A stretch of DNA of 64,000 bases, taken from the NCBI RefSeq assembly GCF_003932855.1, contig NZ_RQYZ01000001.1, positions 186,001 through 250,000 on the forward strand, read 5' to 3'. Made by a program: the position numbers and the translations under genes. The stretch is from Tessaracoccus sp. OH4464_COT-324. Its GTDB lineage: Bacteria > Actinomycetota > Actinomycetes > Propionibacteriales > Propionibacteriaceae. Shown one piece after another: positions 1 to 64,000 of this stretch (positions are counted from its first letter, which is position 1; the number at the start of each line of letters is the position of its first letter). The notes beneath the pieces are model-generated. The model had not been told where the DNA came from. It made no database searches and was given only the letters and a program-made list of their open reading frames with translations.

Positions 1-1077
1 AATGAGAACAAGGAAGCCGAGCAAATCGGGGCGCAGCAGCAGCTGCCGCAAACAGTCGCCGAGGCGTCGCAGCTGTTGGGCAGGGCTATCAGCCAGGTGC
101 AGCGCGTCATCGTCGGGCAGGAGCACATGGTGCAGCAACTGATGGTGTCGCTCCTGGCCAAGGGGCACTGTTTGCTCGAGGGCGTGCCGGGGGTGGCTAA
201 GACGCTGGCCGTGCGCAGCTTCTCGGATGTGGTCGGCGGTGAGTTCGCCCGCGTCCAGTTCACCCCGGACCTAGTACCATCCGACATCGTGGGCACACGG
301 ATTTACTCCGCTAAGTCTGAGACCTTCGAGGTAGAACTAGGCCCGGTTTTCGTCAACTTCGTTCTTGCCGACGAGATCAACCGTGCCCCGGCGAAAGTGC
401 AGTCGGCGATGCTGGAGCTGATGGCCGAAAAGCAGGTGTCGTTGGCGGGCAGGACCTACCCAGCGCCCAACCCCTTCATCGTTATTGCGACGCAGAACCC
501 GGTTGAATCCGAGGGTGTCTATCCTCTGCCCGAGGCGCAGCGCGACCGTTTCCTGCTGAAAGTCGACGTGCCCTACCCGCGTGGCAACGAGGAACTGGAG
601 ATCCTTCGCCGGATGTCGGTGACGCCGCCGAAAGCTCACCGAGTGCTCAACCCGGAGTTGATCCGGCATCTGCAGCAGATGGCGGGCAACGTCTACGTAC
701 ACAACCTGGTCGCCGAGTACATCGTGCGCCTCGTGCTGGCCACCCGGGAGCCTGCGGACTTCGGCATGGCTGATCTGGGGGACGTGATCCAGATCGGATG
801 CTCACCGCGCGCCACGCTGGGCCTGGTGGCGGCGTCGCGGGCGCTCGCGCTCATCAACGGCAGGGACTACGTGCTACCCACCGACGTGCAGGCAGTTGCG
901 CGCGACGTGATGGCGCACCGTCTGGTGTTGGGTTTTGACGCGCTGGCGGACAACATCAATCCGGTGGACGTGATCGAGCGGGTGGTCGCCATGGTACCTG
1001 CCCCCACCCCGGTCTGGAATCAGAACACCCGAGCTGAAGCACTCAAGCAGCATGCGCACGAGCCGGGGCGCGGCTGA
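1..1077 (+). CDS. MoxR-family AAA+ ATPase (5' end outside window)
   Basis: MoxR-type AAA+ ATPase, expected to act as a chaperone-like remodelling factor together with the DUF58 and VWA proteins encoded next. The frame is open back to base 1, so the start lies upstream of the window; an internal TTG at 76 is only a fallback. Seen in the sequence: Walker A GVPGVAKT, Walker B-like LADEINRAP, and the sensor region ATQNPVESEG followed by PEAQRDRFLLK, all diagnostic of MoxR. The C-terminal lid helices follow. The stop is two bases before the GTG of the DUF58 gene, so the two are surely cotranscribed. Family assignment is secure; the substrate is unknown. Confidence 0.93.
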   Translation, partial: NENKEAEQIGAQQQLPQTVAEASQLLGRAISQVQRVIVGQEHMVQQLMVSLLAKGHCLLEGVPGVAKTLAVRSFSDVVGGEFARVQFTPDLVPSDIVGTRIYSAKSETFEVELGPVFVNFVLADEINRAPAKVQSAMLELMAEKQVSLAGRTYPAPNPFIVIATQNPVESEGVYPLPEAQRDRFLLKVDVPYPRGNEELEILRRMSVTPPKAHRVLNPELIRHLQQMAGNVYVHNLVAEYIVRLVLATREPADFGMADLGDVIQIGCSPRATLGLVAASRALALINGRDYVLPTDVQAVARDVMAHRLVLGFDALADNINPVDVIERVVAMVPAPTPVWNQNTRAEALKQHAHEPGRG

Positions 1078-1079
1078 TC

Positions 1080-2117
1080 GTGGTTTCCTTCGAGCCAGCA
1101 GATACCCTGGGCGCGGCCGAGTCGGTTCTTCGCCCGCCCAGCGGCCCGACGCTGCCACTCAGCCGCTTGGCGCCCGAGGCTGCGCTCAGGCGCCTTGAGT
1201 TGACGGTGGTTCGTCGGCTTGAGGGGTTCCTGCAAGGCGATCACCTTGGGCTGCTGCCCGGTCCGGGCACGGACACGAACGACGCGCGTGTCTACCAGCC
1301 AGGGCAGGACGATGTCCGAATGATCGACTGGGCGGTCACCGCCCGCACGGGGACCCCTCACGTGCGCGACACGATTGCTGATCGGGAGCTGGAAATCTGG
1401 GCGCTGCTCGACCTGACGCCGTCGATGAACTGGGGAACCGCGGGCATCACCAAGCGCGATCTGGGCATCGCTGCGATCGCGACCATCGGCTTTCTCAGCC
1501 AGAAGATGGGCGACCGCTTTGGCGGGCTCCTGATGCGCCCCGACGGCGTGACCCGCCGCCCGGCGCGCAGCGGACGGATGGCGCTGTACGGTCTGCTCCG
1601 TACGATGCTGGAGGAGCCGATCGTCGAGGACGTCTCCTCAGCCAAGTTCGAGCTGGGTGACGGCATTGAGCAGTTGTCGCGCATGCAACGCAGAAGAGGC
1701 ATGCGGGTTGTGGTCAGCGATTTCCTGACCCCGGGTGAGGCCGTCGTTGATGCGAACTCGCCGCCGCCTTGGGAACGGGCATTGCGCAGGCTCGGCGTGC
1801 GGAATCAGGTGCTCTGTGTGGAAGTGCTTGACGCCGCGGAACTGGACTTCCCCGACGTGGGAGAACTGCTGATCCGCGACCCGGAGACGGACTTCGCCCG
1901 CTACATTAACACCTCTGATCCCGCTGCCCGCCAGCGCATGAACGCGGCAACTAGAGCGCAGCGCGAACGGGTGGCCGCAGCTATCCGACGTGCGGGCGCC
2001 GGCCACATCCGGCTCCGCACCGACTCCGACTGGGTGGCCGACATCGCCCGCTTCGTCTTGAACTACCGGCGCACCGCGGCCACCCTGCATCAGCCGCCCC
2101 AGGGGGTGAGCAAGTAG
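1080..2117 (+). CDS. DUF58 domain protein
   Basis: DUF58 protein of 345 residues, the usual partner of MoxR ATPases. The hallmark DUF58 segment is visible (PGQDDVRMIDWAVTAR near residues 75-90), followed by a degenerate VWA-like metal site, DLTPSMNWG. It has no clear membrane segment, so it is probably cytoplasmic or peripheral. It starts with GTG just after the MoxR stop, and its stop overlaps the GTG of the next gene by one base, so translation is coupled. Its cellular role is not established; by context it belongs to a MoxR/VWA module thought to act in envelope or stress functions. Confidence 0.9.
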   Translation: MVSFEPADTLGAAESVLRPPSGPTLPLSRLAPEAALRRLELTVVRRLEGFLQGDHLGLLPGPGTDTNDARVYQPGQDDVRMIDWAVTARTGTPHVRDTIADRELEIWALLDLTPSMNWGTAGITKRDLGIAAIATIGFLSQKMGDRFGGLLMRPDGVTRRPARSGRMALYGLLRTMLEEPIVEDVSSAKFELGDGIEQLSRMQRRRGMRVVVSDFLTPGEAVVDANSPPPWERALRRLGVRNQVLCVEVLDAAELDFPDVGELLIRDPETDFARYINTSDPAARQRMNAATRAQRERVAAAIRRAGAGHIRLRTDSDWVADIARFVLNYRRTAATLHQPPQGVSK

Positions 2118-3079
2118 TGATGTCGTGGTTTCCAGAGTTCGAGTCACCCGATCGGCTGTGGGCCCTGCTGCTCATTCCGGTCTTCATCGTCGTATATCTG
2201 ATCTTCCTGCGGATGAAGAAGCGCTTCTCGATGAGGTTCACCAACACCGGCCTGCTGAAGCGGGTGGCCCGAAGCCAACGCCGGTGGACGCGCCACGTCG
2301 CGGTGGCTCTGTCCCTGAGTTCCTTGGCGGTTCTGACGCTGGCCTGGGCGGAGCCACTCGGCGTAGACAAGGTGCGCCGTGAGCGGGCCACGATCATACT
2401 GATGATCGATGTTTCCCAGTCAATGCAGGCCACCGACGTGGCCCCCAGCCGCCTGGAAGCAGCGAAGCAGGAGGCCCGGCGTTATGTTGAGTCACTGCCT
2501 GAAGGCTACAACGTCGCCTTGATCGAGCTGAGCGGCTCGCCGAATCTTCGGATGCCGCCATCCGTGGACCGGGGCGTGGTGCTGCGGGCCATTGACGCGT
2601 TGACCCTGAGCGACGGCACCGCAATCGGGGATGCGATTGCGGTTGCCCTGGATGCGCTCCGGCTGGCCCCCGACGCGGATGGGGATAAGGGGGTTCCGGC
2701 GCTGGCGGTCATTCTGTCCGACGGAGCAAATACCGACGGGGCGGACCCCCTGGCCGCGGCCGATCAGGCCAAGGACATCCTGCCGATTTACTCGATCGCC
2801 TACGGTACGGAGAACGGTTACGTGGACATTGACGGTAAGCGGGAGCCGGTGCCGCCGGACTACGATCTGCTGGAGCAGATCGCCCAGCGCACCAAGGGGA
2901 AGAGCGTCAGCGCGGACAGCGCTCAGGCCCTGCGCGACGCCTACCAGGAGTTGGACAGCGCATACGCTTACGAGGATGTGAAGAAACCAATCACCGGGCA
3001 ATACGTGCTTGTGGCACTAGCTTTCGCGATCCTGGCGGCGGTCGGCGCGGTCCTGATGGCTTCGAGGTGGCCGCGATGA
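2117..3079 (+). CDS. VWA domain membrane protein (BatA-like), copy 1
   Basis: von Willebrand factor A protein of 320 residues. The N-terminal part has two hydrophobic segments (around residues 14-30 and 62-80), then a VWA domain with an intact MIDAS motif (DVSQS in MIDVSQSMQATD) and LSDGANTDG, then a C-terminal membrane segment ending at the basic tail SRWPR. This topology is that of BatA-like proteins. GTG at 2117 is followed directly by ATG at 2120, and either may be used. The next gene encodes a close paralogue in the same order of parts, suggesting tandem duplication. Confidence 0.88.
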   Translation: MMSWFPEFESPDRLWALLLIPVFIVVYLIFLRMKKRFSMRFTNTGLLKRVARSQRRWTRHVAVALSLSSLAVLTLAWAEPLGVDKVRRERATIILMIDVSQSMQATDVAPSRLEAAKQEARRYVESLPEGYNVALIELSGSPNLRMPPSVDRGVVLRAIDALTLSDGTAIGDAIAVALDALRLAPDADGDKGVPALAVILSDGANTDGADPLAAADQAKDILPIYSIAYGTENGYVDIDGKREPVPPDYDLLEQIAQRTKGKSVSADSAQALRDAYQELDSAYAYEDVKKPITGQYVLVALAFAILAAVGAVLMASRWPR

Positions 3080-4032
3080 TCGAACTTGTTTTGGACTTCC
3101 AATATCCGGATAGGCTCTGGGCGCTGCTGGCCTTGCCCCTCGTCGCGCTGCTCTATCTGATGCTGTCCGGGCGGACGCCGCCTCGACCGAGAAACCGCCT
3201 GTCGAGGGTCCTGCCGCAGCAGGCGGCTTGGAAACGGCACCTCGCGGTTCTCATGTCGTTGTCTAGCCTGGCAATGCTGGTGGTCGCCTGGGCCATCCCC
3301 AGTGGTTACGGTAGGCAGCCGCGGGAGCGGGCCACCGTCGTGCTGACGATTGATGTTTCGTGGTCGATGGAGGCCGAAGACGTGGAGCCCAACAGGTTCG
3401 CGGCAGCCAAGGACTCGGCTTCGGCGTTCATCCGTTCCCTGCCGCGCGGCTTCAACGTCGCCCTGGTGGCCTTCGCCGGGACCGCCCAACTCGTGGTTCC
3501 GCCAACCACCGACCACAACGCGGTGGAGCGGGCGGTCAACTCTCTGGAGTTGGCCCCCTCCACCGCAATCGGGGAGGGAATCCACACCTCGCTGAACGCG
3601 CTTGCTCTGGTTCCGCCGGATCCCGCCCACCCGGACGAAGTTGCCCCAGCGGTGATCGTTCTGCTCTCCGATGGCGCGACAAACCTCGGCCGGGATTCCA
3701 TCAACGCGGCCACGCACTCGGCGGAACTCGGGGTGCCGATCTACACCATCGCCTACGGCACGGAGGACGGTGTCGTGATCGACAAAGAGGGACGCACCCA
3801 GCGGGTCCCGGTGGATCATTACGAGTTGCGCGAAGTGGCAAAGAAATCCGGCGGCAAGAAGTTTGCCGCGGAAAGCGCCAGCGAACTCAAGGAGACCTAC
3901 GAGGCAATCAGCCAATCGGTGGGTTACGAAGATGTCCTGGTGGAGATCACGGATCAGTACGCAGGCTACGCCCTTGTTTTTGCCGTGTTGGCGGCGCTCG
4001 GCGTCATTTCCCTGGGCGCAAGATGGCCGTAG
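3076..4032 (+). CDS. VWA domain membrane protein (BatA-like), copy 2
   Basis: Second VWA protein with the same layout as the preceding gene: N-terminal membrane segments, MIDAS motif DVSWS (TIDVSWSMEAED), LSDGATNLG, the shared segment YTIAYGTEDG, and a C-terminal membrane helix ending GARWP. The ATG at 3076 overlaps the previous stop as ATGA and has GAGG about 8 bases upstream, so I prefer it to the in-frame GTG at 3067. Divergence from copy 1 is considerable, so the duplication is not recent. It probably works with its neighbour, possibly as a heteromer. Confidence 0.88.
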   Translation: MIELVLDFQYPDRLWALLALPLVALLYLMLSGRTPPRPRNRLSRVLPQQAAWKRHLAVLMSLSSLAMLVVAWAIPSGYGRQPRERATVVLTIDVSWSMEAEDVEPNRFAAAKDSASAFIRSLPRGFNVALVAFAGTAQLVVPPTTDHNAVERAVNSLELAPSTAIGEGIHTSLNALALVPPDPAHPDEVAPAVIVLLSDGATNLGRDSINAATHSAELGVPIYTIAYGTEDGVVIDKEGRTQRVPVDHYELREVAKKSGGKKFAAESASELKETYEAISQSVGYEDVLVEITDQYAGYALVFAVLAALGVISLGARWP

Positions 4033-4775
4033 CGGAGCACCTGGCGGAGGTCCAACGACGGATCGACCTGGCCGCTGAAGAGGCGGGTAGGTCGAGTTCC
4101 GAGATTCGGCTGATGCCGGTCACCAAATTCCATCCCGTTGAGCGAATGATTGAGTGCGCCGAGGCCGGTTACGGCTACTTCGGAGAGAACCGTCCACAGG
4201 AGCTATTCGCGAAGCGGCAACTGCTGCCCGACGCCCAACTCGTCATGATCGGGAATGTGCAGCGCAACAAGGCCAAGCTGATTGCCGAAGCGGCCAGCGA
4301 GCTGCATTCGCTGGACTCGCTGGCCCTGGCTGAGACGTTGCAGCGTCGGCTGGACGCGCTCGGTAGGCGGCTTCCGGTGCTGATCCAGGTGAACACCTCC
4401 GGCGAGGCACAGAAGTCTGGCGTGGCGCCGGAGAACCTGCTGGATTTTGTTGCGCACCTCCGCCCATTCGATGCGCTGGAGCTTCGGGGACTGATGACGA
4501 TAGCGGTGGCCTCACCAGACGGGGAACTGGTTTCCCGGTGTTTCAGCCGTCTGGGCGAGTGTCAAAGGCGGTTGCGGCACGCCGCGAGCGAACACGACTG
4601 GCGGGAGTTGTCCATGGGCATGTCGGGCGACTTCGAACTGGCGATCGGCCAAGGGGCGACGATAGTGCGCGTCGGCACCGCGATCTTCGGTGCGCGAGGA
4701 GGTGGGGGCCACGGGACGGCCGAGGCCCCCACGCTCAGAGGTTTTCGATCGGGAGACGAGGGATGTCCTCGCTGA
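4023..4775 (+). CDS. YggS/PROSC-family PLP homeostasis protein
   Basis: YggS (PLPBP) family, a pyridoxal-phosphate-binding protein that buffers cellular PLP and has no known catalytic activity of its own. The PLP lysine lies in LMPVTKFHP (K35), followed by FGENRPQEL, IGNVQRNK (usually IGxLQxNK), LIQVNTSGEAQKSG, ELRGLMTI and SMGMSGDFELAI. The 250-residue length is typical. The ATG at 4023 lies 10 bases inside the end of the second VWA gene. The C-terminal 14 codons overlap the convergent S9 peptidase gene, and the last roughly 25 residues look non-conserved. In many actinobacteria this family sits by ftsZ/sepF; here it closes a MoxR-VWA operon. Confidence 0.9.
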   Translation: MAVAEHLAEVQRRIDLAAEEAGRSSSEIRLMPVTKFHPVERMIECAEAGYGYFGENRPQELFAKRQLLPDAQLVMIGNVQRNKAKLIAEAASELHSLDSLALAETLQRRLDALGRRLPVLIQVNTSGEAQKSGVAPENLLDFVAHLRPFDALELRGLMTIAVASPDGELVSRCFSRLGECQRRLRHAASEHDWRELSMGMSGDFELAIGQGATIVRVGTAIFGARGGGGHGTAEAPTLRGFRSGDEGCPR

Positions 4776-6549
4776 GCGGGAGCCCGAACACCTGCTCCAG
4801 GAAAGACAGCTCGGCTGCCAGGGCCATCCCACGGGCGTGCATGGTGCGGAAACCGTGGGCTTCCTCCTCGAATGTCACGAGAGCCAAGGGCTTGCCGGTG
4901 GAGCGCACGGCTTCAGCCATCTTGTAGGCCTGGCCCGGGGGCACCACCTTGTCCTTGAGCCCCTGCAGGATCAGCATGGGGGTCTTCAGCTTGTCCAGGT
5001 GGTGGATGGGGGAGCGCTCCCGGTACACGTCGGCAGCCTCAGGCCACGGCCCAACCAGCGAGAACGGGTAGCGCGACTCGAACTTGTGGGTGTCCTTGAC
5101 GAGCATCTCCAGGTCGCCAACGCCGTAGCGGGAAAGGCCCGCGCCGAACACGTCCGTGGTGGTCAGCGCGCGCAGCGTCGTGTATCCGCCGGCGCTGCCG
5201 CCGGCGATGGCTACGCGGTCGGGGTCGATCAGCCCGGATTGGGCCAAGTCATCGACCACGTTGACCACATCCTCCACCTCCGCGACGCCCCACAGACCCT
5301 TGAGCGCGTCGCGGTAGGCGCGGCCGAAGCCGGTGGAGCCACGGTAGTTGACGTCGGCGATAGCGAAACCGCGGGAGAGCCAGAACTGGAACTCCTCGTT
5401 GTAGGATGCGGTGGCCTGCGAGGTCGGACCGCCGTGCGTCTTGACGATCACCGGCGGGTTCTCCACTCCCCTCGGGGAGTAGAACCAGTAGTGGACCTGC
5501 CCTGCGTGTCGGGCGACTGGCTTGGCCACCAGCGGGGAGGCGTCGCCGCCGGCAATGATCTCGGTCTCGCCGGTGGGGCAGATGGAGATGAGCGAGGACG
5601 GGCGGTCCGCCCAGGAGGCGATCACGTACAGCCGATCGGCGTAGGTAGCCACAGAGTCGATCCACACCGTTCCGGGAAGCGGGTAGGTGACGCCACCAGT
5701 TGAGGGCTGCCAGAGCGCGAGTCGCCCGTAGCCGTCGGAGATGTCGATGGTTGCCACCAGATCGGAGCCCACGGCGCAGGCGGCCGGTCGGTCGAGCACC
5801 CAGACTGGGGTGTCGCAATCGCGCGGCAGGGCGAACGTCGAGCGCCCGCTCTCGTCGACGACGTGCCAGTTCCAGTAGAGCGTCTCGTCGGTGGTGTAGG
5901 CCAACGTGTCGGGAGCCAGCCACATCGGGTGCTGTGCGCTTACCCCGTCGGCGGCAAACACGCAGTGTGGGTTCTCGGGGTCATCGAGGCTGGCCTTCCA
6001 AATGGACGAGGTGTCCCAGCCCATGTTGGGATGGTCCCATTGCTGCCAAGCGACGACCCGGTCGCGCACGCGCGGCCCGGCGTAGAAGTCAGCGCCGCTG
6101 GCCACGACACTGCCCAGCGAAACCTGGTCGAGCGGCAGCGCCACCACTTCCGTGCGGGGTTCGGAGCTGGCCTCGTGATCCTCGCGAACCGCGACGACGA
6201 CACCGTCGGAGAGCTGAACGTGTAGGCCGCCGTAGAAGTATCGAGTTTGCTCGGGGGTCAGCGCACGACAGCCGGAGGAATCGAGAATGAATACCTGGTT
6301 GCTGCGGTCATCGTTGAAGACCACGGTGTCGTGCTCCGCGTCGTAGGCTCCTCCACCATACTCCATGACACGAGTGCGAACGGACGCTTCGGGCGTCAAA
6401 TCGACGGTCTGTCCGTCGCTAAATCGGCGCACAGTGTTGCGCCCATCCTGGTTCGCAATGCTGGCCAGCCAATACACGCCAGACGAAGTCGCGCGCACCT
6501 GAGAGATGGTGTCGCGACGCTTGATTACGAATTCGAGCGGCAAGGTCAT
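4735..6549 (-). CDS. S9-family prolyl oligopeptidase-type peptidase
   Basis: Serine peptidase of family S9 (acylaminoacyl peptidase / dipeptidyl peptidase type), 604 residues. Residues 1 to about 350 form the beta-propeller, and the rest is an alpha/beta hydrolase with nucleophile S452 in GGSAGGYTT, D533 in GLKDKVVPP and H565 in EEEAHGFR. There is no signal peptide, so it is expected to be cytosolic and to degrade short peptides. The ATG at 6549 is clear. Its 3' end overlaps the convergent YggS gene by 41 bases. The exact substrate class cannot be told from sequence. Confidence 0.93.
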   Translation of the reverse strand: MTLPLEFVIKRRDTISQVRATSSGVYWLASIANQDGRNTVRRFSDGQTVDLTPEASVRTRVMEYGGGAYDAEHDTVVFNDDRSNQVFILDSSGCRALTPEQTRYFYGGLHVQLSDGVVVAVREDHEASSEPRTEVVALPLDQVSLGSVVASGADFYAGPRVRDRVVAWQQWDHPNMGWDTSSIWKASLDDPENPHCVFAADGVSAQHPMWLAPDTLAYTTDETLYWNWHVVDESGRSTFALPRDCDTPVWVLDRPAACAVGSDLVATIDISDGYGRLALWQPSTGGVTYPLPGTVWIDSVATYADRLYVIASWADRPSSLISICPTGETEIIAGGDASPLVAKPVARHAGQVHYWFYSPRGVENPPVIVKTHGGPTSQATASYNEEFQFWLSRGFAIADVNYRGSTGFGRAYRDALKGLWGVAEVEDVVNVVDDLAQSGLIDPDRVAIAGGSAGGYTTLRALTTTDVFGAGLSRYGVGDLEMLVKDTHKFESRYPFSLVGPWPEAADVYRERSPIHHLDKLKTPMLILQGLKDKVVPPGQAYKMAEAVRSTGKPLALVTFEEEAHGFRTMHARGMALAAELSFLEQVFGLPLSEDIPRLPIENL

Positions 6550-6715
6550 GAACCCTTCTTAGGCCCCGATTCCGGCTTAGTCAACACGTGGCCGGGGTTT
6601 CGTCAGCAATTCGCTTAGGGCTGCGCTTGAAGCGAACCGACCAACTGGGGCAAGATGGGGGCCTAGCTCCTAGTGCTGAAGGCAGGGGAAGGCCGTCAGT
6701 CAGCTAGGAGGACAA

Positions 6716-7210
6716 GTGAGTTTTGCAGGCCAGGAAGCGCGAGGGGTCGTGTTCGTCCACTCGACGCCCGCAGCGCTCTGCCCACACATCGAGTGGGCCG
6801 TGCAGCGCGTTGTGCACTCAAGGCCCGCCATACGGTGGGTGGAGCAGCCCTACGAGTGTGCAATGCTGTGCTGCGACTGGTCCTGGGTTGGCCCGGTGGG
6901 GACGGGCGCTCGGCTCGCGAGCGAACTGGCGGCGATGGAGCGCATCCGTTTTGAGGTCACTGAGGAGCCTTCCCGGCGTGGGGAAGGGCAGCGTCACATG
7001 TTCACGCCGAGGTTGGGGCCCTTCAGCGCAACGACAGGCCTGCACGGGGATATCGTGCTCACCGAGCACGTGCTGCGGGCCGCGGCAGCCGCAGGCGAAC
7101 TCCCTCATCGGCTCGACGAACTGTTGGGTGGCCCTTGGGACGAGGAGTTGGAGCCCTACCGCTCGGGCGAAACCCCCCAACCGACGAGGAGGCTCTACCT
7201 GGTGGGGTGA
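6716..7210 (+). CDS. DUF3145 family protein
   Basis: Conserved actinobacterial protein of unknown function, 164 residues. Recognised from HSTPAALCPHIEWA near the N terminus, LCCDWSWVGPVGTGA, MFTPRLGPFSA and LDELLGGPWDEELEPYR. The GTG start at 6716 has a strong AGGAGG at 6705-6710. No membrane segment is seen. It is a single-gene unit divergent from the S9 peptidase and convergent with the fab operon; DUF3145 genes are often found beside fatty-acid or pyruvate metabolism genes in actinobacteria, which fits here, but no function can be claimed. Confidence 0.9.
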   Translation: MSFAGQEARGVVFVHSTPAALCPHIEWAVQRVVHSRPAIRWVEQPYECAMLCCDWSWVGPVGTGARLASELAAMERIRFEVTEEPSRRGEGQRHMFTPRLGPFSATTGLHGDIVLTEHVLRAAAAAGELPHRLDELLGGPWDEELEPYRSGETPQPTRRLYLVG

Positions 7211-7233
7211 TCCCGCCGGGGGCACAGGCTGCC

Positions 7234-7272
7234 GCTCTGGTCAGCCGAAGCGGGTCCTCGGTCAACCAGAGC
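7234..7272. terminator. possible hairpin between convergent DUF3145 and fabF
   Basis: An 8-bp stem (GCTCTGGT at 7234-7241 paired with ACCAGAGC at 7265-7272) encloses a 23-base loop between two converging genes. The loop is long and there is no T tract, so its activity as a terminator is uncertain. Confidence 0.35.
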
Positions 7273-7307
7273 AGCAGGCCGGATCCTGAGAGTGCTGGAC
7301 GCAGACG

Positions 7308-8549
<1,242 letters not shown>

Positions 8550-8614
8550 CCCTCAGCTCCTGAACAGTTGGACGGGTCGGGTGGTGGGGCGGAATCCGCC
8601 CCACCCAGGTGGAA

Positions 8615-8860
8615 TCAGGCCTGGGCCCGCTCGACGTAAGCGACGGCGTCGCCGACGGTTTTCAGGCTCTTGGAGTCCTCGTCCGGGATCTCGATGCCGA
8701 AGCGCTCCTCGCAGCCGTAGATGACCTCTACCATGCTGAGGGAGTCGACGCCCAGGTCCTCGATGAACGACTTGTCGAGCTGGACGTCCTCGACCGCGAC
8801 TCCGGCAACGTCATTGACGATTTCTGCGATGGCGCTACGGATCTCTTCAGTGCTAGCCAT
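8615..8860 (-). CDS. acpP: acyl carrier protein
   Basis: Acyl carrier protein of 81 residues. The 4'-phosphopantetheine attachment serine is S40 in EDLGVDSLSMVEV. It is strongly acidic and helical, as expected. It carries the growing chain between FabD, FabH and FabF, whose genes flank it. The ATG at 8860 has GGAAA upstream. It is encoded 22 bases downstream of fabH and 65 bases upstream of fabF in the same operon. Confidence 0.97.
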   Translation of the reverse strand: MASTEEIRSAIAEIVNDVAGVAVEDVQLDKSFIEDLGVDSLSMVEVIYGCEERFGIEIPDEDSKSLKTVGDAVAYVERAQA

Positions 8861-8882
8861 GGTGTTTCCTTTCGTTTGTTAT

Positions 8883-9860
8883 TCAGGGCAAGGTGATGAC
8901 TTGGCCGGAAAAAACCAAGCCAGCACCGAAACCGATGATCAAAGCGGTCTGCCCGCTCGTGGCCTGCCCTGACTCAAGCAAGGCTTCAATTGCCAGCGGA
9001 ATGGAGGCCGCTGACGTGTTCCCCATGGTGCGGATGTCGCGGGCCACGACGACACCCTCGGGGAGCTTTAGGTGGCGAAGCATCGAATCGGTGATGCGGT
9101 TGTTCGCCTGGTGGGGGATGAAAACGTCCAGCTCATCCGGTGCGATCCCTGCTCGTTGGAGGGCCTCCGCGGCTTTCTGTGCGATTACCGTCGTCGCCCA
9201 CTTGAAGACCTTGGGACCTTCCATACGAATGTGCGGGTGCTCCTCGGCCTCGCGCCAGTCGTCAATGCTGATGACATCGTGCGCGTTCGAGTCCGAGCCC
9301 CACACAGTGGGCCCGACCCCGGGGGTCGGACTCGGACCGACGACCGCGGCGCCTGCGCCATCACCGAACAGGAAGGCGGTACTACGATCGGACATGTCCA
9401 TGTATTCGCTGAGAACTTCCGAGCCGATGATCAGCACGTGTTCCGCGTTGCCCGCACGGATGAGGGAGTCGGCGAGGGAGAGCGCGTAGGAGAATCCGGC
9501 GCAGGCGGCCGAGATATCGAAGGCAGCCGCGGTGGGCATGCCCAGCTCTGCTGCCAAAAAGTTGGCCATCGAGGGTGTGTTTTTGTAGTGGGACACGGTG
9601 GAGACGATCACGGTGTCGATCTGCTCCGGGGCCACGCGTGAACGTTCTATCGCCTTGCGGGCGGCCTCCACGGCCAACGTGAGGGCGGATTCGCCCTCGC
9701 CGGCCCAGCGCCTCTCGGTGATCCCGGTGCGCTGCTCGATCCACTCGGGCGTGGAGTCGATCAAGGTGCACATCTCTTCGTTCGTGACCACACGGCTGGC
9801 CCGCGCGCCGCCCACACCCAGGATCCTGCTGTAGCGGTCCGTTTTGTTCACGTTGATCAT
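8883..9860 (-). CDS. fabH: beta-ketoacyl-ACP synthase III (FabH)
   Basis: Initiating condensing enzyme, joining an acyl-CoA primer to malonyl-ACP. The triad is complete: C120 in [11 protein letters not shown]250 in IPHQANNRI and N281 in [11 protein letters not shown]. The motif GTGAG is replaced by [12 protein letters not shown] at the C terminus, normal for the family. Length 325. In actinobacteria FabH primer choice sets straight versus branched chains; this cannot be read reliably from sequence. The gene is 8 bases downstream of fabD. Confidence 0.96.
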
Positions 9861-9868
9861 GGGGCTCC

Positions 9869-10783
9869 TCAGCGGTTGCGATGCGCGGCGGCGAAGGCGC
9901 GCGCGTCGTCGAGTTGGTCTGGGGTGTTCAAGTTGAACAGCTCAACGCCCGGCAGGTTGCGCTTGGCAATGCCGGTCAGCGTTCCGGCTGGGGTCAGCTC
10001 CAGCAGGCCGGTAACCCCCAGCTCTGCGAGAGTATCCATGCAGAGGTCCCACCGAACGGGGTGGGCCACCTGACCGACCAGCCGCTCCAGGGCATCCGCG
10101 CCCGTGACGAGTGCGCCGTCGCGATTGGACAGCAGGCGAGTGTCGGTCTCACACGCGACGACCTGCTGCGCGGCCTGCTGCAACTCCGACACCGCGGGCT
10201 TCATGTGCACGGTGTGAAACGCACCGGCGACGCTCAGCGGGAACAGCCGGGCTCGACGTGGCGGATCCGCGGCGAATGCCGCCAGTTCCTCGACGGTACC
10301 GGCCGCGACGATCTGCCCCTTGCCGTTGTTGTTTGCCGGAGTCAAGCCGTGTGCCTGGATGGCAGCCAGCACCTCGCCGGTATCGCCGCCGACGACGGCT
10401 GTCATCGACGTGGGGCGTGCGGCGGAGGCAGCCGCCATCGCACGTCCCCGAACGGTCACGAGACGAGCGGCGTCGTCGACGCCGAAGACGCCCGCCAGGG
10501 CAGCCGCGGCGAGCTCGCCAACTGAGTGGCCCGCGTACACGTCGGCCTGCTCGCCGAGGGCGTGCGCGCTAGCGAGGGCAGCGGCGACGAGCAACGGCTG
10601 GGCGATCGCAGTGTCCCGGATGGTCTCGTCGTCGGCTTCGGTCCCGTAGGCGGCAAGATCAATTCCCGCTGCGGCGCTGAATGACTCCAGGGTCTCGGCG
10701 AAGGCGGGTAGTTCGAGCCAGGGGGTCAGGAACCCGGATTTCTGGGCGCCCTGTCCGGGCGCGACAATAGCGAACACAGTCAT
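9869..10783 (-). CDS. fabD: malonyl-CoA:ACP transacylase (FabD)
   Basis: Transfers malonyl from CoA to ACP, loading the type II synthase. The N-terminal APGQGAQ motif, nucleophile S87 in [10 protein letters not shown], and H190 in GAFHTVHM are present. Length 304 is usual. First structural gene of the fab operon, 137 bases downstream of the regulator gene; a 19-bp palindrome lies about 50 bases upstream of its ATG and may be an operator. Confidence 0.95.
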
Positions 10784-10829
10784 AACTCTGCCTTACCCGG
10801 AGCTTTCCGCCCGACTCCGAGAGGCACGA

Positions 10830-10848
10830 AAAACGATCGATCCGTTTT
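10830..10848. promoter_or_regulatory. 19-bp palindrome upstream of fabD, candidate operator
   Basis: AAAACG and CGTTTT flank a 7-base centre (ATCGATC), forming an imperfect palindrome in the gap between the PucR-type regulator gene and fabD. Palindromes in this position are natural candidates for the product of the adjacent regulator. That it is a binding site is inference only. Confidence 0.35.
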
Positions 10849-10920
10849 GTGGGGAAGCTACAAAGTGCCGGAGCAACGGACGCGGAGGACGGGTTTCCTG
10901 GTTGTCGGCGAAGCGCCAGC

Positions 10921-12108
10921 CTAGTGGTCGTGCAGCCTCCCCAACGTGATCGCCATTCGAAGTACGAAGGCTTCCCGAGGGGTTGCTGGGTTGTAGCCGG
11001 TGATCTCGGTGATGCGCTTCAACCGGTATCGGACGGTATTCGGATGAACATAGAGGGCTCGGGCGGTGGCCTCCATCGAAGCCCCGTGGTCGAGGAAGCT
11101 GACCACGGTTTCGAGCAGGTCCGGGTGGGTGGACAACTGGCCGTAGAGTTCGATGCCCAGGGTTCGGCGAGCGTGCCCGTCACCCGCGAGGGCCCGCTCG
11201 GGCAGGAGATCCGCGGCGAGCAGCACATTCGGTCCCTCGGGCCAAGCCACCGCGGCCCGGTAGCCCGAGGCGGCCTCCCGAGCGGAACGGCTGGCGGCGG
11301 CGAGCGTGGGGACAATGGGGCCGACGACCACGGAGCCGGGGGCGAAATGGGATTTGAGCTCGGACACTAGCCGGACGGTCTCGACGGGGGTGGTCACGGC
11401 CTGGCCGCCGAAGATGCAGACCAGGCGAGTTCCCTGGACGGTCGCCAGGGTGTCGAGGCGCAGCCGTGAGGCGGCGCGCCGCAGGTCATCGATGCTGGAG
11501 TCGGCACAGGCCCCCCCAATCACGACGACCACCTTGTTCTCACTGCGCCAACCAAGTGTGGAAGCCCGCGAAAGCACGACCTCGTCGGCCTCGCCGCGCA
11601 CTACGGAATCGATCACGGAGGCCTCAAGGCGTGAATCCCACGCCCCTCGGGCCTCGGCGGCGCGGGCATATACCCCGGCCGCGGCGAACGCCACCTCCCG
11701 GGTGTACTGCAGGATCGCGAGTTGCAGGGCCGGCCGGTCGTTGCGGGGCAGCAGCTTGCCGATCTGCTCCTCCGCGACGACGGTGGTGGTGCGCACCAAA
11801 TCCACGGTCTGGCCCAGGGAGATGCGCCTGGCCAGCAGGCGTGGGGCAGCCTCAAAAATGGATTCTGGATCGAAGGATTCACCCGCGAACCAGGAAACAA
11901 AGCCGTCGATCCCGGTGCGCGCAACCATCGAGATCCAGGAACGAGAGTCGGCGTCCAATGACTTGAACCAGTCGTGGTGCTCATCCAGCGCAGCGATCGC
12001 CGCGGTGTTGATCTCGGAGCTGACGTTTCGGAACCGTTTGATCAAGGCGGCCTTGCCCCGGACGTGTGGCGGCGAGGTGGGCGTCGTGCGCGCGGGCTCG
12101 TGGATCAT
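10921..12108 (-). CDS. PucR-family transcriptional regulator of the fab operon (FasR-like)
   Basis: 395-residue regulator with a PucR C-terminal helix-turn-helix: the segment HGASMEATARALYVHPNTV followed by RYRLKRITEITG near residues 335-370 is characteristic. The central region resembles the GGDEF-like CdaR domain. The position immediately upstream of fabD-fabH-acpP-fabF matches Streptomyces FasR, an activator of that operon, and mycobacterial Rv2242 between aceE and fabD. By context it is probably the activator of the downstream fab genes. It starts at the ATG at 12108 and is followed by a 137-base gap containing a palindrome. Confidence 0.87.
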   Translation of the reverse strand: MIHEPARTTPTSPPHVRGKAALIKRFRNVSSEINTAAIAALDEHHDWFKSLDADSRSWISMVARTGIDGFVSWFAGESFDPESIFEAAPRLLARRISLGQTVDLVRTTTVVAEEQIGKLLPRNDRPALQLAILQYTREVAFAAAGVYARAAEARGAWDSRLEASVIDSVVRGEADEVVLSRASTLGWRSENKVVVVIGGACADSSIDDLRRAASRLRLDTLATVQGTRLVCIFGGQAVTTPVETVRLVSELKSHFAPGSVVVGPIVPTLAAASRSAREAASGYRAAVAWPEGPNVLLAADLLPERALAGDGHARRTLGIELYGQLSTHPDLLETVVSFLDHGASMEATARALYVHPNTVRYRLKRITEITGYNPATPREAFVLRMAITLGRLHDH

Positions 12109-12147
12109 CCACTCAGCCTAGCGCGCTGTGGGGAGGCGAGTACCCGG

Positions 12148-13944
12148 TCAATGGCTTGTGACCTCGACGGGCCAGCCGAGCCAACGCGATACCATCTGGA
12201 TCCTGGCTTCCACCTGTTCGCTGGTGGCCTTGGCCAGCGGCGGGCCGCCGCACTGGCGGCGGAGGTCGGCGTGCACATGGCTGTGGGGGACGCTTTGGAG
12301 CCGCGCATACTGGCTGACCAGCGAGTTCAGTTTCTTGCGTCGGTCTGCCATGGCTTGGTGCAGGGCGACCTCAGGCTTACGTCGGTTGAGTTTTTCCCGC
12401 CTGGCGATTTGACGCCGCTGGCGCTCGGCCAGGAGAACGCCCACTTGCTCCGCGTCCAGCAACCCCGGCAACCCCAGGTATTCCTGTTCATCGGCCGAAG
12501 CCGGATCTGCGAACATGCCGTAGGCCTGGGAATTGTACAGCACGTGGTCGAAAGTAGCGGCGGAATCCATCGCCTGGAACGTGCCCAGCAGATCGTCGGA
12601 AGCCGCGTCGGCACGATTCGCTGCCTCCAGTTCGGCCTCGGACTCCGCCCAAACCTCGTCGGCCACCTTTCGTCGGCCCAGGACGTGATCGCGGGCCTGC
12701 TCAAGCGACGAGGCATGATTCAAAATGATGGGCACGGTGGGCAGGAAAACGGTGGCCAGCTCGCCGCGCCGGCGGGAGCGCACGAATCGCCCCACGGCTT
12801 GGGCGAAAAACAGCGGAGTCTGAGTGGCGGTGGCGTAAACGCCGACCGCGAGGCGCGGAACATCCACACCCTCCGAGACCATGCGGACCGCCACCATCCA
12901 GCGCTCCTGGGAAGAGGAGAAGTTGGCGATGCGTTGCGACGAGCGGGCCTCGTCCGACAACACCAGGGTCGGTTTGCTGCCGGTGATGCTCTCCAGAACC
13001 CGGGCGTATGCACGCGCACTCGTCTGGTTGGAAGCGATGACGAGTCCGCCTGCGTCGGGGATGTGTCGCCGGGTCTCGCTCAGTCGCCTGTCGGCTGCCC
13101 CAAGCACGGCGGTGATCCACTCGCCTTTGGGGTCGAGCGCTGTACGCCAGGCATGGCTAGTCAGATCCTTGGTGAGCAACTCGCCGAGGTTGGCCGAAAG
13201 CTCCTCGCCGGACTTCGTCCGCCAGCGCATAGGTCCGCCGTAATTCATGAAGACCACGGGCCGGACGACGTGGTCGCGTAGCGCGTTCGCGTAGCCGTAG
13301 GTATAGTCAGCGCGGCTGACCCGGGTGCCGTCGGGGAGTTCGTCGTAGGCCACGAACGGGATCGGGTTCTCGTCCGAGCGAAACGGCGTGCCCGTCAGCA
13401 TCAGCCGTCGCCTGGCGTAGCCGAAGGCCTCCCGCAGGGCGTCTCCCCAGCTCAGCGAGTCGCCCGCGTGGTGCACCTCGTCCAGGATCACCAGCGCGTC
13501 CGAGGAACAGCAGATGTTCTCGTATGCCCACGGCCGCATGGCGACGCCGGCGTAGGTCAGTGTGGAGCCGACGAACTCACGCGATCGGCCGCGCCTGGCG
13601 GTGTTGCCGGGATCCAAATGGATGCCGACTCGGCTGGCCGCGTCCGCCCACTGGACTTTCAGATGCTCGGTGGGAGCCACGACGATGATGCGGTTGATCT
13701 CGCGCCGTTCCAGCAGGTCTCGGGCCACTCGAAGCGCAAACGTTGTTTTGCCCGCGCCGGGGGTGGCAACGGCCAAGAAATCGCGGGGCGCGTTGCGGTG
13801 GTACAGATTCAGCGCGTCCTGCTGCCATTTTCTCAGGCTCTGCGCAGTACCCCAGGCGGCGCGCTGGGGAAATGCGGGGGAGAGATGCTCGAAAGCAGCG
13901 GAAGGCACGAGGTGAAACTCTACCGCGCCAGCTGTCGGGGGCAA
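12148..13944 (-). CDS. superfamily 2 DEAD/DEAH-box helicase
   Basis: SF2 helicase-type ATPase, 598 residues, of a family widespread in actinobacteria. Motifs in order: Q-like region LRKWQQDALNLY, Walker A TPGAGKTTFA, DEVH box ILDEVHHAGD, motif III LTGTPFRSDE, motif V EGVDVPRLAVGVYAT, motif VI QAVGRFVRSRRRGE. The C-terminal 200 residues are charged and lack a recognised domain. The start is TTG at 13944, with an in-frame GTG about 13 codons further in as an alternative. Substrate and role are unknown; it is not an obvious Rad25/XPB or RecG. Confidence 0.88.
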   Translation of the reverse strand: MPPTAGAVEFHLVPSAAFEHLSPAFPQRAAWGTAQSLRKWQQDALNLYHRNAPRDFLAVATPGAGKTTFALRVARDLLERREINRIIVVAPTEHLKVQWADAASRVGIHLDPGNTARRGRSREFVGSTLTYAGVAMRPWAYENICCSSDALVILDEVHHAGDSLSWGDALREAFGYARRRLMLTGTPFRSDENPIPFVAYDELPDGTRVSRADYTYGYANALRDHVVRPVVFMNYGGPMRWRTKSGEELSANLGELLTKDLTSHAWRTALDPKGEWITAVLGAADRRLSETRRHIPDAGGLVIASNQTSARAYARVLESITGSKPTLVLSDEARSSQRIANFSSSQERWMVAVRMVSEGVDVPRLAVGVYATATQTPLFFAQAVGRFVRSRRRGELATVFLPTVPIILNHASSLEQARDHVLGRRKVADEVWAESEAELEAANRADAASDDLLGTFQAMDSAATFDHVLYNSQAYGMFADPASADEQEYLGLPGLLDAEQVGVLLAERQRRQIARREKLNRRKPEVALHQAMADRRKKLNSLVSQYARLQSVPHSHVHADLRRQCGGPPLAKATSEQVEARIQMVSRWLGWPVEVTSH

Positions 13945-13976
13945 GGTCGGCGCGCACGAGACCGTAAGATGTTCGA

Positions 13977-14795
13977 ATGTTCATCCCAGTCAACCGCCTG
14001 GAAGATCCGCGGCTCCGCCAATTCGCGCAGTTGCGCGACTCGCAACTGCGGTCAAGGTTTGAGCAGGAGCGCGGTATTTTCGTCGCGGAGGGGGAGAAGA
14101 TCATTCAGCGCGCCCTGGCGCGGGGTATCCAGCCGACGGCCTTCTTACTGACCGAGCGCTGGTTGGCAAGCCTCAAGGCCCTGATCCCGGGGGACGTGCC
14201 CTGCTTTGTGGCGGATGAGGCGTTGATCGAGCGCATCAGCGGGTTTCACGTGCACCGCGGCGCGTTGGCCACGTTCGTTCGGCCGGAGGAAGCCAGTTGG
14301 GAGATGCTGGCGAGCCAGGATCGGCTCTTGGTGTGCGAGGGCCTGGTGGACCACGCGAACGTGGGCTCGATCATGCGGATTGCCGCAGCCCTGGGCTGGG
14401 GAGGGGTGGTGGTGAGCAAGGCTTCGGCCGACCCCCTGTATCGGCGCGCAGTGAAAACGTCGATGGGCGCGGCCCTACAAGTGCCCTGGCGGCGCATGTC
14501 CGATGACCTGGCCGACCTCGAGCGGCTGAGCCGCGCAGGGTTCACGCTGCTCGCGGCCACGCCGGCGAAGAACGCGGTTGCGCTCGACGACGTTCAGATC
14601 TCCGGGAAGGTGGCCGTTCTGCTGGGCAACGAGGGACACGGGCTGCCGTCCAGCTGGTGCGGGATGGCCCACCAGCGGGTGGTCATTCCGATGGCCGGGG
14701 GTGTCGACTCCCTGAACGTCGCTGCGGCCGCAGCGATCCTCGCCTACGAACTGCGCAGCAGCTTGCGCATTTCCAGCTTGTCGACCGTCGGGTAG
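13977..14795 (+). CDS. TrmH/SpoU-family RNA 2'-O-methyltransferase
   Basis: SPOUT methyltransferase (TrmH family), transferring methyl from S-adenosylmethionine to a ribose 2'-OH of tRNA or rRNA. The N-terminal substrate-binding region contains GIFVAEGEKIIQRAL. SPOUT motif 1 is VDHANVGSIMRIA; motif 2 is LLGNEGHGLP; motif 3 is PMAGGVDSLNVAAAAAIL. 272 residues. The ATG at 13977 is only 33 bases from the divergent helicase start. The 3' end overlaps the convergent GNAT gene by 52 bases. Target base not determinable. Confidence 0.92.
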   Translation: MFIPVNRLEDPRLRQFAQLRDSQLRSRFEQERGIFVAEGEKIIQRALARGIQPTAFLLTERWLASLKALIPGDVPCFVADEALIERISGFHVHRGALATFVRPEEASWEMLASQDRLLVCEGLVDHANVGSIMRIAAALGWGGVVVSKASADPLYRRAVKTSMGAALQVPWRRMSDDLADLERLSRAGFTLLAATPAKNAVALDDVQISGKVAVLLGNEGHGLPSSWCGMAHQRVVIPMAGGVDSLNVAAAAAILAYELRSSLRISSLSTVG

Positions 14796-15235
14796 CGGGG
14801 GTGGGGTTCACGCTCCCCGGTGAACTTGTAGCCGAGGGATAGGTACCGGTTGATGGCTGCGGTCTGCGTCTCCGCGACGTCTAGCCAGATGGTCTCGGCC
14901 CCGCGGGTTTGCGCCCAACGCTCGGCGAGACCCAGCAGCTCACCTGCGACGCCCGTGCCGCGCAGTTCCGCTCTCGCGTAAACTTCCAGCAGGTAGTGGC
15001 GGTCGCCGTAGAGGCGTCCCTGCGCCTGGGCGAGCCAGCGCTCATCGCCGACCACGTACCAGCAGCCGTCCGGTAGTAACCTGGAGGCCATCGCCAGCCG
15101 CCAACGTTTTGCACTGTGGCTGGCGAGGACGGTTGGGTCATCGTCGAAAGCCAGCGGCGAGTCGGCGAGCATCGCCAGCTTGAGGTCGCGGTACATCGGC
15201 CATTCTTCGGGGCGCGGGGTTCGCGTTGGCAGCAT
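14744..15235 (-). CDS. GNAT-family N-acetyltransferase
   Basis: GNAT acetyltransferase of 163 residues. The acetyl-CoA binding motif A is visible as [20 protein letters not shown] (R-x-x-G-x-G/A type), followed by the conserved helix and [19 protein letters not shown], typical of motif B. The substrate is unknown. It sits alone on the minus strand between the methyltransferase and aceE, overlapping the former's 3' end. The ATG at 15235 is used here; an ATG 13 codons in (MYRDLKL) is an alternative. Confidence 0.85.
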
Positions 15236-15337
15236 GGACCGCAGGATATATCCGGTTTCGCGCCAAGGGTACTAGGCTGGTCTAGACCAATTGGAGCAGC
15301 ACGTGTTCGGCGACGCGCCGAGAAAGAGGACTGTGAC

Positions 15338-18091
15338 GTGACTCAGGAAGTTGGGCCCATTATCAACGGCCTTCCCACCAATCTGCCGGACTCCGACGCC
15401 GAAGAAACCGCAGAGTGGTTGGACTCGCTCGATGCAGTGATCGAATCTGGTGGCCGCCACCGCGCGCGCTACGTCATGCTGAAGCTCTTGGAGCGGGCCA
15501 GAGAGCGGCATATCGGGGTGCCTTCGCTCGTCGGCACCGACTACGTGAACACGATCCCCGCAGGCCAGGAACCCGAGTTCCCCGGCGACGAGGATCTGGA
15601 ACGCGGCATCCGGCGCCTGCTCAGGTGGAATGCGGCCATCATGGTGCACCGCGCGCAGCGGCCCGGCATCGGCGTCGGCGGTCACATCGCATCCTTCGCG
15701 TCCTCGGCGACCCTGTACGAGGTGGGCTTCAACCATTTCTTCAGGGGAAAGGATCACCCGGGTGGCGGCGACCAGATCTACTTCCAGGGCCATGCGAGCC
15801 CAGGCATGTACGCACGCGCCTTCCTCGCCGGCCGGTTGGGGGAAGCCGATCTTGACGGGTTCAGGCAGGAGCACTCGCACTACGTCGATGGCGAGCTGCG
15901 GGCGCTGCCTTCCTACCCGCACCCGCGCCAGAAGCCCGACTTCTGGGAGTTCCCGACGGTGTCGATGGGTCTGGGGCCGATCAACGCCATCTACCAGGCG
16001 CAGTTCAACCGCTATCTGCACAATCGAGGGATCAAGGACACGTCGGACCAGCGGGTTTGGGCCTTCCTCGGCGATGGCGAGATGGACGAGCCTGAGGCGC
16101 GGGGTGCCCTGCAGCTGGCCGCGAACGAGGAGTTGGACAACCTGACTTTCGTGGTTAACTGCAACCTCCAGCGTCTCGACGGCCCGGTTCGAGGCAACGG
16201 CAAGATCATGCAGGAGCTGGAGGCGTTCTTCCGGGGTGCCGGCTGGAATGTGATCAAGGTGGTGTGGGGGCGCGGCTGGGATCCGCTGTTGGAGAACGAC
16301 TCGGAGGGGGCGCTGCTCAACCTGATGAACTCCGTCACCGACGGCGACTTCCAGACATTCAAGGCCAACGACGGAGCCTACGTGCGCAAGCACTTCTTCG
16401 GCCGGGACCCCCGCACGGCTGCGATGGTCAAGGATTGGACTGACGAGGAGGTTTGGCGCCTCACCCGTGGCGGCCACGACTACCAGAAGGTTTACTCCGC
16501 CTACAAGGCGGCGACCGAGTTCACCGGTGCTCCCACGGTGGTTCTGGCACACACGATCAAGGGCTACTTCCTGGGCAAGCACTTCGCAGGACGAAACGCG
16601 ACTCACCAGATGAAGAAGCTGGCGCTGGACGATCTCAAGTCGCTGCGCGATCGGGTCCATCTGCCGATCTCCGACGAGGTACTCGAAGCAGACCCGTACC
16701 GCCCGCCCTACTACCATCCGGGCGAGAACGATGAGCGGATCCGATACCTGCACGAACGTCGTCGTGCTTTGGGCGGCTACCTGCCGGAGCGGCGCGGCGA
16801 TCGCAAGTTCATCTCGCTGCCCGGGGACAAGGCCTATGAGTCTGCACGCAAGGGCTCGGGCAAGCAGGAAGTGGCGACGACGATGGCTTTTGTGCGCCTG
16901 CTCAAGGAGCTCATGCGAGACAAGAGCTTCGCGCCGCGCGTGGTACCCATCATTCCCGACGAGGCCCGCACCTTCGGCATGGATGCCTTCTTCCCAACGA
17001 TCAAGATCTACAACCCGCACGGCCAGAAGTACACCCCGGTGGATCACGAGCTCTTTCTCAGCTACCGGGAAGCAACGAACGGCCAGATCTTGCACACCGG
17101 GATCAACGAAGCGGGTTCTGTCGCCGCCTTCACGGCCGCCGGCAGTTCTTACGCTACCCACGGTGAGCCCATGGTGCCGATCTATGTGTTCTATTCGATG
17201 TTCGGTTTCCAACGAACTGCGGACGCCATCTGGGCGGCGGCGGATCAGCTGGCGCGCGGGTTCTTCATCGGGGCGACTGCGGGGCGTACCACCCTCGCGG
17301 GCGAAGGCACGCAGCACATGGATGGCCACTCGCCGATCCTGGCTGCCACCAATCCAGCTGTGGTTTCCTACGACCCGGCTTACTCCTACGAGATTGCGCA
17401 CATCGTGCGCGATGGTCTGAACCGGATGTACGGGGAGAACCCGGAGGACGTCTGCTACTACCTCACAGTCTACAACGAGCCGATCGTCCAACCTCGGGAG
17501 CCGGAGAACCTGGACATCGAGGGGGTGCTCAGGGGTATCTACCTGCTGAAGGAAGGCAGCTTCGACGGCGTGGGTGCGGACGCTCGGAGGGCGCAGATCC
17601 TCGCCTCGGGCGTTGCAGTCGAATGGGGGTTGGAAGCCCAGGACCTGCTGAAGCGCGACTTCGGCGTCGTGGCTGATGTGTGGAGTGTCACGTCGTGGAA
17701 CCGGCTGCGCCGAGAGGGCCTGGAGGTTGAGCGCCGCAAGTTCGACAACCCGGGCCACGAGGAAACCTGCTGGCTGGAGAAGCAGCTTGCTTCTCGCCCC
17801 GGCCCTGTCGTCGCAAGCTCCGATTACGCGACGATGGTTCCGGATCAGATCAGGCAGTGGGTGCCTGGGGACTACGCGGTGCTGGGAGCCGATGACTTCG
17901 GGTTCTCGGACACTCGCGCGGCGGCCAGGCGATACTTCCGCATCGACGGGCCGTCCATCGTGATTCGAGTGCTGCAAAGCCTCGTGGCACGCGGGGAGAT
18001 CCCGGCCGACTGGGTTGAGCGCGCGATCGATCTCTACCAGATCAACGACGTGACTGCTGGTCGCTCGGGTAACGCTGGTGGGGACGCCTGA
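15338..18091 (+). CDS. aceE: pyruvate dehydrogenase E1 component (AceE, homodimeric type)
   Basis: Thiamine-diphosphate-dependent E1 of the pyruvate dehydrogenase complex, decarboxylating pyruvate and acetylating the E2 lipoyl group. 917 residues, the length expected for the alpha2 actinobacterial form. The TPP/Mg motif begins [14 protein letters not shown] at residue 245 and ends at [19 protein letters not shown] and VYNEPIVQP follow in the C-terminal half. The start is GTG at 15338, with AGAGGA 7 bases upstream; the open frame runs 74 codons further back but that stretch overlaps the GNAT gene's promoter side and shows no similarity to AceE. Followed by two hairpins and then DUF3052. Confidence 0.97.
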
Positions 18092-18105
18092 GCAGCGGTT
18101 TCGCG

Positions 18106-18143
18106 GACTGGGCTGGGCGCTTTGCCGCCCGGCCCAGTCTTTT
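18106..18143 (+). terminator. hairpin with T run after aceE
   Basis: GACTGGGC (18106-18113) pairs with GCCCAGTC (18132-18139), with further G-C pairing inside, and is followed by TTTT at 18140-18143. This is a classical intrinsic terminator 14 bases after the aceE stop. Confidence 0.75.
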
Positions 18144-18145
18144 CC

Positions 18146-18170
18146 CGGGCCCAAGTGCATCTTGGGCCCG
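18146..18170. terminator. second hairpin after aceE, perfect 10-bp stem
   Basis: CGGGCCCAAG and CTTGGGCCCG form a perfect 10-bp stem with a 5-base loop, starting 3 bases after the preceding terminator and ending 21 bases before the DUF3052 start. It may be a backup terminator or a leader structure for the DUF3052-pfk transcript. Confidence 0.5.
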
Positions 18171-18191
18171 CCATCTGGCAGGCTATGACTT

Positions 18192-18626
18192 GTGGCTAAC
18201 ACGTTGAGTAAGGAGAACTCCCTGGAAGGCATGAGCGGCGCGGAGTTGCTTGGCCTGAGCACCTCGATGGTCGTGCAGGAACTCGGCTGGGACGAGGACG
18301 TGGACCAGGATCTGCGGGACGAGATCATGGACATCATTGATGACGACATGGTTGAGGATGCCGTGGAAGCCGTGGACGTCGTGTTGCTCTGGTGGCGCGA
18401 CGAGGACGGAGACGTGGTTGACGGTCTGGTCGATGCGCTGCCCGATCTCGCCGATCACGGTTACATCTGGCTCCTGACCCCGAAGGTGGGTAGGCCCGGG
18501 TTCATCGACCCTGCTACGGTTCAGGAGGGAGTTACCATCGCGGGGCTCAGCCTCACGAAAACCGCTAACGTCGCTCCGGACTGGGTGGCGACAAAGGTCG
18601 TGCGGCCGAGGGGATCCCGCAAGTGA
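18192..18626 (+). CDS. DUF3052 family protein
   Basis: Small acidic conserved actinobacterial protein, 144 residues, of unknown function. Recognised from MVVQELGWDEDVDQDLRD, the acidic helix around DIIDDDMVED, and GYIWLLTPKVGRPG. DUF3052 genes regularly lie next to aceE in actinobacteria (for example mycobacterial Rv2239c near aceE), as here. The GTG start at 18192 follows two hairpins. The stop overlaps the start of the phosphofructokinase gene by 4 bases (GTGA), so the two are translationally coupled. Confidence 0.9.
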   Translation: MANTLSKENSLEGMSGAELLGLSTSMVVQELGWDEDVDQDLRDEIMDIIDDDMVEDAVEAVDVVLLWWRDEDGDVVDGLVDALPDLADHGYIWLLTPKVGRPGFIDPATVQEGVTIAGLSLTKTANVAPDWVATKVVRPRGSRK

Positions 18627-20842
18627 CGCGATTGCGCATCGGCGTCATGACCTCCGGAGGCGACGCCCAGGGAATGAACGCTGCCGTGCGCGCGATCACC
18701 CGGGCCGGGTTGCACGCCGGGGTGGACGTGTTCGCCATTCGCGAGGGTTGGCAGGGTGCCGTCGAGGGCGGCAAACACATCGTCCAGCTGCACTGGAGCA
18801 GCGTATCGGGCCTACTGAACAAGGGCGGCACTATCATCGGTACTGCGCGTTCCGCCGAGATGCGTACCCGTGAAGGGCAGCGACGGGCCGTGCACAACCT
18901 GGTCCAGAACGGGATCGATCGACTGATCGTGATTGGCGGCGACGGGTCGCTCACCGGGGCTCGTGAACTCATGCTCGGCTGGCAGGATCTTTTGGACGAT
19001 CTGGTGAGCGAGGGCAAGATTTCCCAGGAGCAGGCGAGCAAGCACAAGGCCCTGCACATGGCGGGTGTCGTCGGATCGATCGACAACGACATGATTGGCA
19101 CCGATATGACGATCGGCACCGACTCGGCGCTTCACCGCATAACGGAGGCCATCGACGCGTTGTCGTCAACGGCGGAGTCTCATCGGCGCACCTTCGTCGT
19201 TGAGGTGATGGGCAGAAACTGCGGTTATCTGGCGCTGATGTCTACCATCTCCGGAGGCGCCGACTACTGCTTCCTACCGGAGTCTCCGCCGCGCGACGGT
19301 TGGGAGGAACGGATGGTGGACGTGCTGGAGCGCGCACGCGCCGCCGGGAGACGGGACTCGATCATCGTTGTCGCGGAGGGGGCCAAGGACCGTGCGGGGG
19401 TGTCGATCACAACGGATCGGGTCTGCTCGGTGATTGAGGAATTGACGGGGGAGAAACCTCGGGCGACGATCCTGGGCCATGTCGCACGCGGCGGCAAACC
19501 ATCTGCCTACGACCGCTGGATGGCCACCGCTTGCGGGGTGGAGGCCGTGCGCGCGGTGCTGGAGTCTGGGTCGGACGATGAGCCGGTTCTGGTCGGGATG
19601 AGCGGCGATGAGGTCGTTCGCGTGCCGCTCATGGAATCGGTCAAGCGGACCCGGGAGATCGCAACTTTCGTCGCTGAGGGGCGCTACGCCGAAGCGATCG
19701 CGAGTCGGGGTGCCGGATTCGAATCGATGATTCAGATCTATCGCACGCTGGTTGAGGCACGTCCGTCGATACCGGAGGCCTCGGGTAAGCGGATCGGCGT
19801 CATGCACGCGGGAGCCCTCGCGCCGGGCATGAACCAGATCGATCGCGCGGCCGTTCGCTTTGGACTGGATCGTGGGCACGAGGTCTGGGCAATTTTGGGG
19901 GGAGTTCCAGGACTGAGCGCAGGTACTTTCCGTCAGGTCAAATGGAGCGACGTCGAGGGGATGGCCAGTCTGGGTGGGGCGGCTTTTGGTACCCGTCGCT
20001 ATATCCCTGATGACACGGAGCTATATGGCATGAGCCGCCAACTGGAAGAGCACGGGATCGACGCGTTGCTCATTTCCGGTGGTTACCACGCGTATGCCAC
20101 GGTCCGGTTGCTGATCCAGGAACGGCGGCGGTTTCCAGCCTTCAACATTCCGATTGCTCTGCTGCCGGCTTCCATCGACAATAACCTGCCGGGGTGGCCT
20201 ATGGCGGTGGGCGCGGATACCGCGCTGAACACCCTGGTGGATGCCATCGATATGATCCGAATGTCGGCTTCGGCGAGCAAGCGCGCCTTCGTGGTCGAAG
20301 CCATGGGGCGGGGCTGCGGTTTCCTACCGTTGCTCAGCGGTATCGCCGGTGGCGCCGAGAAAGTCTACCTGCCGGAGACTGGGATCACGCTTGACGAGGT
20401 CAAACGAGACATTGATCAGTTGGTGCGCAACTTTGAGTTGGGCCGCTCGTTTTACTTGTCGATACTCGGAGAAGACGCGAGCGAGCATTTCACTGCCGAA
20501 GTTTTGGCAAATCTGTTCGAAGCCGAGGGGCGCGGACTTTACTCGGTGCGCACGAGCGTCGTCGGGCACCTGCAGCAAGGAGGAACGCCCTCCGCGTTTG
20601 ACCGAATCAACGCTACGAGGCTCGCCTACCACGCTATCGCCTACCTTGATGACCAGTTGGGCAGCGGTCGTTCAGAATACGGTGTGGCAAGGAGCGGAGT
20701 TCCGGGACTGATGTCCCCCGCAGACGAAGTGCTGCAGGGAATGGATTGGGAGGAACAGCGTCCGCGACGCCAGTGGTGGTTGTCGTTGAACGACATAGCA
20801 AGCCAGTTGAGTACTCCACCGGGCGACGCCACGTTGCTCTAG
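18623..20842 (+). CDS. tandem-duplicated 6-phosphofructokinase (eukaryote-like two-half architecture)
   Basis: Phosphofructokinase of 739 residues, about twice bacterial length. The N-terminal half (about 1-385) is catalytic: SGGDAQGMN, ATP loop IGGDGS (G105-S109), GSIDND with D154 and D156, and VMGRNCG. Gly at position 108 points to ATP rather than pyrophosphate. The C-terminal half (from K389, RIGVMHAGALAPGMN) repeats the fold but is degenerate: GGYHA (486-490) in place of GGDGS, and SIDNN (517-521) in place of SIDND; it ends with HLQQGGTPSAFDR. This is the layout of eukaryotic PFKs, where the second half is allosteric. Coupled to DUF3052 by a GTGA overlap. Confidence 0.92.
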   Translation: MTRLRIGVMTSGGDAQGMNAAVRAITRAGLHAGVDVFAIREGWQGAVEGGKHIVQLHWSSVSGLLNKGGTIIGTARSAEMRTREGQRRAVHNLVQNGIDRLIVIGGDGSLTGARELMLGWQDLLDDLVSEGKISQEQASKHKALHMAGVVGSIDNDMIGTDMTIGTDSALHRITEAIDALSSTAESHRRTFVVEVMGRNCGYLALMSTISGGADYCFLPESPPRDGWEERMVDVLERARAAGRRDSIIVVAEGAKDRAGVSITTDRVCSVIEELTGEKPRATILGHVARGGKPSAYDRWMATACGVEAVRAVLESGSDDEPVLVGMSGDEVVRVPLMESVKRTREIATFVAEGRYAEAIASRGAGFESMIQIYRTLVEARPSIPEASGKRIGVMHAGALAPGMNQIDRAAVRFGLDRGHEVWAILGGVPGLSAGTFRQVKWSDVEGMASLGGAAFGTRRYIPDDTELYGMSRQLEEHGIDALLISGGYHAYATVRLLIQERRRFPAFNIPIALLPASIDNNLPGWPMAVGADTALNTLVDAIDMIRMSASASKRAFVVEAMGRGCGFLPLLSGIAGGAEKVYLPETGITLDEVKRDIDQLVRNFELGRSFYLSILGEDASEHFTAEVLANLFEAEGRGLYSVRTSVVGHLQQGGTPSAFDRINATRLAYHAIAYLDDQLGSGRSEYGVARSGVPGLMSPADEVLQGMDWEEQRPRRQWWLSLNDIASQLSTPPGDATLL

Positions 20843-20999
20843 CCTCTGTTACATGAGTCGTGTTGATCCATGGTGCGCAGGCTCGGAATCCGGTGCACTA
20901 CCGTCTTGACTGTCGCGTTTGATACGGAGTGACGCTGTTGAAGGTCTGATCCAACCTGACCGGATCGTTTTCGCTCCTGCCGACCCACCGATACGGGTC
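20843..20999. other. intergenic, nothing recognised
   Basis: 157 bases between the convergent pfk gene and the membrane-protein gene. No convincing ORF, RNA gene or strong terminator was found; only short imperfect inverted repeats. Confidence 0.5.
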
Positions 21000-21866
21000 T
21001 TAGCAGAGAGGGAAGGGCACGCCGAAAGAGGCTGCGGATTGACACGACAGTAGCGTGGCTTGGTTGAGCGCATCGTTAGGTAGCGCAAGACTGTCCGGGT
21101 ACATCACCCGCAGGATCAGTGCGTGTTTGTCCTCAGGCCGCTCGACGATGGTGAAAGAGACTTGAGTGGCGTCACCCTGATCCTGTTTCGTCCCCTTGAA
21201 ACCGCAGGTAACGCCGGTTCCGGAAGCAGCCAGCGTGATCATCTGTGGCGATATGTAGTGGTCCACACCGTATTCCGCTGCCTGTTCGGTGATCAGGGTC
21301 TGGCAAGCGGTGAGCGGTTCTTCGGCCAGCGAAGTGAGAGTTGTCAGCTGGACGCGAACGTTGTTGTGGGGGTCGCGTACTCGGATCAGCCGACGTTCGT
21401 TTTCCTGAATCACCTCGTCGTACAGTTCCCAGCCCGCTGGCACGTTGACCTTGATGTCGCCAACCTCTTCGAGTCGAGCAGGCGCACGAGAATTCCCATC
21501 GGGTGGTTGAGTAGCGTTTGTTGTGGGAGAGGAATGTTTGTTGAGCGAGGGCCCGGAGAGCGGGGGGTCAGCTGCATGGGAGCGGTCGGGGCTGTCGCCC
21601 GCCAGGTTGGGGAGCATCGTCAGCGCAAATGCGCAGGCACCGGCGACGCCCAACACCAGGGGGATGACGAAAAAGAACCGGCGCTTCTTGGACGGCTCAT
21701 CTAGTCCACGCCGGGGCGGCGCGCCGTGGGGCGGCTGCGGCTCATCCGGAACCGCCCGACGTGGCGCGGCGGGCAGTTGGATGGGCGCAGAATCATCGGG
21801 GGACTGGGCACGGCGTGCTTTCGGTTCATGCAAGCGGCTCTCTCCTTCCACCGAGTGATCAGGCAT
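21000..21866 (-). CDS. hypothetical single-pass membrane protein
   Basis: Unrecognised protein of about 288 residues. It has a proline- and charge-rich cytoplasmic N terminus (roughly residues 1-65), a basic stop KKRR, one membrane segment (FFFVIPLVLGVAGACAFALT) and a Ser/Pro/Thr-rich linker. The extracytoplasmic domain of about 150 residues contains VNVPAGWELYDEV and four cysteines (CQTL, TCGF, SCQS, C-terminal C), which may form disulfides. The ATG at 21866 is preferred; an open frame reaches 21959. The domain faintly resembles C-terminal parts of type VII secretion-associated proteins, but I would not assign it. Confidence 0.65.
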   Translation of the reverse strand: MPDHSVEGESRLHEPKARRAQSPDDSAPIQLPAAPRRAVPDEPQPPHGAPPRRGLDEPSKKRRFFFVIPLVLGVAGACAFALTMLPNLAGDSPDRSHAADPPLSGPSLNKHSSPTTNATQPPDGNSRAPARLEEVGDIKVNVPAGWELYDEVIQENERRLIRVRDPHNNVRVQLTTLTSLAEEPLTACQTLITEQAAEYGVDHYISPQMITLAASGTGVTCGFKGTKQDQGDATQVSFTIVERPEDKHALILRVMYPDSLALPNDALNQATLLSCQSAASFGVPFPLC

Positions 21867-22002
21867 CCAGCCTACAGTCGGGCCCCAACCATCTGGCGGC
21901 CCTCGGCAACCGTTTTCTTTGGTTCCTTGCCCCGAACGGGAGGTTTCTCTCTGAACCATCGGGGTTGTCGCGAGGAACGTCAGTCGCTAGAGTGGTGCGC
22001 GC

Positions 22003-22076
22003 GGGCGCATAGCTCAGTTGGTTAGAGCACCTGCCTTACAAGCAGGGTGTCGGCGGTTCGAGTCCGTCTGTGCCCA
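22003..22076 (+). tRNA. tRNA-Val (TAC)
   Basis: 74-base cloverleaf: acceptor GGGCGCA pairs with TGTGCCC (one G-U), D arm TAGCTCAGTTGGTTAGAGC, anticodon stem CCTGC/GCAGG with loop CTTACAA giving anticodon TAC, and T arm with GGTTCGAGTCC. Discriminator A; the CCA is not encoded. Confidence 0.96.
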
Positions 22077-22307
22077 CCGCGTTTCCGATGCATTGCCCCT
22101 ATCGAGGGGTATCGAATAGTGCAGTCTGGTAGCCTCGTGCTGCTTTTTTGGCGCGAAAGCGGTAAGGTATCGATCGTACGTTTATGGGCCAGCTTTTTGC
22201 TGGTCCCAGATGTGCCAATCGGCTTCGAGAGTTGAGCGGATTTCCTTATCATCGAGGTGACTGTCCGCTCGCTCACGCTGTTCAATGAGTACGGGGAAGG
22301 AAACAGG
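22077..22307. promoter_or_regulatory. leader region of the adhesin gene with two small hairpins
   Basis: 231 bases between tRNA-Val and the adhesin start. A CCCCT-ATCG-AGGGG hairpin at 22096-22109 may end the tRNA transcript. A second hairpin (GGGCCAGC, loop TTTTT, GCTGGTCC at 22186-22206) lies about 100 bases before the adhesin ATG and could be part of its 5' leader. No promoter could be fixed. Confidence 0.35.
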
Positions 22308-25300
22308 ATGAAGCAGAAGCGGCCCAGCCGCCTCGGGAGTGTGTTGCTCTCGCTGATGCTGTTCACGGGTCTCCTGCCAGGCCTGACGGGCTTGGCAGTT
22401 CCAGCGAATGCAGCACAAAACAACAACATCGCACTAACGATTGAGAGCTTGGTGCGTGTGAATGACCAGGGTACGCCCACCCCCGGTGATCTTTTCGTCG
22501 GGGACCGGGTCGAGCTGAAGGTCAACTACGATGCCACGGATGCGGATCCGGTGCCTGGCGACTCCTTTACAGTGGAGCTGCCCCCGGAGTTCATTACGGT
22601 GGAGCATGGACGCCCGGGCCGTGAGATCGTCAAAGAGTTGACTTTCAACGGTATCCACTCTGGTGATTGTGTTATTCGTGCACAATACTTCACCTGTACG
22701 TTCAATGAGGCCATTCGGGGCAAATCAGGGGTGAAGGGCGCCATCTCGGCTCGTCTACAGGCCGTTCAGGAAACCGCCGAGAGCGAGTTGCCCTTTAAAC
22801 TAAACGGTGAATCCACGATGGTGCCGGTTCCAGGAGGGAAAGGAATCGCTCGGAAAGAGACTAAGTTCTCCCCCAATGGCAAGATCTCGAAAGGCGCGAC
22901 AGGTATCGGAGAGCAGTCCAAGGGCATCAACTGGACTCTGAACATTGGCGGGGCCTGGTTGGCGAAGAATCTGCCAGGCAAGACAACCTTCACCCTCGTC
23001 GACACGCTACCGAACACCTTGCTGGAGCCTACGAAGGTTCTGAAAGATATCACGCTCGCCCGGGCAACGCCGGGCACAAACGGTGAATCTCAGATAGTCG
23101 CCCGGGCAGATGGCTCCACGGTCGTCGACGGCTACAAGATTGAGGTTTCTGCCCTTCCTGATGGGCTGACCACTCATCTTGTGATTACTGTCCCCAAAGA
23201 GTTCAACGCAGATGAGAATTATCAGATTTACTTCCCCACCCCGTTGACCGCGGGCGGTACCATCGACAAAGGATGGACCTACACCAACGCCTTCCGAATT
23301 GAAGGTGTCGACGAAGTAACTGAGGGCTCCAAGAACTACATCGAAAGCTTTACCGCCAGCATCCAGTACCACGAGGGCTTTGGCATTTTTAGCATCACCA
23401 AGACCGCGGGCGGTCCCGGAGCGCTTGATCCGAACCAGGAATTTGACGTTCTTATCAGCTACGACATGTCACAGGCTGCCCCCTTCATCCGGCCACCGGG
23501 GTGGACCGAGCCGGCGAATCCCTTCAGGGCCAAGTTGAGCCTGGGTAAGCCGACCCTGATCAACCCACAGCTGCCTCAGGGAACCCGCGTGACCATCGTC
23601 GAGGATCTCAATGCGGCCAACGCGACCGCGGCACCAGGCGTGAAGTGGCAGAAGCCGAAGTGGAGCCCAACCGAGCCGCGCGAAGCAGGTAAGTTTACGA
23701 TCACCGAGGACGGGTCCAAGGTGTCCTTCGTCATCGAGAACCAGGCCAACCTGCGGTTGAACCTGGCGAACACCAACGTGATCCAGTCCACTTTCAAGGT
23801 TGCCAAGAAGATTGTGGGCGATGACGCTGCCGCATACGGGGATCAGGCGTTCAGCTTCGATTACACCTGTTCCGACGGGCAGAGCGGGACTGTGACCGGA
23901 GTGACCGCGAACGGCTCACCCGTTGCCGTGACGGATGGAGGAGCTCCCAAGGAATTCCCCACTGGCACGCAGTGCACGATTACGGAGCAGGCTCCCGCGG
24001 AGCGCCCGGGCTACACGTTGGAACAACCCGAACCCGTCAAGGTGACGGTGCAGAATGCAATCCAGGTTGCCACGATTACCAATAAGTACACGAGGGACTC
24101 TGGCACTTTCGCCCTTACCAAGGTGCTGAATGCTGGCGGTTCGCGCGGTTTTGACAAGTTCACCATCCATTACGAGTGCTCTGCCGCTGGGTACAGCATC
24201 ACGGAGGAAGGCGTTGCCGTACCGGCCACCGGAAGCGTCGAGGTAACGGCTGGTGAGGAGACCGTGGTCGGGCGTTTCCCGACCGGGACCACCTGTGAGC
24301 CGACCACCGAGACGGTCCAGGAGCGCGAGGGATACGACCTGCAGATCGATATCGGCGAGCAGGTCACTATCGCGACCGGGCAGAAGGCTGTTTCCCAGGT
24401 GACGAACACCTACACCGCGCAGACGGGCACCTTCGCGATCAGCAAGACCGTCGTCGCGAATGGCTCCACTCCGGCGCCTGGAGAGGAATTCCTCATCACC
24501 TATACCTGTACTCCGCTCAAGCGCACTGGCCTCGACCCCGTAACCAAGACCGTGAAGGTCGACGATGGTGACACCGTCCAGGCCGGCGAGTTCCCAGTGG
24601 GCACCACCTGCGTGGTGACGGAAGAGACCGCGCCCGAACGGCCGGGCTACACGCTGACCAAGACGCTTGGCGAAGAGGTCACAATCGCTAAGGATCAGGA
24701 AAGCCGGGTGCAGGTGACCAACACCTACGAGCGTGACTTCGCTCCCTTTGCGGTGACCAAGCAGCTGAACGCCGGCGGCTCGACTGGTTCCGACAGCTTC
24801 GTTCTCAACTACGAATGCACCGCGCCGGGGTCGGACGACACCGATGCCACCGGCCAGGTCACCGTCAACGCGGGCCAGACGGTCGCCGTCGGCAGGTTCC
24901 CGGTTGGAACCGAGTGCCGCGTCACCTCTGAGCAGCCTGCGGAGCGCGACGGGTACACCCTCACCACGCAGCTGGGCGGGACTGTGACTCTCGACGTGAA
25001 GGATGAGGCGCGTACGGTAACCGTTACGAACACTTATGAGCGCGACCATGCGCCGTTCGAGATTCTGAAGACGGTGGTTGCTGGCGGCTCGACCGGAACC
25101 GACTCCTTCACGGTCAACTACACCTGTGACGCTGCGGGCAAGAATGTCGCGGCCACCGGTTCGGTTCAGGTTACCGCAGGGCAGACCAAGTCGATTGGCG
25201 AGTTCCCGACTGGCACGAAGTGTCGGGTGCACGACGAGGACGTGGCCGCAGCTGCGCGCCCCGGCTACACACTCGACGTTTCCTACGGACCCGAGGTCAC

Positions 25301-27524
25301 CCTGGTCAAGGGGGTAACTGCCCAGGCCAGTGTCACAAACACCTACACCCGGGACTTCGCTCCGTTCGCGGTGGAGAAGGTGCTGAACGCAGGTGGCTCC
25401 ACCGGCAACGACACTTTCGTGGTCAACTACAAGTGTGACGCCCCGGGTAAGAACAACGTCGCCGCCGCTGGACAGGTGAGCGTAGACGCGAACCAGACCG
25501 TGACCGTCGGCCAGTTCCCGACCGGCACCAAGTGCAGCATTACCGGCGAGCAGGCAGCCGATCGGGTCGGGTACACCCTGACGACTGACGTCTCCGAAGA
25601 GGTCACGGTTGCTCTGGGAGCGGTGGCCAAGGTTACCGTCACGAACACCTACACCCGGGACTTCACCCGATTCGAGATCCTGAAGAGCGTCGTGCCTGGC
25701 GGCTCCACCGGTGGCGACGAGTTCACGATGCAGTACACCTGCTCCGCAGAAGGTGCCAACGGTGTTCCCGCAACGGGTTCGGTCAAGGTGACGGCCGGTC
25801 AGGCGAAGCCCATCGGCGAATTCCCGACCGGTACGAAGTGTCGGGTGCACGACGAGGACGTGGCCGCTGCCGCGCGCCCCGGGTACAGCGTCGAAGTGAC
25901 GTACGGCCCCGAAGTCACGCTGCGCAAGGGTGAAACTGCTCAGGTGAGCGTCATCAACACCTACTCGCGAGATCACGCTCCGTTCGCCGTGGCCAAAGAG
26001 CTGGTGAGCGGGGGATCCACCGGCGTCGACGAATTCGGCATCTCCTACGAGTGTGATGCTCCGGGTAGGAACAACGTTGCTGCCACAGGCAAGGTGATGG
26101 TCAGCGCGGGCAAACCGACCTTGGTTGGCGAGTTCCCGACGGGCACGACGTGCAAGGTGACGAGCGAGGATCCGGCCGAACGTGACGGGTACACCTTGAC
26201 CACCGAGATCGGGGATCCGGTCACACTTGACGCCAAAGACGAGAAGAAGGTCGTCACTGTCAAGAACACCTACGTCCGGGATTACGCTGAGTTCGTGATC
26301 AACAAGACGGTTGACGCAGGTGGTTCCACCGGCAGCGACACCTTCACGATGCAGTACACCTGCACCGCTCCTGGAGCGGACAATGTTCCGGCGACTGGAA
26401 CCGTGGAAGTCACCGCCGGCGTGCCCAAGACAATTGGTCGATTCCCAACCGGCACCAAGTGCCGTGCACATGATGAGGACCTGAGCGCTGCGGCTCGCCC
26501 GGGATACACGCTCGGTGTCAACTACGGTGAAGAGGCCACCCTCGTGAAGGGGCAAACCGCCGAGGTGTCGGTGGCGAACGCCTACGTGCGTCAGCGCGGC
26601 GGGTTCGTGATCAATAAGACCGTCGCGGGTGACGGTGCTGCTCTGGCGCCGAAGGAGTTTGAGTTCACCTACACCTGCGAGAACACCCCGACGACGGTGA
26701 AAGTGAAGCCTGGTGTGCCGTACGGCGTCGATGGGATCGGCACCGGAAAGTGCACGATCAAGGAGGGCGCCGCTGATGTGCCGAAGGCCACCTTGGACAC
26801 CAAGCTGAAGATCAACGGCGAGGCGAGCACCGACGGTATCTTCGAGATCGTGGACGGCGAAACGGTCGAGGTCGCCGTCACCAACGAATACTCGCTGGTA
26901 CGGGGCAACTTCGTCGTGACGAAGGCCGTGGAAAAGGATCTCGACAGTGAGGCCTTCACCAACCACAAGTACGGCTTCGACTTCCAGTGCTCCGAGGGAA
27001 CGACCGGATCGTTCGCCATCAAGCCGGGCGAGCGTTTCGAGAGCCCGCAGCTGCCGCTTGACACCACCTGCGAAATCTCCGAACGCCTGAGCGAGGCCCA
27101 GGTTGAGGGATACACCCTCACCGCGCCGGCCGCTCAGAAGGTGGAGATCGCAGAGGGTGGCAAGAGCGTTGAAGTCGGTTTCGTGAACAAGTACAAGCGC
27201 GACCTGGGCTTCTTCACCGTGGCAAAGAACGTCGTCGGCGGCCCCTTCGCGGCAGACAAGTTCACGTTCCACTACGCGTGTGGTGAGCTCGTGGGCAGGC
27301 TCGAAGTAACTGGCGACGGCGTGGCTGTCAAGGCCGATGCCGCTGTCCCCACCGGCACCGAGTGCCGGCTCTGGGAGGATCATTCCTCGGCCAAGCGCGC
27401 AGGGTACATGGTTACGCTGCCCGCCGAGCAGCGGGTGAAGATCGGTGACGCCACTGCTTCGGCGGTGTTCACCAACTCCTACACCAAGGTTGTCAAGCCT
27501 GGTCTGCCGAAGACTGGTGCGTAG
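22308..27524 (+). CDS. giant secreted repeat adhesin with DUF5979-like repeats and terminal LPKTGA
   Basis: 1738-residue surface protein. The ATG at 22308 has AAGG 7 bases upstream; the open frame begins 17 codons earlier. Signal peptide 1-36 (basic MKQKRPSR, hydrophobic core, VPANA-A). Residues about 37-350 form an adhesin-like head; 355-490 look like a divergent cysteine-free repeat; from 494 come twelve repeats of about 103 residues, each opening with F-x-x-x-K, carrying two cysteines (Y-x-C and T-x-C) and mostly closing with NTY-x-RD. This fits DUF5979/Cna-B-like folds, where a Lys-Asn isopeptide bond is plausible (inference). The protein stops at LPKTGA: no hydrophobic segment or basic tail follows, so it lacks a complete sortase sorting signal. 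A strong terminator follows at once. Confidence 0.9.
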   Translation: MKQKRPSRLGSVLLSLMLFTGLLPGLTGLAVPANAAQNNNIALTIESLVRVNDQGTPTPGDLFVGDRVELKVNYDATDADPVPGDSFTVELPPEFITVEHGRPGREIVKELTFNGIHSGDCVIRAQYFTCTFNEAIRGKSGVKGAISARLQAVQETAESELPFKLNGESTMVPVPGGKGIARKETKFSPNGKISKGATGIGEQSKGINWTLNIGGAWLAKNLPGKTTFTLVDTLPNTLLEPTKVLKDITLARATPGTNGESQIVARADGSTVVDGYKIEVSALPDGLTTHLVITVPKEFNADENYQIYFPTPLTAGGTIDKGWTYTNAFRIEGVDEVTEGSKNYIESFTASIQYHEGFGIFSITKTAGGPGALDPNQEFDVLISYDMSQAAPFIRPPGWTEPANPFRAKLSLGKPTLINPQLPQGTRVTIVEDLNAANATAAPGVKWQKPKWSPTEPREAGKFTITEDGSKVSFVIENQANLRLNLANTNVIQSTFKVAKKIVGDDAAAYGDQAFSFDYTCSDGQSGTVTGVTANGSPVAVTDGGAPKEFPTGTQCTITEQAPAERPGYTLEQPEPVKVTVQNAIQVATITNKYTRDSGTFALTKVLNAGGSRGFDKFTIHYECSAAGYSITEEGVAVPATGSVEVTAGEETVVGRFPTGTTCEPTTETVQEREGYDLQIDIGEQVTIATGQKAVSQVTNTYTAQTGTFAISKTVVANGSTPAPGEEFLITYTCTPLKRTGLDPVTKTVKVDDGDTVQAGEFPVGTTCVVTEETAPERPGYTLTKTLGEEVTIAKDQESRVQVTNTYERDFAPFAVTKQLNAGGSTGSDSFVLNYECTAPGSDDTDATGQVTVNAGQTVAVGRFPVGTECRVTSEQPAERDGYTLTTQLGGTVTLDVKDEARTVTVTNTYERDHAPFEILKTVVAGGSTGTDSFTVNYTCDAAGKNVAATGSVQVTAGQTKSIGEFPTGTKCRVHDEDVAAAARPGYTLDVSYGPEVTLVKGVTAQASVTNTYTRDFAPFAVEKVLNAGGSTGNDTFVVNYKCDAPGKNNVAAAGQVSVDANQTVTVGQFPTGTKCSITGEQAADRVGYTLTTDVSEEVTVALGAVAKVTVTNTYTRDFTRFEILKSVVPGGSTGGDEFTMQYTCSAEGANGVPATGSVKVTAGQAKPIGEFPTGTKCRVHDEDVAAAARPGYSVEVTYGPEVTLRKGETAQVSVINTYSRDHAPFAVAKELVSGGSTGVDEFGISYECDAPGRNNVAATGKVMVSAGKPTLVGEFPTGTTCKVTSEDPAERDGYTLTTEIGDPVTLDAKDEKKVVTVKNTYVRDYAEFVINKTVDAGGSTGSDTFTMQYTCTAPGADNVPATGTVEVTAGVPKTIGRFPTGTKCRAHDEDLSAAARPGYTLGVNYGEEATLVKGQTAEVSVANAYVRQRGGFVINKTVAGDGAALAPKEFEFTYTCENTPTTVKVKPGVPYGVDGIGTGKCTIKEGAADVPKATLDTKLKINGEASTDGIFEIVDGETVEVAVTNEYSLVRGNFVVTKAVEKDLDSEAFTNHKYGFDFQCSEGTTGSFAIKPGERFESPQLPLDTTCEISERLSEAQVEGYTLTAPAAQKVEIAEGGKSVEVGFVNKYKRDLGFFTVAKNVVGGPFAADKFTFHYACGELVGRLEVTGDGVAVKADAAVPTGTECRLWEDHSSAKRAGYMVTLPAEQRVKIGDATASAVFTNSYTKVVKPGLPKTGA
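24741..26597 (+). repeat. three copies of a ~618-bp two-domain (A/B) unit inside the adhesin gene
   Basis: Repeats 4-9 alternate between two types. Type A has FAV-x-K and ends DGYTLTT or GYTLTTD (starts 24741, 25359, 25977). Type B has FEILK or FVINK and carries CRVHDEDVAAAARPGY or a close variant (starts 25050, 25665, 26286). Spacings within and between units are 306-312 bases, giving units of 618, 618 and 621 bases. The coding repeat therefore grew by duplication of a two-domain block. Confidence 0.88.
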
Positions 27525-27530
27525 CAATAA

Positions 27531-27571
27531 CAAGAAAGAGGTGGTGGGTTTGGCCCACCACCTCTTTCTTG
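27531..27571. terminator. very strong bidirectional terminator, perfect 18-bp stem
   Basis: Positions 27531-27548 pair perfectly with 27554-27571 around a 5-base loop (TTTGG). The stem base is AAGAAAG/CTTTCTT, so a T-rich 3' arm is present in both directions. It begins 6 bases after the adhesin stop and ends 18 bases before the convergent EcsC-like stop. Confidence 0.9.
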
Positions 27572-27589
27572 TCTCAACTGGTTTGTGGG

Positions 27590-28405
27590 TCAGCTGTCGG
27601 CACGTGGGAAGCACCGAGTCGCACAGCTGTGCACATCCTGAATAGCGAGCATGTTCACGATTCCTGAGCCGAGGCCGCCGAAGAGCGGTATGAGGCGAAC
27701 CGCGTTAATCATCATCTTCAGCCCGGCGCCCGTGGCGAGCCGCAAGGCCACGGCTTGCTCCATCTCTTTCAGGGCCGAAGTCGGCAACTCGTGCAGTCGC
27801 CGGACTGCATCGGACGACTCCAGGTCGATGGCGTGACGCCGAGCAATCTTCTCGCTCTCCCCACCAGCTAGGCTCAGGGCGACGAGGCTGCGCACCACGG
27901 GCGAGCTGAGGTCGTAGCCACGCAGCAGAGCAATGCAGGCGGCCAACCGTGCCGCCCGCACCTGCAAGAACGCCAAATCGGCGGGAAGAGCGACCGGCAT
28001 CGTCGCAAAGCCGCCGAACCCGCTGACGAATCCTGCGAGGCCGAGCAGACCTGATTCAGAGTTCCGCAGCTGTGCAATCGCTGCTTCAGCGTCCCCGTTG
28101 TTCCGAGCCCGCAACTCATCCACGACGTGTGCCGCGTCCTCCAAGGGGCCGAAGCCTGAGATGGCCGAATCCAGCAGCCAGTTTAGCCAACGTGAGGCCT
28201 TAAACTCCGCGGAGTGCTCGGGCTCAGGTTGCACTTCGTCTTCTTCATCGGAGGCAGTTTCGCCCGCTGCATCAGATTCGGTGTCTGTACGGGGCTGACC
28301 GTCGGCCGGGCAAGAGCCGCCGCTGGGACGGTCGCTCTCGAACACGCTTTGACCGGGTGGCGTCTCGTCCTGCTGTTCCGAACCGTTTTCTGGATTGTCT
28401 GACAT
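27590..28405 (-). CDS. EcsC-family-like protein
   Basis: 271 residues. The first about 85 residues are acidic and low-complexity (Glu, Asp, Ser, Pro), with no signal peptide. The rest is alpha-helical and contains GLAGFVSGFGGFATMPVALP followed by ADLAFLQVRAARLAACIA, the pattern of EcsC-domain proteins, and a C-terminal glycine-rich hydrophobic segment (LIPLFGGLGSG). The biochemical role of this family is not established. It lies between the adhesin and the sortase-like gene, convergent with the first and codirectional with the second. Assignment to EcsC is by eye and moderately sure. Confidence 0.65.
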   Translation of the reverse strand: MSDNPENGSEQQDETPPGQSVFESDRPSGGSCPADGQPRTDTESDAAGETASDEEDEVQPEPEHSAEFKASRWLNWLLDSAISGFGPLEDAAHVVDELRARNNGDAEAAIAQLRNSESGLLGLAGFVSGFGGFATMPVALPADLAFLQVRAARLAACIALLRGYDLSSPVVRSLVALSLAGGESEKIARRHAIDLESSDAVRRLHELPTSALKEMEQAVALRLATGAGLKMMINAVRLIPLFGGLGSGIVNMLAIQDVHSCATRCFPRADS

Positions 28406-28616
28406 GGTTCCTCCTTGCTCCTTCTAGGCTACCCAGTCAACAAAGCTCCAACTCTAACTGTGCACCGCCCCGGTGGGTTCGGGGGAGCCACCGTCGCAGG
28501 AACTGGGGACGAGCAGCCGGGCGGACACGTCCAGGTGCTCAGGCGAAGTTGGGGAGGTGGGCGTAAGCCGAGAAGCGGCCGAGGCCCACGGGACGCGTAT
28601 GGAGGATAGGCAGAGG
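28406..28616. other. intergenic, no gene recognised
   Basis: 211 bases between the stop of the sortase-like gene and the start of the EcsC-like gene, both on the minus strand. AGGAGG-type sequence lies just ahead of the EcsC-like ATG. No tRNA, hairpin with T run, or conserved ORF was seen. Confidence 0.45.
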
Positions 28617-29372
28617 CTAGGGGTTGACGCCGCGGAATTGGAAAAGCACGCGAGAGTCCCAGTTTTTGGTGCGCTTGTTGAAATCCCAGCAGATGACGAT
28701 AGTGGCGGAAGCAGGGCCGGAGGAGTCCAACATCAGGGAGGAGTTCTCCTCGTACTCATCGAGGGTGATCTTCGGGGCCTCCTCGTACTCGTAGCAAGCC
28801 ACCTCGCCCTTCGTGCCGTACACCTTGAAGATATCGCCAGGCTTCAGTTGAGATTCGCCACCCTGGAACAACTCGTTGCCGAGAGCGGGGGCGAGGCTGG
28901 GGCGGTAGGTGTGGATGGTAAACACCGCCTTGCCAGTACCGGAACCGGGCTTCGGGCCCTCTTTCCACCACGCCGCGGACCGGCGGTCGCTCAGGGGTGG
29001 AGCAGGGATCGCCCCCTTGGTGAGGCCCATCGGCACCACCTTTTCATCGGCACCCACTCGGCTTATGCTGAAGCGCTTTGGGGTGAAACCCTTCCCCAGG
29101 GGCTGGCAGTCCGCCAAATCGGCAGCCACTGGCGTGGGAGTCGCAGTGGGGTCGGATGCGGGATCTGAGCTACTGGGGCTGGGCTCGGGCGTGGGCGATG
29201 CCGACATCGAGCTGGGCGCTGGGCTAGTTGAGAGGTTGGCCGTAGGAGAAGCACCCGGCGAGGAGCTTTGCTGTGGCATCGCCTGTTGGGCACGCCCGCC
29301 AGACAACCACACGCCCAAGGCGATCAAGGTCACCAAAACCCCTGAAACAATCCCGATCCACTTCTTTCGCAC
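28617..29372 (-). CDS. sortase-like protein (class E/F-like)
   Basis: 251 residues. N-terminal membrane anchor (residues 5-24), a Ser/Pro/Thr-rich stalk of about 60 residues, then a domain resembling actinobacterial class E/F sortases: VGADEKVVPMGL, WWKEGPKPGSGTGKAVFTIH, LKPGDIFKVYG, then ATIVICWDF. By position the catalytic residues would be H154 (FTIHTY), C228 (IVICWD, in place of the usual TLxTC) and R241 (WDSRVLF). The motif around the Cys is atypical (Trp after Cys, Ile before), so activity is not certain. It is the only sortase candidate in the window and sits 1.1 kb from the LPKTGA adhesin, which may be its substrate. Confidence 0.75.
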   Translation of the reverse strand: MRKKWIGIVSGVLVTLIALGVWLSGGRAQQAMPQQSSSPGASPTANLSTSPAPSSMSASPTPEPSPSSSDPASDPTATPTPVAADLADCQPLGKGFTPKRFSISRVGADEKVVPMGLTKGAIPAPPLSDRRSAAWWKEGPKPGSGTGKAVFTIHTYRPSLAPALGNELFQGGESQLKPGDIFKVYGTKGEVACYEYEEAPKITLDEYEENSSLMLDSSGPASATIVICWDFNKRTKNWDSRVLFQFRGVNP

Positions 29373-29397
29373 GAGGAAAGACTAGCGTTCGGTGGGG

Positions 29398-30366
29398 TCA
29401 GACGAAGGCGCGCTCCATTCGTCGGAAACTCGCCAGCCGCTCAGGGGCCAAACTGCCCCGTTCCACCGCCAGATCCAGGCCGCACTCCGGGGAACCGGTG
29501 ACATGGGTACAACCGCGCGGGCACTGCTCCGCGAAATCGGCCAGATCCGGGAAGGCTCCGATGATGTTGGCCGAGTCTACGTGGCTGATTCCGAAGGAAC
29601 GCACGCCCGGAGTGTCGATGATCCAAGTTCCTGGTTTCACCTCCATGGCAACAGCAGATGTGGAGGTGTGCCGCCCCTTTCCAGTCAACTCGCTAACGGC
29701 ACCGGTCTCGCGATCGGCCCCGGGCACGAGGCGGTTGACCAACGTTGACTTACCAACCCCGGAGTGCCCGATGAGCACGGTGGTCTGATCCGCAAGTAAC
29801 TCTTCGACGTGAGTCAGATCCGCCTGTGGCTTGGTTGCAACTATGGGGATGCCCAACGGCTCGTAGGCGGAAATCAGATCATCCGGGCTGGCCAGATCTG
29901 CCTTGGTCAGACACAAAATGGGCACGATCCCGGCGTCGTAGGCGGCGACGAGTATTCGATCGATCATGCCTAGACGCGGTGGCGGATCTGCCAGGGCCGT
30001 CACGATTAGCAGCTGCGTGGCGTTTGCGACGATGGGGCGCTCGAAAGTGTCCGCGTCATCTGCGGAACGATGGAGCATGGTGCTGCGTGGCTCTACCTGG
30101 ACTATGCGTGCCAGGGTTCCTGCAGTGGCGGAAACATCTCCGTCTAGGCGAACGCGGTCGCCAATAACCACGCCCTTGCGCGGGATCAGGCGGCCGCGCA
30201 CCGCGGTGACCACATCGTCGCCGATTCGGCAGCGGAACCGTCCCCGGTCTATCCCGACGACGTGCGCCACAGGCAGCCCGGAGTAGTCTGGCCGATCCTT
30301 CGTCCGTGGTCGGGTGCGTCGCTTCGGGCGGTCGAACCCGTGATGGTCGTCGCGGTAAATGCTCAC
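29398..30366 (-). CDS. rsgA: ribosome biogenesis GTPase RsgA
   Basis: Circularly permuted GTPase that matures the 30S subunit. Order of motifs confirms the permutation: G4 LTKAD, then G1 GHSGVGKSTLVN, then G3 DTPGVRSFG. An N-terminal OB-fold region (VVGIDRGRFRC...) and C-terminal zinc segment with CPRGCTHVTGSPECG are present. Start is GTG at 30366, overlapping the aroA stop as GTGA; the open frame extends 17 codons further. 322 residues. In mycobacteria rsgA also follows aroA (Rv3227-Rv3228). Confidence 0.93.
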   Translation of the reverse strand: MSIYRDDHHGFDRPKRRTRPRTKDRPDYSGLPVAHVVGIDRGRFRCRIGDDVVTAVRGRLIPRKGVVIGDRVRLDGDVSATAGTLARIVQVEPRSTMLHRSADDADTFERPIVANATQLLIVTALADPPPRLGMIDRILVAAYDAGIVPILCLTKADLASPDDLISAYEPLGIPIVATKPQADLTHVEELLADQTTVLIGHSGVGKSTLVNRLVPGADRETGAVSELTGKGRHTSTSAVAMEVKPGTWIIDTPGVRSFGISHVDSANIIGAFPDLADFAEQCPRGCTHVTGSPECGLDLAVERGSLAPERLASFRRMERAFV

Positions 30367-31601
30367 GTCAACCGCTCCCAGTCGCTGCCGAAGTCTGGCA
30401 TCGTCTTGGCCACGCAAGCGAAATCCGTGACGCTCGAGCCCGGTGCGTTCAGCCCGAGGAGAGCCGCGAAGTGGACCATGCGGTGGTCGGCGTAAGTCTC
30501 GAATCGGCAGGTGGTTGGGGTGCCACCCACGATCCGCAGGCCGTCTGGGCGTTCTTCCACGGCGATGCCGGCACGAGTCAGCTCGGTGGCGAGCGCACGC
30601 AGCCGATCGGTCTCATGTCCGCGGATGTGAGCCACTCCAGAGATCACGGTTTCGCCCTCCGCGACGGCGGCCAGGGCTGCAACCACAGGGGTCAGCTCCG
30701 AGGCAGGATGGAGATCAACTTCCCCCAATGCCGTGAGCCGTTCAGGACCCCGAACGGTGGCGGTGCCGTCGCTCATGCTGAGGGAACAGCCCATCGCGGA
30801 CAGGAGATCAAGGATCACCGCTCCCGGCTGGCGCGTGCTGGCCGGCCATCCCGGCACCGAGACCTGGCCACCTGTTACGGCAGCCGCCGCGAGGAAGGCG
30901 GCGGCGTTGGTGAGATCGGGTTCCACTCGGGTGTCCAGAGCACGAATCCTCCCGGGCGCAACCCGCCACACTCCAGGCGAGTGTTCAATTGCGTCCACCC
31001 CACGTTCGCGCAGCATGGCCAGCGTCATGGCGATGTGGGGCCGAGAGGGAAGACTTGAGCCGACATGTCGAATGGCCAGGCCCTCGGGCAGGAAGCACCC
31101 AACCAGCAGCAGACCGGAGACAAACTGACTGCTGGCGGAGGCATCGATGCTCACCTCGCGCGAGACCGGTCCGTCTGGCGGGTAAATCGTCACGGGCAAT
31201 CGATCTGAGTCGACGTGTGCCCCGAGCTGGCGAAGCGCGTCGAGGAGGCCCAGCATGGGGCGTTCCGCAGCTCGCGGGTCGCCGACGAAGCGCACCGGGG
31301 AATCAGAGAGCAGAGCGAGCGGGGGGACAAAACGCATGACCGTGCCAGCCAGGCCGCAGTCTATGGTGGCTCCGCCGCGCAGTTTGCCCGGGTGCACGAG
31401 TAGGCCATCGTCCCGAATGATCTCGGCCCCGAGGGCGCCCAACGCGTCGATCATCAGGTTGGAGTCCCGGCATCTGAGGGCTCCGTGGATCCTGCTCTCC
31501 CCATCTCCGAGTGCTGCCATGACTAGTGCGCGATTCGTCTCGGATTTCGAGCCGGGGACAGAGATGAAACCCTCGGCACGCCCCGAGGGCAACCGAGTCA
31601 A
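30363..31601 (-). CDS. aroA: 3-phosphoshikimate 1-carboxyvinyltransferase (EPSP synthase)
   Basis: Shikimate-pathway enzyme joining PEP to shikimate 3-phosphate. The N-terminal motif VPGSKSETNRALVMAAL is present, with CGLAGTVMRFVPPLA, DPRAAERPM (usually D..L..RPM) and ETYADHRMVHFAALLGL near the C terminus. 412 residues. The start is TTG at 31601, which overlaps the stop of the DoxX gene as TTGA, while its own stop overlaps the rsgA GTG. It is therefore the middle of a three-gene translationally coupled unit. The SKSETNRAL loop follows the class I pattern of glyphosate-sensitive enzymes, though this was not analysed further. Confidence 0.94.
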   Translation of the reverse strand: MTRLPSGRAEGFISVPGSKSETNRALVMAALGDGESRIHGALRCRDSNLMIDALGALGAEIIRDDGLLVHPGKLRGGATIDCGLAGTVMRFVPPLALLSDSPVRFVGDPRAAERPMLGLLDALRQLGAHVDSDRLPVTIYPPDGPVSREVSIDASASSQFVSGLLLVGCFLPEGLAIRHVGSSLPSRPHIAMTLAMLRERGVDAIEHSPGVWRVAPGRIRALDTRVEPDLTNAAAFLAAAAVTGGQVSVPGWPASTRQPGAVILDLLSAMGCSLSMSDGTATVRGPERLTALGEVDLHPASELTPVVAALAAVAEGETVISGVAHIRGHETDRLRALATELTRAGIAVEERPDGLRIVGGTPTTCRFETYADHRMVHFAALLGLNAPGSSVTDFACVAKTMPDFGSDWERLT

Positions 31602-32158
31602 CGCGCCAAGCCCTTGGTGGTCCGCTGCGCCTTACGACGCGCCCACCGACAAGGTCTGCCGGTCTTGTTGCCCAGCTGAGAGGCCTGTTTGCTGGCGGCC
31701 CGCCTGCTCTGCTCGGCACGCCAAGCCAAGCTGGGGGAGCCCTGGAGATCCCGGGAGCCGAGAATTGCGGCGCCAAGGATGGCCACGTTTTTCAGCGCTT
31801 CGCGTTGGGCGATACGGCGCTCTTCTCCTTCGATCTCCTTTTTCGGCCAGGCCACGACGATGTCCAGCGCAGTGGCGGGAATCAGCAGGAGCGCGCCGAG
31901 CCTGCGGCCGATGCCGGAGGCGAACATCGCTCCGCCGAGGATCTTGAGTGCCCCACCCAGCCGGATCCACTGCTCCGGCTGTTCTGGCACGTAGGAGGAG
32001 TACTGTGCAGGCACCACCCGTTGGACGAGAGGAACCGCCTTGTCGGTGAACGCTTCGGCCTCGTCGGCGCGCTCGGGGGTATTGCGCAGAGCCGACACGC
32101 CGTCGGCAATGCAGTGGCTGGCGAACAGCCCGCGGGCAACAAATCGGAGAAGACTCAT
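31598..32158 (-). CDS. DoxX-family membrane protein
   Basis: DoxX-family membrane protein, 186 residues. Typical N terminus SLLRFVARGLFASHCIADG, then GGALKILGGAMFASGIGRRLGA and a further membrane segment LIPATALDIVVAW, ending in a basic C-terminal tail (RRAASKQ, RWARRKAQR). Members have been linked to respiratory or redox membrane functions in a few actinobacteria; nothing specific can be claimed here. Its stop overlaps the TTG of aroA. It starts at the ATG at 32158. Confidence 0.82.
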   Translation of the reverse strand: MSLLRFVARGLFASHCIADGVSALRNTPERADEAEAFTDKAVPLVQRVVPAQYSSYVPEQPEQWIRLGGALKILGGAMFASGIGRRLGALLLIPATALDIVVAWPKKEIEGEERRIAQREALKNVAILGAAILGSRDLQGSPSLAWRAEQSRRAASKQASQLGNKTGRPCRWARRKAQRTTKGLAR

Positions 32159-32754
32159 GCTCCGAGCCTACCCATAAGCTGGGGGAGTATGCGGAAGATG
32201 TGCCGCAACGAGCCTTCTGGAGGGTCTCAGCTCTTCGAACTCGCCTGGATATCGCCAGACCGCAGAATTAAGTACCGGACTGCTTGTCCCGACAATGCTC
32301 GTGTCAGGAGCCGTTTGGCTGATATCGGGCGGTCCTTGGGAACGTCTGGCCGGGGCATCCAGCACTCGCGCTGGGGCGCCGTTAGACGCCGACTCCTGAA
32401 TGGACGTGAGAAGGTAGCCGCTTGGCGATCGTCAGGACCGGCGCTGCTCGGCGCTCCCCGGACCTGCTTCGAAGTTGAGTCGGGATGCGACGTGCCGGGT
32501 GAGGAGAAAGCAACGGACGCCCATCCTCGCCCTATCAGCAACCGAATGGCTCAGCAAGCGCTCTGGCCGGTTCCTCGTTGTTCCTGCTCTCAGAGGAGGA
32601 CGATTGATCGGGCATTTCGGCCATGGAACCGGACTACACGCGGAAGAAATGAACCCGATCCGATCTGCGGACGTTAGCTTTCGTTGAGCACCCAACCTTG
32701 TTTGTCGAGGCTCCCGTGGCTCGGCGGCACTGGCGGCACGCTGATAAGCTTTGA
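32159..32754. other. 596-base stretch with no convincing gene
   Basis: Open frames here (for example plus strand from 32189, minus strand 32227-32541) have no recognisable protein motif, and none has a good ribosome site. One short plus-strand frame around 32265-32400 reads as a hydrophobic segment (LLVPTMLVSGAVWLISGG) but has no proper start. It could be remnant coding DNA. In mycobacteria this interval between aroA and sigH holds other genes, so it may be a decayed region. Nothing firm. Confidence 0.4.
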
Positions 32755-32757
32755 GTG

Positions 32758-33351
32758 ATGAGCACTGACACCGAGTTCCGATCAGAGGCCGCAGCCTTTG
32801 AGGAGGAAGCCTTGGCGCTGGTCGATTCGTTGTACGGCGCAGCGCTGGGTATGACGCGTAACCCCGCGGACGCGGAAGACCTGGTGCAGGAGGCCTACGC
32901 CAAGGCATTCGCGGCTCGGGGCTCGTTCCAGCCGGGCACTAACCTCAAGGCGTGGCTTTACCGCATCCTGACCAACACCTACATCTCTCAGTACCGCAAG
33001 GCTCAACGCCTGCCGAAACTCTCCGGGGGCGACGAGGTGGAGGACTGGCAGCTCGCGCGGAACGAGGCGCACGATGCTCGGGGGCTCCGCTCCGCTGAGA
33101 TGGAAGCTCTGGAAAGGATCCCGGATTCCGCGGTGGTAGATGCCCTGGCAGGACTGGGAGAGCAGTATCGGTTGGCGGTTTGGCTGAACGATGTCGAGGG
33201 TTTTTCGTATAAGGAGATCGCGGAGATCATGGGCACCCCGATCGGAACTGTGATGAGCCGCATCAATCGAGGACGCAAGCAGTTACGCCACGCGCTCAGC
33301 GGGTACGCCATCGAGCGTGGTTTCATGCGGGATGAGGCGAGCAATGGCTGA
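32758..33351 (+). CDS. sigH: ECF sigma factor SigH/SigR
   Basis: Extracytoplasmic-function sigma factor of the SigR/SigH group (thiol and heat stress). Region 2 shows [17 protein letters not shown] and [19 protein letters not shown]; region 4 shows [15 protein letters not shown] then [15 protein letters not shown]. 197 residues. GTG at 32755 is followed by ATG at 32758; either is possible. The stop overlaps the start of the zinc anti-sigma gene by 8 bases, so both are made together. The setting next to pdtaS and whiB1 matches mycobacterial sigH. A GGAAT-type autoregulated promoter was not identified upstream. Confidence 0.94.
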
Positions 33352-33598
33352 TCATGTGCATGGGGTCAAGGATGAGTGCCTCACCGCGCTTGAGCGCGTG
33401 CACGAGTTCCTGAGCCACGAACTGCTCGACGCGGACGAGGATACCATCCGCGCTCACCTGGCGGCTTGTGAACACTGTATGGAGCAGTATGAGATCGAGT
33501 CGACCATCCAAGAGATGATCCGACGGGCCACGCGGGTGAGCGCGCCGGCATCGCTCTCGATCCGGATCCGGCGGTTGAGCGTGGAGATTAGGGGTTGA
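33344..33598 (+). CDS. rshA: zinc anti-sigma factor RshA/RsrA (mycothiol-system anti-sigma)
   Basis: Redox-sensing anti-sigma factor of 84 residues that holds SigH/SigR inactive until disulfide formation releases zinc. The ZAS motif is present: H38-x3-C42-x2-C45 (HLAACEHC), plus C12 in KDECLTAL, matching RsrA numbering shifted by one. The ATG at 33344 lies 8 bases inside sigH with GAGG about 6 bases upstream, and is preferred over an earlier in-frame start. Followed 5 bases after the stop by the first of three palindromic repeats. Confidence 0.92.
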
Positions 33599-33603
33599 TC
33601 AGT

Positions 33604-33753
33604 AGGGCCCCCGCGCGAGCGGGGGCCCTGCCCTGCGCCTCAGACCAAGGCCCGTAGGAGGCGTAGGACCCCCGCGCGAGCGGGGGCCCTACTATTGATT
33701 CGCCCGTGTCTCGTGTCGGGGTCAAAGGACCCCCGCGCGAGCGGGGGCCCTAC
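33604..33753. CRISPR. three 28-bp palindromic repeats, 61-bp period, two 33-bp spacers (CRISPR-like, type I-E geometry)
   Basis: Copies at 33604-33631, 33665-33692 and 33726-33753. The 28-base consensus is AGG(A/G) then CCCCCGCGCGAGCGGGGG then CCCT(A/G)C; copies 2 and 3 are identical, and copy 1 differs at 2 positions. The period is exactly 61 both times. The spacers (33632-33664 and 33693-33725, 33 bases each) are unrelated to each other. The inner CCCCGC-GCGA-GCGGGG hairpin has the layout of type I-E repeats (E. coli has CCCCGC-GCCA-GCGGGG). No cas gene is in the window. The alternative reading is three tandem hairpin terminators between the convergent rshA and bL37 genes: the stem is 11 bp with a GCGA tetraloop. 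Which is right is open. Confidence 0.55.
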
Positions 33754-33758
33754 ACGAA

Positions 33759-33833
33759 TCAGCTGTTGGGACGCTTGCCGTGGTTTGCGTTGTTCTTACG
33801 GCGAGCGCGCCGCTTGCGACCAGTCTTGCCCAT
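33759..33833 (-). CDS. 50S ribosomal protein bL37
   Basis: Tiny actinobacterial large-subunit protein, 24 residues: basic, starting MGKTGRKRRARR and ending NANHGKRPNS, which matches bL37 as I know it from mycobacteria (ending ANHGKRPNA). The ATG at 33833 has AAGGAG 7 bases upstream. It lies divergently from pdtaS with a 55-base gap, and its 3' end adjoins the third palindromic repeat. Too short for most gene finders. Confidence 0.88.
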   Translation of the reverse strand: MGKTGRKRRARRKNNANHGKRPNS

Positions 33834-33843
33834 TAGTTACTCC

Positions 33844-33871
33844 TTGCGGTTGGTGTTAGCAACGCTACATT
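33844..33871 (+). promoter_or_regulatory. possible promoter of pdtaS
   Basis: TTGCGG (33844-33849), 16 bases, TACATT (33866-33871), ending 17 bases before the pdtaS ATG. The fit to a housekeeping promoter is fair; the leader would be very short. Confidence 0.35.
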
Positions 33872-33888
33872 GTGGCACAGTTAGCATC

Positions 33889-35352
33889 ATGCTTGATGCA
33901 GATGACCTCACTGACGCTCAATGGCTGGATGCATTCGTGGCGCAGTGGCATGTCCTGGCAGATCTCAGCTTCTCCGACCTCGTCCTCTGGCGACCGCAGA
34001 CGCCGGAGGGGGAGTGCTTCATCTGCACGAACCAGATCAGGCCGGTGACGGGTCCGACGGCCATCGAGCATGACATCCTGGGGGAACAGGTCGGTTGCGA
34101 GGAACCGGACCATCCGGTCGTTGTCGCGTGGCTGACTCAGGAAATCTCCGAGACCAGTGACAACGCACTGAGCGCAGGCATCCCCGTTGATGTCTGGGCG
34201 ATCCCCGTGTTCCGCAACGACCGAGTGATAGCCATCCTGGAGCGCCACACCAATCAGATGGGGGTGCGGGTACCGGGACCTTTGGAGGAGCAGTCCCTCG
34301 ATATCGCGGATATCCTCACCCAGATGCTGCTGCGCGGCGAGTTTCCACTGTTGCAACCGGCGGACAAAGCCTTGGCCCCCAAAGTAGCCGACGGCATGCT
34401 GCGGGTTCTGCCTGATGGCACCATCAGCTACGCGAGCCCTAATGCAGTCACGGGTTTCCGCAGGCTCGGCGCTGTTGGCGACATTGAGGGGGAGATTTTT
34501 CGGGACCTCACTCGACGTTTGCGTGAGGGTGTCGAAGGAATCGGCCAGACGTTGGGAAACGAAATGGATGGCACTTTGAGTTTGGAGTTCGAGGTGAGCG
34601 CCAACGACGCGTTCATGCGTTTCCTGCTCATCCCGTTGTGGTTTGAACGTTGCTCAGCCGGAATGCTGGTGCTGTGTCGAGACACCACAGACCTGCGCAG
34701 ACGCGACCAAATGCTTGTCACCAAGGATGCGACCATCAGGGAGATCCACCACAGAGTCAAGAACAACCTGCAAACTGTGGCAGCCTTGCTACGCATGCAG
34801 TCCCGCAGGCTCTCCTCGCCGGAGGGCAAGGAAGCACTCCGCGACGCGATGCGCCGGGTAAGTTCCATTGCGGTCGTGCATGAGACGCTAAGCCAGGCCT
34901 TGACTGAGGATGTCTCCTTCGACGATATCTGCGACAAGATCCTCGACATGGTGGGCGACCTGGCGGCTGCATCCGGCACGGTCCGTGCCCGCAGGCGAGG
35001 CAGCTTCGGGGTCATACCAGCCGGGGTGGCCACCAGCCTGTCGATGGTGTTGACAGAACTGTGCCAGAACGCCATAGAGCACAGCCTGGGGAGTTCTTCG
35101 GGAGAGGTGCTGGTGCTCCCGGAGCGTACGACTGAACTGCTGCGTTTCACGGTCGCCGACAACGGTACGGGGCTTGCTGAAGGCTTCCGGTTGGGGGCGC
35201 AGACAAACCTCGGCCTGTCGATAATCCAGACTCTGGTGCAGGACCTGTCCGGAACATTCGCTCTGCGCAACCGTGAGGACTGCACGGGGACGGAAGCGAT
35301 TGTGGAATTGCCCTTGGCCGCGTTGCGGGTCAAGGGCAAAGGTAAGGGGTAG
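33889..35352 (+). CDS. pdtaS: PdtaS-type sensor histidine kinase
   Basis: Cytosolic histidine kinase of the HisKA_2 family, 487 residues. Residues 1 to about 150 form a GAF-like domain, 170-270 a PAS domain (LPDGTISYASPNAVTGFRRLG), then REIHHRVKNNLQTVAALLRM with phosphoacceptor H287, and a HATPase_c domain with NAIEH, DNGTGL and GLSIIQTL. Order and sequence match mycobacterial PdtaS (Rv3220c), whose partner PdtaR is an ANTAR antiterminator regulator; PdtaR is not in the window. The ATG at 33889 is chosen; the open frame continues upstream across the bL37 region. No membrane segment is seen, as in PdtaS. Confidence 0.93.
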   Translation: MLDADDLTDAQWLDAFVAQWHVLADLSFSDLVLWRPQTPEGECFICTNQIRPVTGPTAIEHDILGEQVGCEEPDHPVVVAWLTQEISETSDNALSAGIPVDVWAIPVFRNDRVIAILERHTNQMGVRVPGPLEEQSLDIADILTQMLLRGEFPLLQPADKALAPKVADGMLRVLPDGTISYASPNAVTGFRRLGAVGDIEGEIFRDLTRRLREGVEGIGQTLGNEMDGTLSLEFEVSANDAFMRFLLIPLWFERCSAGMLVLCRDTTDLRRRDQMLVTKDATIREIHHRVKNNLQTVAALLRMQSRRLSSPEGKEALRDAMRRVSSIAVVHETLSQALTEDVSFDDICDKILDMVGDLAAASGTVRARRRGSFGVIPAGVATSLSMVLTELCQNAIEHSLGSSSGEVLVLPERTTELLRFTVADNGTGLAEGFRLGAQTNLGLSIIQTLVQDLSGTFALRNREDCTGTEAIVELPLAALRVKGKGKG

Positions 35353-35366
35353 ATCAGGGCGTTTGG

Positions 35367-35615
35367 CTAGCTTTTCAACCGGCTCCGCGCGTTGCGTCGC
35401 TTGATGGCTCGCCGCTCGTCCTCACTCATGCCCCCCCAGACCCCATGGTCCTGGCCCGCGCTCAGCGCCCACGACAGGCACTGATCCATCACTTCGCAGC
35501 GATGACAGATCTTCTTGGCTTCCTCGACCTGTGCGAGTGCAGGGCCAGTGTTTCCCACGGGAAAGAAGAGCTCTGGATCCTCCGTCAGGCAAGCAGCCCT
35601 ATGACGCCAATCCAT
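35367..35615 (-). CDS. whiB1: WhiB1-type iron-sulfur transcriptional regulator
   Basis: WhiB protein of 82 residues. All four cluster cysteines are present: C9, C37, C40 and C46 (C-x2-C-x5-C at KICHRCEVMDQC). The GVWGGMSEDERRAIKRRN turn and basic C-terminal tail are WhiB1-like; most of the sequence matches mycobacterial WhiB1 closely. It is expected to bind a 4Fe-4S cluster, respond to nitric oxide, and interact with the principal sigma factor. Its neighbour pdtaS is convergent. Start ATG at 35615. Confidence 0.95.
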   Translation of the reverse strand: MDWRHRAACLTEDPELFFPVGNTGPALAQVEEAKKICHRCEVMDQCLSWALSAGQDHGVWGGMSEDERRAIKRRNARSRLKS

Positions 35616-35767
35616 GTAGGTTGCACTTCCTTTCGCATCAGTGTAGGAGATCGTTCAACAGCTCGAACCATTGAAATGTACTCGGTCAGACCCCAAACGA
35701 CAAGGGTTTGGTTTAACCAACTGTCTCGGCCCTTGCCTCATGAACGAACGTGCGCCATGCTGTGCTC

Positions 35768-36151
35768 ATGTGGAATGTGGTTCGTGACAGACTTGCTCCG
35801 CTCAGTTTCGGGCTGTCCCTCAGCCTGACGGGTCTTAGCTCCGTCGCCGTGATAGCAGCCGGGATCGCCTCGCTGGTCTCGCGCACTGAGCAGCTCGGGT
35901 TCAGCACCGGCATAACGTTGTTGATCTACGGCGTGCTGATGTTTGGCGTGGTCGTGCTGTCATTCCTTCGCTTCCAGTGGGCTTGGGGGATGCTGGTAGC
36001 GGCCAATTTGCTCAATGCCTTCGCTGTGGGGTCATTCCTGTCTACCGCAGATCCAGGGCAGTTTTGGCTCGCTCTGACATCGTTAGTCTTCATTGCAGTG
36101 GCTGGGATCGCGGCTATCCTGCCCAGCACTCGGCTCGCCATGCACCGCTGA
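35768..36151 (+). CDS. hypothetical integral membrane protein, four predicted membrane segments
   Basis: About 127 residues, mostly hydrophobic. Membrane segments are visible at LSLSLTGLSSVAVIAAG, TGITLLIYGVLMFGVVV, WGMLVAANLLNAFAVG and ALTSLVFIAVAGIAAI. It ends RLAMHR. The ATG at 35768 is preferred to GTG at 35750. It is divergent from whiB1, as is a small membrane protein gene beside mycobacterial whiB1, and may be its orthologue (inference from position only). Function unknown. Confidence 0.72.
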   Translation: MWNVVRDRLAPLSFGLSLSLTGLSSVAVIAAGIASLVSRTEQLGFSTGITLLIYGVLMFGVVVLSFLRFQWAWGMLVAANLLNAFAVGSFLSTADPGQFWLALTSLVFIAVAGIAAILPSTRLAMHR

Positions 36152-36273
36152 GCCTGGCGATCACTCCGCCTAATATCTCCGGGCGGCAGGCCGAACAGGG
36201 CCCGGATCGCTTGAAGAGTTTGCTGGCGCCGCTTTCGCGGATAGCAAAGTGGTTGTGGCGTGACGAGAGCGGT

Positions 36274-36302
36274 TCTGGACCCGGGTGCACACCGGGTCCA
36301 GA
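36274..36302. terminator. hairpin between membrane protein and DUF6104/kgd
   Basis: TCTGGACCCGG (36274-36284) pairs with CCGGGTCCAGA (36292-36302), an 11-bp stem with a 7-base loop, followed on the plus strand by CTTTCCGTTT. It lies between convergent genes and probably serves the plus-strand transcript. Confidence 0.6.
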
Positions 36303-36368
36303 CTTTCCGTTTCTGTTCGTACCTCGGCAAGCCTTGCCAGAGAAGAGCCGGCCGCGGGTCGCCCGGAG

Positions 36369-36545
36369 CTAGTCGTCCTCGTCGTCGAGCCGCGCCAGCC
36401 AGGAAGCCAACCGCTCGATGGGCGTCTCGAACTCGGGATTCAGGTCGACGAAGATGCCCAGCTGCTCAGCTAACCACTCGAACGAAACCTCCTCTTCGCC
36501 CCGCCGAGCGACGAGTTCCTCCAAACCGCGATCCGTGAAGTACAA
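36369..36545 (-). CDS. DUF6104 family small protein (TTG start)
   Basis: 58-residue protein found by reading the strand directly: YFTDRGLEELVARRGEEEV, then FEWLAEQLGIFVDLNPEFE and a Trp-Leu-Ala-Arg-Leu end with an acidic tail. This matches the DUF6104 family, which commonly follows kgd in actinobacteria. The start is TTG at 36545-36543 with GGAGG (36556-36552) 6 bases upstream; that ribosome site lies inside the end of kgd. The gene begins one base after the kgd stop, so it is co-translated. Function unknown. Confidence 0.82.
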   Translation of the reverse strand: MYFTDRGLEELVARRGEEEVSFEWLAEQLGIFVDLNPEFETPIERLASWLARLDDEDD

Positions 36546-36546
36546 C

Positions 36547-39500
36547 TCACACCTCCAACGCGCGTCGCAGCAGGTCAGCTTCCTCCTGCTGGTGACGCAT
36601 CATCGAGCCCACCGAGGGGGCCGAGGACCACGTCCGAGTCACCGGAACCAGTTCCTGCCGGAATCCGGGGTTATGGGCCCGAATCGCCTTCGCCAGGTGC
36701 AGCGCCATGAACGGCCAGGCCCCCTGATTCTCCGGCTCGTCCTGGACGAAGCGCACGTCGGAAACGTGTGCGTAGCGGGCCAGGATCTGTGCCAACTCTG
36801 CGGCCGGAAGTGGGTAGAGCCGTTCCAAGGAGATGATGGCGACCCTGCCGTCGAGCCCAAGCTTGCTGCGGCGAGCGACGAGTTCCCAACGCACCTTGCC
36901 CGAGCACAGCAACACCTTGGTCACCTGCTGCGGATCAAGGACCGTCGGGTCGTCAATGGCGGGATGCCACCTGCCGGAGGTGAACTCGTCCGGCATCGAA
37001 GTGGCCAGCTTGTTGCGCAGCATCGACTTCGGCGTCGCGATGATGAGCGGACGGTGGAAGTTAACGTAGGCATGGTTTCGCAGCAGATGGAAATGGCTGG
37101 CAGGCGTTGACGGCTGGCAGACGCCGAGCGCGTCCTCGGCACACAGCTGGAGCCAGCGCTCGATCCTGGCCGAGCTATGATCGGGGCCTTGCCCCTCGTA
37201 GCCATGGGGGAGCAGCAGGACGACGCCGGATTTCTGCGTCCACTTCGCATCACCGGAAGAGATGAACTCGTCTGCGATGGTCTGCGCGCCGTTGGCGAAA
37301 TCTCCGAACTGGGCCTCCCACATGACAAGCGCGTCAGGTCGGGCGACCGAGTAGCCGTATTCGAAACCCATCACCGCGTACTCGCTCAGGAGCGAATCGT
37401 AGATCTCGAACGGCGCCTGATCGTCCGTGAGGTGCTTCATCGGGACGTAGGCCTCGTTCGTTTGCCGGTCAACGACGGCTGCGAAACGCTGCGAGAACGT
37501 GCCCCGACGCGAATCCTGGCCGGACATCCGCACCGGACGGCCTTCCATGAGCAGCGAACCGATCGCCATCATCTCGGCCGTGGCCCAGTCGATGGGGCCC
37601 TCCATGATGGCTTTGGCCCGTCGCTCCATCTGCGGAAGCACCTTCGGGTGAACCTGGAATCCTTCGGGGAAGACACGATGAGCCTCAGAGATTCGACGGA
37701 CCTCGTCTGGGGTGATCTCGGTGAGCCGCTGGTCGGGCTTTGCCGGGTAGTAGGGCACCTTGCGGTAGTCATCGTCGATACCGTTCGCGTCCTGGCGCAT
37801 CTCTCTGAAGACACCTTCAAGCCGCTCGCGGAACCGGTTCATCACGGCTTCGGCATCCGCCATGGAGATGTCACCGCGGCCGACGAGGGACTCGGTGTAC
37901 AGGCGGCGTGTGGAACGCTTCTGCTCGATGAGGTCGTACATCTTGGGCTGCGTGAAGCTCGGATCGTCACCTTCGTTGTGTCCCCGTCGGCGGTAGCAGA
38001 CAAGGTCGATCACAACATCCTTGTTGAAGGCCTGGCGATAGTCGAACGCGATCCGGGCGGCACGGATGCAGGCGTCGGGGTCGTCGCCGTTGACGTGCAG
38101 CACTGGCGCGGCAATGGCCTTGGCCACGTCGGTGCAGTAGGTGGAGGTGCGAGACTCCACCGGTGAGGTGGTGAACCCTACCTGGTTGTTGACCACCACG
38201 TGGATGGTGCCGCCCACTTTGTACGCCCGAAGTTGGCTCATCTGCAGTGTCTCGAAGACCACACCCTGACCGGAGAACGAGGCGTCGCCGTGCAGCAGAA
38301 TTGGCAGCACGGGGTAGTCGTCGCCGCCCAGCATGTCCTGCTTGGCTCGCGCGATTCCCATCAGAACCGGGTTCACCGCCTCTAGGTGCGACGGGTTGGC
38401 GGCCACCGAGGCCTTGATGGTTCGGCCGTTGGGGGCGACGAAGGTACCCTCGTTGCCCAGGTGGTACTTCACGTCGCCAGTACCAGCGGTCTCTGCGGAG
38501 CCCTCGAACTCCTTGAAAATCTGGCCGTACTTCTTACCGACGATGTTGGCGAGCACGTTGAGGCGGCCACGGTGAGGCATCCCGATGCAGACCTCATCGA
38601 GGGAGTCGTTTGCGGCGCGCTGAGCGATTTCGTCGAGCAGCACGATTGCGGACTCGCCACCTTCCAGGGAGAATCGTTTCTGCCCGACGAACTTAGTCTG
38701 TAGGAAGGTCTCGAAGATCTCGGCCTCGTTCAGTTTGTCGAGGGCGTGCATGTGCTCCTCGTGGGTCAGCGGAGTGAACGGCATCTCCATGCGCTGCTGG
38801 AACCACTCGCGCTGCTTCGGGTCCGCGATGTGCATGTATTCCACAGCCAACGTGCGGCAGTACGAACTCTGCAGGATGCTCAGGATCTCCCGGAGGGAGA
38901 GGTACTGTCGGGGCTGGCCGGCAAAGGTGCCGACCGCGAACTCGCGATCGAGGTCCCAGATCGTGAGCCCGTGTTCCTCCAACTGGAGGTAGTCGTTGCG
39001 GCGGGCACGGTATTCGAGCGGGTCGATGTCGGCGACCAGGTGTCCGAAGGAGCGGTAGGCGTTGATCAACTCCAGCACGCGGGCCTGCTTGCCCACCTGG
39101 TTGTCCCGATGAGCTGACACATCCGCCGCCCACCGAAGGGGCTCGTAGGGGATGCGCAGCGCTTCGAAGATCTCGTCGTAGAAGCCGTTTGCGCCGAGGA
39201 GCAACTCGTGCATGACCTTCAGGAATTCGCCGGACTCAGCGCCCTGAATCACGCGGTGATCGTACGTGGAGGTGAGGGTGGTCACCTTGGAAACACCCAG
39301 CTCGAGCAAGCGAGAGCTGGAGACTCCCTGGAATTCAGCCGGATAGTCGATGTTGCCCACGCCGAGAATCAGGCCGGCGCCATTCATCAGCCGCGGCACG
39401 GAGTGGTTCGTCCCGATGCCGCCAGGGTTGGTGATCGTGGCGGTCGTGCGGGCGAAGTCGTCGACGGTCAGTTCATTGTTCCGGGCCTTCCTCACCACGG

Positions 39501-40290
39501 CCTCGTACGCCGACCAGAACTGGGCGAAGTCAAGGTTCTCGCAGCCCTTGACGTTGGGCACCAGCAACTGGCGGGTTCCGTCGCTCTTCTTAATGTCGAT
39601 CGCGATGCCGAGGTTGATCGAAGGGTTCTCGACGAGGTTGGGCTTGCCGTCAACCACGTCGTAGGCGTTGTTCATGCTGGGCACGGCCTTGAGCGCCTGG
39701 ATCATGGCGTAGGCGATGATGTGCGTGAACGAAACTTTGCCGCCCTTGGAGGTGCGCAGGAAGTTGTTGATGCTGGTGCGCTGATCAATGACCAACTTCA
39801 TCGGCACCGAGCGCACCGACGTCGCGGTCGGCATGGACAGCGAGGCATCCATGTTCTTCGCCGTCCGCATGGGGGCACCACGGAGCACCGTGTACCTTGG
39901 TTCCTTCACGGCGATCTGTGGACGCAGCGCAGGACTGGGTGCGTTGGCGGACAGGCCACCGCCGAATCCGGGTTGGGCCGGGGTCTCGGACGTGCGCTGA
40001 ACCTGCTCAGTGGTTGGTGCGTTTGCGCTGGGCGGGGCCGGATGATCGGCCTTGTCGGGGGTTCTCGTGGTTGGATGCGCGGCTGCGGGCGGCGTTTGCG
40101 GCGCCGGGCGAGGGGCCGCCGAAGCCGGTTGCTTCTGGGGGTTCTGTGCCTGCTGCGCGCTTCGCTCCTTTGCGAAGAACGCCTGCCAAGAGGCATCGAC
40201 GGACTGTGGGTCGCGCTCGTAGGCTTCCCGCATTTCGTCAATCAGCCAGGCATTAGCTCCAAATTCGTCGCTGAAATCAACTGTAGACAT
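36547..40290 (-). CDS. kgd: multifunctional 2-oxoglutarate dehydrogenase E1 / decarboxylase fused to E2-like succinyltransferase domain (Kgd/OdhA/SucA)
   Basis: 1247-residue TCA-cycle enzyme of the actinobacterial fused type. The N terminus (FGANAWLIDEMREAYERDP) is E1-like; residues about 41-115 form an Ala/Pro-rich linker; about 120-350 is an E2 transferase domain lacking a lipoyl domain, with the catalytic H345 in STYDHRVIQGAESG; the remainder is the TPP-dependent E1 domain with LHGDASFSGQGVVFETLQ near 665 and VVVNNQVGFTT. It converts 2-oxoglutarate to succinyl-CoA in a supercomplex with pyruvate dehydrogenase components, with a separate E3. ATG at 40290; a 15-bp palindrome lies just upstream. 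Followed by DUF6104. Confidence 0.97.
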   Translation of the reverse strand: MSTVDFSDEFGANAWLIDEMREAYERDPQSVDASWQAFFAKERSAQQAQNPQKQPASAAPRPAPQTPPAAAHPTTRTPDKADHPAPPSANAPTTEQVQRTSETPAQPGFGGGLSANAPSPALRPQIAVKEPRYTVLRGAPMRTAKNMDASLSMPTATSVRSVPMKLVIDQRTSINNFLRTSKGGKVSFTHIIAYAMIQALKAVPSMNNAYDVVDGKPNLVENPSINLGIAIDIKKSDGTRQLLVPNVKGCENLDFAQFWSAYEAVVRKARNNELTVDDFARTTATITNPGGIGTNHSVPRLMNGAGLILGVGNIDYPAEFQGVSSSRLLELGVSKVTTLTSTYDHRVIQGAESGEFLKVMHELLLGANGFYDEIFEALRIPYEPLRWAADVSAHRDNQVGKQARVLELINAYRSFGHLVADIDPLEYRARRNDYLQLEEHGLTIWDLDREFAVGTFAGQPRQYLSLREILSILQSSYCRTLAVEYMHIADPKQREWFQQRMEMPFTPLTHEEHMHALDKLNEAEIFETFLQTKFVGQKRFSLEGGESAIVLLDEIAQRAANDSLDEVCIGMPHRGRLNVLANIVGKKYGQIFKEFEGSAETAGTGDVKYHLGNEGTFVAPNGRTIKASVAANPSHLEAVNPVLMGIARAKQDMLGGDDYPVLPILLHGDASFSGQGVVFETLQMSQLRAYKVGGTIHVVVNNQVGFTTSPVESRTSTYCTDVAKAIAAPVLHVNGDDPDACIRAARIAFDYRQAFNKDVVIDLVCYRRRGHNEGDDPSFTQPKMYDLIEQKRSTRRLYTESLVGRGDISMADAEAVMNRFRERLEGVFREMRQDANGIDDDYRKVPYYPAKPDQRLTEITPDEVRRISEAHRVFPEGFQVHPKVLPQMERRAKAIMEGPIDWATAEMMAIGSLLMEGRPVRMSGQDSRRGTFSQRFAAVVDRQTNEAYVPMKHLTDDQAPFEIYDSLLSEYAVMGFEYGYSVARPDALVMWEAQFGDFANGAQTIADEFISSGDAKWTQKSGVVLLLPHGYEGQGPDHSSARIERWLQLCAEDALGVCQPSTPASHFHLLRNHAYVNFHRPLIIATPKSMLRNKLATSMPDEFTSGRWHPAIDDPTVLDPQQVTKVLLCSGKVRWELVARRSKLGLDGRVAIISLERLYPLPAAELAQILARYAHVSDVRFVQDEPENQGAWPFMALHLAKAIRAHNPGFRQELVPVTRTWSSAPSVGSMMRHQQEEADLLRRALEV

Positions 40291-40297
40291 ACCTGCG

Positions 40298-40312
40298 TGT
40301 GGCTAAGCCACA
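40298..40312. promoter_or_regulatory. 15-bp palindrome just upstream of kgd
   Basis: TGTGGCT-A-AGCCACA, perfect 7-bp arms, 8 bases upstream of the kgd start codon. It could be an operator or a small hairpin controlling kgd translation. It does not fit CRP/GlxR consensus spacing (N7 instead of N8 between TGTG and CACA). Confidence 0.3.
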
Positions 40313-40362
40313 TCCCTCTCATGTGTGGTTTCCCGCAGACACCTGCGGCTGCATGAAACAGC

Positions 40363-41610
40363 TTAGCCAAAACTCTTGTCTGCTGTCGCGGCAGTTTTGA
40401 CTGTTAGCCAGCCCGAGTACGCGGTGAGCACGATCAACAACAGGTTACGAGCGGCCAGGACGGCGATGTCCGCGCCGGAGCCCTGCGGCAGCGCCATGAT
40501 GCCGAAGGCCCCCCAGGGGTAGGTGTACTGGGTCAACGCGCCCACCACGACGAGGGCCGCGCCGAGCACTACCAAGTGTCTCCTGAGCCAGGGGCAGCGT
40601 ACGTGGGCCAACAGCACGGCCACCGGGCCGCCCAACCAGAGCACGTACTGGGGCGAGAGAGTCTTGTTGGCGATGACCGTGAACAGCACCAAGGTGCATA
40701 CGGCAAGCAGAACCACCGTCGGCCCGGACCGGCGCTTGATCAGCAGCACACTCAGCCCAACAGCTGCCAGCAAAGACAGCAGGGTCAGCGCCGTCGAAAC
40801 CGTGAGCATCACCCCCACACCAGGGCCAGCGATCTCCAAGGCGTTGTACTCCGACAGCCAGATATGCCACTCGCCGGGCGCGAAATAGGTGCGGGCCAGC
40901 ATCAGCGGCGTGGCAGGCACTGACTCGATCTGCAACCCTCGCTCGCTCTGCCATGCCAGCGGCTTCAGGTTGCGCTCCAAGCCCGCGACGGCGAGAGCGG
41001 CCAGCCCGAGCACGCCGCCCGCGGTGAGGAACCCGGTGAGGCGTCGACGTCCGACTCCGCGACGTGGATCGGGTGCTAGAAGAGGCGCGATGAGGATTGC
41101 GGGCCAGAGTTTGATGGCCGCACCCGCAGCGACGAAAGCTCCCGAGAGCGCGGGTCGTGCGACCAGCCACAGGCAGGCCCAGGCCACCAGCGCGGCCGGC
41201 AGCAAATCGAAGCGGAACCAGACGATAGCCCCGTTCGCCGCGGTGAACATGATCCAGAACAGAGCGCCCGTGAAGTTCTGCCTACGGTAAAGACTCGCCG
41301 CCACTGCGGCATCGAGCAGGAGAAGCAGAGCGGAGAAGAAAGGCTGCCAGTCGGTGCTGAGCAACGCCCCGAGGTAGTTGCCCACGTGGTAGCAGGCGTT
41401 GAGGATCCACACGGCGGGCACCGGATACTCGACCATCACCTCGGCCTGTCCCTGGTTCAGGTGCCACAGGTGGTAGTTGTAGTAGGACATGTCGTTCGCG
41501 ACGAAATTGGCTTCGGGGCGCAACCACATCAGGTAGGTGATCGCCCTGGTGACCAGGAACAGCAAAGCCAAAGTCAGCGGCGGCAGTATCTCCATCCGGT
41601 TCAGCCGCAT
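40363..41610 (-). CDS. GT87-like (DUF2029) membrane glycosyltransferase
   Basis: Polytopic membrane protein of 415 residues with about ten hydrophobic segments. The first extracytoplasmic loop contains NDMSYYNYHLWHLNQGQ then EYPVPAVWIL, where the Asp-rich/YP pattern is typical of GT-C mannosyltransferases of family 87 that use polyprenyl-phosphate sugars; WFRFDLLPAALVA and NKTLSPQYVLWLGGP are also family-like. It probably adds a sugar to an envelope lipid or polymer, substrate unknown. ATG at 41610, encoded as a single gene between kgd and tRNA-Arg. Confidence 0.8.
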   Translation of the reverse strand: MRLNRMEILPPLTLALLFLVTRAITYLMWLRPEANFVANDMSYYNYHLWHLNQGQAEVMVEYPVPAVWILNACYHVGNYLGALLSTDWQPFFSALLLLLDAAVAASLYRRQNFTGALFWIMFTAANGAIVWFRFDLLPAALVAWACLWLVARPALSGAFVAAGAAIKLWPAILIAPLLAPDPRRGVGRRRLTGFLTAGGVLGLAALAVAGLERNLKPLAWQSERGLQIESVPATPLMLARTYFAPGEWHIWLSEYNALEIAGPGVGVMLTVSTALTLLSLLAAVGLSVLLIKRRSGPTVVLLAVCTLVLFTVIANKTLSPQYVLWLGGPVAVLLAHVRCPWLRRHLVVLGAALVVVGALTQYTYPWGAFGIMALPQGSGADIAVLAARNLLLIVLTAYSGWLTVKTAATADKSFG

Positions 41611-41639
41611 CGACGCTCCTGCTCTTTAGATGTTCACGG

Positions 41640-41711
41640 CGCCCCCGCGAGGATTCGAACCTCGGCTCCCGCCTCCGGAGGGCGGTGCTCTATCCCCTGA
41701 GCTACGGGGGC
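41640..41711 (-). tRNA. tRNA-Arg (CCG)
   Basis: 72-base cloverleaf on the minus strand: acceptor GCCCCCG/CGGGGGC, D arm TAGCTCAGGGGATAGAGC, anticodon stem CCGCC/GGCGG with loop CTCCGGA giving anticodon CCG, T arm GAGGTTCGAATCCTC, discriminator G. The CCA is not encoded. Confidence 0.95.
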
Positions 41712-41791
41712 CTGACCGCGTCCTGTGCGACACGAGCCTTGCAAAGCCTAGCAAACAATTCGGCAAACGTGCAGTGGGCTAGGTTTGGGGC

Positions 41792-42286
41792 ATGCGAAAC
41801 CTGCTGATCGTTGCGGCTGCTTTGCTTGCCGCATGCGTTTCGAGGCCGGAACCCGACCCGGCGGTCCTTCGGGAATCGGCGCCACCGTGGGATGCCCCGC
41901 GCGATGCCATCTCCTACCTCGACCTGGCGGGAATGGAGCATCGCCCGATCGGGGAGGACACCGACCCTTGGGTGTTGAAGCTACAGGTTGAACGCAACGG
42001 GCAACGCGTAGCCATACCGGCGATGATCGGCGTTGACCGGCTGAGGGCCGTGCAGGCGGTCCTGCACACTCACGACGCCGGCGGCGACATCTGGTTGGAG
42101 GGGCCGGGCAACGACGGGGCAACGCTGGGACAGTTCTTCCAGCTCTGGGGCGTGCGTTTCGACTCGCGGTGCCTGGGGGACGTTTGCGAAGGCGTCAGCG
42201 TTTTCGCGGATGGCGAACGAGTATCGGATCCCGTCAACTTGGTGCTGCGTGGTCATCAGGCGGTCGAGGTGCGAGCCGGCTCGTGA
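41792..42286 (+). CDS. predicted lipoprotein of unknown function
   Basis: 164 residues. The signal peptide ends in a lipobox LLAAC with C15 as the lipidated residue. The mature domain carries IPAMIGVD, VLHTHDAGGDIWLEG and LGQFFQLWGVRF, a pattern I recognise from uncharacterised actinobacterial envelope proteins (HTHD ... LGQFF...WGV). Two cysteines (CLGDVCEG) may form a disulfide. It lies just upstream of lysA, in the position where argS often sits in mycobacteria. No function can be stated. Confidence 0.75.
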   Translation: MRNLLIVAAALLAACVSRPEPDPAVLRESAPPWDAPRDAISYLDLAGMEHRPIGEDTDPWVLKLQVERNGQRVAIPAMIGVDRLRAVQAVLHTHDAGGDIWLEGPGNDGATLGQFFQLWGVRFDSRCLGDVCEGVSVFADGERVSDPVNLVLRGHQAVEVRAGS

Positions 42287-42310
42287 TTCTCTGGCACTCT
42301 TGTAGCCACT

Positions 42311-43714
42311 ATGACGCACATGCACATCGCCGGCGCCCTGCACGCTGACTATTCGGGGATCAAGCCGCAGTGGCTGAGGACGCCCGAGGAGCTCAACACG
42401 CTCGATGAGAAACTTTGGCCGGTGGGGGCCGTTCGTGACGCCTCGGGTGAGCTGGTCATCGGCGGAGCACCGGTTTCCCAGTTGGTTGCCCAGCATGGGA
42501 CTCCCGCCTACTTCATTGACGAGAGAGACTTCCGTGCCCGGGCCGTTGCTTTCCGTGAGGCGTTCGCGGGCTGGCGTATCTACTACGCGGGCAAATCTCT
42601 GCTGACCAGGGCGATCGCCCGTTGGGTCATGGAAGAAGGGCTCTACCTGGACGTCACCACCCTTGGTGAGATGCGCGTCGCGTTGGCTGGCGGGATGCCT
42701 GCAGGGCGACTGGGTTTCCACGGAAACAACAAGTCCATGGAGGAGATTCGCTACGCGCTGGAGGTCGGCGTCGGTCGGTTCATCATCGATTCCTTCCAGG
42801 AGATCGAGCGGATCGAACGGGCCTGCGCGGAACTGGGCACCACCGCGCAAGCCATGATTCGGGTCACTACCGGAGTCGAGGCACATACCCACGAGTACAT
42901 CGCGACTGCTCATGAGGACCAGAAGTTTGGTCTCAGCATCCTGGGTGGGCAGGCACTGGCCGGATTGGTGCGCTGTCAGCACTCGCCCTACATCGAACTC
43001 GACGGCATCCATAGCCACATTGGCTCGCAGATTTTCGAGACCCTGGGCTTTGAGGTGGCCATCCGTCGCACGATGAAGCTGGCCCATCAGTTCAAGACGG
43101 CCACCGGCCAGGAGCTGAGGGCACTCGATCTCGGCGGAGGGTTCGGTATTGCGTACACCCAGGCGGACGCTCCAAAGCCGGTGGAGGAGCTGAGCGCCGC
43201 TTTCACCGAGATGGTGGCCCACGAATGCCGCGCGCTGGGATTGGCGAGGCCGGAGCTGTCCATAGAGCCGGGGCGCGCGATCTGCGGGCCTGCCGGGGTG
43301 GCGCTGTACACCGTCGGGACCATCAAGCCGGTGGAACTGGACGGAGGCAAGGTGCGGACCTATGTTTCCGTCGACGGTGGGATGAGTGACAACATTCGGC
43401 CTGCGCTCTACGCCGCGGAGTATTCCGCCGTGCTGGCGAACCGGAGCTCCACTGCGGAGCCGCTGCTCAGTCGGGTGGTGGGCAAGCATTGTGAGGGCGG
43501 GGACATCCTGATCCGCGACGTGTTCCTGCCCGGCGACATCGCGGTCGGGGACATCATCGCCGTGCCCGGTGCGGGCGCGTACGCGCGATCGATGGCCAGC
43601 AACTACAACCAGGTTCCCCGACCACCGGTCGTTGCGGTGCGCGACGGCGAAACTCGAGTACTGTTGCGACGCGAAACCCTTGACGATCTCATGCTGCTGG
43701 ACGTAGGTGAATGA
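42311..43714 (+). CDS. lysA: diaminopimelate decarboxylase
   Basis: PLP-dependent enzyme making lysine from meso-diaminopimelate. K95 in YYAGKSLLTRA is the PLP lysine; LGGGFGIAY and SIEPGRAICGPAG bind the cofactor phosphate. 467 residues is standard for actinobacteria. It starts the conserved lysA-hom-thrB-rho block, and its stop overlaps the beginning of hom, so the genes are coupled. The ATG at 42311 is 24 bases after the lipoprotein stop. Confidence 0.96.
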   Translation: MTHMHIAGALHADYSGIKPQWLRTPEELNTLDEKLWPVGAVRDASGELVIGGAPVSQLVAQHGTPAYFIDERDFRARAVAFREAFAGWRIYYAGKSLLTRAIARWVMEEGLYLDVTTLGEMRVALAGGMPAGRLGFHGNNKSMEEIRYALEVGVGRFIIDSFQEIERIERACAELGTTAQAMIRVTTGVEAHTHEYIATAHEDQKFGLSILGGQALAGLVRCQHSPYIELDGIHSHIGSQIFETLGFEVAIRRTMKLAHQFKTATGQELRALDLGGGFGIAYTQADAPKPVEELSAAFTEMVAHECRALGLARPELSIEPGRAICGPAGVALYTVGTIKPVELDGGKVRTYVSVDGGMSDNIRPALYAAEYSAVLANRSSTAEPLLSRVVGKHCEGGDILIRDVFLPGDIAVGDIIAVPGAGAYARSMASNYNQVPRPPVVAVRDGETRVLLRRETLDDLMLLDVGE

Positions 43715-43715
43715 A

Positions 43716-45011
43716 ATGGAAGCTCTGAAGGTTGGCTTGCTGGGCGCGGGCATCGTCGGCACCCAGGTGGCCCGGATCGTGCTTGAGGAGGCGGAGGACC
43801 TGGAGGCCCGCATCGGGCGCCCGCTGGAGTTGGTGGGCATCGGGGTGCGAGACCTCGACAAGGAGCGTCCTGGCATCGATCCAGCGCTGCTGACCACGGA
43901 TCTTGAACGGGTGGTGGACGGCTGCGACGTGCTGATCGAGGTAATGGGCGGATTGGAACCCGCTTCCCGACTGATCCGGCGAGCTCTCGATCGCGGCGCC
44001 TCCGTCGTGACAGCCAACAAGGCACTGCTTGCTGAGGAGCTTGCTGAACTGTCTGCGCTGGCGGAGGCGAAGCGTGCCGACCTGTACTACGAGGCGGCGG
44101 TAGCTGGCGCCATCCCCATCATCCGACCGCTACGGGAATCCCTGGTGGGCGACGAGGTCACCACGGTCATGGGCATCGTGAATGGCACCACTAACTACAT
44201 CCTCGACAAGATGGTCACCGCTGGGCTCAGCTTCGACGATGCCCTGCGGCAGGCGCAGGAGCTTGGCTACGCGGAGGCTGATCCGACGGCTGATGTGGAG
44301 GGCCATGATGCGGCGGCGAAGGCCGCACTGCTTGCCGGGCTGGCCTTTCACACGAACGTGAAGGGTAGCGAGGTTTACTGCGAGGGCATCTCCGGGATCA
44401 CCGCGCAGGACATAGAAGCGGCAAAGTCCATGAACTGCACCGTGAAGCTGCTGGCCGTCGCCAAGGGAACCGAGGATGCGGTCACGGTGAAGGTGCACCC
44501 GGCGATGGTTCCGCTCACTCACCCCTTGGCCTCCGTCTCCGGTGCCTACAATGCGGTTTTCGTGAACACCCGTGAGGCGGGAGAGCTCATGTTCCTCGGC
44601 CCGGGCGCGGGTGGTGCACCGACTGCGTCTGCGGTGATGGGCGACGTGGTGACAGTGGCCAGGCACATCGTGCGCGGAGGCACCGCGCCGTCGTCGTCCA
44701 GTTACCGCGATCGCAAGATCTCTCCTATCGGCGAGTCCCGCACCCGCTACTTCATCTCCTTCGCGGTGGAGGACCGCCCAGGTGTGCTCGCCAAGTGCGC
44801 GGCGCTGTTTGCGCAGCACAACGTCTCGGTGCAGACCGTGCAGCAGTCCTACCTGGAGGGCCTTGAGCGGAGCGATGGTTTCTCGGCGCGTCTCGGGTTC
44901 ATGACTCACGAGGCGGTGGAGGATGATCTCGCGGCGGTTGTCGCGGATCTGCGCTCCGCTGACTTCGTCGGCGACGAGGTGCGCTTCATGCGCATCGAAG
45001 GGTCGCGATGA
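43716..45011 (+). CDS. hom: homoserine dehydrogenase
   Basis: NADP-dependent reduction of aspartate semialdehyde to homoserine. Rossmann motif LKVGLLGAGIVGTQVARIV at the N terminus, catalytic-domain motif VNGTTNYILDKM then ADPTADVEGHDAAAKAA, and a C-terminal ACT domain (VEDRPGVLAKCAALFAQHNVSV region) for threonine feedback. 431 residues. The ATG at 43716 has AGGTGA 6 bases upstream and is preferred to GTG at 43707. Its stop overlaps the thrB start (ATGA); thrC, usually between them, is absent. Confidence 0.96.
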   Translation: MEALKVGLLGAGIVGTQVARIVLEEAEDLEARIGRPLELVGIGVRDLDKERPGIDPALLTTDLERVVDGCDVLIEVMGGLEPASRLIRRALDRGASVVTANKALLAEELAELSALAEAKRADLYYEAAVAGAIPIIRPLRESLVGDEVTTVMGIVNGTTNYILDKMVTAGLSFDDALRQAQELGYAEADPTADVEGHDAAAKAALLAGLAFHTNVKGSEVYCEGISGITAQDIEAAKSMNCTVKLLAVAKGTEDAVTVKVHPAMVPLTHPLASVSGAYNAVFVNTREAGELMFLGPGAGGAPTASAVMGDVVTVARHIVRGGTAPSSSSYRDRKISPIGESRTRYFISFAVEDRPGVLAKCAALFAQHNVSVQTVQQSYLEGLERSDGFSARLGFMTHEAVEDDLAAVVADLRSADFVGDEVRFMRIEGSR

Positions 45012-45874
45012 GGGTATTCGTGCCCGCCACCACGGCGAATGTTGGCTCGGGATTCGACTGCGTCGGAATCGCTCTCGGCTGGTATGACGAACTCCACCTC
45101 GAGGTCGGAGGCACCGGCGTGCGAGTCGAGGTGACCGGCGAGGGAGCGGAGCAGGTGCCGCTCGACGAGAGACACTTGGTGATCGCTTCGATCCGACGTG
45201 GGCTGGAGGAGTGGGGCGATGGACGGCTGCCCGGTTTGCGGCTTCGCAGTCACAACACGATTCCGCATTCGCGCGGTCTGGGCAGTTCGGCGGCGGCCAT
45301 CGTCGCGGGTCTGGCATTTGCGTGGGGCATCGCTCGCGGCCCAAGGCTCGACCTTGCGGAGCTGGCGAGGTTGTCCAGTGCGCTTGAGGGCCATGCAGAC
45401 AACGCGGCGGCCGCCGTGTACGGCGGCGCGACCCTCGGGTGGGTGCAGGACGGGACGGTGCTGATCGACCGGATACCCGTGGCGGACGAACTCACGGCGC
45501 GGGTTTGGGTGCCGGAGACCGAAGTTCCGACGAAGGGCGCGCGAGCCACCCTGCCTGAGGTGGTGCCCCGAGCGGACGCGGTGCGCCAGGCGGCCTGTGC
45601 CGCGCGGCTGATGGTAGCTCTTGCCAACCCGGAACGACTCCTGGCAGCCACGGAGGATCAGCTGCACCAGCGATACCGGCGTCACTTGATGGCGGAGAGC
45701 TTTGATTTGATGACCCGGCTGCGCGAGGTTGGAGTGCCTGCAACGATATCGGGGGCCGGGCCCACCACCATCGCAATCGGCACCGAGCAGCAGCTGGCGC
45801 CCGCCAACTCTGTCTCCGCGGGGGGCTTCCGGGAAGTGCGTCTTTCCTTCGGCTGCGGGGTCAGGCTCGACTGA
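45008..45874 (+). CDS. thrB: homoserine kinase
   Basis: GHMP kinase that phosphorylates homoserine. ATP loop PHSRGLGSSAAAIVAGLAFA is typical; VPATTANVGSGFDCVGIAL at the N terminus and ATISGAGPTTIAIG near the C terminus are the other family motifs. 288 residues. The ATG overlaps the hom stop by 4 bases. It is followed by a 150-base gap with a possible promoter for rho. Confidence 0.95.
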   Translation: MRVFVPATTANVGSGFDCVGIALGWYDELHLEVGGTGVRVEVTGEGAEQVPLDERHLVIASIRRGLEEWGDGRLPGLRLRSHNTIPHSRGLGSSAAAIVAGLAFAWGIARGPRLDLAELARLSSALEGHADNAAAAVYGGATLGWVQDGTVLIDRIPVADELTARVWVPETEVPTKGARATLPEVVPRADAVRQAACAARLMVALANPERLLAATEDQLHQRYRRHLMAESFDLMTRLREVGVPATISGAGPTTIAIGTEQQLAPANSVSAGGFREVRLSFGCGVRLD

Positions 45875-45880
45875 CTGCGC

Positions 45881-45910
45881 TTGTTCGGCGGCGGTGGGCG
45901 GTGCTAGCAT
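45881..45910 (+). promoter_or_regulatory. possible rho promoter
   Basis: TTGTTC (45881-45886), 18 bases, TAGCAT (45905-45910), about 115 bases upstream of the rho GTG. The following leader contains a GC-rich hairpin near 45990-46010 that could serve autoregulation, a known feature of rho genes (inference). Confidence 0.35.
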
Positions 45911-46024
45911 GCTTGGAGGCCCGCAGGAAGTGCACAGAGCCACCGCGCTTGGACCGCGCACCCGGGCATCAACTCATCACTACCCGTGAGCGCCCGATAA
46001 GTGGGCGTGCGGAAGGAATAATTC

Positions 46025-47674
46025 GTGACCGAATCTTTGGCGTCGCTGAAGCTCACCGAACTCAAGAGCATCGCAACCGGAATGGGCATCAAGGGAGTTT
46101 CGGGTCTGCGCAAGGCAGAGCTTATCGCAGCGATCGAGGGCGACAGGCCCACAAAACCGCAGGCCAAGGCCGCGGAGAAACCCAGCGAAAAAACTGCGGC
46201 ACAGGAAGAACTGCCGGGTCCCGCAAAGGTTGATGAAGGCGGTGACGACGCCAAGGAGCAGCGGCCTAAGGAGGGCCGGGGGCGTCGCCGTCGCCAGCGC
46301 GAGCGCGATCGAGCTTCGCAGGAGGAAACCAACGAAGAGGTGGGCGAATTGCTGGCCGCGGCGATGGGGGAGTCACCCAAACCTGCGGAGCCAGCGGCCG
46401 AGCCGGCGCCGATCAGCTTCGACGATGCTGACCTGGGCGGCGGTGGTTCGCGTCGCAGCCGCCGACGGCGCAATCGGGATCGACAGAACCGCAGAGGGCG
46501 TGTGGGCGCGATCGAGGCGGAACCACAGATCAGCGAAGGCGACGTGCTGGTGAACGTGAGTGGCATCGTCGACATCCTGGACAATTACGCCTTCGTCCGG
46601 ACCACCGGCTATCTGCCGGGACCTCACGACGCCTACCTTTCGATGGGAACCGTGCGCAAGTACGGCCTGCGCCGCGGCGATGTGATCACTGGCGCTATCC
46701 GCACCCCACGTGAGGGGGAGCGCCGGGAGAAGTTCAATCCGCTGGTCCGGATCGATACTGTGAACGGGGACGATCCAGAGCGGGCCAAGAACCGGCCCGA
46801 GTTTGCCAAGCTCACGCCCCTGTATCCGCAGGAGCGGCTGCGAATGGAGACCGCGCCGAATGGCTTCACCGGGCGAATCATCGACCTGGTTGCGCCAATC
46901 GGTAAGGGGCAGCGCGGCTTGATCGTGTCGCCGCCGAAGGCAGGCAAGACCATGGTCATGCAGGCCATCTCCAACGCCATCACGGCCAACAACCCGGAGG
47001 TTCACCTGATGGTGATCCTCGTGGACGAGCGTCCCGAGGAGGTCACTGACTTCCAGCGAACCGTCTCGGGCGAGGTGATCGCCTCGACGTTCGACCGCCC
47101 CGCCGAAGATCACACCAGCATCTCGGAGTTGGCCATCGAGCGAGCAAAGCGTCTGGTGGAGTTGGGCCACGACGTCGTCGTCCTGCTCGACGGCATCACC
47201 CGCCTGGGCCGGGCCTACAACCTGGCCGCACCGGCGTCGGGGCGCATTCTCTCCGGCGGCGTCGACTCGGCTGCGCTCTATCCGCCCAAGAAGTTCTTTG
47301 GTGCCGCGCGAAACATTGAAAACGGCGGCTCGTTGACCATCCTCGCCACGGCACTCATCGAGACCGGATCAAAGATGGATGAAGTGATCTTCGAGGAGTT
47401 CAAGGGCACCGGCAACATGGAGCTCAGGCTGCGTCGGGAGCTGGCAGATAAGCGCATCTTCCCGGCCATCGACGTCGATGCCTCCGGCACGCGTAGGGAG
47501 GACCTGCTCCTGGGTCGGGACGAGTTGACCATCATCTGGAAGCTGCGCCGTGCGCTGTCGGGGCTGGACGACTCCGGCGCGCTGGAGACACTGCTCAGCC
47601 GGATGCGCAAGACCCAGAATAACCACGAGTTCTTGGTGTCGGTGCTCAAAACCACCCCGGCCGCCGAGGGCTGA
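46025..47674 (+). CDS. rho: transcription termination factor Rho
   Basis: Hexameric RNA-dependent ATPase. 549 residues. Rho N-terminal helix domain (LKLTELKSIATGMGIKG) is followed by a long Arg/Lys/Glu-rich insertion (about 40-150) characteristic of actinobacterial Rho, then the RNA-binding cold-shock-like domain (GIVDILDNYAFVRTTGYLPG), Walker A with K308 in PPKAGKTMVM, and Walker B VVVLLDGITRLGRAYN. The insertion alters RNA binding and bicyclomycin/termination behaviour in relatives. GTG at 46025 with GGAAGG upstream. First gene after the thr block. Confidence 0.96.
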   Translation: MTESLASLKLTELKSIATGMGIKGVSGLRKAELIAAIEGDRPTKPQAKAAEKPSEKTAAQEELPGPAKVDEGGDDAKEQRPKEGRGRRRRQRERDRASQEETNEEVGELLAAAMGESPKPAEPAAEPAPISFDDADLGGGGSRRSRRRRNRDRQNRRGRVGAIEAEPQISEGDVLVNVSGIVDILDNYAFVRTTGYLPGPHDAYLSMGTVRKYGLRRGDVITGAIRTPREGERREKFNPLVRIDTVNGDDPERAKNRPEFAKLTPLYPQERLRMETAPNGFTGRIIDLVAPIGKGQRGLIVSPPKAGKTMVMQAISNAITANNPEVHLMVILVDERPEEVTDFQRTVSGEVIASTFDRPAEDHTSISELAIERAKRLVELGHDVVVLLDGITRLGRAYNLAAPASGRILSGGVDSAALYPPKKFFGAARNIENGGSLTILATALIETGSKMDEVIFEEFKGTGNMELRLRRELADKRIFPAIDVDASGTRREDLLLGRDELTIIWKLRRALSGLDDSGALETLLSRMRKTQNNHEFLVSVLKTTPAAEG

Positions 47675-47690
47675 TTGTCGGGAACCAGGT

Positions 47691-47719
47691 TTGGACATAC
47701 CCGGTCGCCTTGGCATAAT
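47691..47719 (+). promoter_or_regulatory. probable rpmE promoter
   Basis: TTGGAC (47691-47696), 17-base spacer, CATAAT (47714-47719), about 65 bases before the bL31 start. Good match to a housekeeping sigma-factor promoter. Confidence 0.5.
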
Positions 47720-47783
47720 GAGAGGCCGTGCCGGTTCACGCGCCGAATGCGACCCGGGCGAAACACATCGTTGAGGAGAATTG

Positions 47784-47993
47784 ATGAAGCAGGGCATCCA
47801 CCCCGAGTATCAGGACGTCACCGTCACCTGCACGTGCGGTAACACCTTCAGCACCAAGAGCACCTTCACCAAGGGCTCGATGAGCGCCGACGTTTGCGCC
47901 GAGTGCCATCCGTTCTACACCGGCAAGCAGAAGATCCTGGACACCGGTGGCCGCGTCGCCCGCTTCGAGCGTCGCTACGCCAAGAAGAGCTGA
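47784..47993 (+). CDS. rpmE: 50S ribosomal protein bL31, zinc-binding type
   Basis: 69 residues with the zinc ligands C16, C18, C38 and C41 (CTCGNTF and [13 protein letters not shown]), so this is the zinc-containing C+ form rather than the zinc-independent RpmE2. The ATG at 47784 has GAGGAG 7-9 bases upstream; a TTG at 47781 is in frame. Lies between rho and prfA, as in mycobacteria, with a terminator right after it. Confidence 0.97.
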
Positions 47994-48008
47994 GGCGTCA
48001 GTCGTGGG

Positions 48009-48036
48009 AAACGCTGGGGTAAGCCCCAGCGTTTTT
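48009..48036 (+). terminator. intrinsic terminator after rpmE
   Basis: AAACGCTGGGG (48009-48019), loop TAAG, CCCCAGCGTTT with five T residues at 48032-48036. Classic strong terminator 16 bases after the bL31 stop and before prfA. Confidence 0.9.
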
Positions 48037-48080
48037 CCGTCTAAAGTGATGTTGGCGGCAGGCGTGTAGAGGGAGTCATC

Positions 48081-49145
48081 GTGTTTGAGAACGCAGCGCC
48101 TTTGGTGGAGGAATTCCACCAGTTGGAAAGTCAGCTGGCCGACCCGACTGTGCTGGCCGACCTGGTGAAGTCTCGCAAGGTTGGGCGGCGGTACGCCCAG
48201 CTACGCCCGATCGTCGAGGGAATCGCCGAGTACGAACGACTTTTGGCGGATCGGGAAGCAGCAGCCGAGCTGGCGGCTGAGGACCGATCCTTCGCAGGCG
48301 AGTTGGCAGCGCTCGACGATGAACTCCAGGCGGCGGCGGACAAACTGACCCGGCTCCTCGCTCCGCGGGATCCCAACGACGATGCGGACGCGATCCTTGA
48401 GATCAAATCGGGCGAGGGCGGTGAGGAGTCGGCGCTGTTCGCCGGTGATTTGTTCAAGATGTACTCCCGCTACGCGGAATCCATCGGTTGGAAAGTCGAA
48501 GTGCTGGACTCCCAAGCCACCGACTTGGGTGGTTACAAGTCGATCACGCTCGCAGTGAAGGGCTCGGGGGCCGAGTTTTCTCCCTATGGCCGACTGAAGT
48601 TCGAAGGAGGCGTGCACCGGGTGCAACGAGTGCCCGTCACGGAGACCCAGGGCAGGATCCATACGTCGGCGGCCGGCGTCCTAGTGTCGCCGGACGTGGA
48701 GGCCGATGAGATCGAGATCAACCCGGACGATCTGCGCATTGACGTGTTTCGTAGCTCGGGCCCGGGCGGCCAGGGCGTCAACACCACCGACTCGGCCGTG
48801 CGGATCACCCACCTGCCGAGCGGGGTGGTGGTCAGCTGCCAGAACGAGCGCTCCCAGATCCAGAACCGGGAGTCGGCGATGCGGATGCTGCGCGCCAGGC
48901 TGACCGCGATTGCGGAGGAGCAGGCCGCGGCGGAGGCGGCGGAGAGCAGGAAATCCCAGGTCCGCACCGTCGACCGCTCTGAGCGGATCCGCACCTACAA
49001 CTTCCCGGAGAACCGCATCACGGACCACCGGATAGGTTTCAAGGCCCACAACCTGGATGCTGTGCTCGACGGTTCGCTCACTGCCGTCCTGGACGCGCTG
49101 GCCGAGCAGGATCTGGCCGAGCGGCTGGCTGGCGTCGGACAGTGA
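48081..49145 (+). CDS. prfA: peptide chain release factor 1
   Basis: RF1, terminating at UAA and UAG. The PVT tripeptide lies in [17 protein letters not shown]; the catalytic GGQ is in [17 protein letters not shown]. 354 residues. GTG start at 48081. The stop overlaps prmC by 4 bases, matching the functional link: PrmC methylates the GGQ glutamine. Confidence 0.96.
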
Positions 49146-49984
49146 CTCGGCCGACGGACCTGACCCACGAGCTCGCCGATTCGTTGAGCGGTTTTTCGCT
49201 CAGCCCGGGGGCCGAGGCTCGGACGTTGATCGCGCACGCGGCAGGATGTGATTTGATCGAGCTGTTCACGCGATGGGAACTCTCTGACGACGTGGTTGCC
49301 CGGGCCCGCCACTTCGTGGCGCGCCGGCTGTCCGGTGAGCCGGTGCAGCACATCACCGGGCAGGCGCACTTCCGGTTCGAGACCGTCGAGGTTGGGCCAG
49401 GGGTGTTCATCCCGCGTCCGGAGACGGAGCTCCTTGCTGGTTGGGCCATCGACTTTCTCTCCCGTCGGGCCGCTGACAGCAGGGTCTGCGTGGAGCTTTG
49501 CGCCGGCAGCGGGGCCATCACCCGCTCGGTTGTCAAGGAGTTGGGGGGCGTCGTAGCCCATGCCAATGAGTTGAGCGATTCAGCGGCCCGCTACCTGCGA
49601 CGCAACCTGGCCGGGCTGGGCGTTTCGATCCACGTGGGCGACCTTTCGGAGGCCTTTGCGCAGCTGGCGGGGACGGTGGACCTGGTGGTGGTCAACCCGC
49701 CCTACGTCCCAGAGACGAGGGCAGGGCGACTGCATTCGGATGTCGCGCGGGACCCGCAGCAGGCGGTGTTTGGCGGAGTGGACGGGCTGACGACGATCCG
49801 TCGGGTGGTTCAGGCGGCCGGGCGACTGCTTAAACAGGGGGGTGCGCTCGCCTGCGAACACGATGACTCTCACCAGAGCGAGGTCTTGGAGCTGGTCCGT
49901 TCCTCAGGCTTCGTCGAGGTGCAGGGGCATCAGGACCTTCCCGGCGCGGATCGGTTCGTAACTGCGCTTCGGGGCGTTGACTGA
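49142..49984 (+). CDS. prmC: release-factor glutamine methyltransferase PrmC
   Basis: S-adenosylmethionine-dependent methyltransferase that modifies the GGQ glutamine of release factors. The SAM motif ELCAGSGAI and the diagnostic NPPYVPE ([14 protein letters not shown]) are present; the N-terminal helical domain recognises the release factor. 280 residues. GTG at 49142 overlaps the prfA stop, so the enzyme is made with its substrate. It ends 8 bases before tsaC. Confidence 0.94.
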
Positions 49985-49992
49985 TTGGTGGC

Positions 49993-50742
49993 ATGATGGA
50001 GCCTGTGACCGAGATTCAGGAGTTGACGCCGCACAGCATTGACCTGGCGGTTGCTGCCGTGCGCGATGGTGGCGTCGTCGTGCTCCCTACGGACACGGTT
50101 TACGGCGTCGGGGCGAACCCCTTCTCCGCAGCTGCGGTGAGCAACCTGTTGGCCGCCAAGCGGCGCGGTCACGACATGCCTCCGCCGGTGTTGCTCGCGG
50201 AACCTTCGATGATGCGAGCGTTGACGGCTGAGGTTCCGCAAGAAGCGAAGCTCCTCGCGGAAGCCTTCTGGCCGGGCCCGCTCACCTTGATCCTGGACGT
50301 GCAGGGCTCGGCCGGTCTGCGGCTAGGGGATACGCGAGGTACGGTTGCGTTGCGGGTCCCGGATCACGATGGGGCACGCGCCCTGCTTCGTGCGACGGGA
50401 CCACTGGCAGTCAGTTCCGCAAACCTGACAGGGGAACCGCCGGCCACCGATTGCGAGACTGCACTCGACCAGTTGGGCGACGCGGTGAGTGTCTACCTGT
50501 CCGCAGGACCAACGCCGGGAAACGTGCCGTCTACAATCGTCGACTTTTCGGGCGGTCGGACAGGCGTGGTGCTGCGGGTGGGAGCGCTGAGCCTGGAGGA
50601 GTTGCGCGCCGTGGTGCCCGGCGTCGAAGTGCACGGGGTTACCGTGGACGTCGAGCCCGAATCGGCGGATGACGGAGTCGACGTCGAGCCGCCCGCGAGC
50701 CTCGCCGGAGTGGTGGAGGGGCACTCCGCAGACAATGCGTGA
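49993..50742 (+). CDS. L-threonylcarbamoyladenylate synthase (TsaC/Sua5 family)
   Basis: YrdC/Sua5-family enzyme making the intermediate for tRNA t6A modification. Motifs include GVVVLPTDTVYGVGANP, AFWPGPLTLIL and LAVSSANLTGEPP, followed by IVDFSGGRTGVVLRVGA. 249 residues: the YrdC domain plus a short acidic C-terminal extension rather than a full Sua5 domain. Start ATG at 49993 (a second ATG follows at 49996). The stop overlaps wecA by 8 bases. Corresponds to Rv1301 in the mycobacterial gene order. Confidence 0.92.
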   Translation: MMEPVTEIQELTPHSIDLAVAAVRDGGVVVLPTDTVYGVGANPFSAAAVSNLLAAKRRGHDMPPPVLLAEPSMMRALTAEVPQEAKLLAEAFWPGPLTLILDVQGSAGLRLGDTRGTVALRVPDHDGARALLRATGPLAVSSANLTGEPPATDCETALDQLGDAVSVYLSAGPTPGNVPSTIVDFSGGRTGVVLRVGALSLEELRAVVPGVEVHGVTVDVEPESADDGVDVEPPASLAGVVEGHSADNA

Positions 50743-51832
50743 GTACCTGCTGGTCTTCCTGGTGGCGGTCTCGGTCACTTTTCTGTTCGCCAGCCTGTTC
50801 CGAAGGCTGGCGATCAAGCTGAAGATGTTTGCAGTGCCTCGGGTCCGGGACATGCATCAACTCCCTACTCCTTACTTAGGCGGGGTGGCGATGTTCTTCG
50901 GACTCGTGGTGGCGCTATTCTTCGCGGTGAAGATGCCGTTTCTGGGTAGACACCCGATTGTCGAGCACGACGCGTTCGGCGTGATGCTGGCCAGCCTAGT
51001 GATTTGCGCTCTGGGCGTGCTGGACGACAAATATGACCTGAACGCGTTCGTCAAGCTCAGCGGGCAGGTGCTGGCAGCGGGGATCGCGGTGATGCAGGGC
51101 GTTCGGGTGTTTTGGTTGCCGCTGCCGAACACCGTGATCCTGCTCGACGACCTGACCAGCATTCTGCTGACGCTGCTGTTCATCGTCGTGTGCACCAACG
51201 CCGTAAATTTCGTTGACGGGTTGGACGGGCTCGCCGCTGGGGTAGTTGCGATTGGGTCGCTTTCCTTCTTCTCCTACGCCTACATCCTCGCCTACGAACA
51301 GGAACTGGTCAGGGCCACCACCGCTTCGCTGCTCACAGTGGCGACGGCCGGTATCTGTGTGGGGTTCCTGCTGCACAATTGGCACCCTGCCCGCATGTTC
51401 ATGGGGGATTCGGGGGCCATGCTGCTCGGGCTGCTGGTGGCCATGAGCACCATCTCTTTTACGGGCCAGTTGGACGCATCGCTCTTCAAGACGCAGGAGC
51501 AGGGACTGCTGCCCGCGCTGCTGCCGATCCTGGTGCCGTTCGCCGCGATGCTGCTGCCGCTCATCGACCTCGTGTTCGCCTACATTCGGCGCACCCTGAG
51601 CGGCAAGTTCTGGTTTGAGGCAGACCGCCTGCACCTGCACCATCGGCTGCTGGCGCGTGGGCACTCCACGCGCTCCGCGGTGCTGCTGATGTACTCCTGG
51701 ACGCTCGTCCTCAGCGGCGGGATGGTCCTGGTCGGGTTGCTGCCTTCCAGGATCGTGTACGTCGCGTTGCTCGTCGTGATTGTGGGAATAGTGATCTGGA
51801 CGCTCTACCCCCGGAGGAAGGCTATGGCATGA
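50735..51832 (+). CDS. wecA: undecaprenyl/decaprenyl-phosphate GlcNAc-1-phosphate transferase (WecA/MraY family)
   Basis: Polytopic membrane enzyme, 365 residues, about eleven hydrophobic segments. It transfers a sugar 1-phosphate from a UDP-sugar to a polyprenyl phosphate. Family motifs: LDDKYDLNAF (DDxxD), NFVDGLDGLAAG, MFMGDSGAMLLG, and HLHHRLLARGHS (HxxH). Position after tsaC and before the atp genes matches mycobacterial wecA (Rv1302), which starts arabinogalactan linker synthesis; the acceptor polymer here is unknown. ATG at 50735 is preferred to a longer frame. Stop overlaps the next gene as ATGA. Confidence 0.92.
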   Translation: MREYLLVFLVAVSVTFLFASLFRRLAIKLKMFAVPRVRDMHQLPTPYLGGVAMFFGLVVALFFAVKMPFLGRHPIVEHDAFGVMLASLVICALGVLDDKYDLNAFVKLSGQVLAAGIAVMQGVRVFWLPLPNTVILLDDLTSILLTLLFIVVCTNAVNFVDGLDGLAAGVVAIGSLSFFSYAYILAYEQELVRATTASLLTVATAGICVGFLLHNWHPARMFMGDSGAMLLGLLVAMSTISFTGQLDASLFKTQEQGLLPALLPILVPFAAMLLPLIDLVFAYIRRTLSGKFWFEADRLHLHHRLLARGHSTRSAVLLMYSWTLVLSGGMVLVGLLPSRIVYVALLVVIVGIVIWTLYPRRKAMA

Positions 51833-52284
51833 GCCGCTCGGTGGTGACCGCAGCCACGCTCAGGGCGCGGCAGATGATGCTCGGCGGGCTCATAGCCGGG
51901 CATGTCGTCGGAGCGATCGTTTCTCTTGGGGCGTACCTGTTCGGAGGAGCGGATGGCCTGCTCACCGCGCTGTTGGGTTTCGCCAGCGTCGTCGTTTTCT
52001 ACTCGGTCGGGCAATGGTTGGAAGTCATCGCCACCGAACTGGAACCGATGCAGGGCCTCGGCCTGGTGCTGGTCAGCTACGCGGTGCGGGTGGTCGGCAT
52101 CGCGGCCGCGCTGTGGGCGCTCCTGTCACTGGAGCAAGTTGCGCCACACGTGGTGGATGGCTGGTTGGTGGCCAGCGTCGTCGCCACCGTGCTGGCTTGG
52201 GTGACCGGGGTGGTCGTCGTCGCGAGCCGTCAGCGTGTGCCGATCTACGATGTCGAGTATCAAGCGCGAGGCGAAGGTGAATAG
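51829..52284 (+). CDS. membrane protein at the head of the atp operon (Rv1303-like)
   Basis: 151 residues with four hydrophobic segments (GGLIAGHVVGAIVSLGAYLF, ALLGFASVVVFYSVG, LVLVSYAVRVVGIAAALWA, LVASVVATVLAWVTGVVVV). It sits between wecA and the AtpI-like gene, exactly where mycobacterial Rv1303 lies, and may be an ATP-synthase assembly factor like AtpI. The ATG overlaps the wecA stop by 4 bases. Ends in an acidic tail. Function not proven in the family. Confidence 0.72.
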   Translation: MSRSVVTAATLRARQMMLGGLIAGHVVGAIVSLGAYLFGGADGLLTALLGFASVVVFYSVGQWLEVIATELEPMQGLGLVLVSYAVRVVGIAAALWALLSLEQVAPHVVDGWLVASVVATVLAWVTGVVVVASRQRVPIYDVEYQARGEGE

Positions 52285-52316
52285 TAGACCCGTTTGCTGC
52301 TAGGCTGCTCACCGAA

Positions 52317-52544
52317 ATGGGTATCGAACCTCCAGCGCAGAAGGCTCCACGGCAATCTCCAGACGGGCACGAGGACGGCATGGTCGCTCTCAGCTACGTG
52401 CTTGCAGGTCTGATGCTGTACGGATTCTTGGGCTGGGCGGGAGACGCCTACTTCGAGACTTCTTGGTTGCTGCCGGTTGGCCTCATCGTGGGTCTTGTGG
52501 CTAGCATCTACCTGATCTATAAACGCTACGGGAGTGTCAAGTGA
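52317..52544 (+). CDS. AtpI/AtpZ-like small membrane protein
   Basis: 75 residues: a hydrophilic N terminus of about 22 residues, then two membrane segments (VALSYVLAGLMLYGFLGWAG and WLLPVGLIVGLVASIYLI), ending YKRYGSVK. This is the AtpI/AtpZ pattern (LG..GDAYFETSWLLPVGLIVGL). Such proteins assist c-ring assembly or carry ions in some bacteria. The stop overlaps the atpB GTG by 4 bases, so it is part of the atp operon. Confidence 0.8.
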   Translation: MGIEPPAQKAPRQSPDGHEDGMVALSYVLAGLMLYGFLGWAGDAYFETSWLLPVGLIVGLVASIYLIYKRYGSVK

Positions 52545-53335
52545 CGATTGGACTCGTTCCGCTCGAAGGAGCCGAATTCACACCACCGGGCACCAAGGAC
52601 TTCATTTTCGGTGCGCTTTGGGAAGGCGCACCCGAATGGTTCAACAAACCGATGGCGCAGGCGATCATCTCGCTGCTGCTTGTCATCGCGTTCTGGCTCG
52701 TCGCCGCTCGTCGGTTGAAGGTGCAGCCCACGAAGGGGCAGTTCTTCTTCGAGCGCGTCTACGAGTTCGTTCGCAACGGCATCGCACGGGAGATCCTGCA
52801 CGCCGACTACCGCAAGTTCCTTCCCTACCTGCTTGCCCTGTTCTCGCTGATCCTGGTCAACAACTGGTTTGGCGAGTTCTTCTACTTCATGTACCCGACG
52901 TTCTCGAACGTCGGCTTCACCTATGGACTCGCCATCGTGTCGTGGTGCGTGTACGTGGGCGCTGGTTTCGCGAAGTGGGGGTTCGGAGGTTTCCTGAAGA
53001 AGGCGCTGGTTCCTGAAGGCGTCCCTGCCTACCTGCTGCCGCTTGTTGTTCCGCTGGAGTTCCTGGCTACCTTCATCACTCGCCCAATCACGCTGGCCTT
53101 GCGTCTCTTCGCCAACCTCTTCGCGGGGCACCTCGTGGTGCTCGTGTTCGTGGTGGGCGGCGAGTTCCTGCTGCTGTACCAAGGCAACCTCTTCTACAAC
53201 GTCTCCGGTGCAGTCAGCATTGTGTTCAGCCTGATCATTCTCCTGCTGGAGCTCTTCATCGGTGCCCTGCAGGCCTACATTTTCACCGTCCTAACCGCCC
53301 AGTACGTCTCTACCTCTATCGCTGAGGCGCACTAA
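52541..53335 (+). CDS. atpB: F-type ATP synthase subunit a
   Basis: Membrane subunit forming the proton half-channels. The essential arginine is R188 in ITLALRLFANLFAGHLVVL. The C-terminal region (ELFIGALQAYIFTVLTAQY) is conserved. 264 residues, five to six membrane segments. GTG start at 52541 with GGGAG upstream. First canonical subunit of the operon atpB-E-F-H-A-G-D-C. Confidence 0.96.
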   Translation: MTIGLVPLEGAEFTPPGTKDFIFGALWEGAPEWFNKPMAQAIISLLLVIAFWLVAARRLKVQPTKGQFFFERVYEFVRNGIAREILHADYRKFLPYLLALFSLILVNNWFGEFFYFMYPTFSNVGFTYGLAIVSWCVYVGAGFAKWGFGGFLKKALVPEGVPAYLLPLVVPLEFLATFITRPITLALRLFANLFAGHLVVLVFVVGGEFLLLYQGNLFYNVSGAVSIVFSLIILLLELFIGALQAYIFTVLTAQYVSTSIAEAH

Positions 53336-53389
53336 TCAAACCCCAAACTTCTTCTCCGAAAGTGAAGAACTCACCCGAAAGGTAAGTAA

Positions 53390-53611
53390 ATGGAGCTCCT
53401 TGAGATCACCGGCAGCATCAACATGATCGGCTACGCGATCGCTACCATCGCCCCGGCTCTGGGCGTTGCCTGGATCTTCGCCTCTGTCATCAACGGAACC
53501 GCTCGCCAGCCCGAGGCTCGTGGCGCCATGATGAGCACCGCGTTCATCGGCTTCGCCGTGGTTGAGGCCCTCGCGATTATCGCCATCGCGCTCGCCTTCG
53601 TCCTCAAGTGA
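53390..53611 (+). CDS. atpE: F-type ATP synthase subunit c
   Basis: 73-residue hairpin of two membrane helices joined by the RQPEAR loop. The ion-binding acid is E59 in GFAVVEALAIIA, with residues around it fitting a proton rather than a sodium site (no Gln/Thr pattern seen). The ATG at 53390 has a GAAAGGTAA upstream. The stop overlaps the atpF start (GTGA). Confidence 0.97.
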   Translation: MELLEITGSINMIGYAIATIAPALGVAWIFASVINGTARQPEARGAMMSTAFIGFAVVEALAIIAIALAFVLK

Positions 53612-54168
53612 GCCACGCTATGGGTTCCACCCTGTGGGTTACGCTCGAGGGCTCGGTCCTGGGCCCGCTGGCGCCGCACCACATCACCGAGGTCATCGCG
53701 GGCGTTCTGCTCATCTTGATCCTCACCGTCATCTTGGCGAAGTTCGTCGTTCCTTCATTCGAGAAGATGTACGAAGAGCGTTCGTCGAAGATCGAAGGTG
53801 GCATGCAGCGTGCGGCCGCGGCCGAGGCGAAGGCCGAGGCGGCGCTGGCGCAGTACCAGGATCAGCTGGCGAACGCCCGGGAGGAAGCGGCAAAGATCCG
53901 GGAGGACGCCAAGAACCAGAGCGCCCAGATTCTCGCCGAGGCCAGAGACAAAGCGGCCAAGGAATCGGATCGCATCCTGGAGGCAGGCCGAACTCAGCTG
54001 TCTGCGGAGCGCGCTCAACTCGTCACGGAGTTGAAAGGCGAAATCGGCGGCATGGCGACTGCCCTGGCGGGCAAGATCGTTGGCGAGTCCCTCGACGATG
54101 ACGCGCGCGCGCTGCGTACCGTGGATCGTTTCCTGGCCGACCTCGAGCAGGCAGGCGCCACCCGATGA
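53608..54168 (+). CDS. atpF: F-type ATP synthase subunit b
   Basis: 186 residues: one N-terminal membrane helix (VIAGVLLILILTVILAKFVV) and a long charged coiled coil forming the peripheral stalk. GTG at 53608 overlaps the atpE stop; an ATG 4 codons later is an alternative. Unlike mycobacteria, where b and delta segments are fused in one protein, here b and delta are separate genes, overlapping by 4 bases. Confidence 0.94.
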   Translation: MSHAMGSTLWVTLEGSVLGPLAPHHITEVIAGVLLILILTVILAKFVVPSFEKMYEERSSKIEGGMQRAAAAEAKAEAALAQYQDQLANAREEAAKIREDAKNQSAQILAEARDKAAKESDRILEAGRTQLSAERAQLVTELKGEIGGMATALAGKIVGESLDDDARALRTVDRFLADLEQAGATR

Positions 54169-54908
54169 GCGGCTTCGACGCGGCAACCGAGGTGTTTCAG
54201 CTGGTCGACGTACTCGACGGCCAGCCGATGCTGCGTCGCGCACTGTCCGACCCATCTGCCCAGCCAGAGCAGCGCCTCGGTCTGGCGCGTAAGCTGTTTG
54301 CTAGTCGTGTCGGCTCCGGTGCTCTGGCTGCGCTGGAGTCCGTCGTCGGGACTTCTTGGCGAAGCGCCGCCGAGCTCGTGCGCGGGCTTGAGCTAGATGG
54401 CGTCCGCCTGGCCCTGCGCTCGGCTAGCGAGGAAGGCACGCTCCACCTGGTGTCGGCAGAACTGCACACCATCGGTGAAGCGGTGGGCGGCTCCGCTGAG
54501 CTCACGACGACTCTGCGCAGCGCTTCTTACGACCTGGAGGCCAAGCGGGGCCTTATCGCCCGTCTGCTGGGCTCAGCGGTCCACCCGGTGACAGGCCTGC
54601 TCGCGGCTCGGGCCGTGAAGGGCCACAAGCGCACCTTCTCCAAGACAATCGCGGACTACCTCAACCTTGCCGCCGAGATTTCGCATCAGGTGGTAGCCAA
54701 GGTGACCGTCGCTCGGCCACTCGACGAGGGACGCCTGGCTAGGCTGCGCGACGCGCTGAGCGCTCGTGTGGGTAAGCCGGTCACCTTGCAGGTGAGCGTC
54801 GACCCCGAGGTTCTTGGCGGGGTAAGCGTTGCCATCGGCCACGATGTCTACGAATCAACTGTTGCTGGACGGCTCGAAGAAGTACGCCGACAGCTCATCC
54901 ATTCCTAA
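54165..54908 (+). CDS. atpH: F-type ATP synthase subunit delta
   Basis: 247-residue OSCP/delta subunit, somewhat longer than the about 180 of most bacteria but usual in actinobacteria. The C-terminal segment (VTVARPLDEGRLARL ... DPEVLGGVSVAIGHDVYESTV) is the conserved part, with the family pattern D-x-x-x-x-GG. Links the peripheral stalk to F1. ATGA overlap with atpF. Confidence 0.93.
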   Translation: MSGFDAATEVFQLVDVLDGQPMLRRALSDPSAQPEQRLGLARKLFASRVGSGALAALESVVGTSWRSAAELVRGLELDGVRLALRSASEEGTLHLVSAELHTIGEAVGGSAELTTTLRSASYDLEAKRGLIARLLGSAVHPVTGLLAARAVKGHKRTFSKTIADYLNLAAEISHQVVAKVTVARPLDEGRLARLRDALSARVGKPVTLQVSVDPEVLGGVSVAIGHDVYESTVAGRLEEVRRQLIHS

Positions 54909-54925
54909 AGCGAAAGTAGGACCTA

Positions 54926-56563
54926 ATGGCTGAATTGACCATCAGCCCGGACGAGATCCGCAGTGCGCTGAACGACTTCGTTGCGGCGTACAAGCCGGAA
55001 GGAGCCAGCAAGAGCGAAGTTGGCCGTGTCATCACGTCGGGTGACGGCATTGCACGTGTGGAGGGCCTGCCGTCGGCGATGGCCAACGAACTGCTGCGCT
55101 TCGAGAACGGCACCCTGGGTATCGCACAGAACCTCGACGAGCGGGAGATCGGCGTCGTTGTTCTCGGCGACTCGGAGGGTATTGACGAGGGCTCGCTCGT
55201 GCATGGCACGGGAGATGTGCTGTCCGTTCCCGTCGGCGAGGGGTATCTCGGGCGCGTTGTCGACGCGATGGGCAACCCGATCGACGGCCTCGGAGACATC
55301 GCTGGTATCGAGGGTCGTCGTGCTCTCGAACTGCAGGCCGCCGGCGTCATGGATCGTCAGGAGGTGCGTGAGCCGCTGCAAACCGGCTTGAAGGCCATCG
55401 ACGCCATGACCCCGATTGGCCGCGGCCAGCGCCAGCTCATCATCGGTGACCGCAAGACCGGTAAGACCGCGATCGCGATCGATGCGATCATCAACCAGAA
55501 GGCGAACTGGGAGTCTGGCGACCCGAAGAAGCAGGTGCGCTGCATCTACGTCGCGGTCGGGCAGAAGGGTTCCACCATCGCCGAGGTGAAGGGCACGCTT
55601 GAGCGCGCCGGGGCCATGGAGTACACCACCATCGTGCATGCACCGGCCTCCGATCCGGCAGGTTTCAAGTACATCGCGCCCTACGCAGGTTCGGCGATTG
55701 GCCAGCACTGGATGTACCAGGGCAAGCACGTTCTCATCGTTTTCGATGACTTGACCAAACAGGCCGAGGCCTACCGAGCAATGTCCCTCCTGCTGCGGCG
55801 TCCTCCCGGCCGTGAAGCCTACCCGGGCGACGTCTTCTACCTGCACTCTCGGCTGTTGGAGCGCTGCGCGAAGCTCTCGGACGAACTGGGCGGCGGGTCG
55901 ATGACTGGTCTCCCGATCATCGAGACCAAAGCCAATGACGTTTCCGCCTACATCCCTACCAACGTGATCTCGATCACCGACGGGCAGATCTTCCTCCAAT
56001 CTGATCTGTTCAACGCCAACCAACGTCCGGCAATCGATGTCGGCATCTCCGTTTCTCGTGTGGGTGGCGCGGCACAGGTCAAGGCGATGAAGAAGGTCTC
56101 CGGGTCGTTGAAGATCGGACTTGCTCAGTATCGGGACATGCAGGCGTTCGCCATGTTCGCCTCCGACCTCGATGAGGCCTCGCGGCGCCAGCTGGAGAGG
56201 GGCGCCCGCCTCACCGAGCTGCTGAAGCAGGGCCAGTATGCGCCGTACGCGGTGGAAGACCAGGTAGTTTCTGTGTGGCTGGGCAACGAGGGTCACCTCG
56301 ATGATGTCCCGCTTGAGGAGATCCAACGCTTCGAAGCCGACTTCCTGGACTACCTGCGCCACAACGCCAACGTTTTGCAGACCGTTGGCGAGACCCACCT
56401 GTTCGAGGACGAGGAGCAGGCCGCGACGCTCAAGGCCCTGGCCGACTTCAAGCAGGTCTTCAAGACCAGCGAGGGTAGGTCCATTCTGGGCAACGAAGTT
56501 GTGGAAGCAATCGACGAATCCGAGATCGATCAGGAGAAGATCGTCCGCAAGAAGCGGGGTTAG
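54926..56563 (+). CDS. atpA: F-type ATP synthase subunit alpha
   Basis: 545 residues. Walker [14 protein letters not shown] with K180; PAS-type segment [20 protein letters not shown] (alpha/beta signature region); and [18 protein letters not shown]. Non-catalytic nucleotide-binding subunit of F1. The ATG at 54926 has AAGTAGGA upstream. A long antisense open frame covers this gene but is not a gene. Confidence 0.97.
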
Positions 56564-56569
56564 CCAACT

Positions 56570-57475
56570 ATGGGTAGCAGTCTCAGGGAACTGCGACAGA
56601 GACGCAAGTCCGTCACAGAGACCAAGAAGATTACGAGAGCGATGGAGCTGATCGCTTCCTCGCGCATCGTCAAGGCGCAGAATGCCCAACGTGCGGCACT
56701 GCCTTACACTGTGGAGCTGACCAAGGCTGTCTCGATGTTGGCCAGCGCCAACCGTGAGATCGATCACCCGCTGCTGCAGCCCGTGAACTACTCGAAGCGC
56801 TCCGCGTTGCTCGTGATTACGGGCGACCGGGGCCTCTCGGGCGCCTACTCGACCAACGCGATCAAGCTTGGCGAACAGGTGGAGGAGTACCTCAAGGAGT
56901 ACGGTCAGGAGGTTGACCTCTACATCTCCGGCAAGAAAGGTGTTGCCTACCATGAGTTCCGCGGCAGGCAGATCAAGAAGAGTTGGACGGGTTTCTCCGA
57001 GCGCCCGACAGCCCGGGACGCTCGCGAGATTGCGCGGGATCTGCTGGAAGCGTTCCTGACGCCGACCGAAGAGGGCGGCGTCGACGAGATCCACGTCGTG
57101 ACCACCCGCTTCCGCTCGATGATTTCGCAGAAGCCACACGCGAAGCGTTTGGTGCCGCTTGAGGTGGTGGATCAATCTCCGGATGAGTTCCCCGACGAGA
57201 GCGATAACCACTTCTACAAGTTCGAGCCGAATGCGAAGACGGTGCTGGACGCCCTGCTCCCGCTCTACATCACGAACCGTATCCAGATAGCGCTGCTGGA
57301 CGCAGCCGCATCGGAGCTGGCCTCGCGCCAGCAGGCAATGAAGTCCGCCACGGACAACGCGCAGACGCTGATCGAGCAGCTGACGCGTGCGGCCAACCAG
57401 GCTCGTCAGGCGGAGATCACCCAGGAAATTACAGAAATCGTGGGCGGCGCGGCGGCGCTGTCCGAATCAGCCTGA
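56570..57475 (+). CDS. atpG: F-type ATP synthase subunit gamma
   Basis: 301-residue central shaft. N-terminal helix (LRELRQRRKSVTETKKITRAM) and C-terminal helix (ATDNAQTLIEQLTRAANQAR then QAEITQEITEIVGGA) form the coiled coil inside the alpha/beta ring. Begins 6 bases after atpA and ends 17 bases before atpD. Confidence 0.96.
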   Translation: MGSSLRELRQRRKSVTETKKITRAMELIASSRIVKAQNAQRAALPYTVELTKAVSMLASANREIDHPLLQPVNYSKRSALLVITGDRGLSGAYSTNAIKLGEQVEEYLKEYGQEVDLYISGKKGVAYHEFRGRQIKKSWTGFSERPTARDAREIARDLLEAFLTPTEEGGVDEIHVVTTRFRSMISQKPHAKRLVPLEVVDQSPDEFPDESDNHFYKFEPNAKTVLDALLPLYITNRIQIALLDAAASELASRQQAMKSATDNAQTLIEQLTRAANQARQAEITQEITEIVGGAAALSESA

Positions 57476-57489
57476 AATCAATGAGGTAG

Positions 57490-58929
<1,440 letters not shown>

Positions 58930-58931
58930 TC

Positions 58932-59342
58932 GTGGCCCGTCCTGCGCTCAAGGTGGAAGTTGTTTCCGCAGACCGTGAAGTCTGGGCTGGGGAAGCAGTG
59001 CAGGTGATCGCCCGAACAGTCGAGGGCGATATGGGAGTCCTGCCCGGCCACGAGCCGGTCTTCGCGCTGCTGGTGCCGAGTAAGGTCGAGATCGTGACGG
59101 CACAGGGCCGCCAGGAAGCTCTCTACGTCGACGGGGGTTACATCTCTGTCGCCGATGGTCGGGTTTCGATTCTGGCCGAGGAGGCCTACCTCGGCAAGGA
59201 GATCTCTGTCGACGACGCCCAGCGCGAGTTGGACGGTCTGATGCTCAAGTATCAGTCGGGCGAGACCACGGATGCGGAGCGGCACCGCATCCACATGCTG
59301 AAGGCACAGCTGGCAGCCGCGACGAAGGCCTCGGAGAGCTAG
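58932..59342 (+). CDS. atpC: F-type ATP synthase subunit epsilon
   Basis: 136 residues: N-terminal beta-sandwich (VVSADREVWAGEAVQVIA, GDMGVLPGHEPVFALL) and a short C-terminal helical part. GTG at 58932, two bases after the atpD stop. Last gene of the operon; a hairpin follows. Confidence 0.95.
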   Translation: MARPALKVEVVSADREVWAGEAVQVIARTVEGDMGVLPGHEPVFALLVPSKVEIVTAQGRQEALYVDGGYISVADGRVSILAEEAYLGKEISVDDAQRELDGLMLKYQSGETTDAERHRIHMLKAQLAAATKASES

Positions 59343-59355
59343 CATTTCATCGGAG

Positions 59356-59392
59356 TTCAGGGCGGTCCCCAAAATCGGGGGGCTGCCCTGAA
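59356..59392. terminator. hairpin after the atp operon
   Basis: TTCAGGGC (59356-59363) pairs with GCCCTGAA (59385-59392), with an inner CCCC/GGGG stem and an AAAAT loop. No T tract follows, so it may be a partial terminator or a processing stem between atpC and the DUF2550 gene. Confidence 0.5.
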
Positions 59393-59411
59393 ACCGATCT
59401 TAGGAGGAACG

Positions 59412-59861
59412 ATGTGGTGGGAACTGGCGGTAGTAATTGCTCTGGTGGTCCTACTCTTCGTTGCTGTGCCCGGGGGGCTCTATTTTCGTCGACGGTGGCT
59501 GTCGCTTTCGGGGGGAGCATTCGACTGCGCGGTTCAACTGTTTGGCAGAGAAGAGGGGATGGGCTGGTCGCTCGGTGCGATCCGCTACCGCGGTGAGGAA
59601 CTGCAGTGGTTTCGCACGTTTTCATTGGCCTTTCGCCCCAGGCTGAGGTTCCGTCGAGGCCAAACCCTGTACATCCGTCGGAGTGCCCCGGAGGGCATGG
59701 ATATCGCGATGCTCTTCGAGAACTCGATGATCGTCACGATCCACGACGTTGTGAACGACAGGGAGTACCGGCTGGCGCTGGACGGCGGTCCAGCGATGGC
59801 CCTTATCAGCTGGCTCGAGTCCGCGCCGCCCGCGAGTTACATTCTGGGCGAGCGACACTAG
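59412..59861 (+). CDS. DUF2550 family membrane protein
   Basis: 149 residues: one N-terminal membrane helix (WELAVVIALVVLLFVAV), then RRRWL, and a soluble domain containing GWSLGAIRYRGEELQWFR. DUF2550 genes regularly follow atpC in actinobacteria (Rv1312 in M. tuberculosis), as here. The ATG has AGGAGG upstream. Function unknown. Confidence 0.87.
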   Translation: MWWELAVVIALVVLLFVAVPGGLYFRRRWLSLSGGAFDCAVQLFGREEGMGWSLGAIRYRGEELQWFRTFSLAFRPRLRFRRGQTLYIRRSAPEGMDIAMLFENSMIVTIHDVVNDREYRLALDGGPAMALISWLESAPPASYILGERH

Positions 59862-59866
59862 AGTCG

Positions 59867-60478
59867 TCATCCTCTGGGGGGCTCCCGATCCGTTCCGGGT
59901 CTCCAGAGGACCTCGTGCTCCGGACCATTTGCCACGCGGCTCATCACGAAGAGCAGATCGGATAGCCTGTTGAGGTAGGTGATGGCCAGAAGGTTGATGC
60001 CTCCAGCGCCATCCTCTGGGCTTGGCTCGGTGCCGAACTGTTGCGCGCAGGCCCATGCGGTGCGCTCGGCCCGGCGCACCGCGGTGCGCGCCACGTGGAG
60101 TTGAGCTCCTCCGGGCGTGCCGCCTGGCAGAATGAACGATTTTAGTTTCGGCAAGTCCTCTTGGAGTTCGTCGCAGAACAACTCAAGCCGATCTATCGAA
60201 GGCTGGATGATGCGCAGTGGCTCCCACCTCGGCTCTGGGTGCAGGGGATTGGATAGATCCGCTCCCACATCAAACAGTTCGTTCCGGATGACGTCGAGCA
60301 TGTCAACCAGTCGTTGGGGCAGACCGAGCGCGACCGCCAGGCCAACGGCTGAGTTTGCCTCGTCGACTTGGCCGTAGGCCTCGACACGCAGGTCAGTCTT
60401 ATGGACGATGGAGTTGTCGGTAAGCCGGGTCGAACCAGCGTCTCCTGTGCGGGTATAGATTCTCGAAAGTATGACCAT
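59867..60478 (-). CDS. cob(I)alamin adenosyltransferase (PduO type)
   Basis: ATP:corrinoid adenosyltransferase making adenosylcobalamin. Typical N terminus IYTRTGDAGSTRL, then VEAYGQVDEANSAVG, LPGGTPGGAQLHVARTAVRR then RRAERTAWA, and ITYLNRLSDLLFVMSR. 203 residues. ATG at 60478 (MVILSRIYTRTGD) is preferred over a longer open frame. Divergent from the cyclophilin gene with only 34 bases between starts, convergent with DUF2550. Confidence 0.93.
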   Translation of the reverse strand: MVILSRIYTRTGDAGSTRLTDNSIVHKTDLRVEAYGQVDEANSAVGLAVALGLPQRLVDMLDVIRNELFDVGADLSNPLHPEPRWEPLRIIQPSIDRLELFCDELQEDLPKLKSFILPGGTPGGAQLHVARTAVRRAERTAWACAQQFGTEPSPEDGAGGINLLAITYLNRLSDLLFVMSRVANGPEHEVLWRPGTDREPPRG

Positions 60479-60512
60479 GCGGCTCAATCTAGTCCACCGG
60501 TAGACTTTTCGC

Positions 60513-61175
60513 GTGATCAGGATGAGAGTGTGCATATTGGCCCTCGCGGGTCTTGTTTCCGTATCGGGATGCGCGGACGCGAACCAGTCTGCGCAGAAGG
60601 AAGCGTCAGCGACGGTCAGCTGCGAGTACCCGAGTGATGGGGAGCCCGCGAAGCCGGTTGATCCGCCGAAGACGACCGACGTGCCGAACAAGGGCGAAGC
60701 AAAGGTGACGATCTCGATGACCGCGGGCGACGTCGAGCTCACCTTGGATCGGAGCAAGGCACCGTGTGCGGTGAATTCATTCCTGAGCCTCGCCGAGCAG
60801 GGCTACTTCGACGACACCCGATGCCACCGCCTCGTGGATTCCGGCATATTCGTCCTACAATGCGGGGATCCGAGCGCCACTGGGCTGGGCGGGCCCGGGT
60901 ACACATTCGCGGACGAGGGCGTCTCGTCGTCGAAGGATCCGGTCAACTACGCGAGCGGAACCGTCGCAATGGCGAACCGCGGACCGGATACGAACGGTTC
61001 CCAGTTCTTCATCGTCTGGGATGAGACGCCGCTTCCGCTGCACTACGTCCCCTTCGGCAAGGCCAGCGACGAAGGACTGGCCGTCGTGCGTGAAATCGCG
61101 GCGCAGGGCGTCGCGGCGGATGACGGCAAGACCCCTATCGCGGAAGCAAGGATCAAGAACGTGACAGTGGGTTAG
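60513..61175 (+). CDS. peptidyl-prolyl cis-trans isomerase lipoprotein (cyclophilin type)
   Basis: 220 residues with a lipobox VSGC (C20 from the GTG) and a hydrophilic linker, so it is an extracytoplasmic lipoprotein. The cyclophilin domain shows KAPCAVNSFLSLAEQGYFDD, CHRLVDSGIFVLQCGDP, GTVAMANRGPDTNGSQFFIV and HYVPFGKA; FxMQxGD is replaced by FVLQCGD. GTG at 60513 is used; ATG at 60522 is an alternative. Presumed folding helper for secreted proteins. Confidence 0.92.
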   Translation: MIRMRVCILALAGLVSVSGCADANQSAQKEASATVSCEYPSDGEPAKPVDPPKTTDVPNKGEAKVTISMTAGDVELTLDRSKAPCAVNSFLSLAEQGYFDDTRCHRLVDSGIFVLQCGDPSATGLGGPGYTFADEGVSSSKDPVNYASGTVAMANRGPDTNGSQFFIVWDETPLPLHYVPFGKASDEGLAVVREIAAQGVAADDGKTPIAEARIKNVTVG

Positions 61176-61945
61176 AGCCCGGTTAGGAAGACCCGGAGTG
61201 TCTTAACAAAGGCCTCCGGGTCGTCCGAGTGCACCCAGTGTCCAGCCCGCTTCAGCGTGACAACAAACACGCTGGGGAAGAGTTCACGCATTGCCTGATG
61301 GTGTTCGGGGCGCACGTAGTCGGAAAGGCCGCCGACGACCCAGATCGCCGGGCCAGGATACTGGCCCCCTAAAGGTGCCCAGCCTGAGATTGCGTGTAGA
61401 TTGTCGCCGAGCATGTCCAGGTTGGCCAGCCAATGCCAGGCATCGCCACTGCGTTGCAGGTTCTGCAGCAGGAAAGAGCGCACCGTCGAATTGGGGATTC
61501 GATCCGCCAGCTTGCGGTCGGCGTCGGAGCGGCTGGCGAGGCGCTCAAGGTCAAGGCTCTTCAACCCGGCGACGAGGCTGGTGAACCCCAGCGCGGAGTC
61601 GTTGCGGGCGGGGGAGATGTCCACGACCATCAATCCCCGCACCAGCTCAGGCTCCTGGACAGCGATCCGCATCGCGACCTTGCCGCCCATCGAGTGCCCG
61701 ACCAGCACCACGGGGAGATCGAAGTTGTCCTTGAGCCAGTCGGTAATGAACTCTGCGTATTCGTCGTAGTCGAAGGCCACGGTCCAGCTGGTTCTCCCGT
61801 GGTCGGGCATGTCGAGCAGCCGGCTGGTGGCTAAGTCAGCGACGGACTTTGCGACGTTGTGCCAGTTCTTGCCCTGGCCAAACAAGCCGTGCAGGAAGAC
61901 CACGGGCAGCGGCCCTGAGCCCAGTTCTGTGTAATGGATGCTCAT
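61172..61945 (-). CDS. alpha/beta-hydrolase
   Basis: 257 residues. Nucleophile motif GHSMGGKVAMRIA, oxyanion segment VFLHGLFGQGKNW, and a late His in KRAGHWVHSDDPEAF. The sequence resembles YbfF-like esterases. The ATG at 61945 overlaps the stop of the zinc-ribbon gene (ATGA), so the longer open frame is not used. Substrate unknown. Confidence 0.9.
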   Translation of the reverse strand: MSIHYTELGSGPLPVVFLHGLFGQGKNWHNVAKSVADLATSRLLDMPDHGRTSWTVAFDYDEYAEFITDWLKDNFDLPVVLVGHSMGGKVAMRIAVQEPELVRGLMVVDISPARNDSALGFTSLVAGLKSLDLERLASRSDADRKLADRIPNSTVRSFLLQNLQRSGDAWHWLANLDMLGDNLHAISGWAPLGGQYPGPAIWVVGGLSDYVRPEHHQAMRELFPSVFVVTLKRAGHWVHSDDPEAFVKTLRVFLTGL

Positions 61946-62211
61946 GCTCGGCTCCAGCACGAGGTGTGCCAATGCCGACGCAGCTCGACGCCGGAGTCAT
62001 AGCCGATGGGTGCGGATTCCGGCCAGGCCACGACGTGCCCTACACCCGCTCGGACGATCTGGTTGCAGCCCGGGCACCGGTAGTCCTTCGTCGATTGTCC
62101 GGGGCGAATAGTGCGGGCAAGGTAGGAGCGCCCGGCGACGAGGACGCGGCGGGTATCCTGCCCGATCAGCAGCGGGCGGGGAGCGCGGGTATGCTTCGAC
62201 GGGCGTGCCAT
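61942..62211 (-). CDS. small zinc-ribbon-like protein
   Basis: 89 residues, basic. One CPGC knuckle (RCPGCNQIVRAGVGHVV) and a C-terminal H-x-H-x2-C (RRHWHTSCWSR) could bind zinc. This type of small protein is encoded next to nucS in other actinobacteria, sometimes loosely called ATP/GTP-binding. ATG at 62211 shares one base with the nucS stop; the stop overlaps the hydrolase ATG. Function unknown. Confidence 0.78.
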   Translation of the reverse strand: MARPSKHTRAPRPLLIGQDTRRVLVAGRSYLARTIRPGQSTKDYRCPGCNQIVRAGVGHVVAWPESAPIGYDSGVELRRHWHTSCWSRA

Positions 62212-62903
62212 CAAAACAGCCGATCCTCGGCGTTGTCGAGCCCGCGTAGCGCGTCGTAATCAACGAGTAGCGTATCGATTCCCCGGTCATGCGCGAGGGT
62301 CTTCGCTTGAGGTTTGATCTGCTGGGCGGCGAACACCCCGCGAACCGGGGCCAGCGCCGGGTCGCGGTTCAGCAACTCCAGGTATCTCGTGAGCTGTTCG
62401 ACGCCATCAATCTCTCCCCGGCGTTTGACCTCGACCGCGACATAGCCCTTGGTGTTATCGCGCAGAAGCAGATCCACTGGGCCGATCGCCGTCATGTATT
62501 CGCGCTGTACCAGCTGCCAGCCAGCGCCGAAGGTCTGTGGGTGTTCCGCTAGCAGGGCCTGCAGGTGTGCCTCGACGCCGTCCTTCTGCAGACCCGGGTC
62601 CAGTCCCAGCTCGTGATCGGTGTCCAGAAAAACCTCCCCGATCTTTATCGTGAGCGTGTCCTCCTTGGCTCGGACAATCCACTCCTGGGTCACCCCCAAC
62701 TCCTGCGCCACCTCGGCGGAGGGCTCCTGCACCGTCAAGGTGCAAGGCGAACTCATCCAGTTGAGCGGCTTGTAGGCCCTGTCATCGGCATGGACAGAGA
62801 CCGAGCCGTCGGCCTTGATGAGAAGCAGCCTCTTCGCCATGGGCAGGTGCGCACTTAGCCGACCCGCGTAATCAACCTGGCACTGAGCAATGACCAACCT
62901 CAC
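62211..62903 (-). CDS. nucS: mismatch endonuclease NucS (EndoMS)
   Basis: Endonuclease that cleaves at mismatches, replacing MutS/MutL in most actinobacteria. 230 residues. Catalytic residues D144 ([10 protein letters not shown]), E158 and K160 ([10 protein letters not shown]) have the spacing of archaeal NucS. The C-terminal DRLF is the expected beta-clamp-binding end. GTG start at 62903. First gene of a small operon with the zinc-ribbon protein and hydrolase. Confidence 0.95.
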
Positions 62904-62937
62904 CGGATCAAACTACCATTTTGGAGGCGGAAACCGC

Positions 62938-64000
62938 CTACCTCGCATCCAACACAGGCTGGAGCAATTCCTTCCACAGCAGGATGAGCGCGGCAGCGGT
63001 TGGGATGGCCAGCACGGCACCGATCACACCAAGCAGGATGCCGCCGATGATGGCGGACAACACCACCAGCGCACCGGGCACCTTCACGGTTCGCCGCATG
63101 ATCGTCGGGTAGAAGAAATAAGCATCCAACTGTTGGTAGATCACAAAGAAGACCACGGCGGCGATGCCCGCGCTGGGGCTGATGGTGAACGCAACGACCG
63201 AAATGATCACCGCGCCGGTGGGAGCGCCCGCGACCGGGATGAAACAAAGTAGGCCATGCATGAAGCTGAGCGCTACGGCGTAGTCGCGGAGTCCGATGAT
63301 GTAGAGGTAGGTGAACGTTACGACCGTTGCGATCGTGACTGAGATCCCCATGCCCTGGATGTAGCCCGAAACGCCCTTGAAGATCTCGTTGGCGATGTAG
63401 CGGGCCCGGGGCCTGCGGCTGGCCGGAGCCAGGTTGTATACCAGTTGCTTGATCGCGTCCAACGAGGCGAGGAAGTAGAGAGTGAGCACCAGGGTCATGA
63501 TCGCCGAGAACACGATGTTCACGACCACGGCGCCGGCGCCCAGAACACCATTGAATACCTGGTCTCCCAGCCTGGGGCTGCGCAGAAAAGTCTGAGCACG
63601 ATCAATCAGGCCGTAGCGTTCGTTCAGTTTGCTGATCTGTTCGTTGCTCGTGAGGTTCTCCAGCAGATACGGCAAATTCCGAATCAGCAGCGTGGCCTGC
63701 TCGGTGAGGAGCGGAACGACGGTGATCACGCCAATGGCCACCACCCCAACTGCCATGAGCCCGACGAGCGCAACCGCGATCTTGTGATGCACTCGGCGAG
63801 AGAGGAAATCGACCAGGGGGCTGGCTCCGAGCGCAAGCATGAAAGCCAATAGGACAAGGAGCAGGATGGACTGAACAGTGACGAGAGCCTGGCTCAACGC
63901 CAAGGCAAACATGACCCCTAGGGCGCCGTAGAACCCCATCTTGAAGGGAGACTGGCCGGAAACGGGCTCGATGACGGGTGGGGGAGGAGCCACCGGCTCC
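62938..64000 (-). CDS. AI-2E family transporter (5' end may lie outside window)
   Basis: At least 351 residues, AI-2E/PerM family (several membrane helices, for example LVTVQSILLLVLLAFMLALG). The C-terminal part shows SFMHGLLCFIPVAGAPTGAV and LGVIGAVLAIPTAAALILL, the family signature. Roughly eight membrane segments. A GTG at 63993 could start it, but the frame is open to the window edge and the proline-rich stretch continues, so the true start may be further upstream. Substrate unknown. Confidence 0.88.
   Translation of the reverse strand, partial: EPVAPPPPVIEPVSGQSPFKMGFYGALGVMFALALSQALVTVQSILLLVLLAFMLALGASPLVDFLSRRVHHKIAVALVGLMAVGVVAIGVITVVPLLTEQATLLIRNLPYLLENLTSNEQISKLNERYGLIDRAQTFLRSPRLGDQVFNGVLGAGAVVVNIVFSAIMTLVLTLYFLASLDAIKQLVYNLAPASRRPRARYIANEIFKGVSGYIQGMGISVTIATVVTFTYLYIIGLRDYAVALSFMHGLLCFIPVAGAPTGAVIISVVAFTISPSAGIAAVVFFVIYQQLDAYFFYPTIMRRTVKVPGALVVLSAIIGGILLGVIGAVLAIPTAAALILLWKELLQPVLDAR

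Follow-up and report, generated by a model that had tools for sequence, protein, structure and literature searches.

The window analyzed here, a stretch of 64,000 nt from the genome of Tessaracoccus sp. OH4464_COT-324, contains a short array of three hairpins that is very probably a natural neo-CRISPR locus, created by off-target integration, twice, into a transcription terminator hairpin between the genes for an anti-sigma factor and ribosomal protein bL37.

Structure of the locus

The three hairpin copies occupy positions 33604-33631, 33665-33692, and 33726-33753 on the + strand (28 nt each) and are spaced by 61 bp in both intervals. Two spacers of 33 nt lie between them in the same orientation, at 33632-33664 and 33693-33725. 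Copies 2 and 3 are identical; their longest common stretch is exactly 28 nt, and identity ends there on both sides. Copy 1, whose 11-bp arms are perfect, differs from them at two positions. The spacers are unrelated to each other, with 8 identities in 33 positions and a local score that was equalled in 15% of shuffles. Arrays of type I-E consist of near-identical repeats of 28-29 nt and unrelated spacers of 32-33 nt, and this is the composition found here (three repeats, two spacers). Coordinates and sequence comparison thus bear out the initial annotation, which had described three hairpins at an exact 61-bp period with two unrelated 33-nt spacers. With short flanks included, fold energies of the hairpins were -21 to -32 kcal/mol, compared with -13.7 for the repeat of the resident type I-E array of this genome (see below). 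Two details count against a neo-CRISPR origin. The differences in copy 1 require a later mutation, and copies 1 and 2 have two extra left-hand bases (GT) in common, which a strict 28-nt unit accounts for by chance alone.

Upstream of the array on the + strand lie a gene for a sigR-like ECF sigma factor (32755-33351, longest open reading frame; Pfam Sigma70_r2 and Sigma70_r4_2) and rsrA/rshA, encoding the anti-sigma-R factor (33344-33598; NCBIfam TIGR03988 antisig_RsrA with 55.4 bits, below the cut-off of 62.5), which ends 5 nt before copy 1. On the other side, the gene for bL37 (24 aa) is located on the - strand at 33759-33833 and was recognized by NCBIfam NF047428 ribo_Myco_bL37 (45.5 bits, cut-off 30); no Pfam family matched this reading frame. 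Copy 3 starts 5 nt beyond the bL37 stop codon, at the position where relatives have their hairpin.

The arrangement is rare within the window as well as in the genome. Pairs of exact direct repeats that are 16 nt or longer and no more than 400 bp apart occurred four times in the window, the three longest being the hairpin copies, and not once in 20 Markov shuffles of the window under the same criterion. The exact 16-nt core was found at three places in the 2.76-Mb genome, all of them at 33604-33753. A search for the hairpin with up to three mismatches over 24 nt yielded no genome site outside the locus and added copy 1 on the opposite strand. Single copies of the hairpin scattered over gene ends, which had been named as evidence against a CRISPR-like array, were thus absent from the genome, both as exact core and with up to three mismatches over 24 nt. 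Sites with a changed A-T pair and at most one further mismatch from the core were detected at three places elsewhere in the genome, each listed once.

Pairs of the pattern CCCCNC-N4-GNGGGG at a distance of 61 bp numbered 203 on the forward strand of the genome, a total that equals the 201 such spacings of the resident array plus the two of this locus; the reversed control pattern gave no pair at 61 bp in the same genome. In a sample of 391 genomes of the order, two had a pair of CCCCCGC-N4-GCGGGGG at 61 bp, namely this one and G184. In the latter (L064), the DNA between the two CCCCCGC hairpins is an inverted repeat, i.e. a different structure. The exact 25-nt repeat had one record in the genome collection, which may omit records of the own genome, and this was a lone hairpin on a Planctomycetota contig; the exact 25-mer search found no array of it elsewhere in the collection. 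This contig, from a metagenome-assembled genome, carries at L043:6126-6150 a single 25-nt hairpin identical to that of copy 1, followed by TCTTCGTTTT. Judged by eye, it lies in the gap after a multiheme cytochrome-like gene and is apparently an independent terminator of the same sequence.

CRISPR systems of the same genome

The annotation had noted the lack of cas genes. This holds for the neighborhood of the locus but not for the genome, where a full type I-E operon and array were found on contig C69, outside the window. The genes cas3-cse1-cse2-cas7-cas5-cas6e-cas1e-cas2e, all recognized by profile models, are followed there by the array, so that the proposed search for cas3-cse genes returned a complete I-E set. 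Both cas1e (355.1 bits) and cas2e (54.6 bits) scored above their cut-offs, giving the cas1 plus cas2 pair of a type I-E system. Cas3 fell under the cut-off of PRK09694 and exceeded the thresholds of the HD and Cas3 core models; all seven remaining I-E Cas proteins were over their model cut-offs. In 40 kb of C69, the resident array comprises 217 repeats of GTGCTCCCCACGCGAGTGGGGATGATCC (28 nt), of whose 216 spacings 201 are 61 bp, 11 are 62 bp, and the other four are 63, 74, 116, and 431 bp. This very long array extends from L037:14674 to L039, with degenerate repeats at its far end.

A further system is located on contig C113 (L038:9970-11853 and 12131-14261), with an RT-Cas1 fusion of 627 aa, Cas10/Cmr-type genes nearby, and a 30-copy array of ~72-bp period. 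This RT-linked system is probably of type III-B. It was ruled out as the source of the array in the window, given its other repeat and a period of ~72 bp, not 61.

Repeat register

In + orientation, the unit of the window reads 5 nt, CCCC-GC-GCGA-GC-GGGG, and 7 nt, and the resident repeat reads 5 nt, CCCC-AC-GCGA-GT-GGGG, and 7 nt. Their cores agree at 14 of 16 positions in this orientation and at 12 or 10 in reverse orientation. Both differences fall within a single base pair, which has changed in a compensatory manner from A-T to G-C. The initial annotation was right in assigning a type I-E repeat layout: the 28-nt unit, the 61-bp period, and the register of the core are those of the resident repeat. 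For neo-CRISPR loci, a site resembling the native repeat and a duplication of repeat length are expected, and both were found. Agreement outside the core is poor (17 of 28 positions for the whole unit), and the flanks of the window repeat (AGGRC / GCCCTRC) extend the palindrome and are unlike those of I-E repeats.

The type I-E repeat of the relative G022, GTGCTCCCCGCGCGAGCGGGGATGATCC, matches the window core at 16 of 16 positions. Judging from these sequences, the native repeat may have fully matched the window core at the time of the event. In G022 (L063, G022:C15:1-1500), the I-E repeat differs from that of the window genome by one compensatory pair, and the leader ends of both genomes have CTAGTCA in common.

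The same site in relatives

The genus set consisted of 39 genomes, 38 besides this one; the incomplete G017 gave no bL37 match, leaving 37 relatives for comparison. By folding, a stem of at least seven pairs was found within 80 nt after bL37 in all 37. Pattern search for an element running from C4 to G4 detected one in 34 relatives, two in G001, and none in G037 and G016, whose stems after bL37 are present and built of other bases. A stricter search for exact stems in 30 relatives recovered the hairpin in 26 and not in G038, G032, G016, and G021, which fold with wobbles, mismatches, or long loops. In none of the 37 relatives was the hairpin repeated at 61 bp. As the hairpin follows bL37 in every relative, it probably predates the array.

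The remainder of the gap is more variable. A second, different inverted repeat was present between bL37 and rsrA in seven of 30 relatives. The longest exact direct repeats after bL37 had at most 11 nt in the relatives, except for G025 (L053), where a 40-nt exact direct repeat of different sequence occurs at 68 bp beyond the bL37 hairpin, belonging to a longer tandem duplication that is almost perfect. The second inverted repeats and this duplication indicate that the gap region is free to change in other respects.

From the bL37 stop to the rsrA coding motif, the distance is 274 here versus 152-203 in the 28 relatives measured. Subtraction of twice 61 leaves 152, so that with the two added units removed the distance falls within the range of the relatives. 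A neo-CRISPR locus is also expected to derive from a single-copy site without spacer, and such a site was found at the genus level in the 37 relatives, this species being represented by one genome. We infer from these comparisons that the array's repeat is the bL37/rsrA terminator hairpin, to which two repeat-spacer units would have been added in this lineage. The annotation's rival reading as a terminator is in a sense correct too: the repeat corresponds to the hairpin found between bL37 and rsrA in relatives, and the array was built upon that hairpin.

The cse1 gene was carried by 11 of the 37 relatives, each of them with one C4-to-G4 hairpin. Across the genus, hairpin pairs at 61 bp were detected in nine of 39 genomes including this one. 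These comprise (i) G012, G019, G026, and G036, with 85-133 pairs each and all carrying cse1; (ii) G004 and G006, whose pairs, among the matches listed, resemble I-E arrays; (iii) G022, with four pairs belonging to its I-E array; and (iv) G029, with one pair due to C/G low complexity.

Proposed origin by off-target integration

In the scenario that we favor, the shared rsrA/bL37 terminator hairpin would have acquired CCCCGCGCGAGCGGGG in this lineage, with arms and loop like those of an I-E repeat. The resident Cas1e-Cas2e integrase would have mistaken it for a repeat. A 33-nt prespacer would have been joined at one border of the 28-nt segment and then at the other, the second border being dictated by how far it lies from the inverted-repeat core, and gap repair would have duplicated the 28 nt. 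Running twice, the event would yield three hairpins and two spacers; each insertion creates another target, making a second event easy. The period supports I-E integration, as 61 is the sum of 28 and 33 and equals the resident I-E period. The integration chemistry, Cas1e-Cas2e as the agent, and the order of events are presumed from the end product. The integrase could plausibly be misled by a terminator hairpin that has the appropriate core and loop. The earlier suggestion that the array might be served by cas genes elsewhere is probably right as regards its making, given the complete type I-E system on C69.

Excerpts from published work describe related behavior of the enzymes. Off-array integration by Cas1-Cas2 in vitro was preferred near cruciform-forming inverted repeats (PMC9180970, citing Nunez 2015), and overexpressed Cas1-Cas2 integrated at non-array sites in vivo (PMC11788318, citing Nivala 2018). 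Elements of type I-E repeats act as rulers for the distance of integration (PMC6895254, citing Goren 2016). Sulfolobus Cas1 bound any single-stranded DNA that has a stem-loop, and a factor preventing integration elsewhere was proposed (PMC9456107). For integration, leader elements and, in type I-E, IHF are emphasized in the excerpts of PMC9456107 and PMC6895254.

Alternative explanations

A terminator might also have been tripled without CRISPR enzymes, by tandem duplication or slippage; selection would have maintained strong termination where the convergent genes meet, and the intervening DNA would have drifted. The hairpin in the same position as that of the relatives, its long and stable arms (-21 to -32 kcal/mol), and the tandem duplication known nearby (the 40-nt repeat of G025 at 68 bp) agree with such a course. 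Duplication would copy the flank too, yet the spacers share nothing, in contrast to the identical copies 2 and 3, and neither the distance of 61 bp twice nor the register of 5+16+7 is predicted. The one other CCCCCGC pair at 61 bp in the 391 genomes of the order has an inverted repeat in between. Taken together, we consider this course of events unlikely.

The core shared with the I-E repeat of G022 and the I-E layout would equally suit a true orphan array of type I-E, acquired or left over from an older I-E system, with repeats that diverged and came to serve in termination. Such an array is difficult to reconcile with a hairpin that all 37 relatives have here and that is probably the older of the two, with flanks (AGGRC / GCCCTRC) that lengthen the palindrome and match no I-E flank, or with the occurrence of the exact 25-nt repeat in one collection record, the lone Planctomycetota hairpin; we regard it as very unlikely. 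The solitary relic array considered in the annotation is not favored either: its flanks are not those of I-E repeats, and its hairpin occupies the same place as the hairpin of the relatives. Three insertions of a small mobile or REP-like element would also place near-identical hairpins in a row, but the genome holds no other copy at up to three mismatches, which makes this origin extremely improbable. Off-target integration into the terminator thus remains our preferred explanation.

Spacer origin

For spacer 1, weak matches alone were obtained against phage records (14 records with E of 1 or worse), and spacer 2 had no match there. Scans for exact 20-nt stretches found neither spacer in viral contigs. 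Allowing up to three mismatches, the spacers occurred in the genus genomes at the locus itself alone and in none of the 38 other genomes; spacer sequence conserved in relatives, the other observation named as speaking against an array, was thus not seen. A control comparison of 88 of the 217 resident repeats (the initial 5,335 bases of that array) with 50,697 phage records gave one hit, a weak one that lay in a pentapeptide-repeat gene (89% over 37 nt, E 0.01). Since even this control had a single weak phage hit, the lack of spacer matches says little. The putative foreign origin of the spacers is accordingly a weak point of the neo-CRISPR reading.

Leader, termination, and present function

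The 160 nt upstream of copy 1 contain no leader of the resident type; words of 7-8 nt at most are common to this stretch and the leaders of G022 and of the own array. The last triplet before the first repeat is AGT here and in G022, and ACT in the own leader. Comparison of the own leader with the DNA past copy 3 on the reverse strand gave one 10-nt word (E 0.036), which was taken as chance. That no leader was seen counts against efficient use by Cas1-Cas2.

In none of the three copies is the stem followed by the T-run expected of an intrinsic terminator (criterion: 5 T in 8), so that the terminator role rests on position, stem, and relatives. These features suggest that the hairpin ends transcription. 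Most likely, the locus still works as a terminator, now tripled, and does not provide useful immune memory, since the extended stem should hinder cleavage by Cas6e and the 5′ tag would differ from that of the resident array. The Cas6e cut site presumably lies inside the region covered by the longer stem of the window repeat. Although the + strand is both the direction of sigR-rsrA and the sense of the resident repeat, the locus is unlikely to yield crRNAs.

Significance and comparison with known systems

To our knowledge, most arguments on the origin of new CRISPR arrays draw on overexpression and in vitro experiments. Here, one natural genome offers the likely product, the likely agent (type I-E), and the native repeat, to be set beside 37 relatives with the unexpanded hairpin. 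The locus also gives a concrete target for what Cas1-Cas2 needs, which is a core inverted repeat and register and apparently neither leader nor flanks. For array finders it is a caution that a small 'orphan' array can turn out to be an altered terminator.

More speculatively, GC-rich terminators in hosts of type I-E systems might be standing birthplaces of CRISPR arrays, in which a core drifting to the repeat spacing becomes a self-sustaining second insertion site, with guides from read-through possible at this locus; we think this improbable. If it were true, the array would lie in crRNA sense behind sigR-rsrA, and read-through could yield guides. Terminators might even be the ancestors of those I-E repeats that have this core.

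The process of off-target integration is already known, and this locus is a new, well-resolved natural case. In the literature searched, which was covered in part, we found no natural two-spacer case with an unexpanded hairpin in relatives, and the excerpts of PMC7642515, PMC11687729, and PMC10011333 hold nothing decisive on earlier cases. Several known systems can be compared with the locus. The off-target sites in the work of Nivala, Shipman, and Church are said to resemble the native locus, and putative natural cases have reportedly been noted there in Yersinia pestis and Sulfolobus islandicus. As far as the excerpts go, the neo-CRISPR loci of that study (Nivala, Shipman, Church 2018) share with ours the new repeat-spacer units at an off-array chromosomal site, while the present locus is natural, lies at a transcription terminator, has two spacers, and corresponds to an unrepeated hairpin in relatives. 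In vitro integration, as excerpted in PMC9180970 (Nunez 2015), likewise targets an inverted repeat outside the array; here, in contrast, the proposed event would have taken place in vivo on the chromosome, with duplication of a segment of repeat length, and would have been repeated. With the resident array on C69, the locus has in common the 28-nt unit, 33-nt spacers, 61-bp period, GCGA loop, and 5+16+7 register, but it differs in its flanks, in a G-C instead of an A-T pair, in that no leader is seen, and in having three units and not 217. Finally, a GC-rich hairpin directly after bL37, as in the relatives, is what bacterial intrinsic terminators share with the locus, from which they differ in that here the T-run is missing and the hairpin is tripled at a fixed period.
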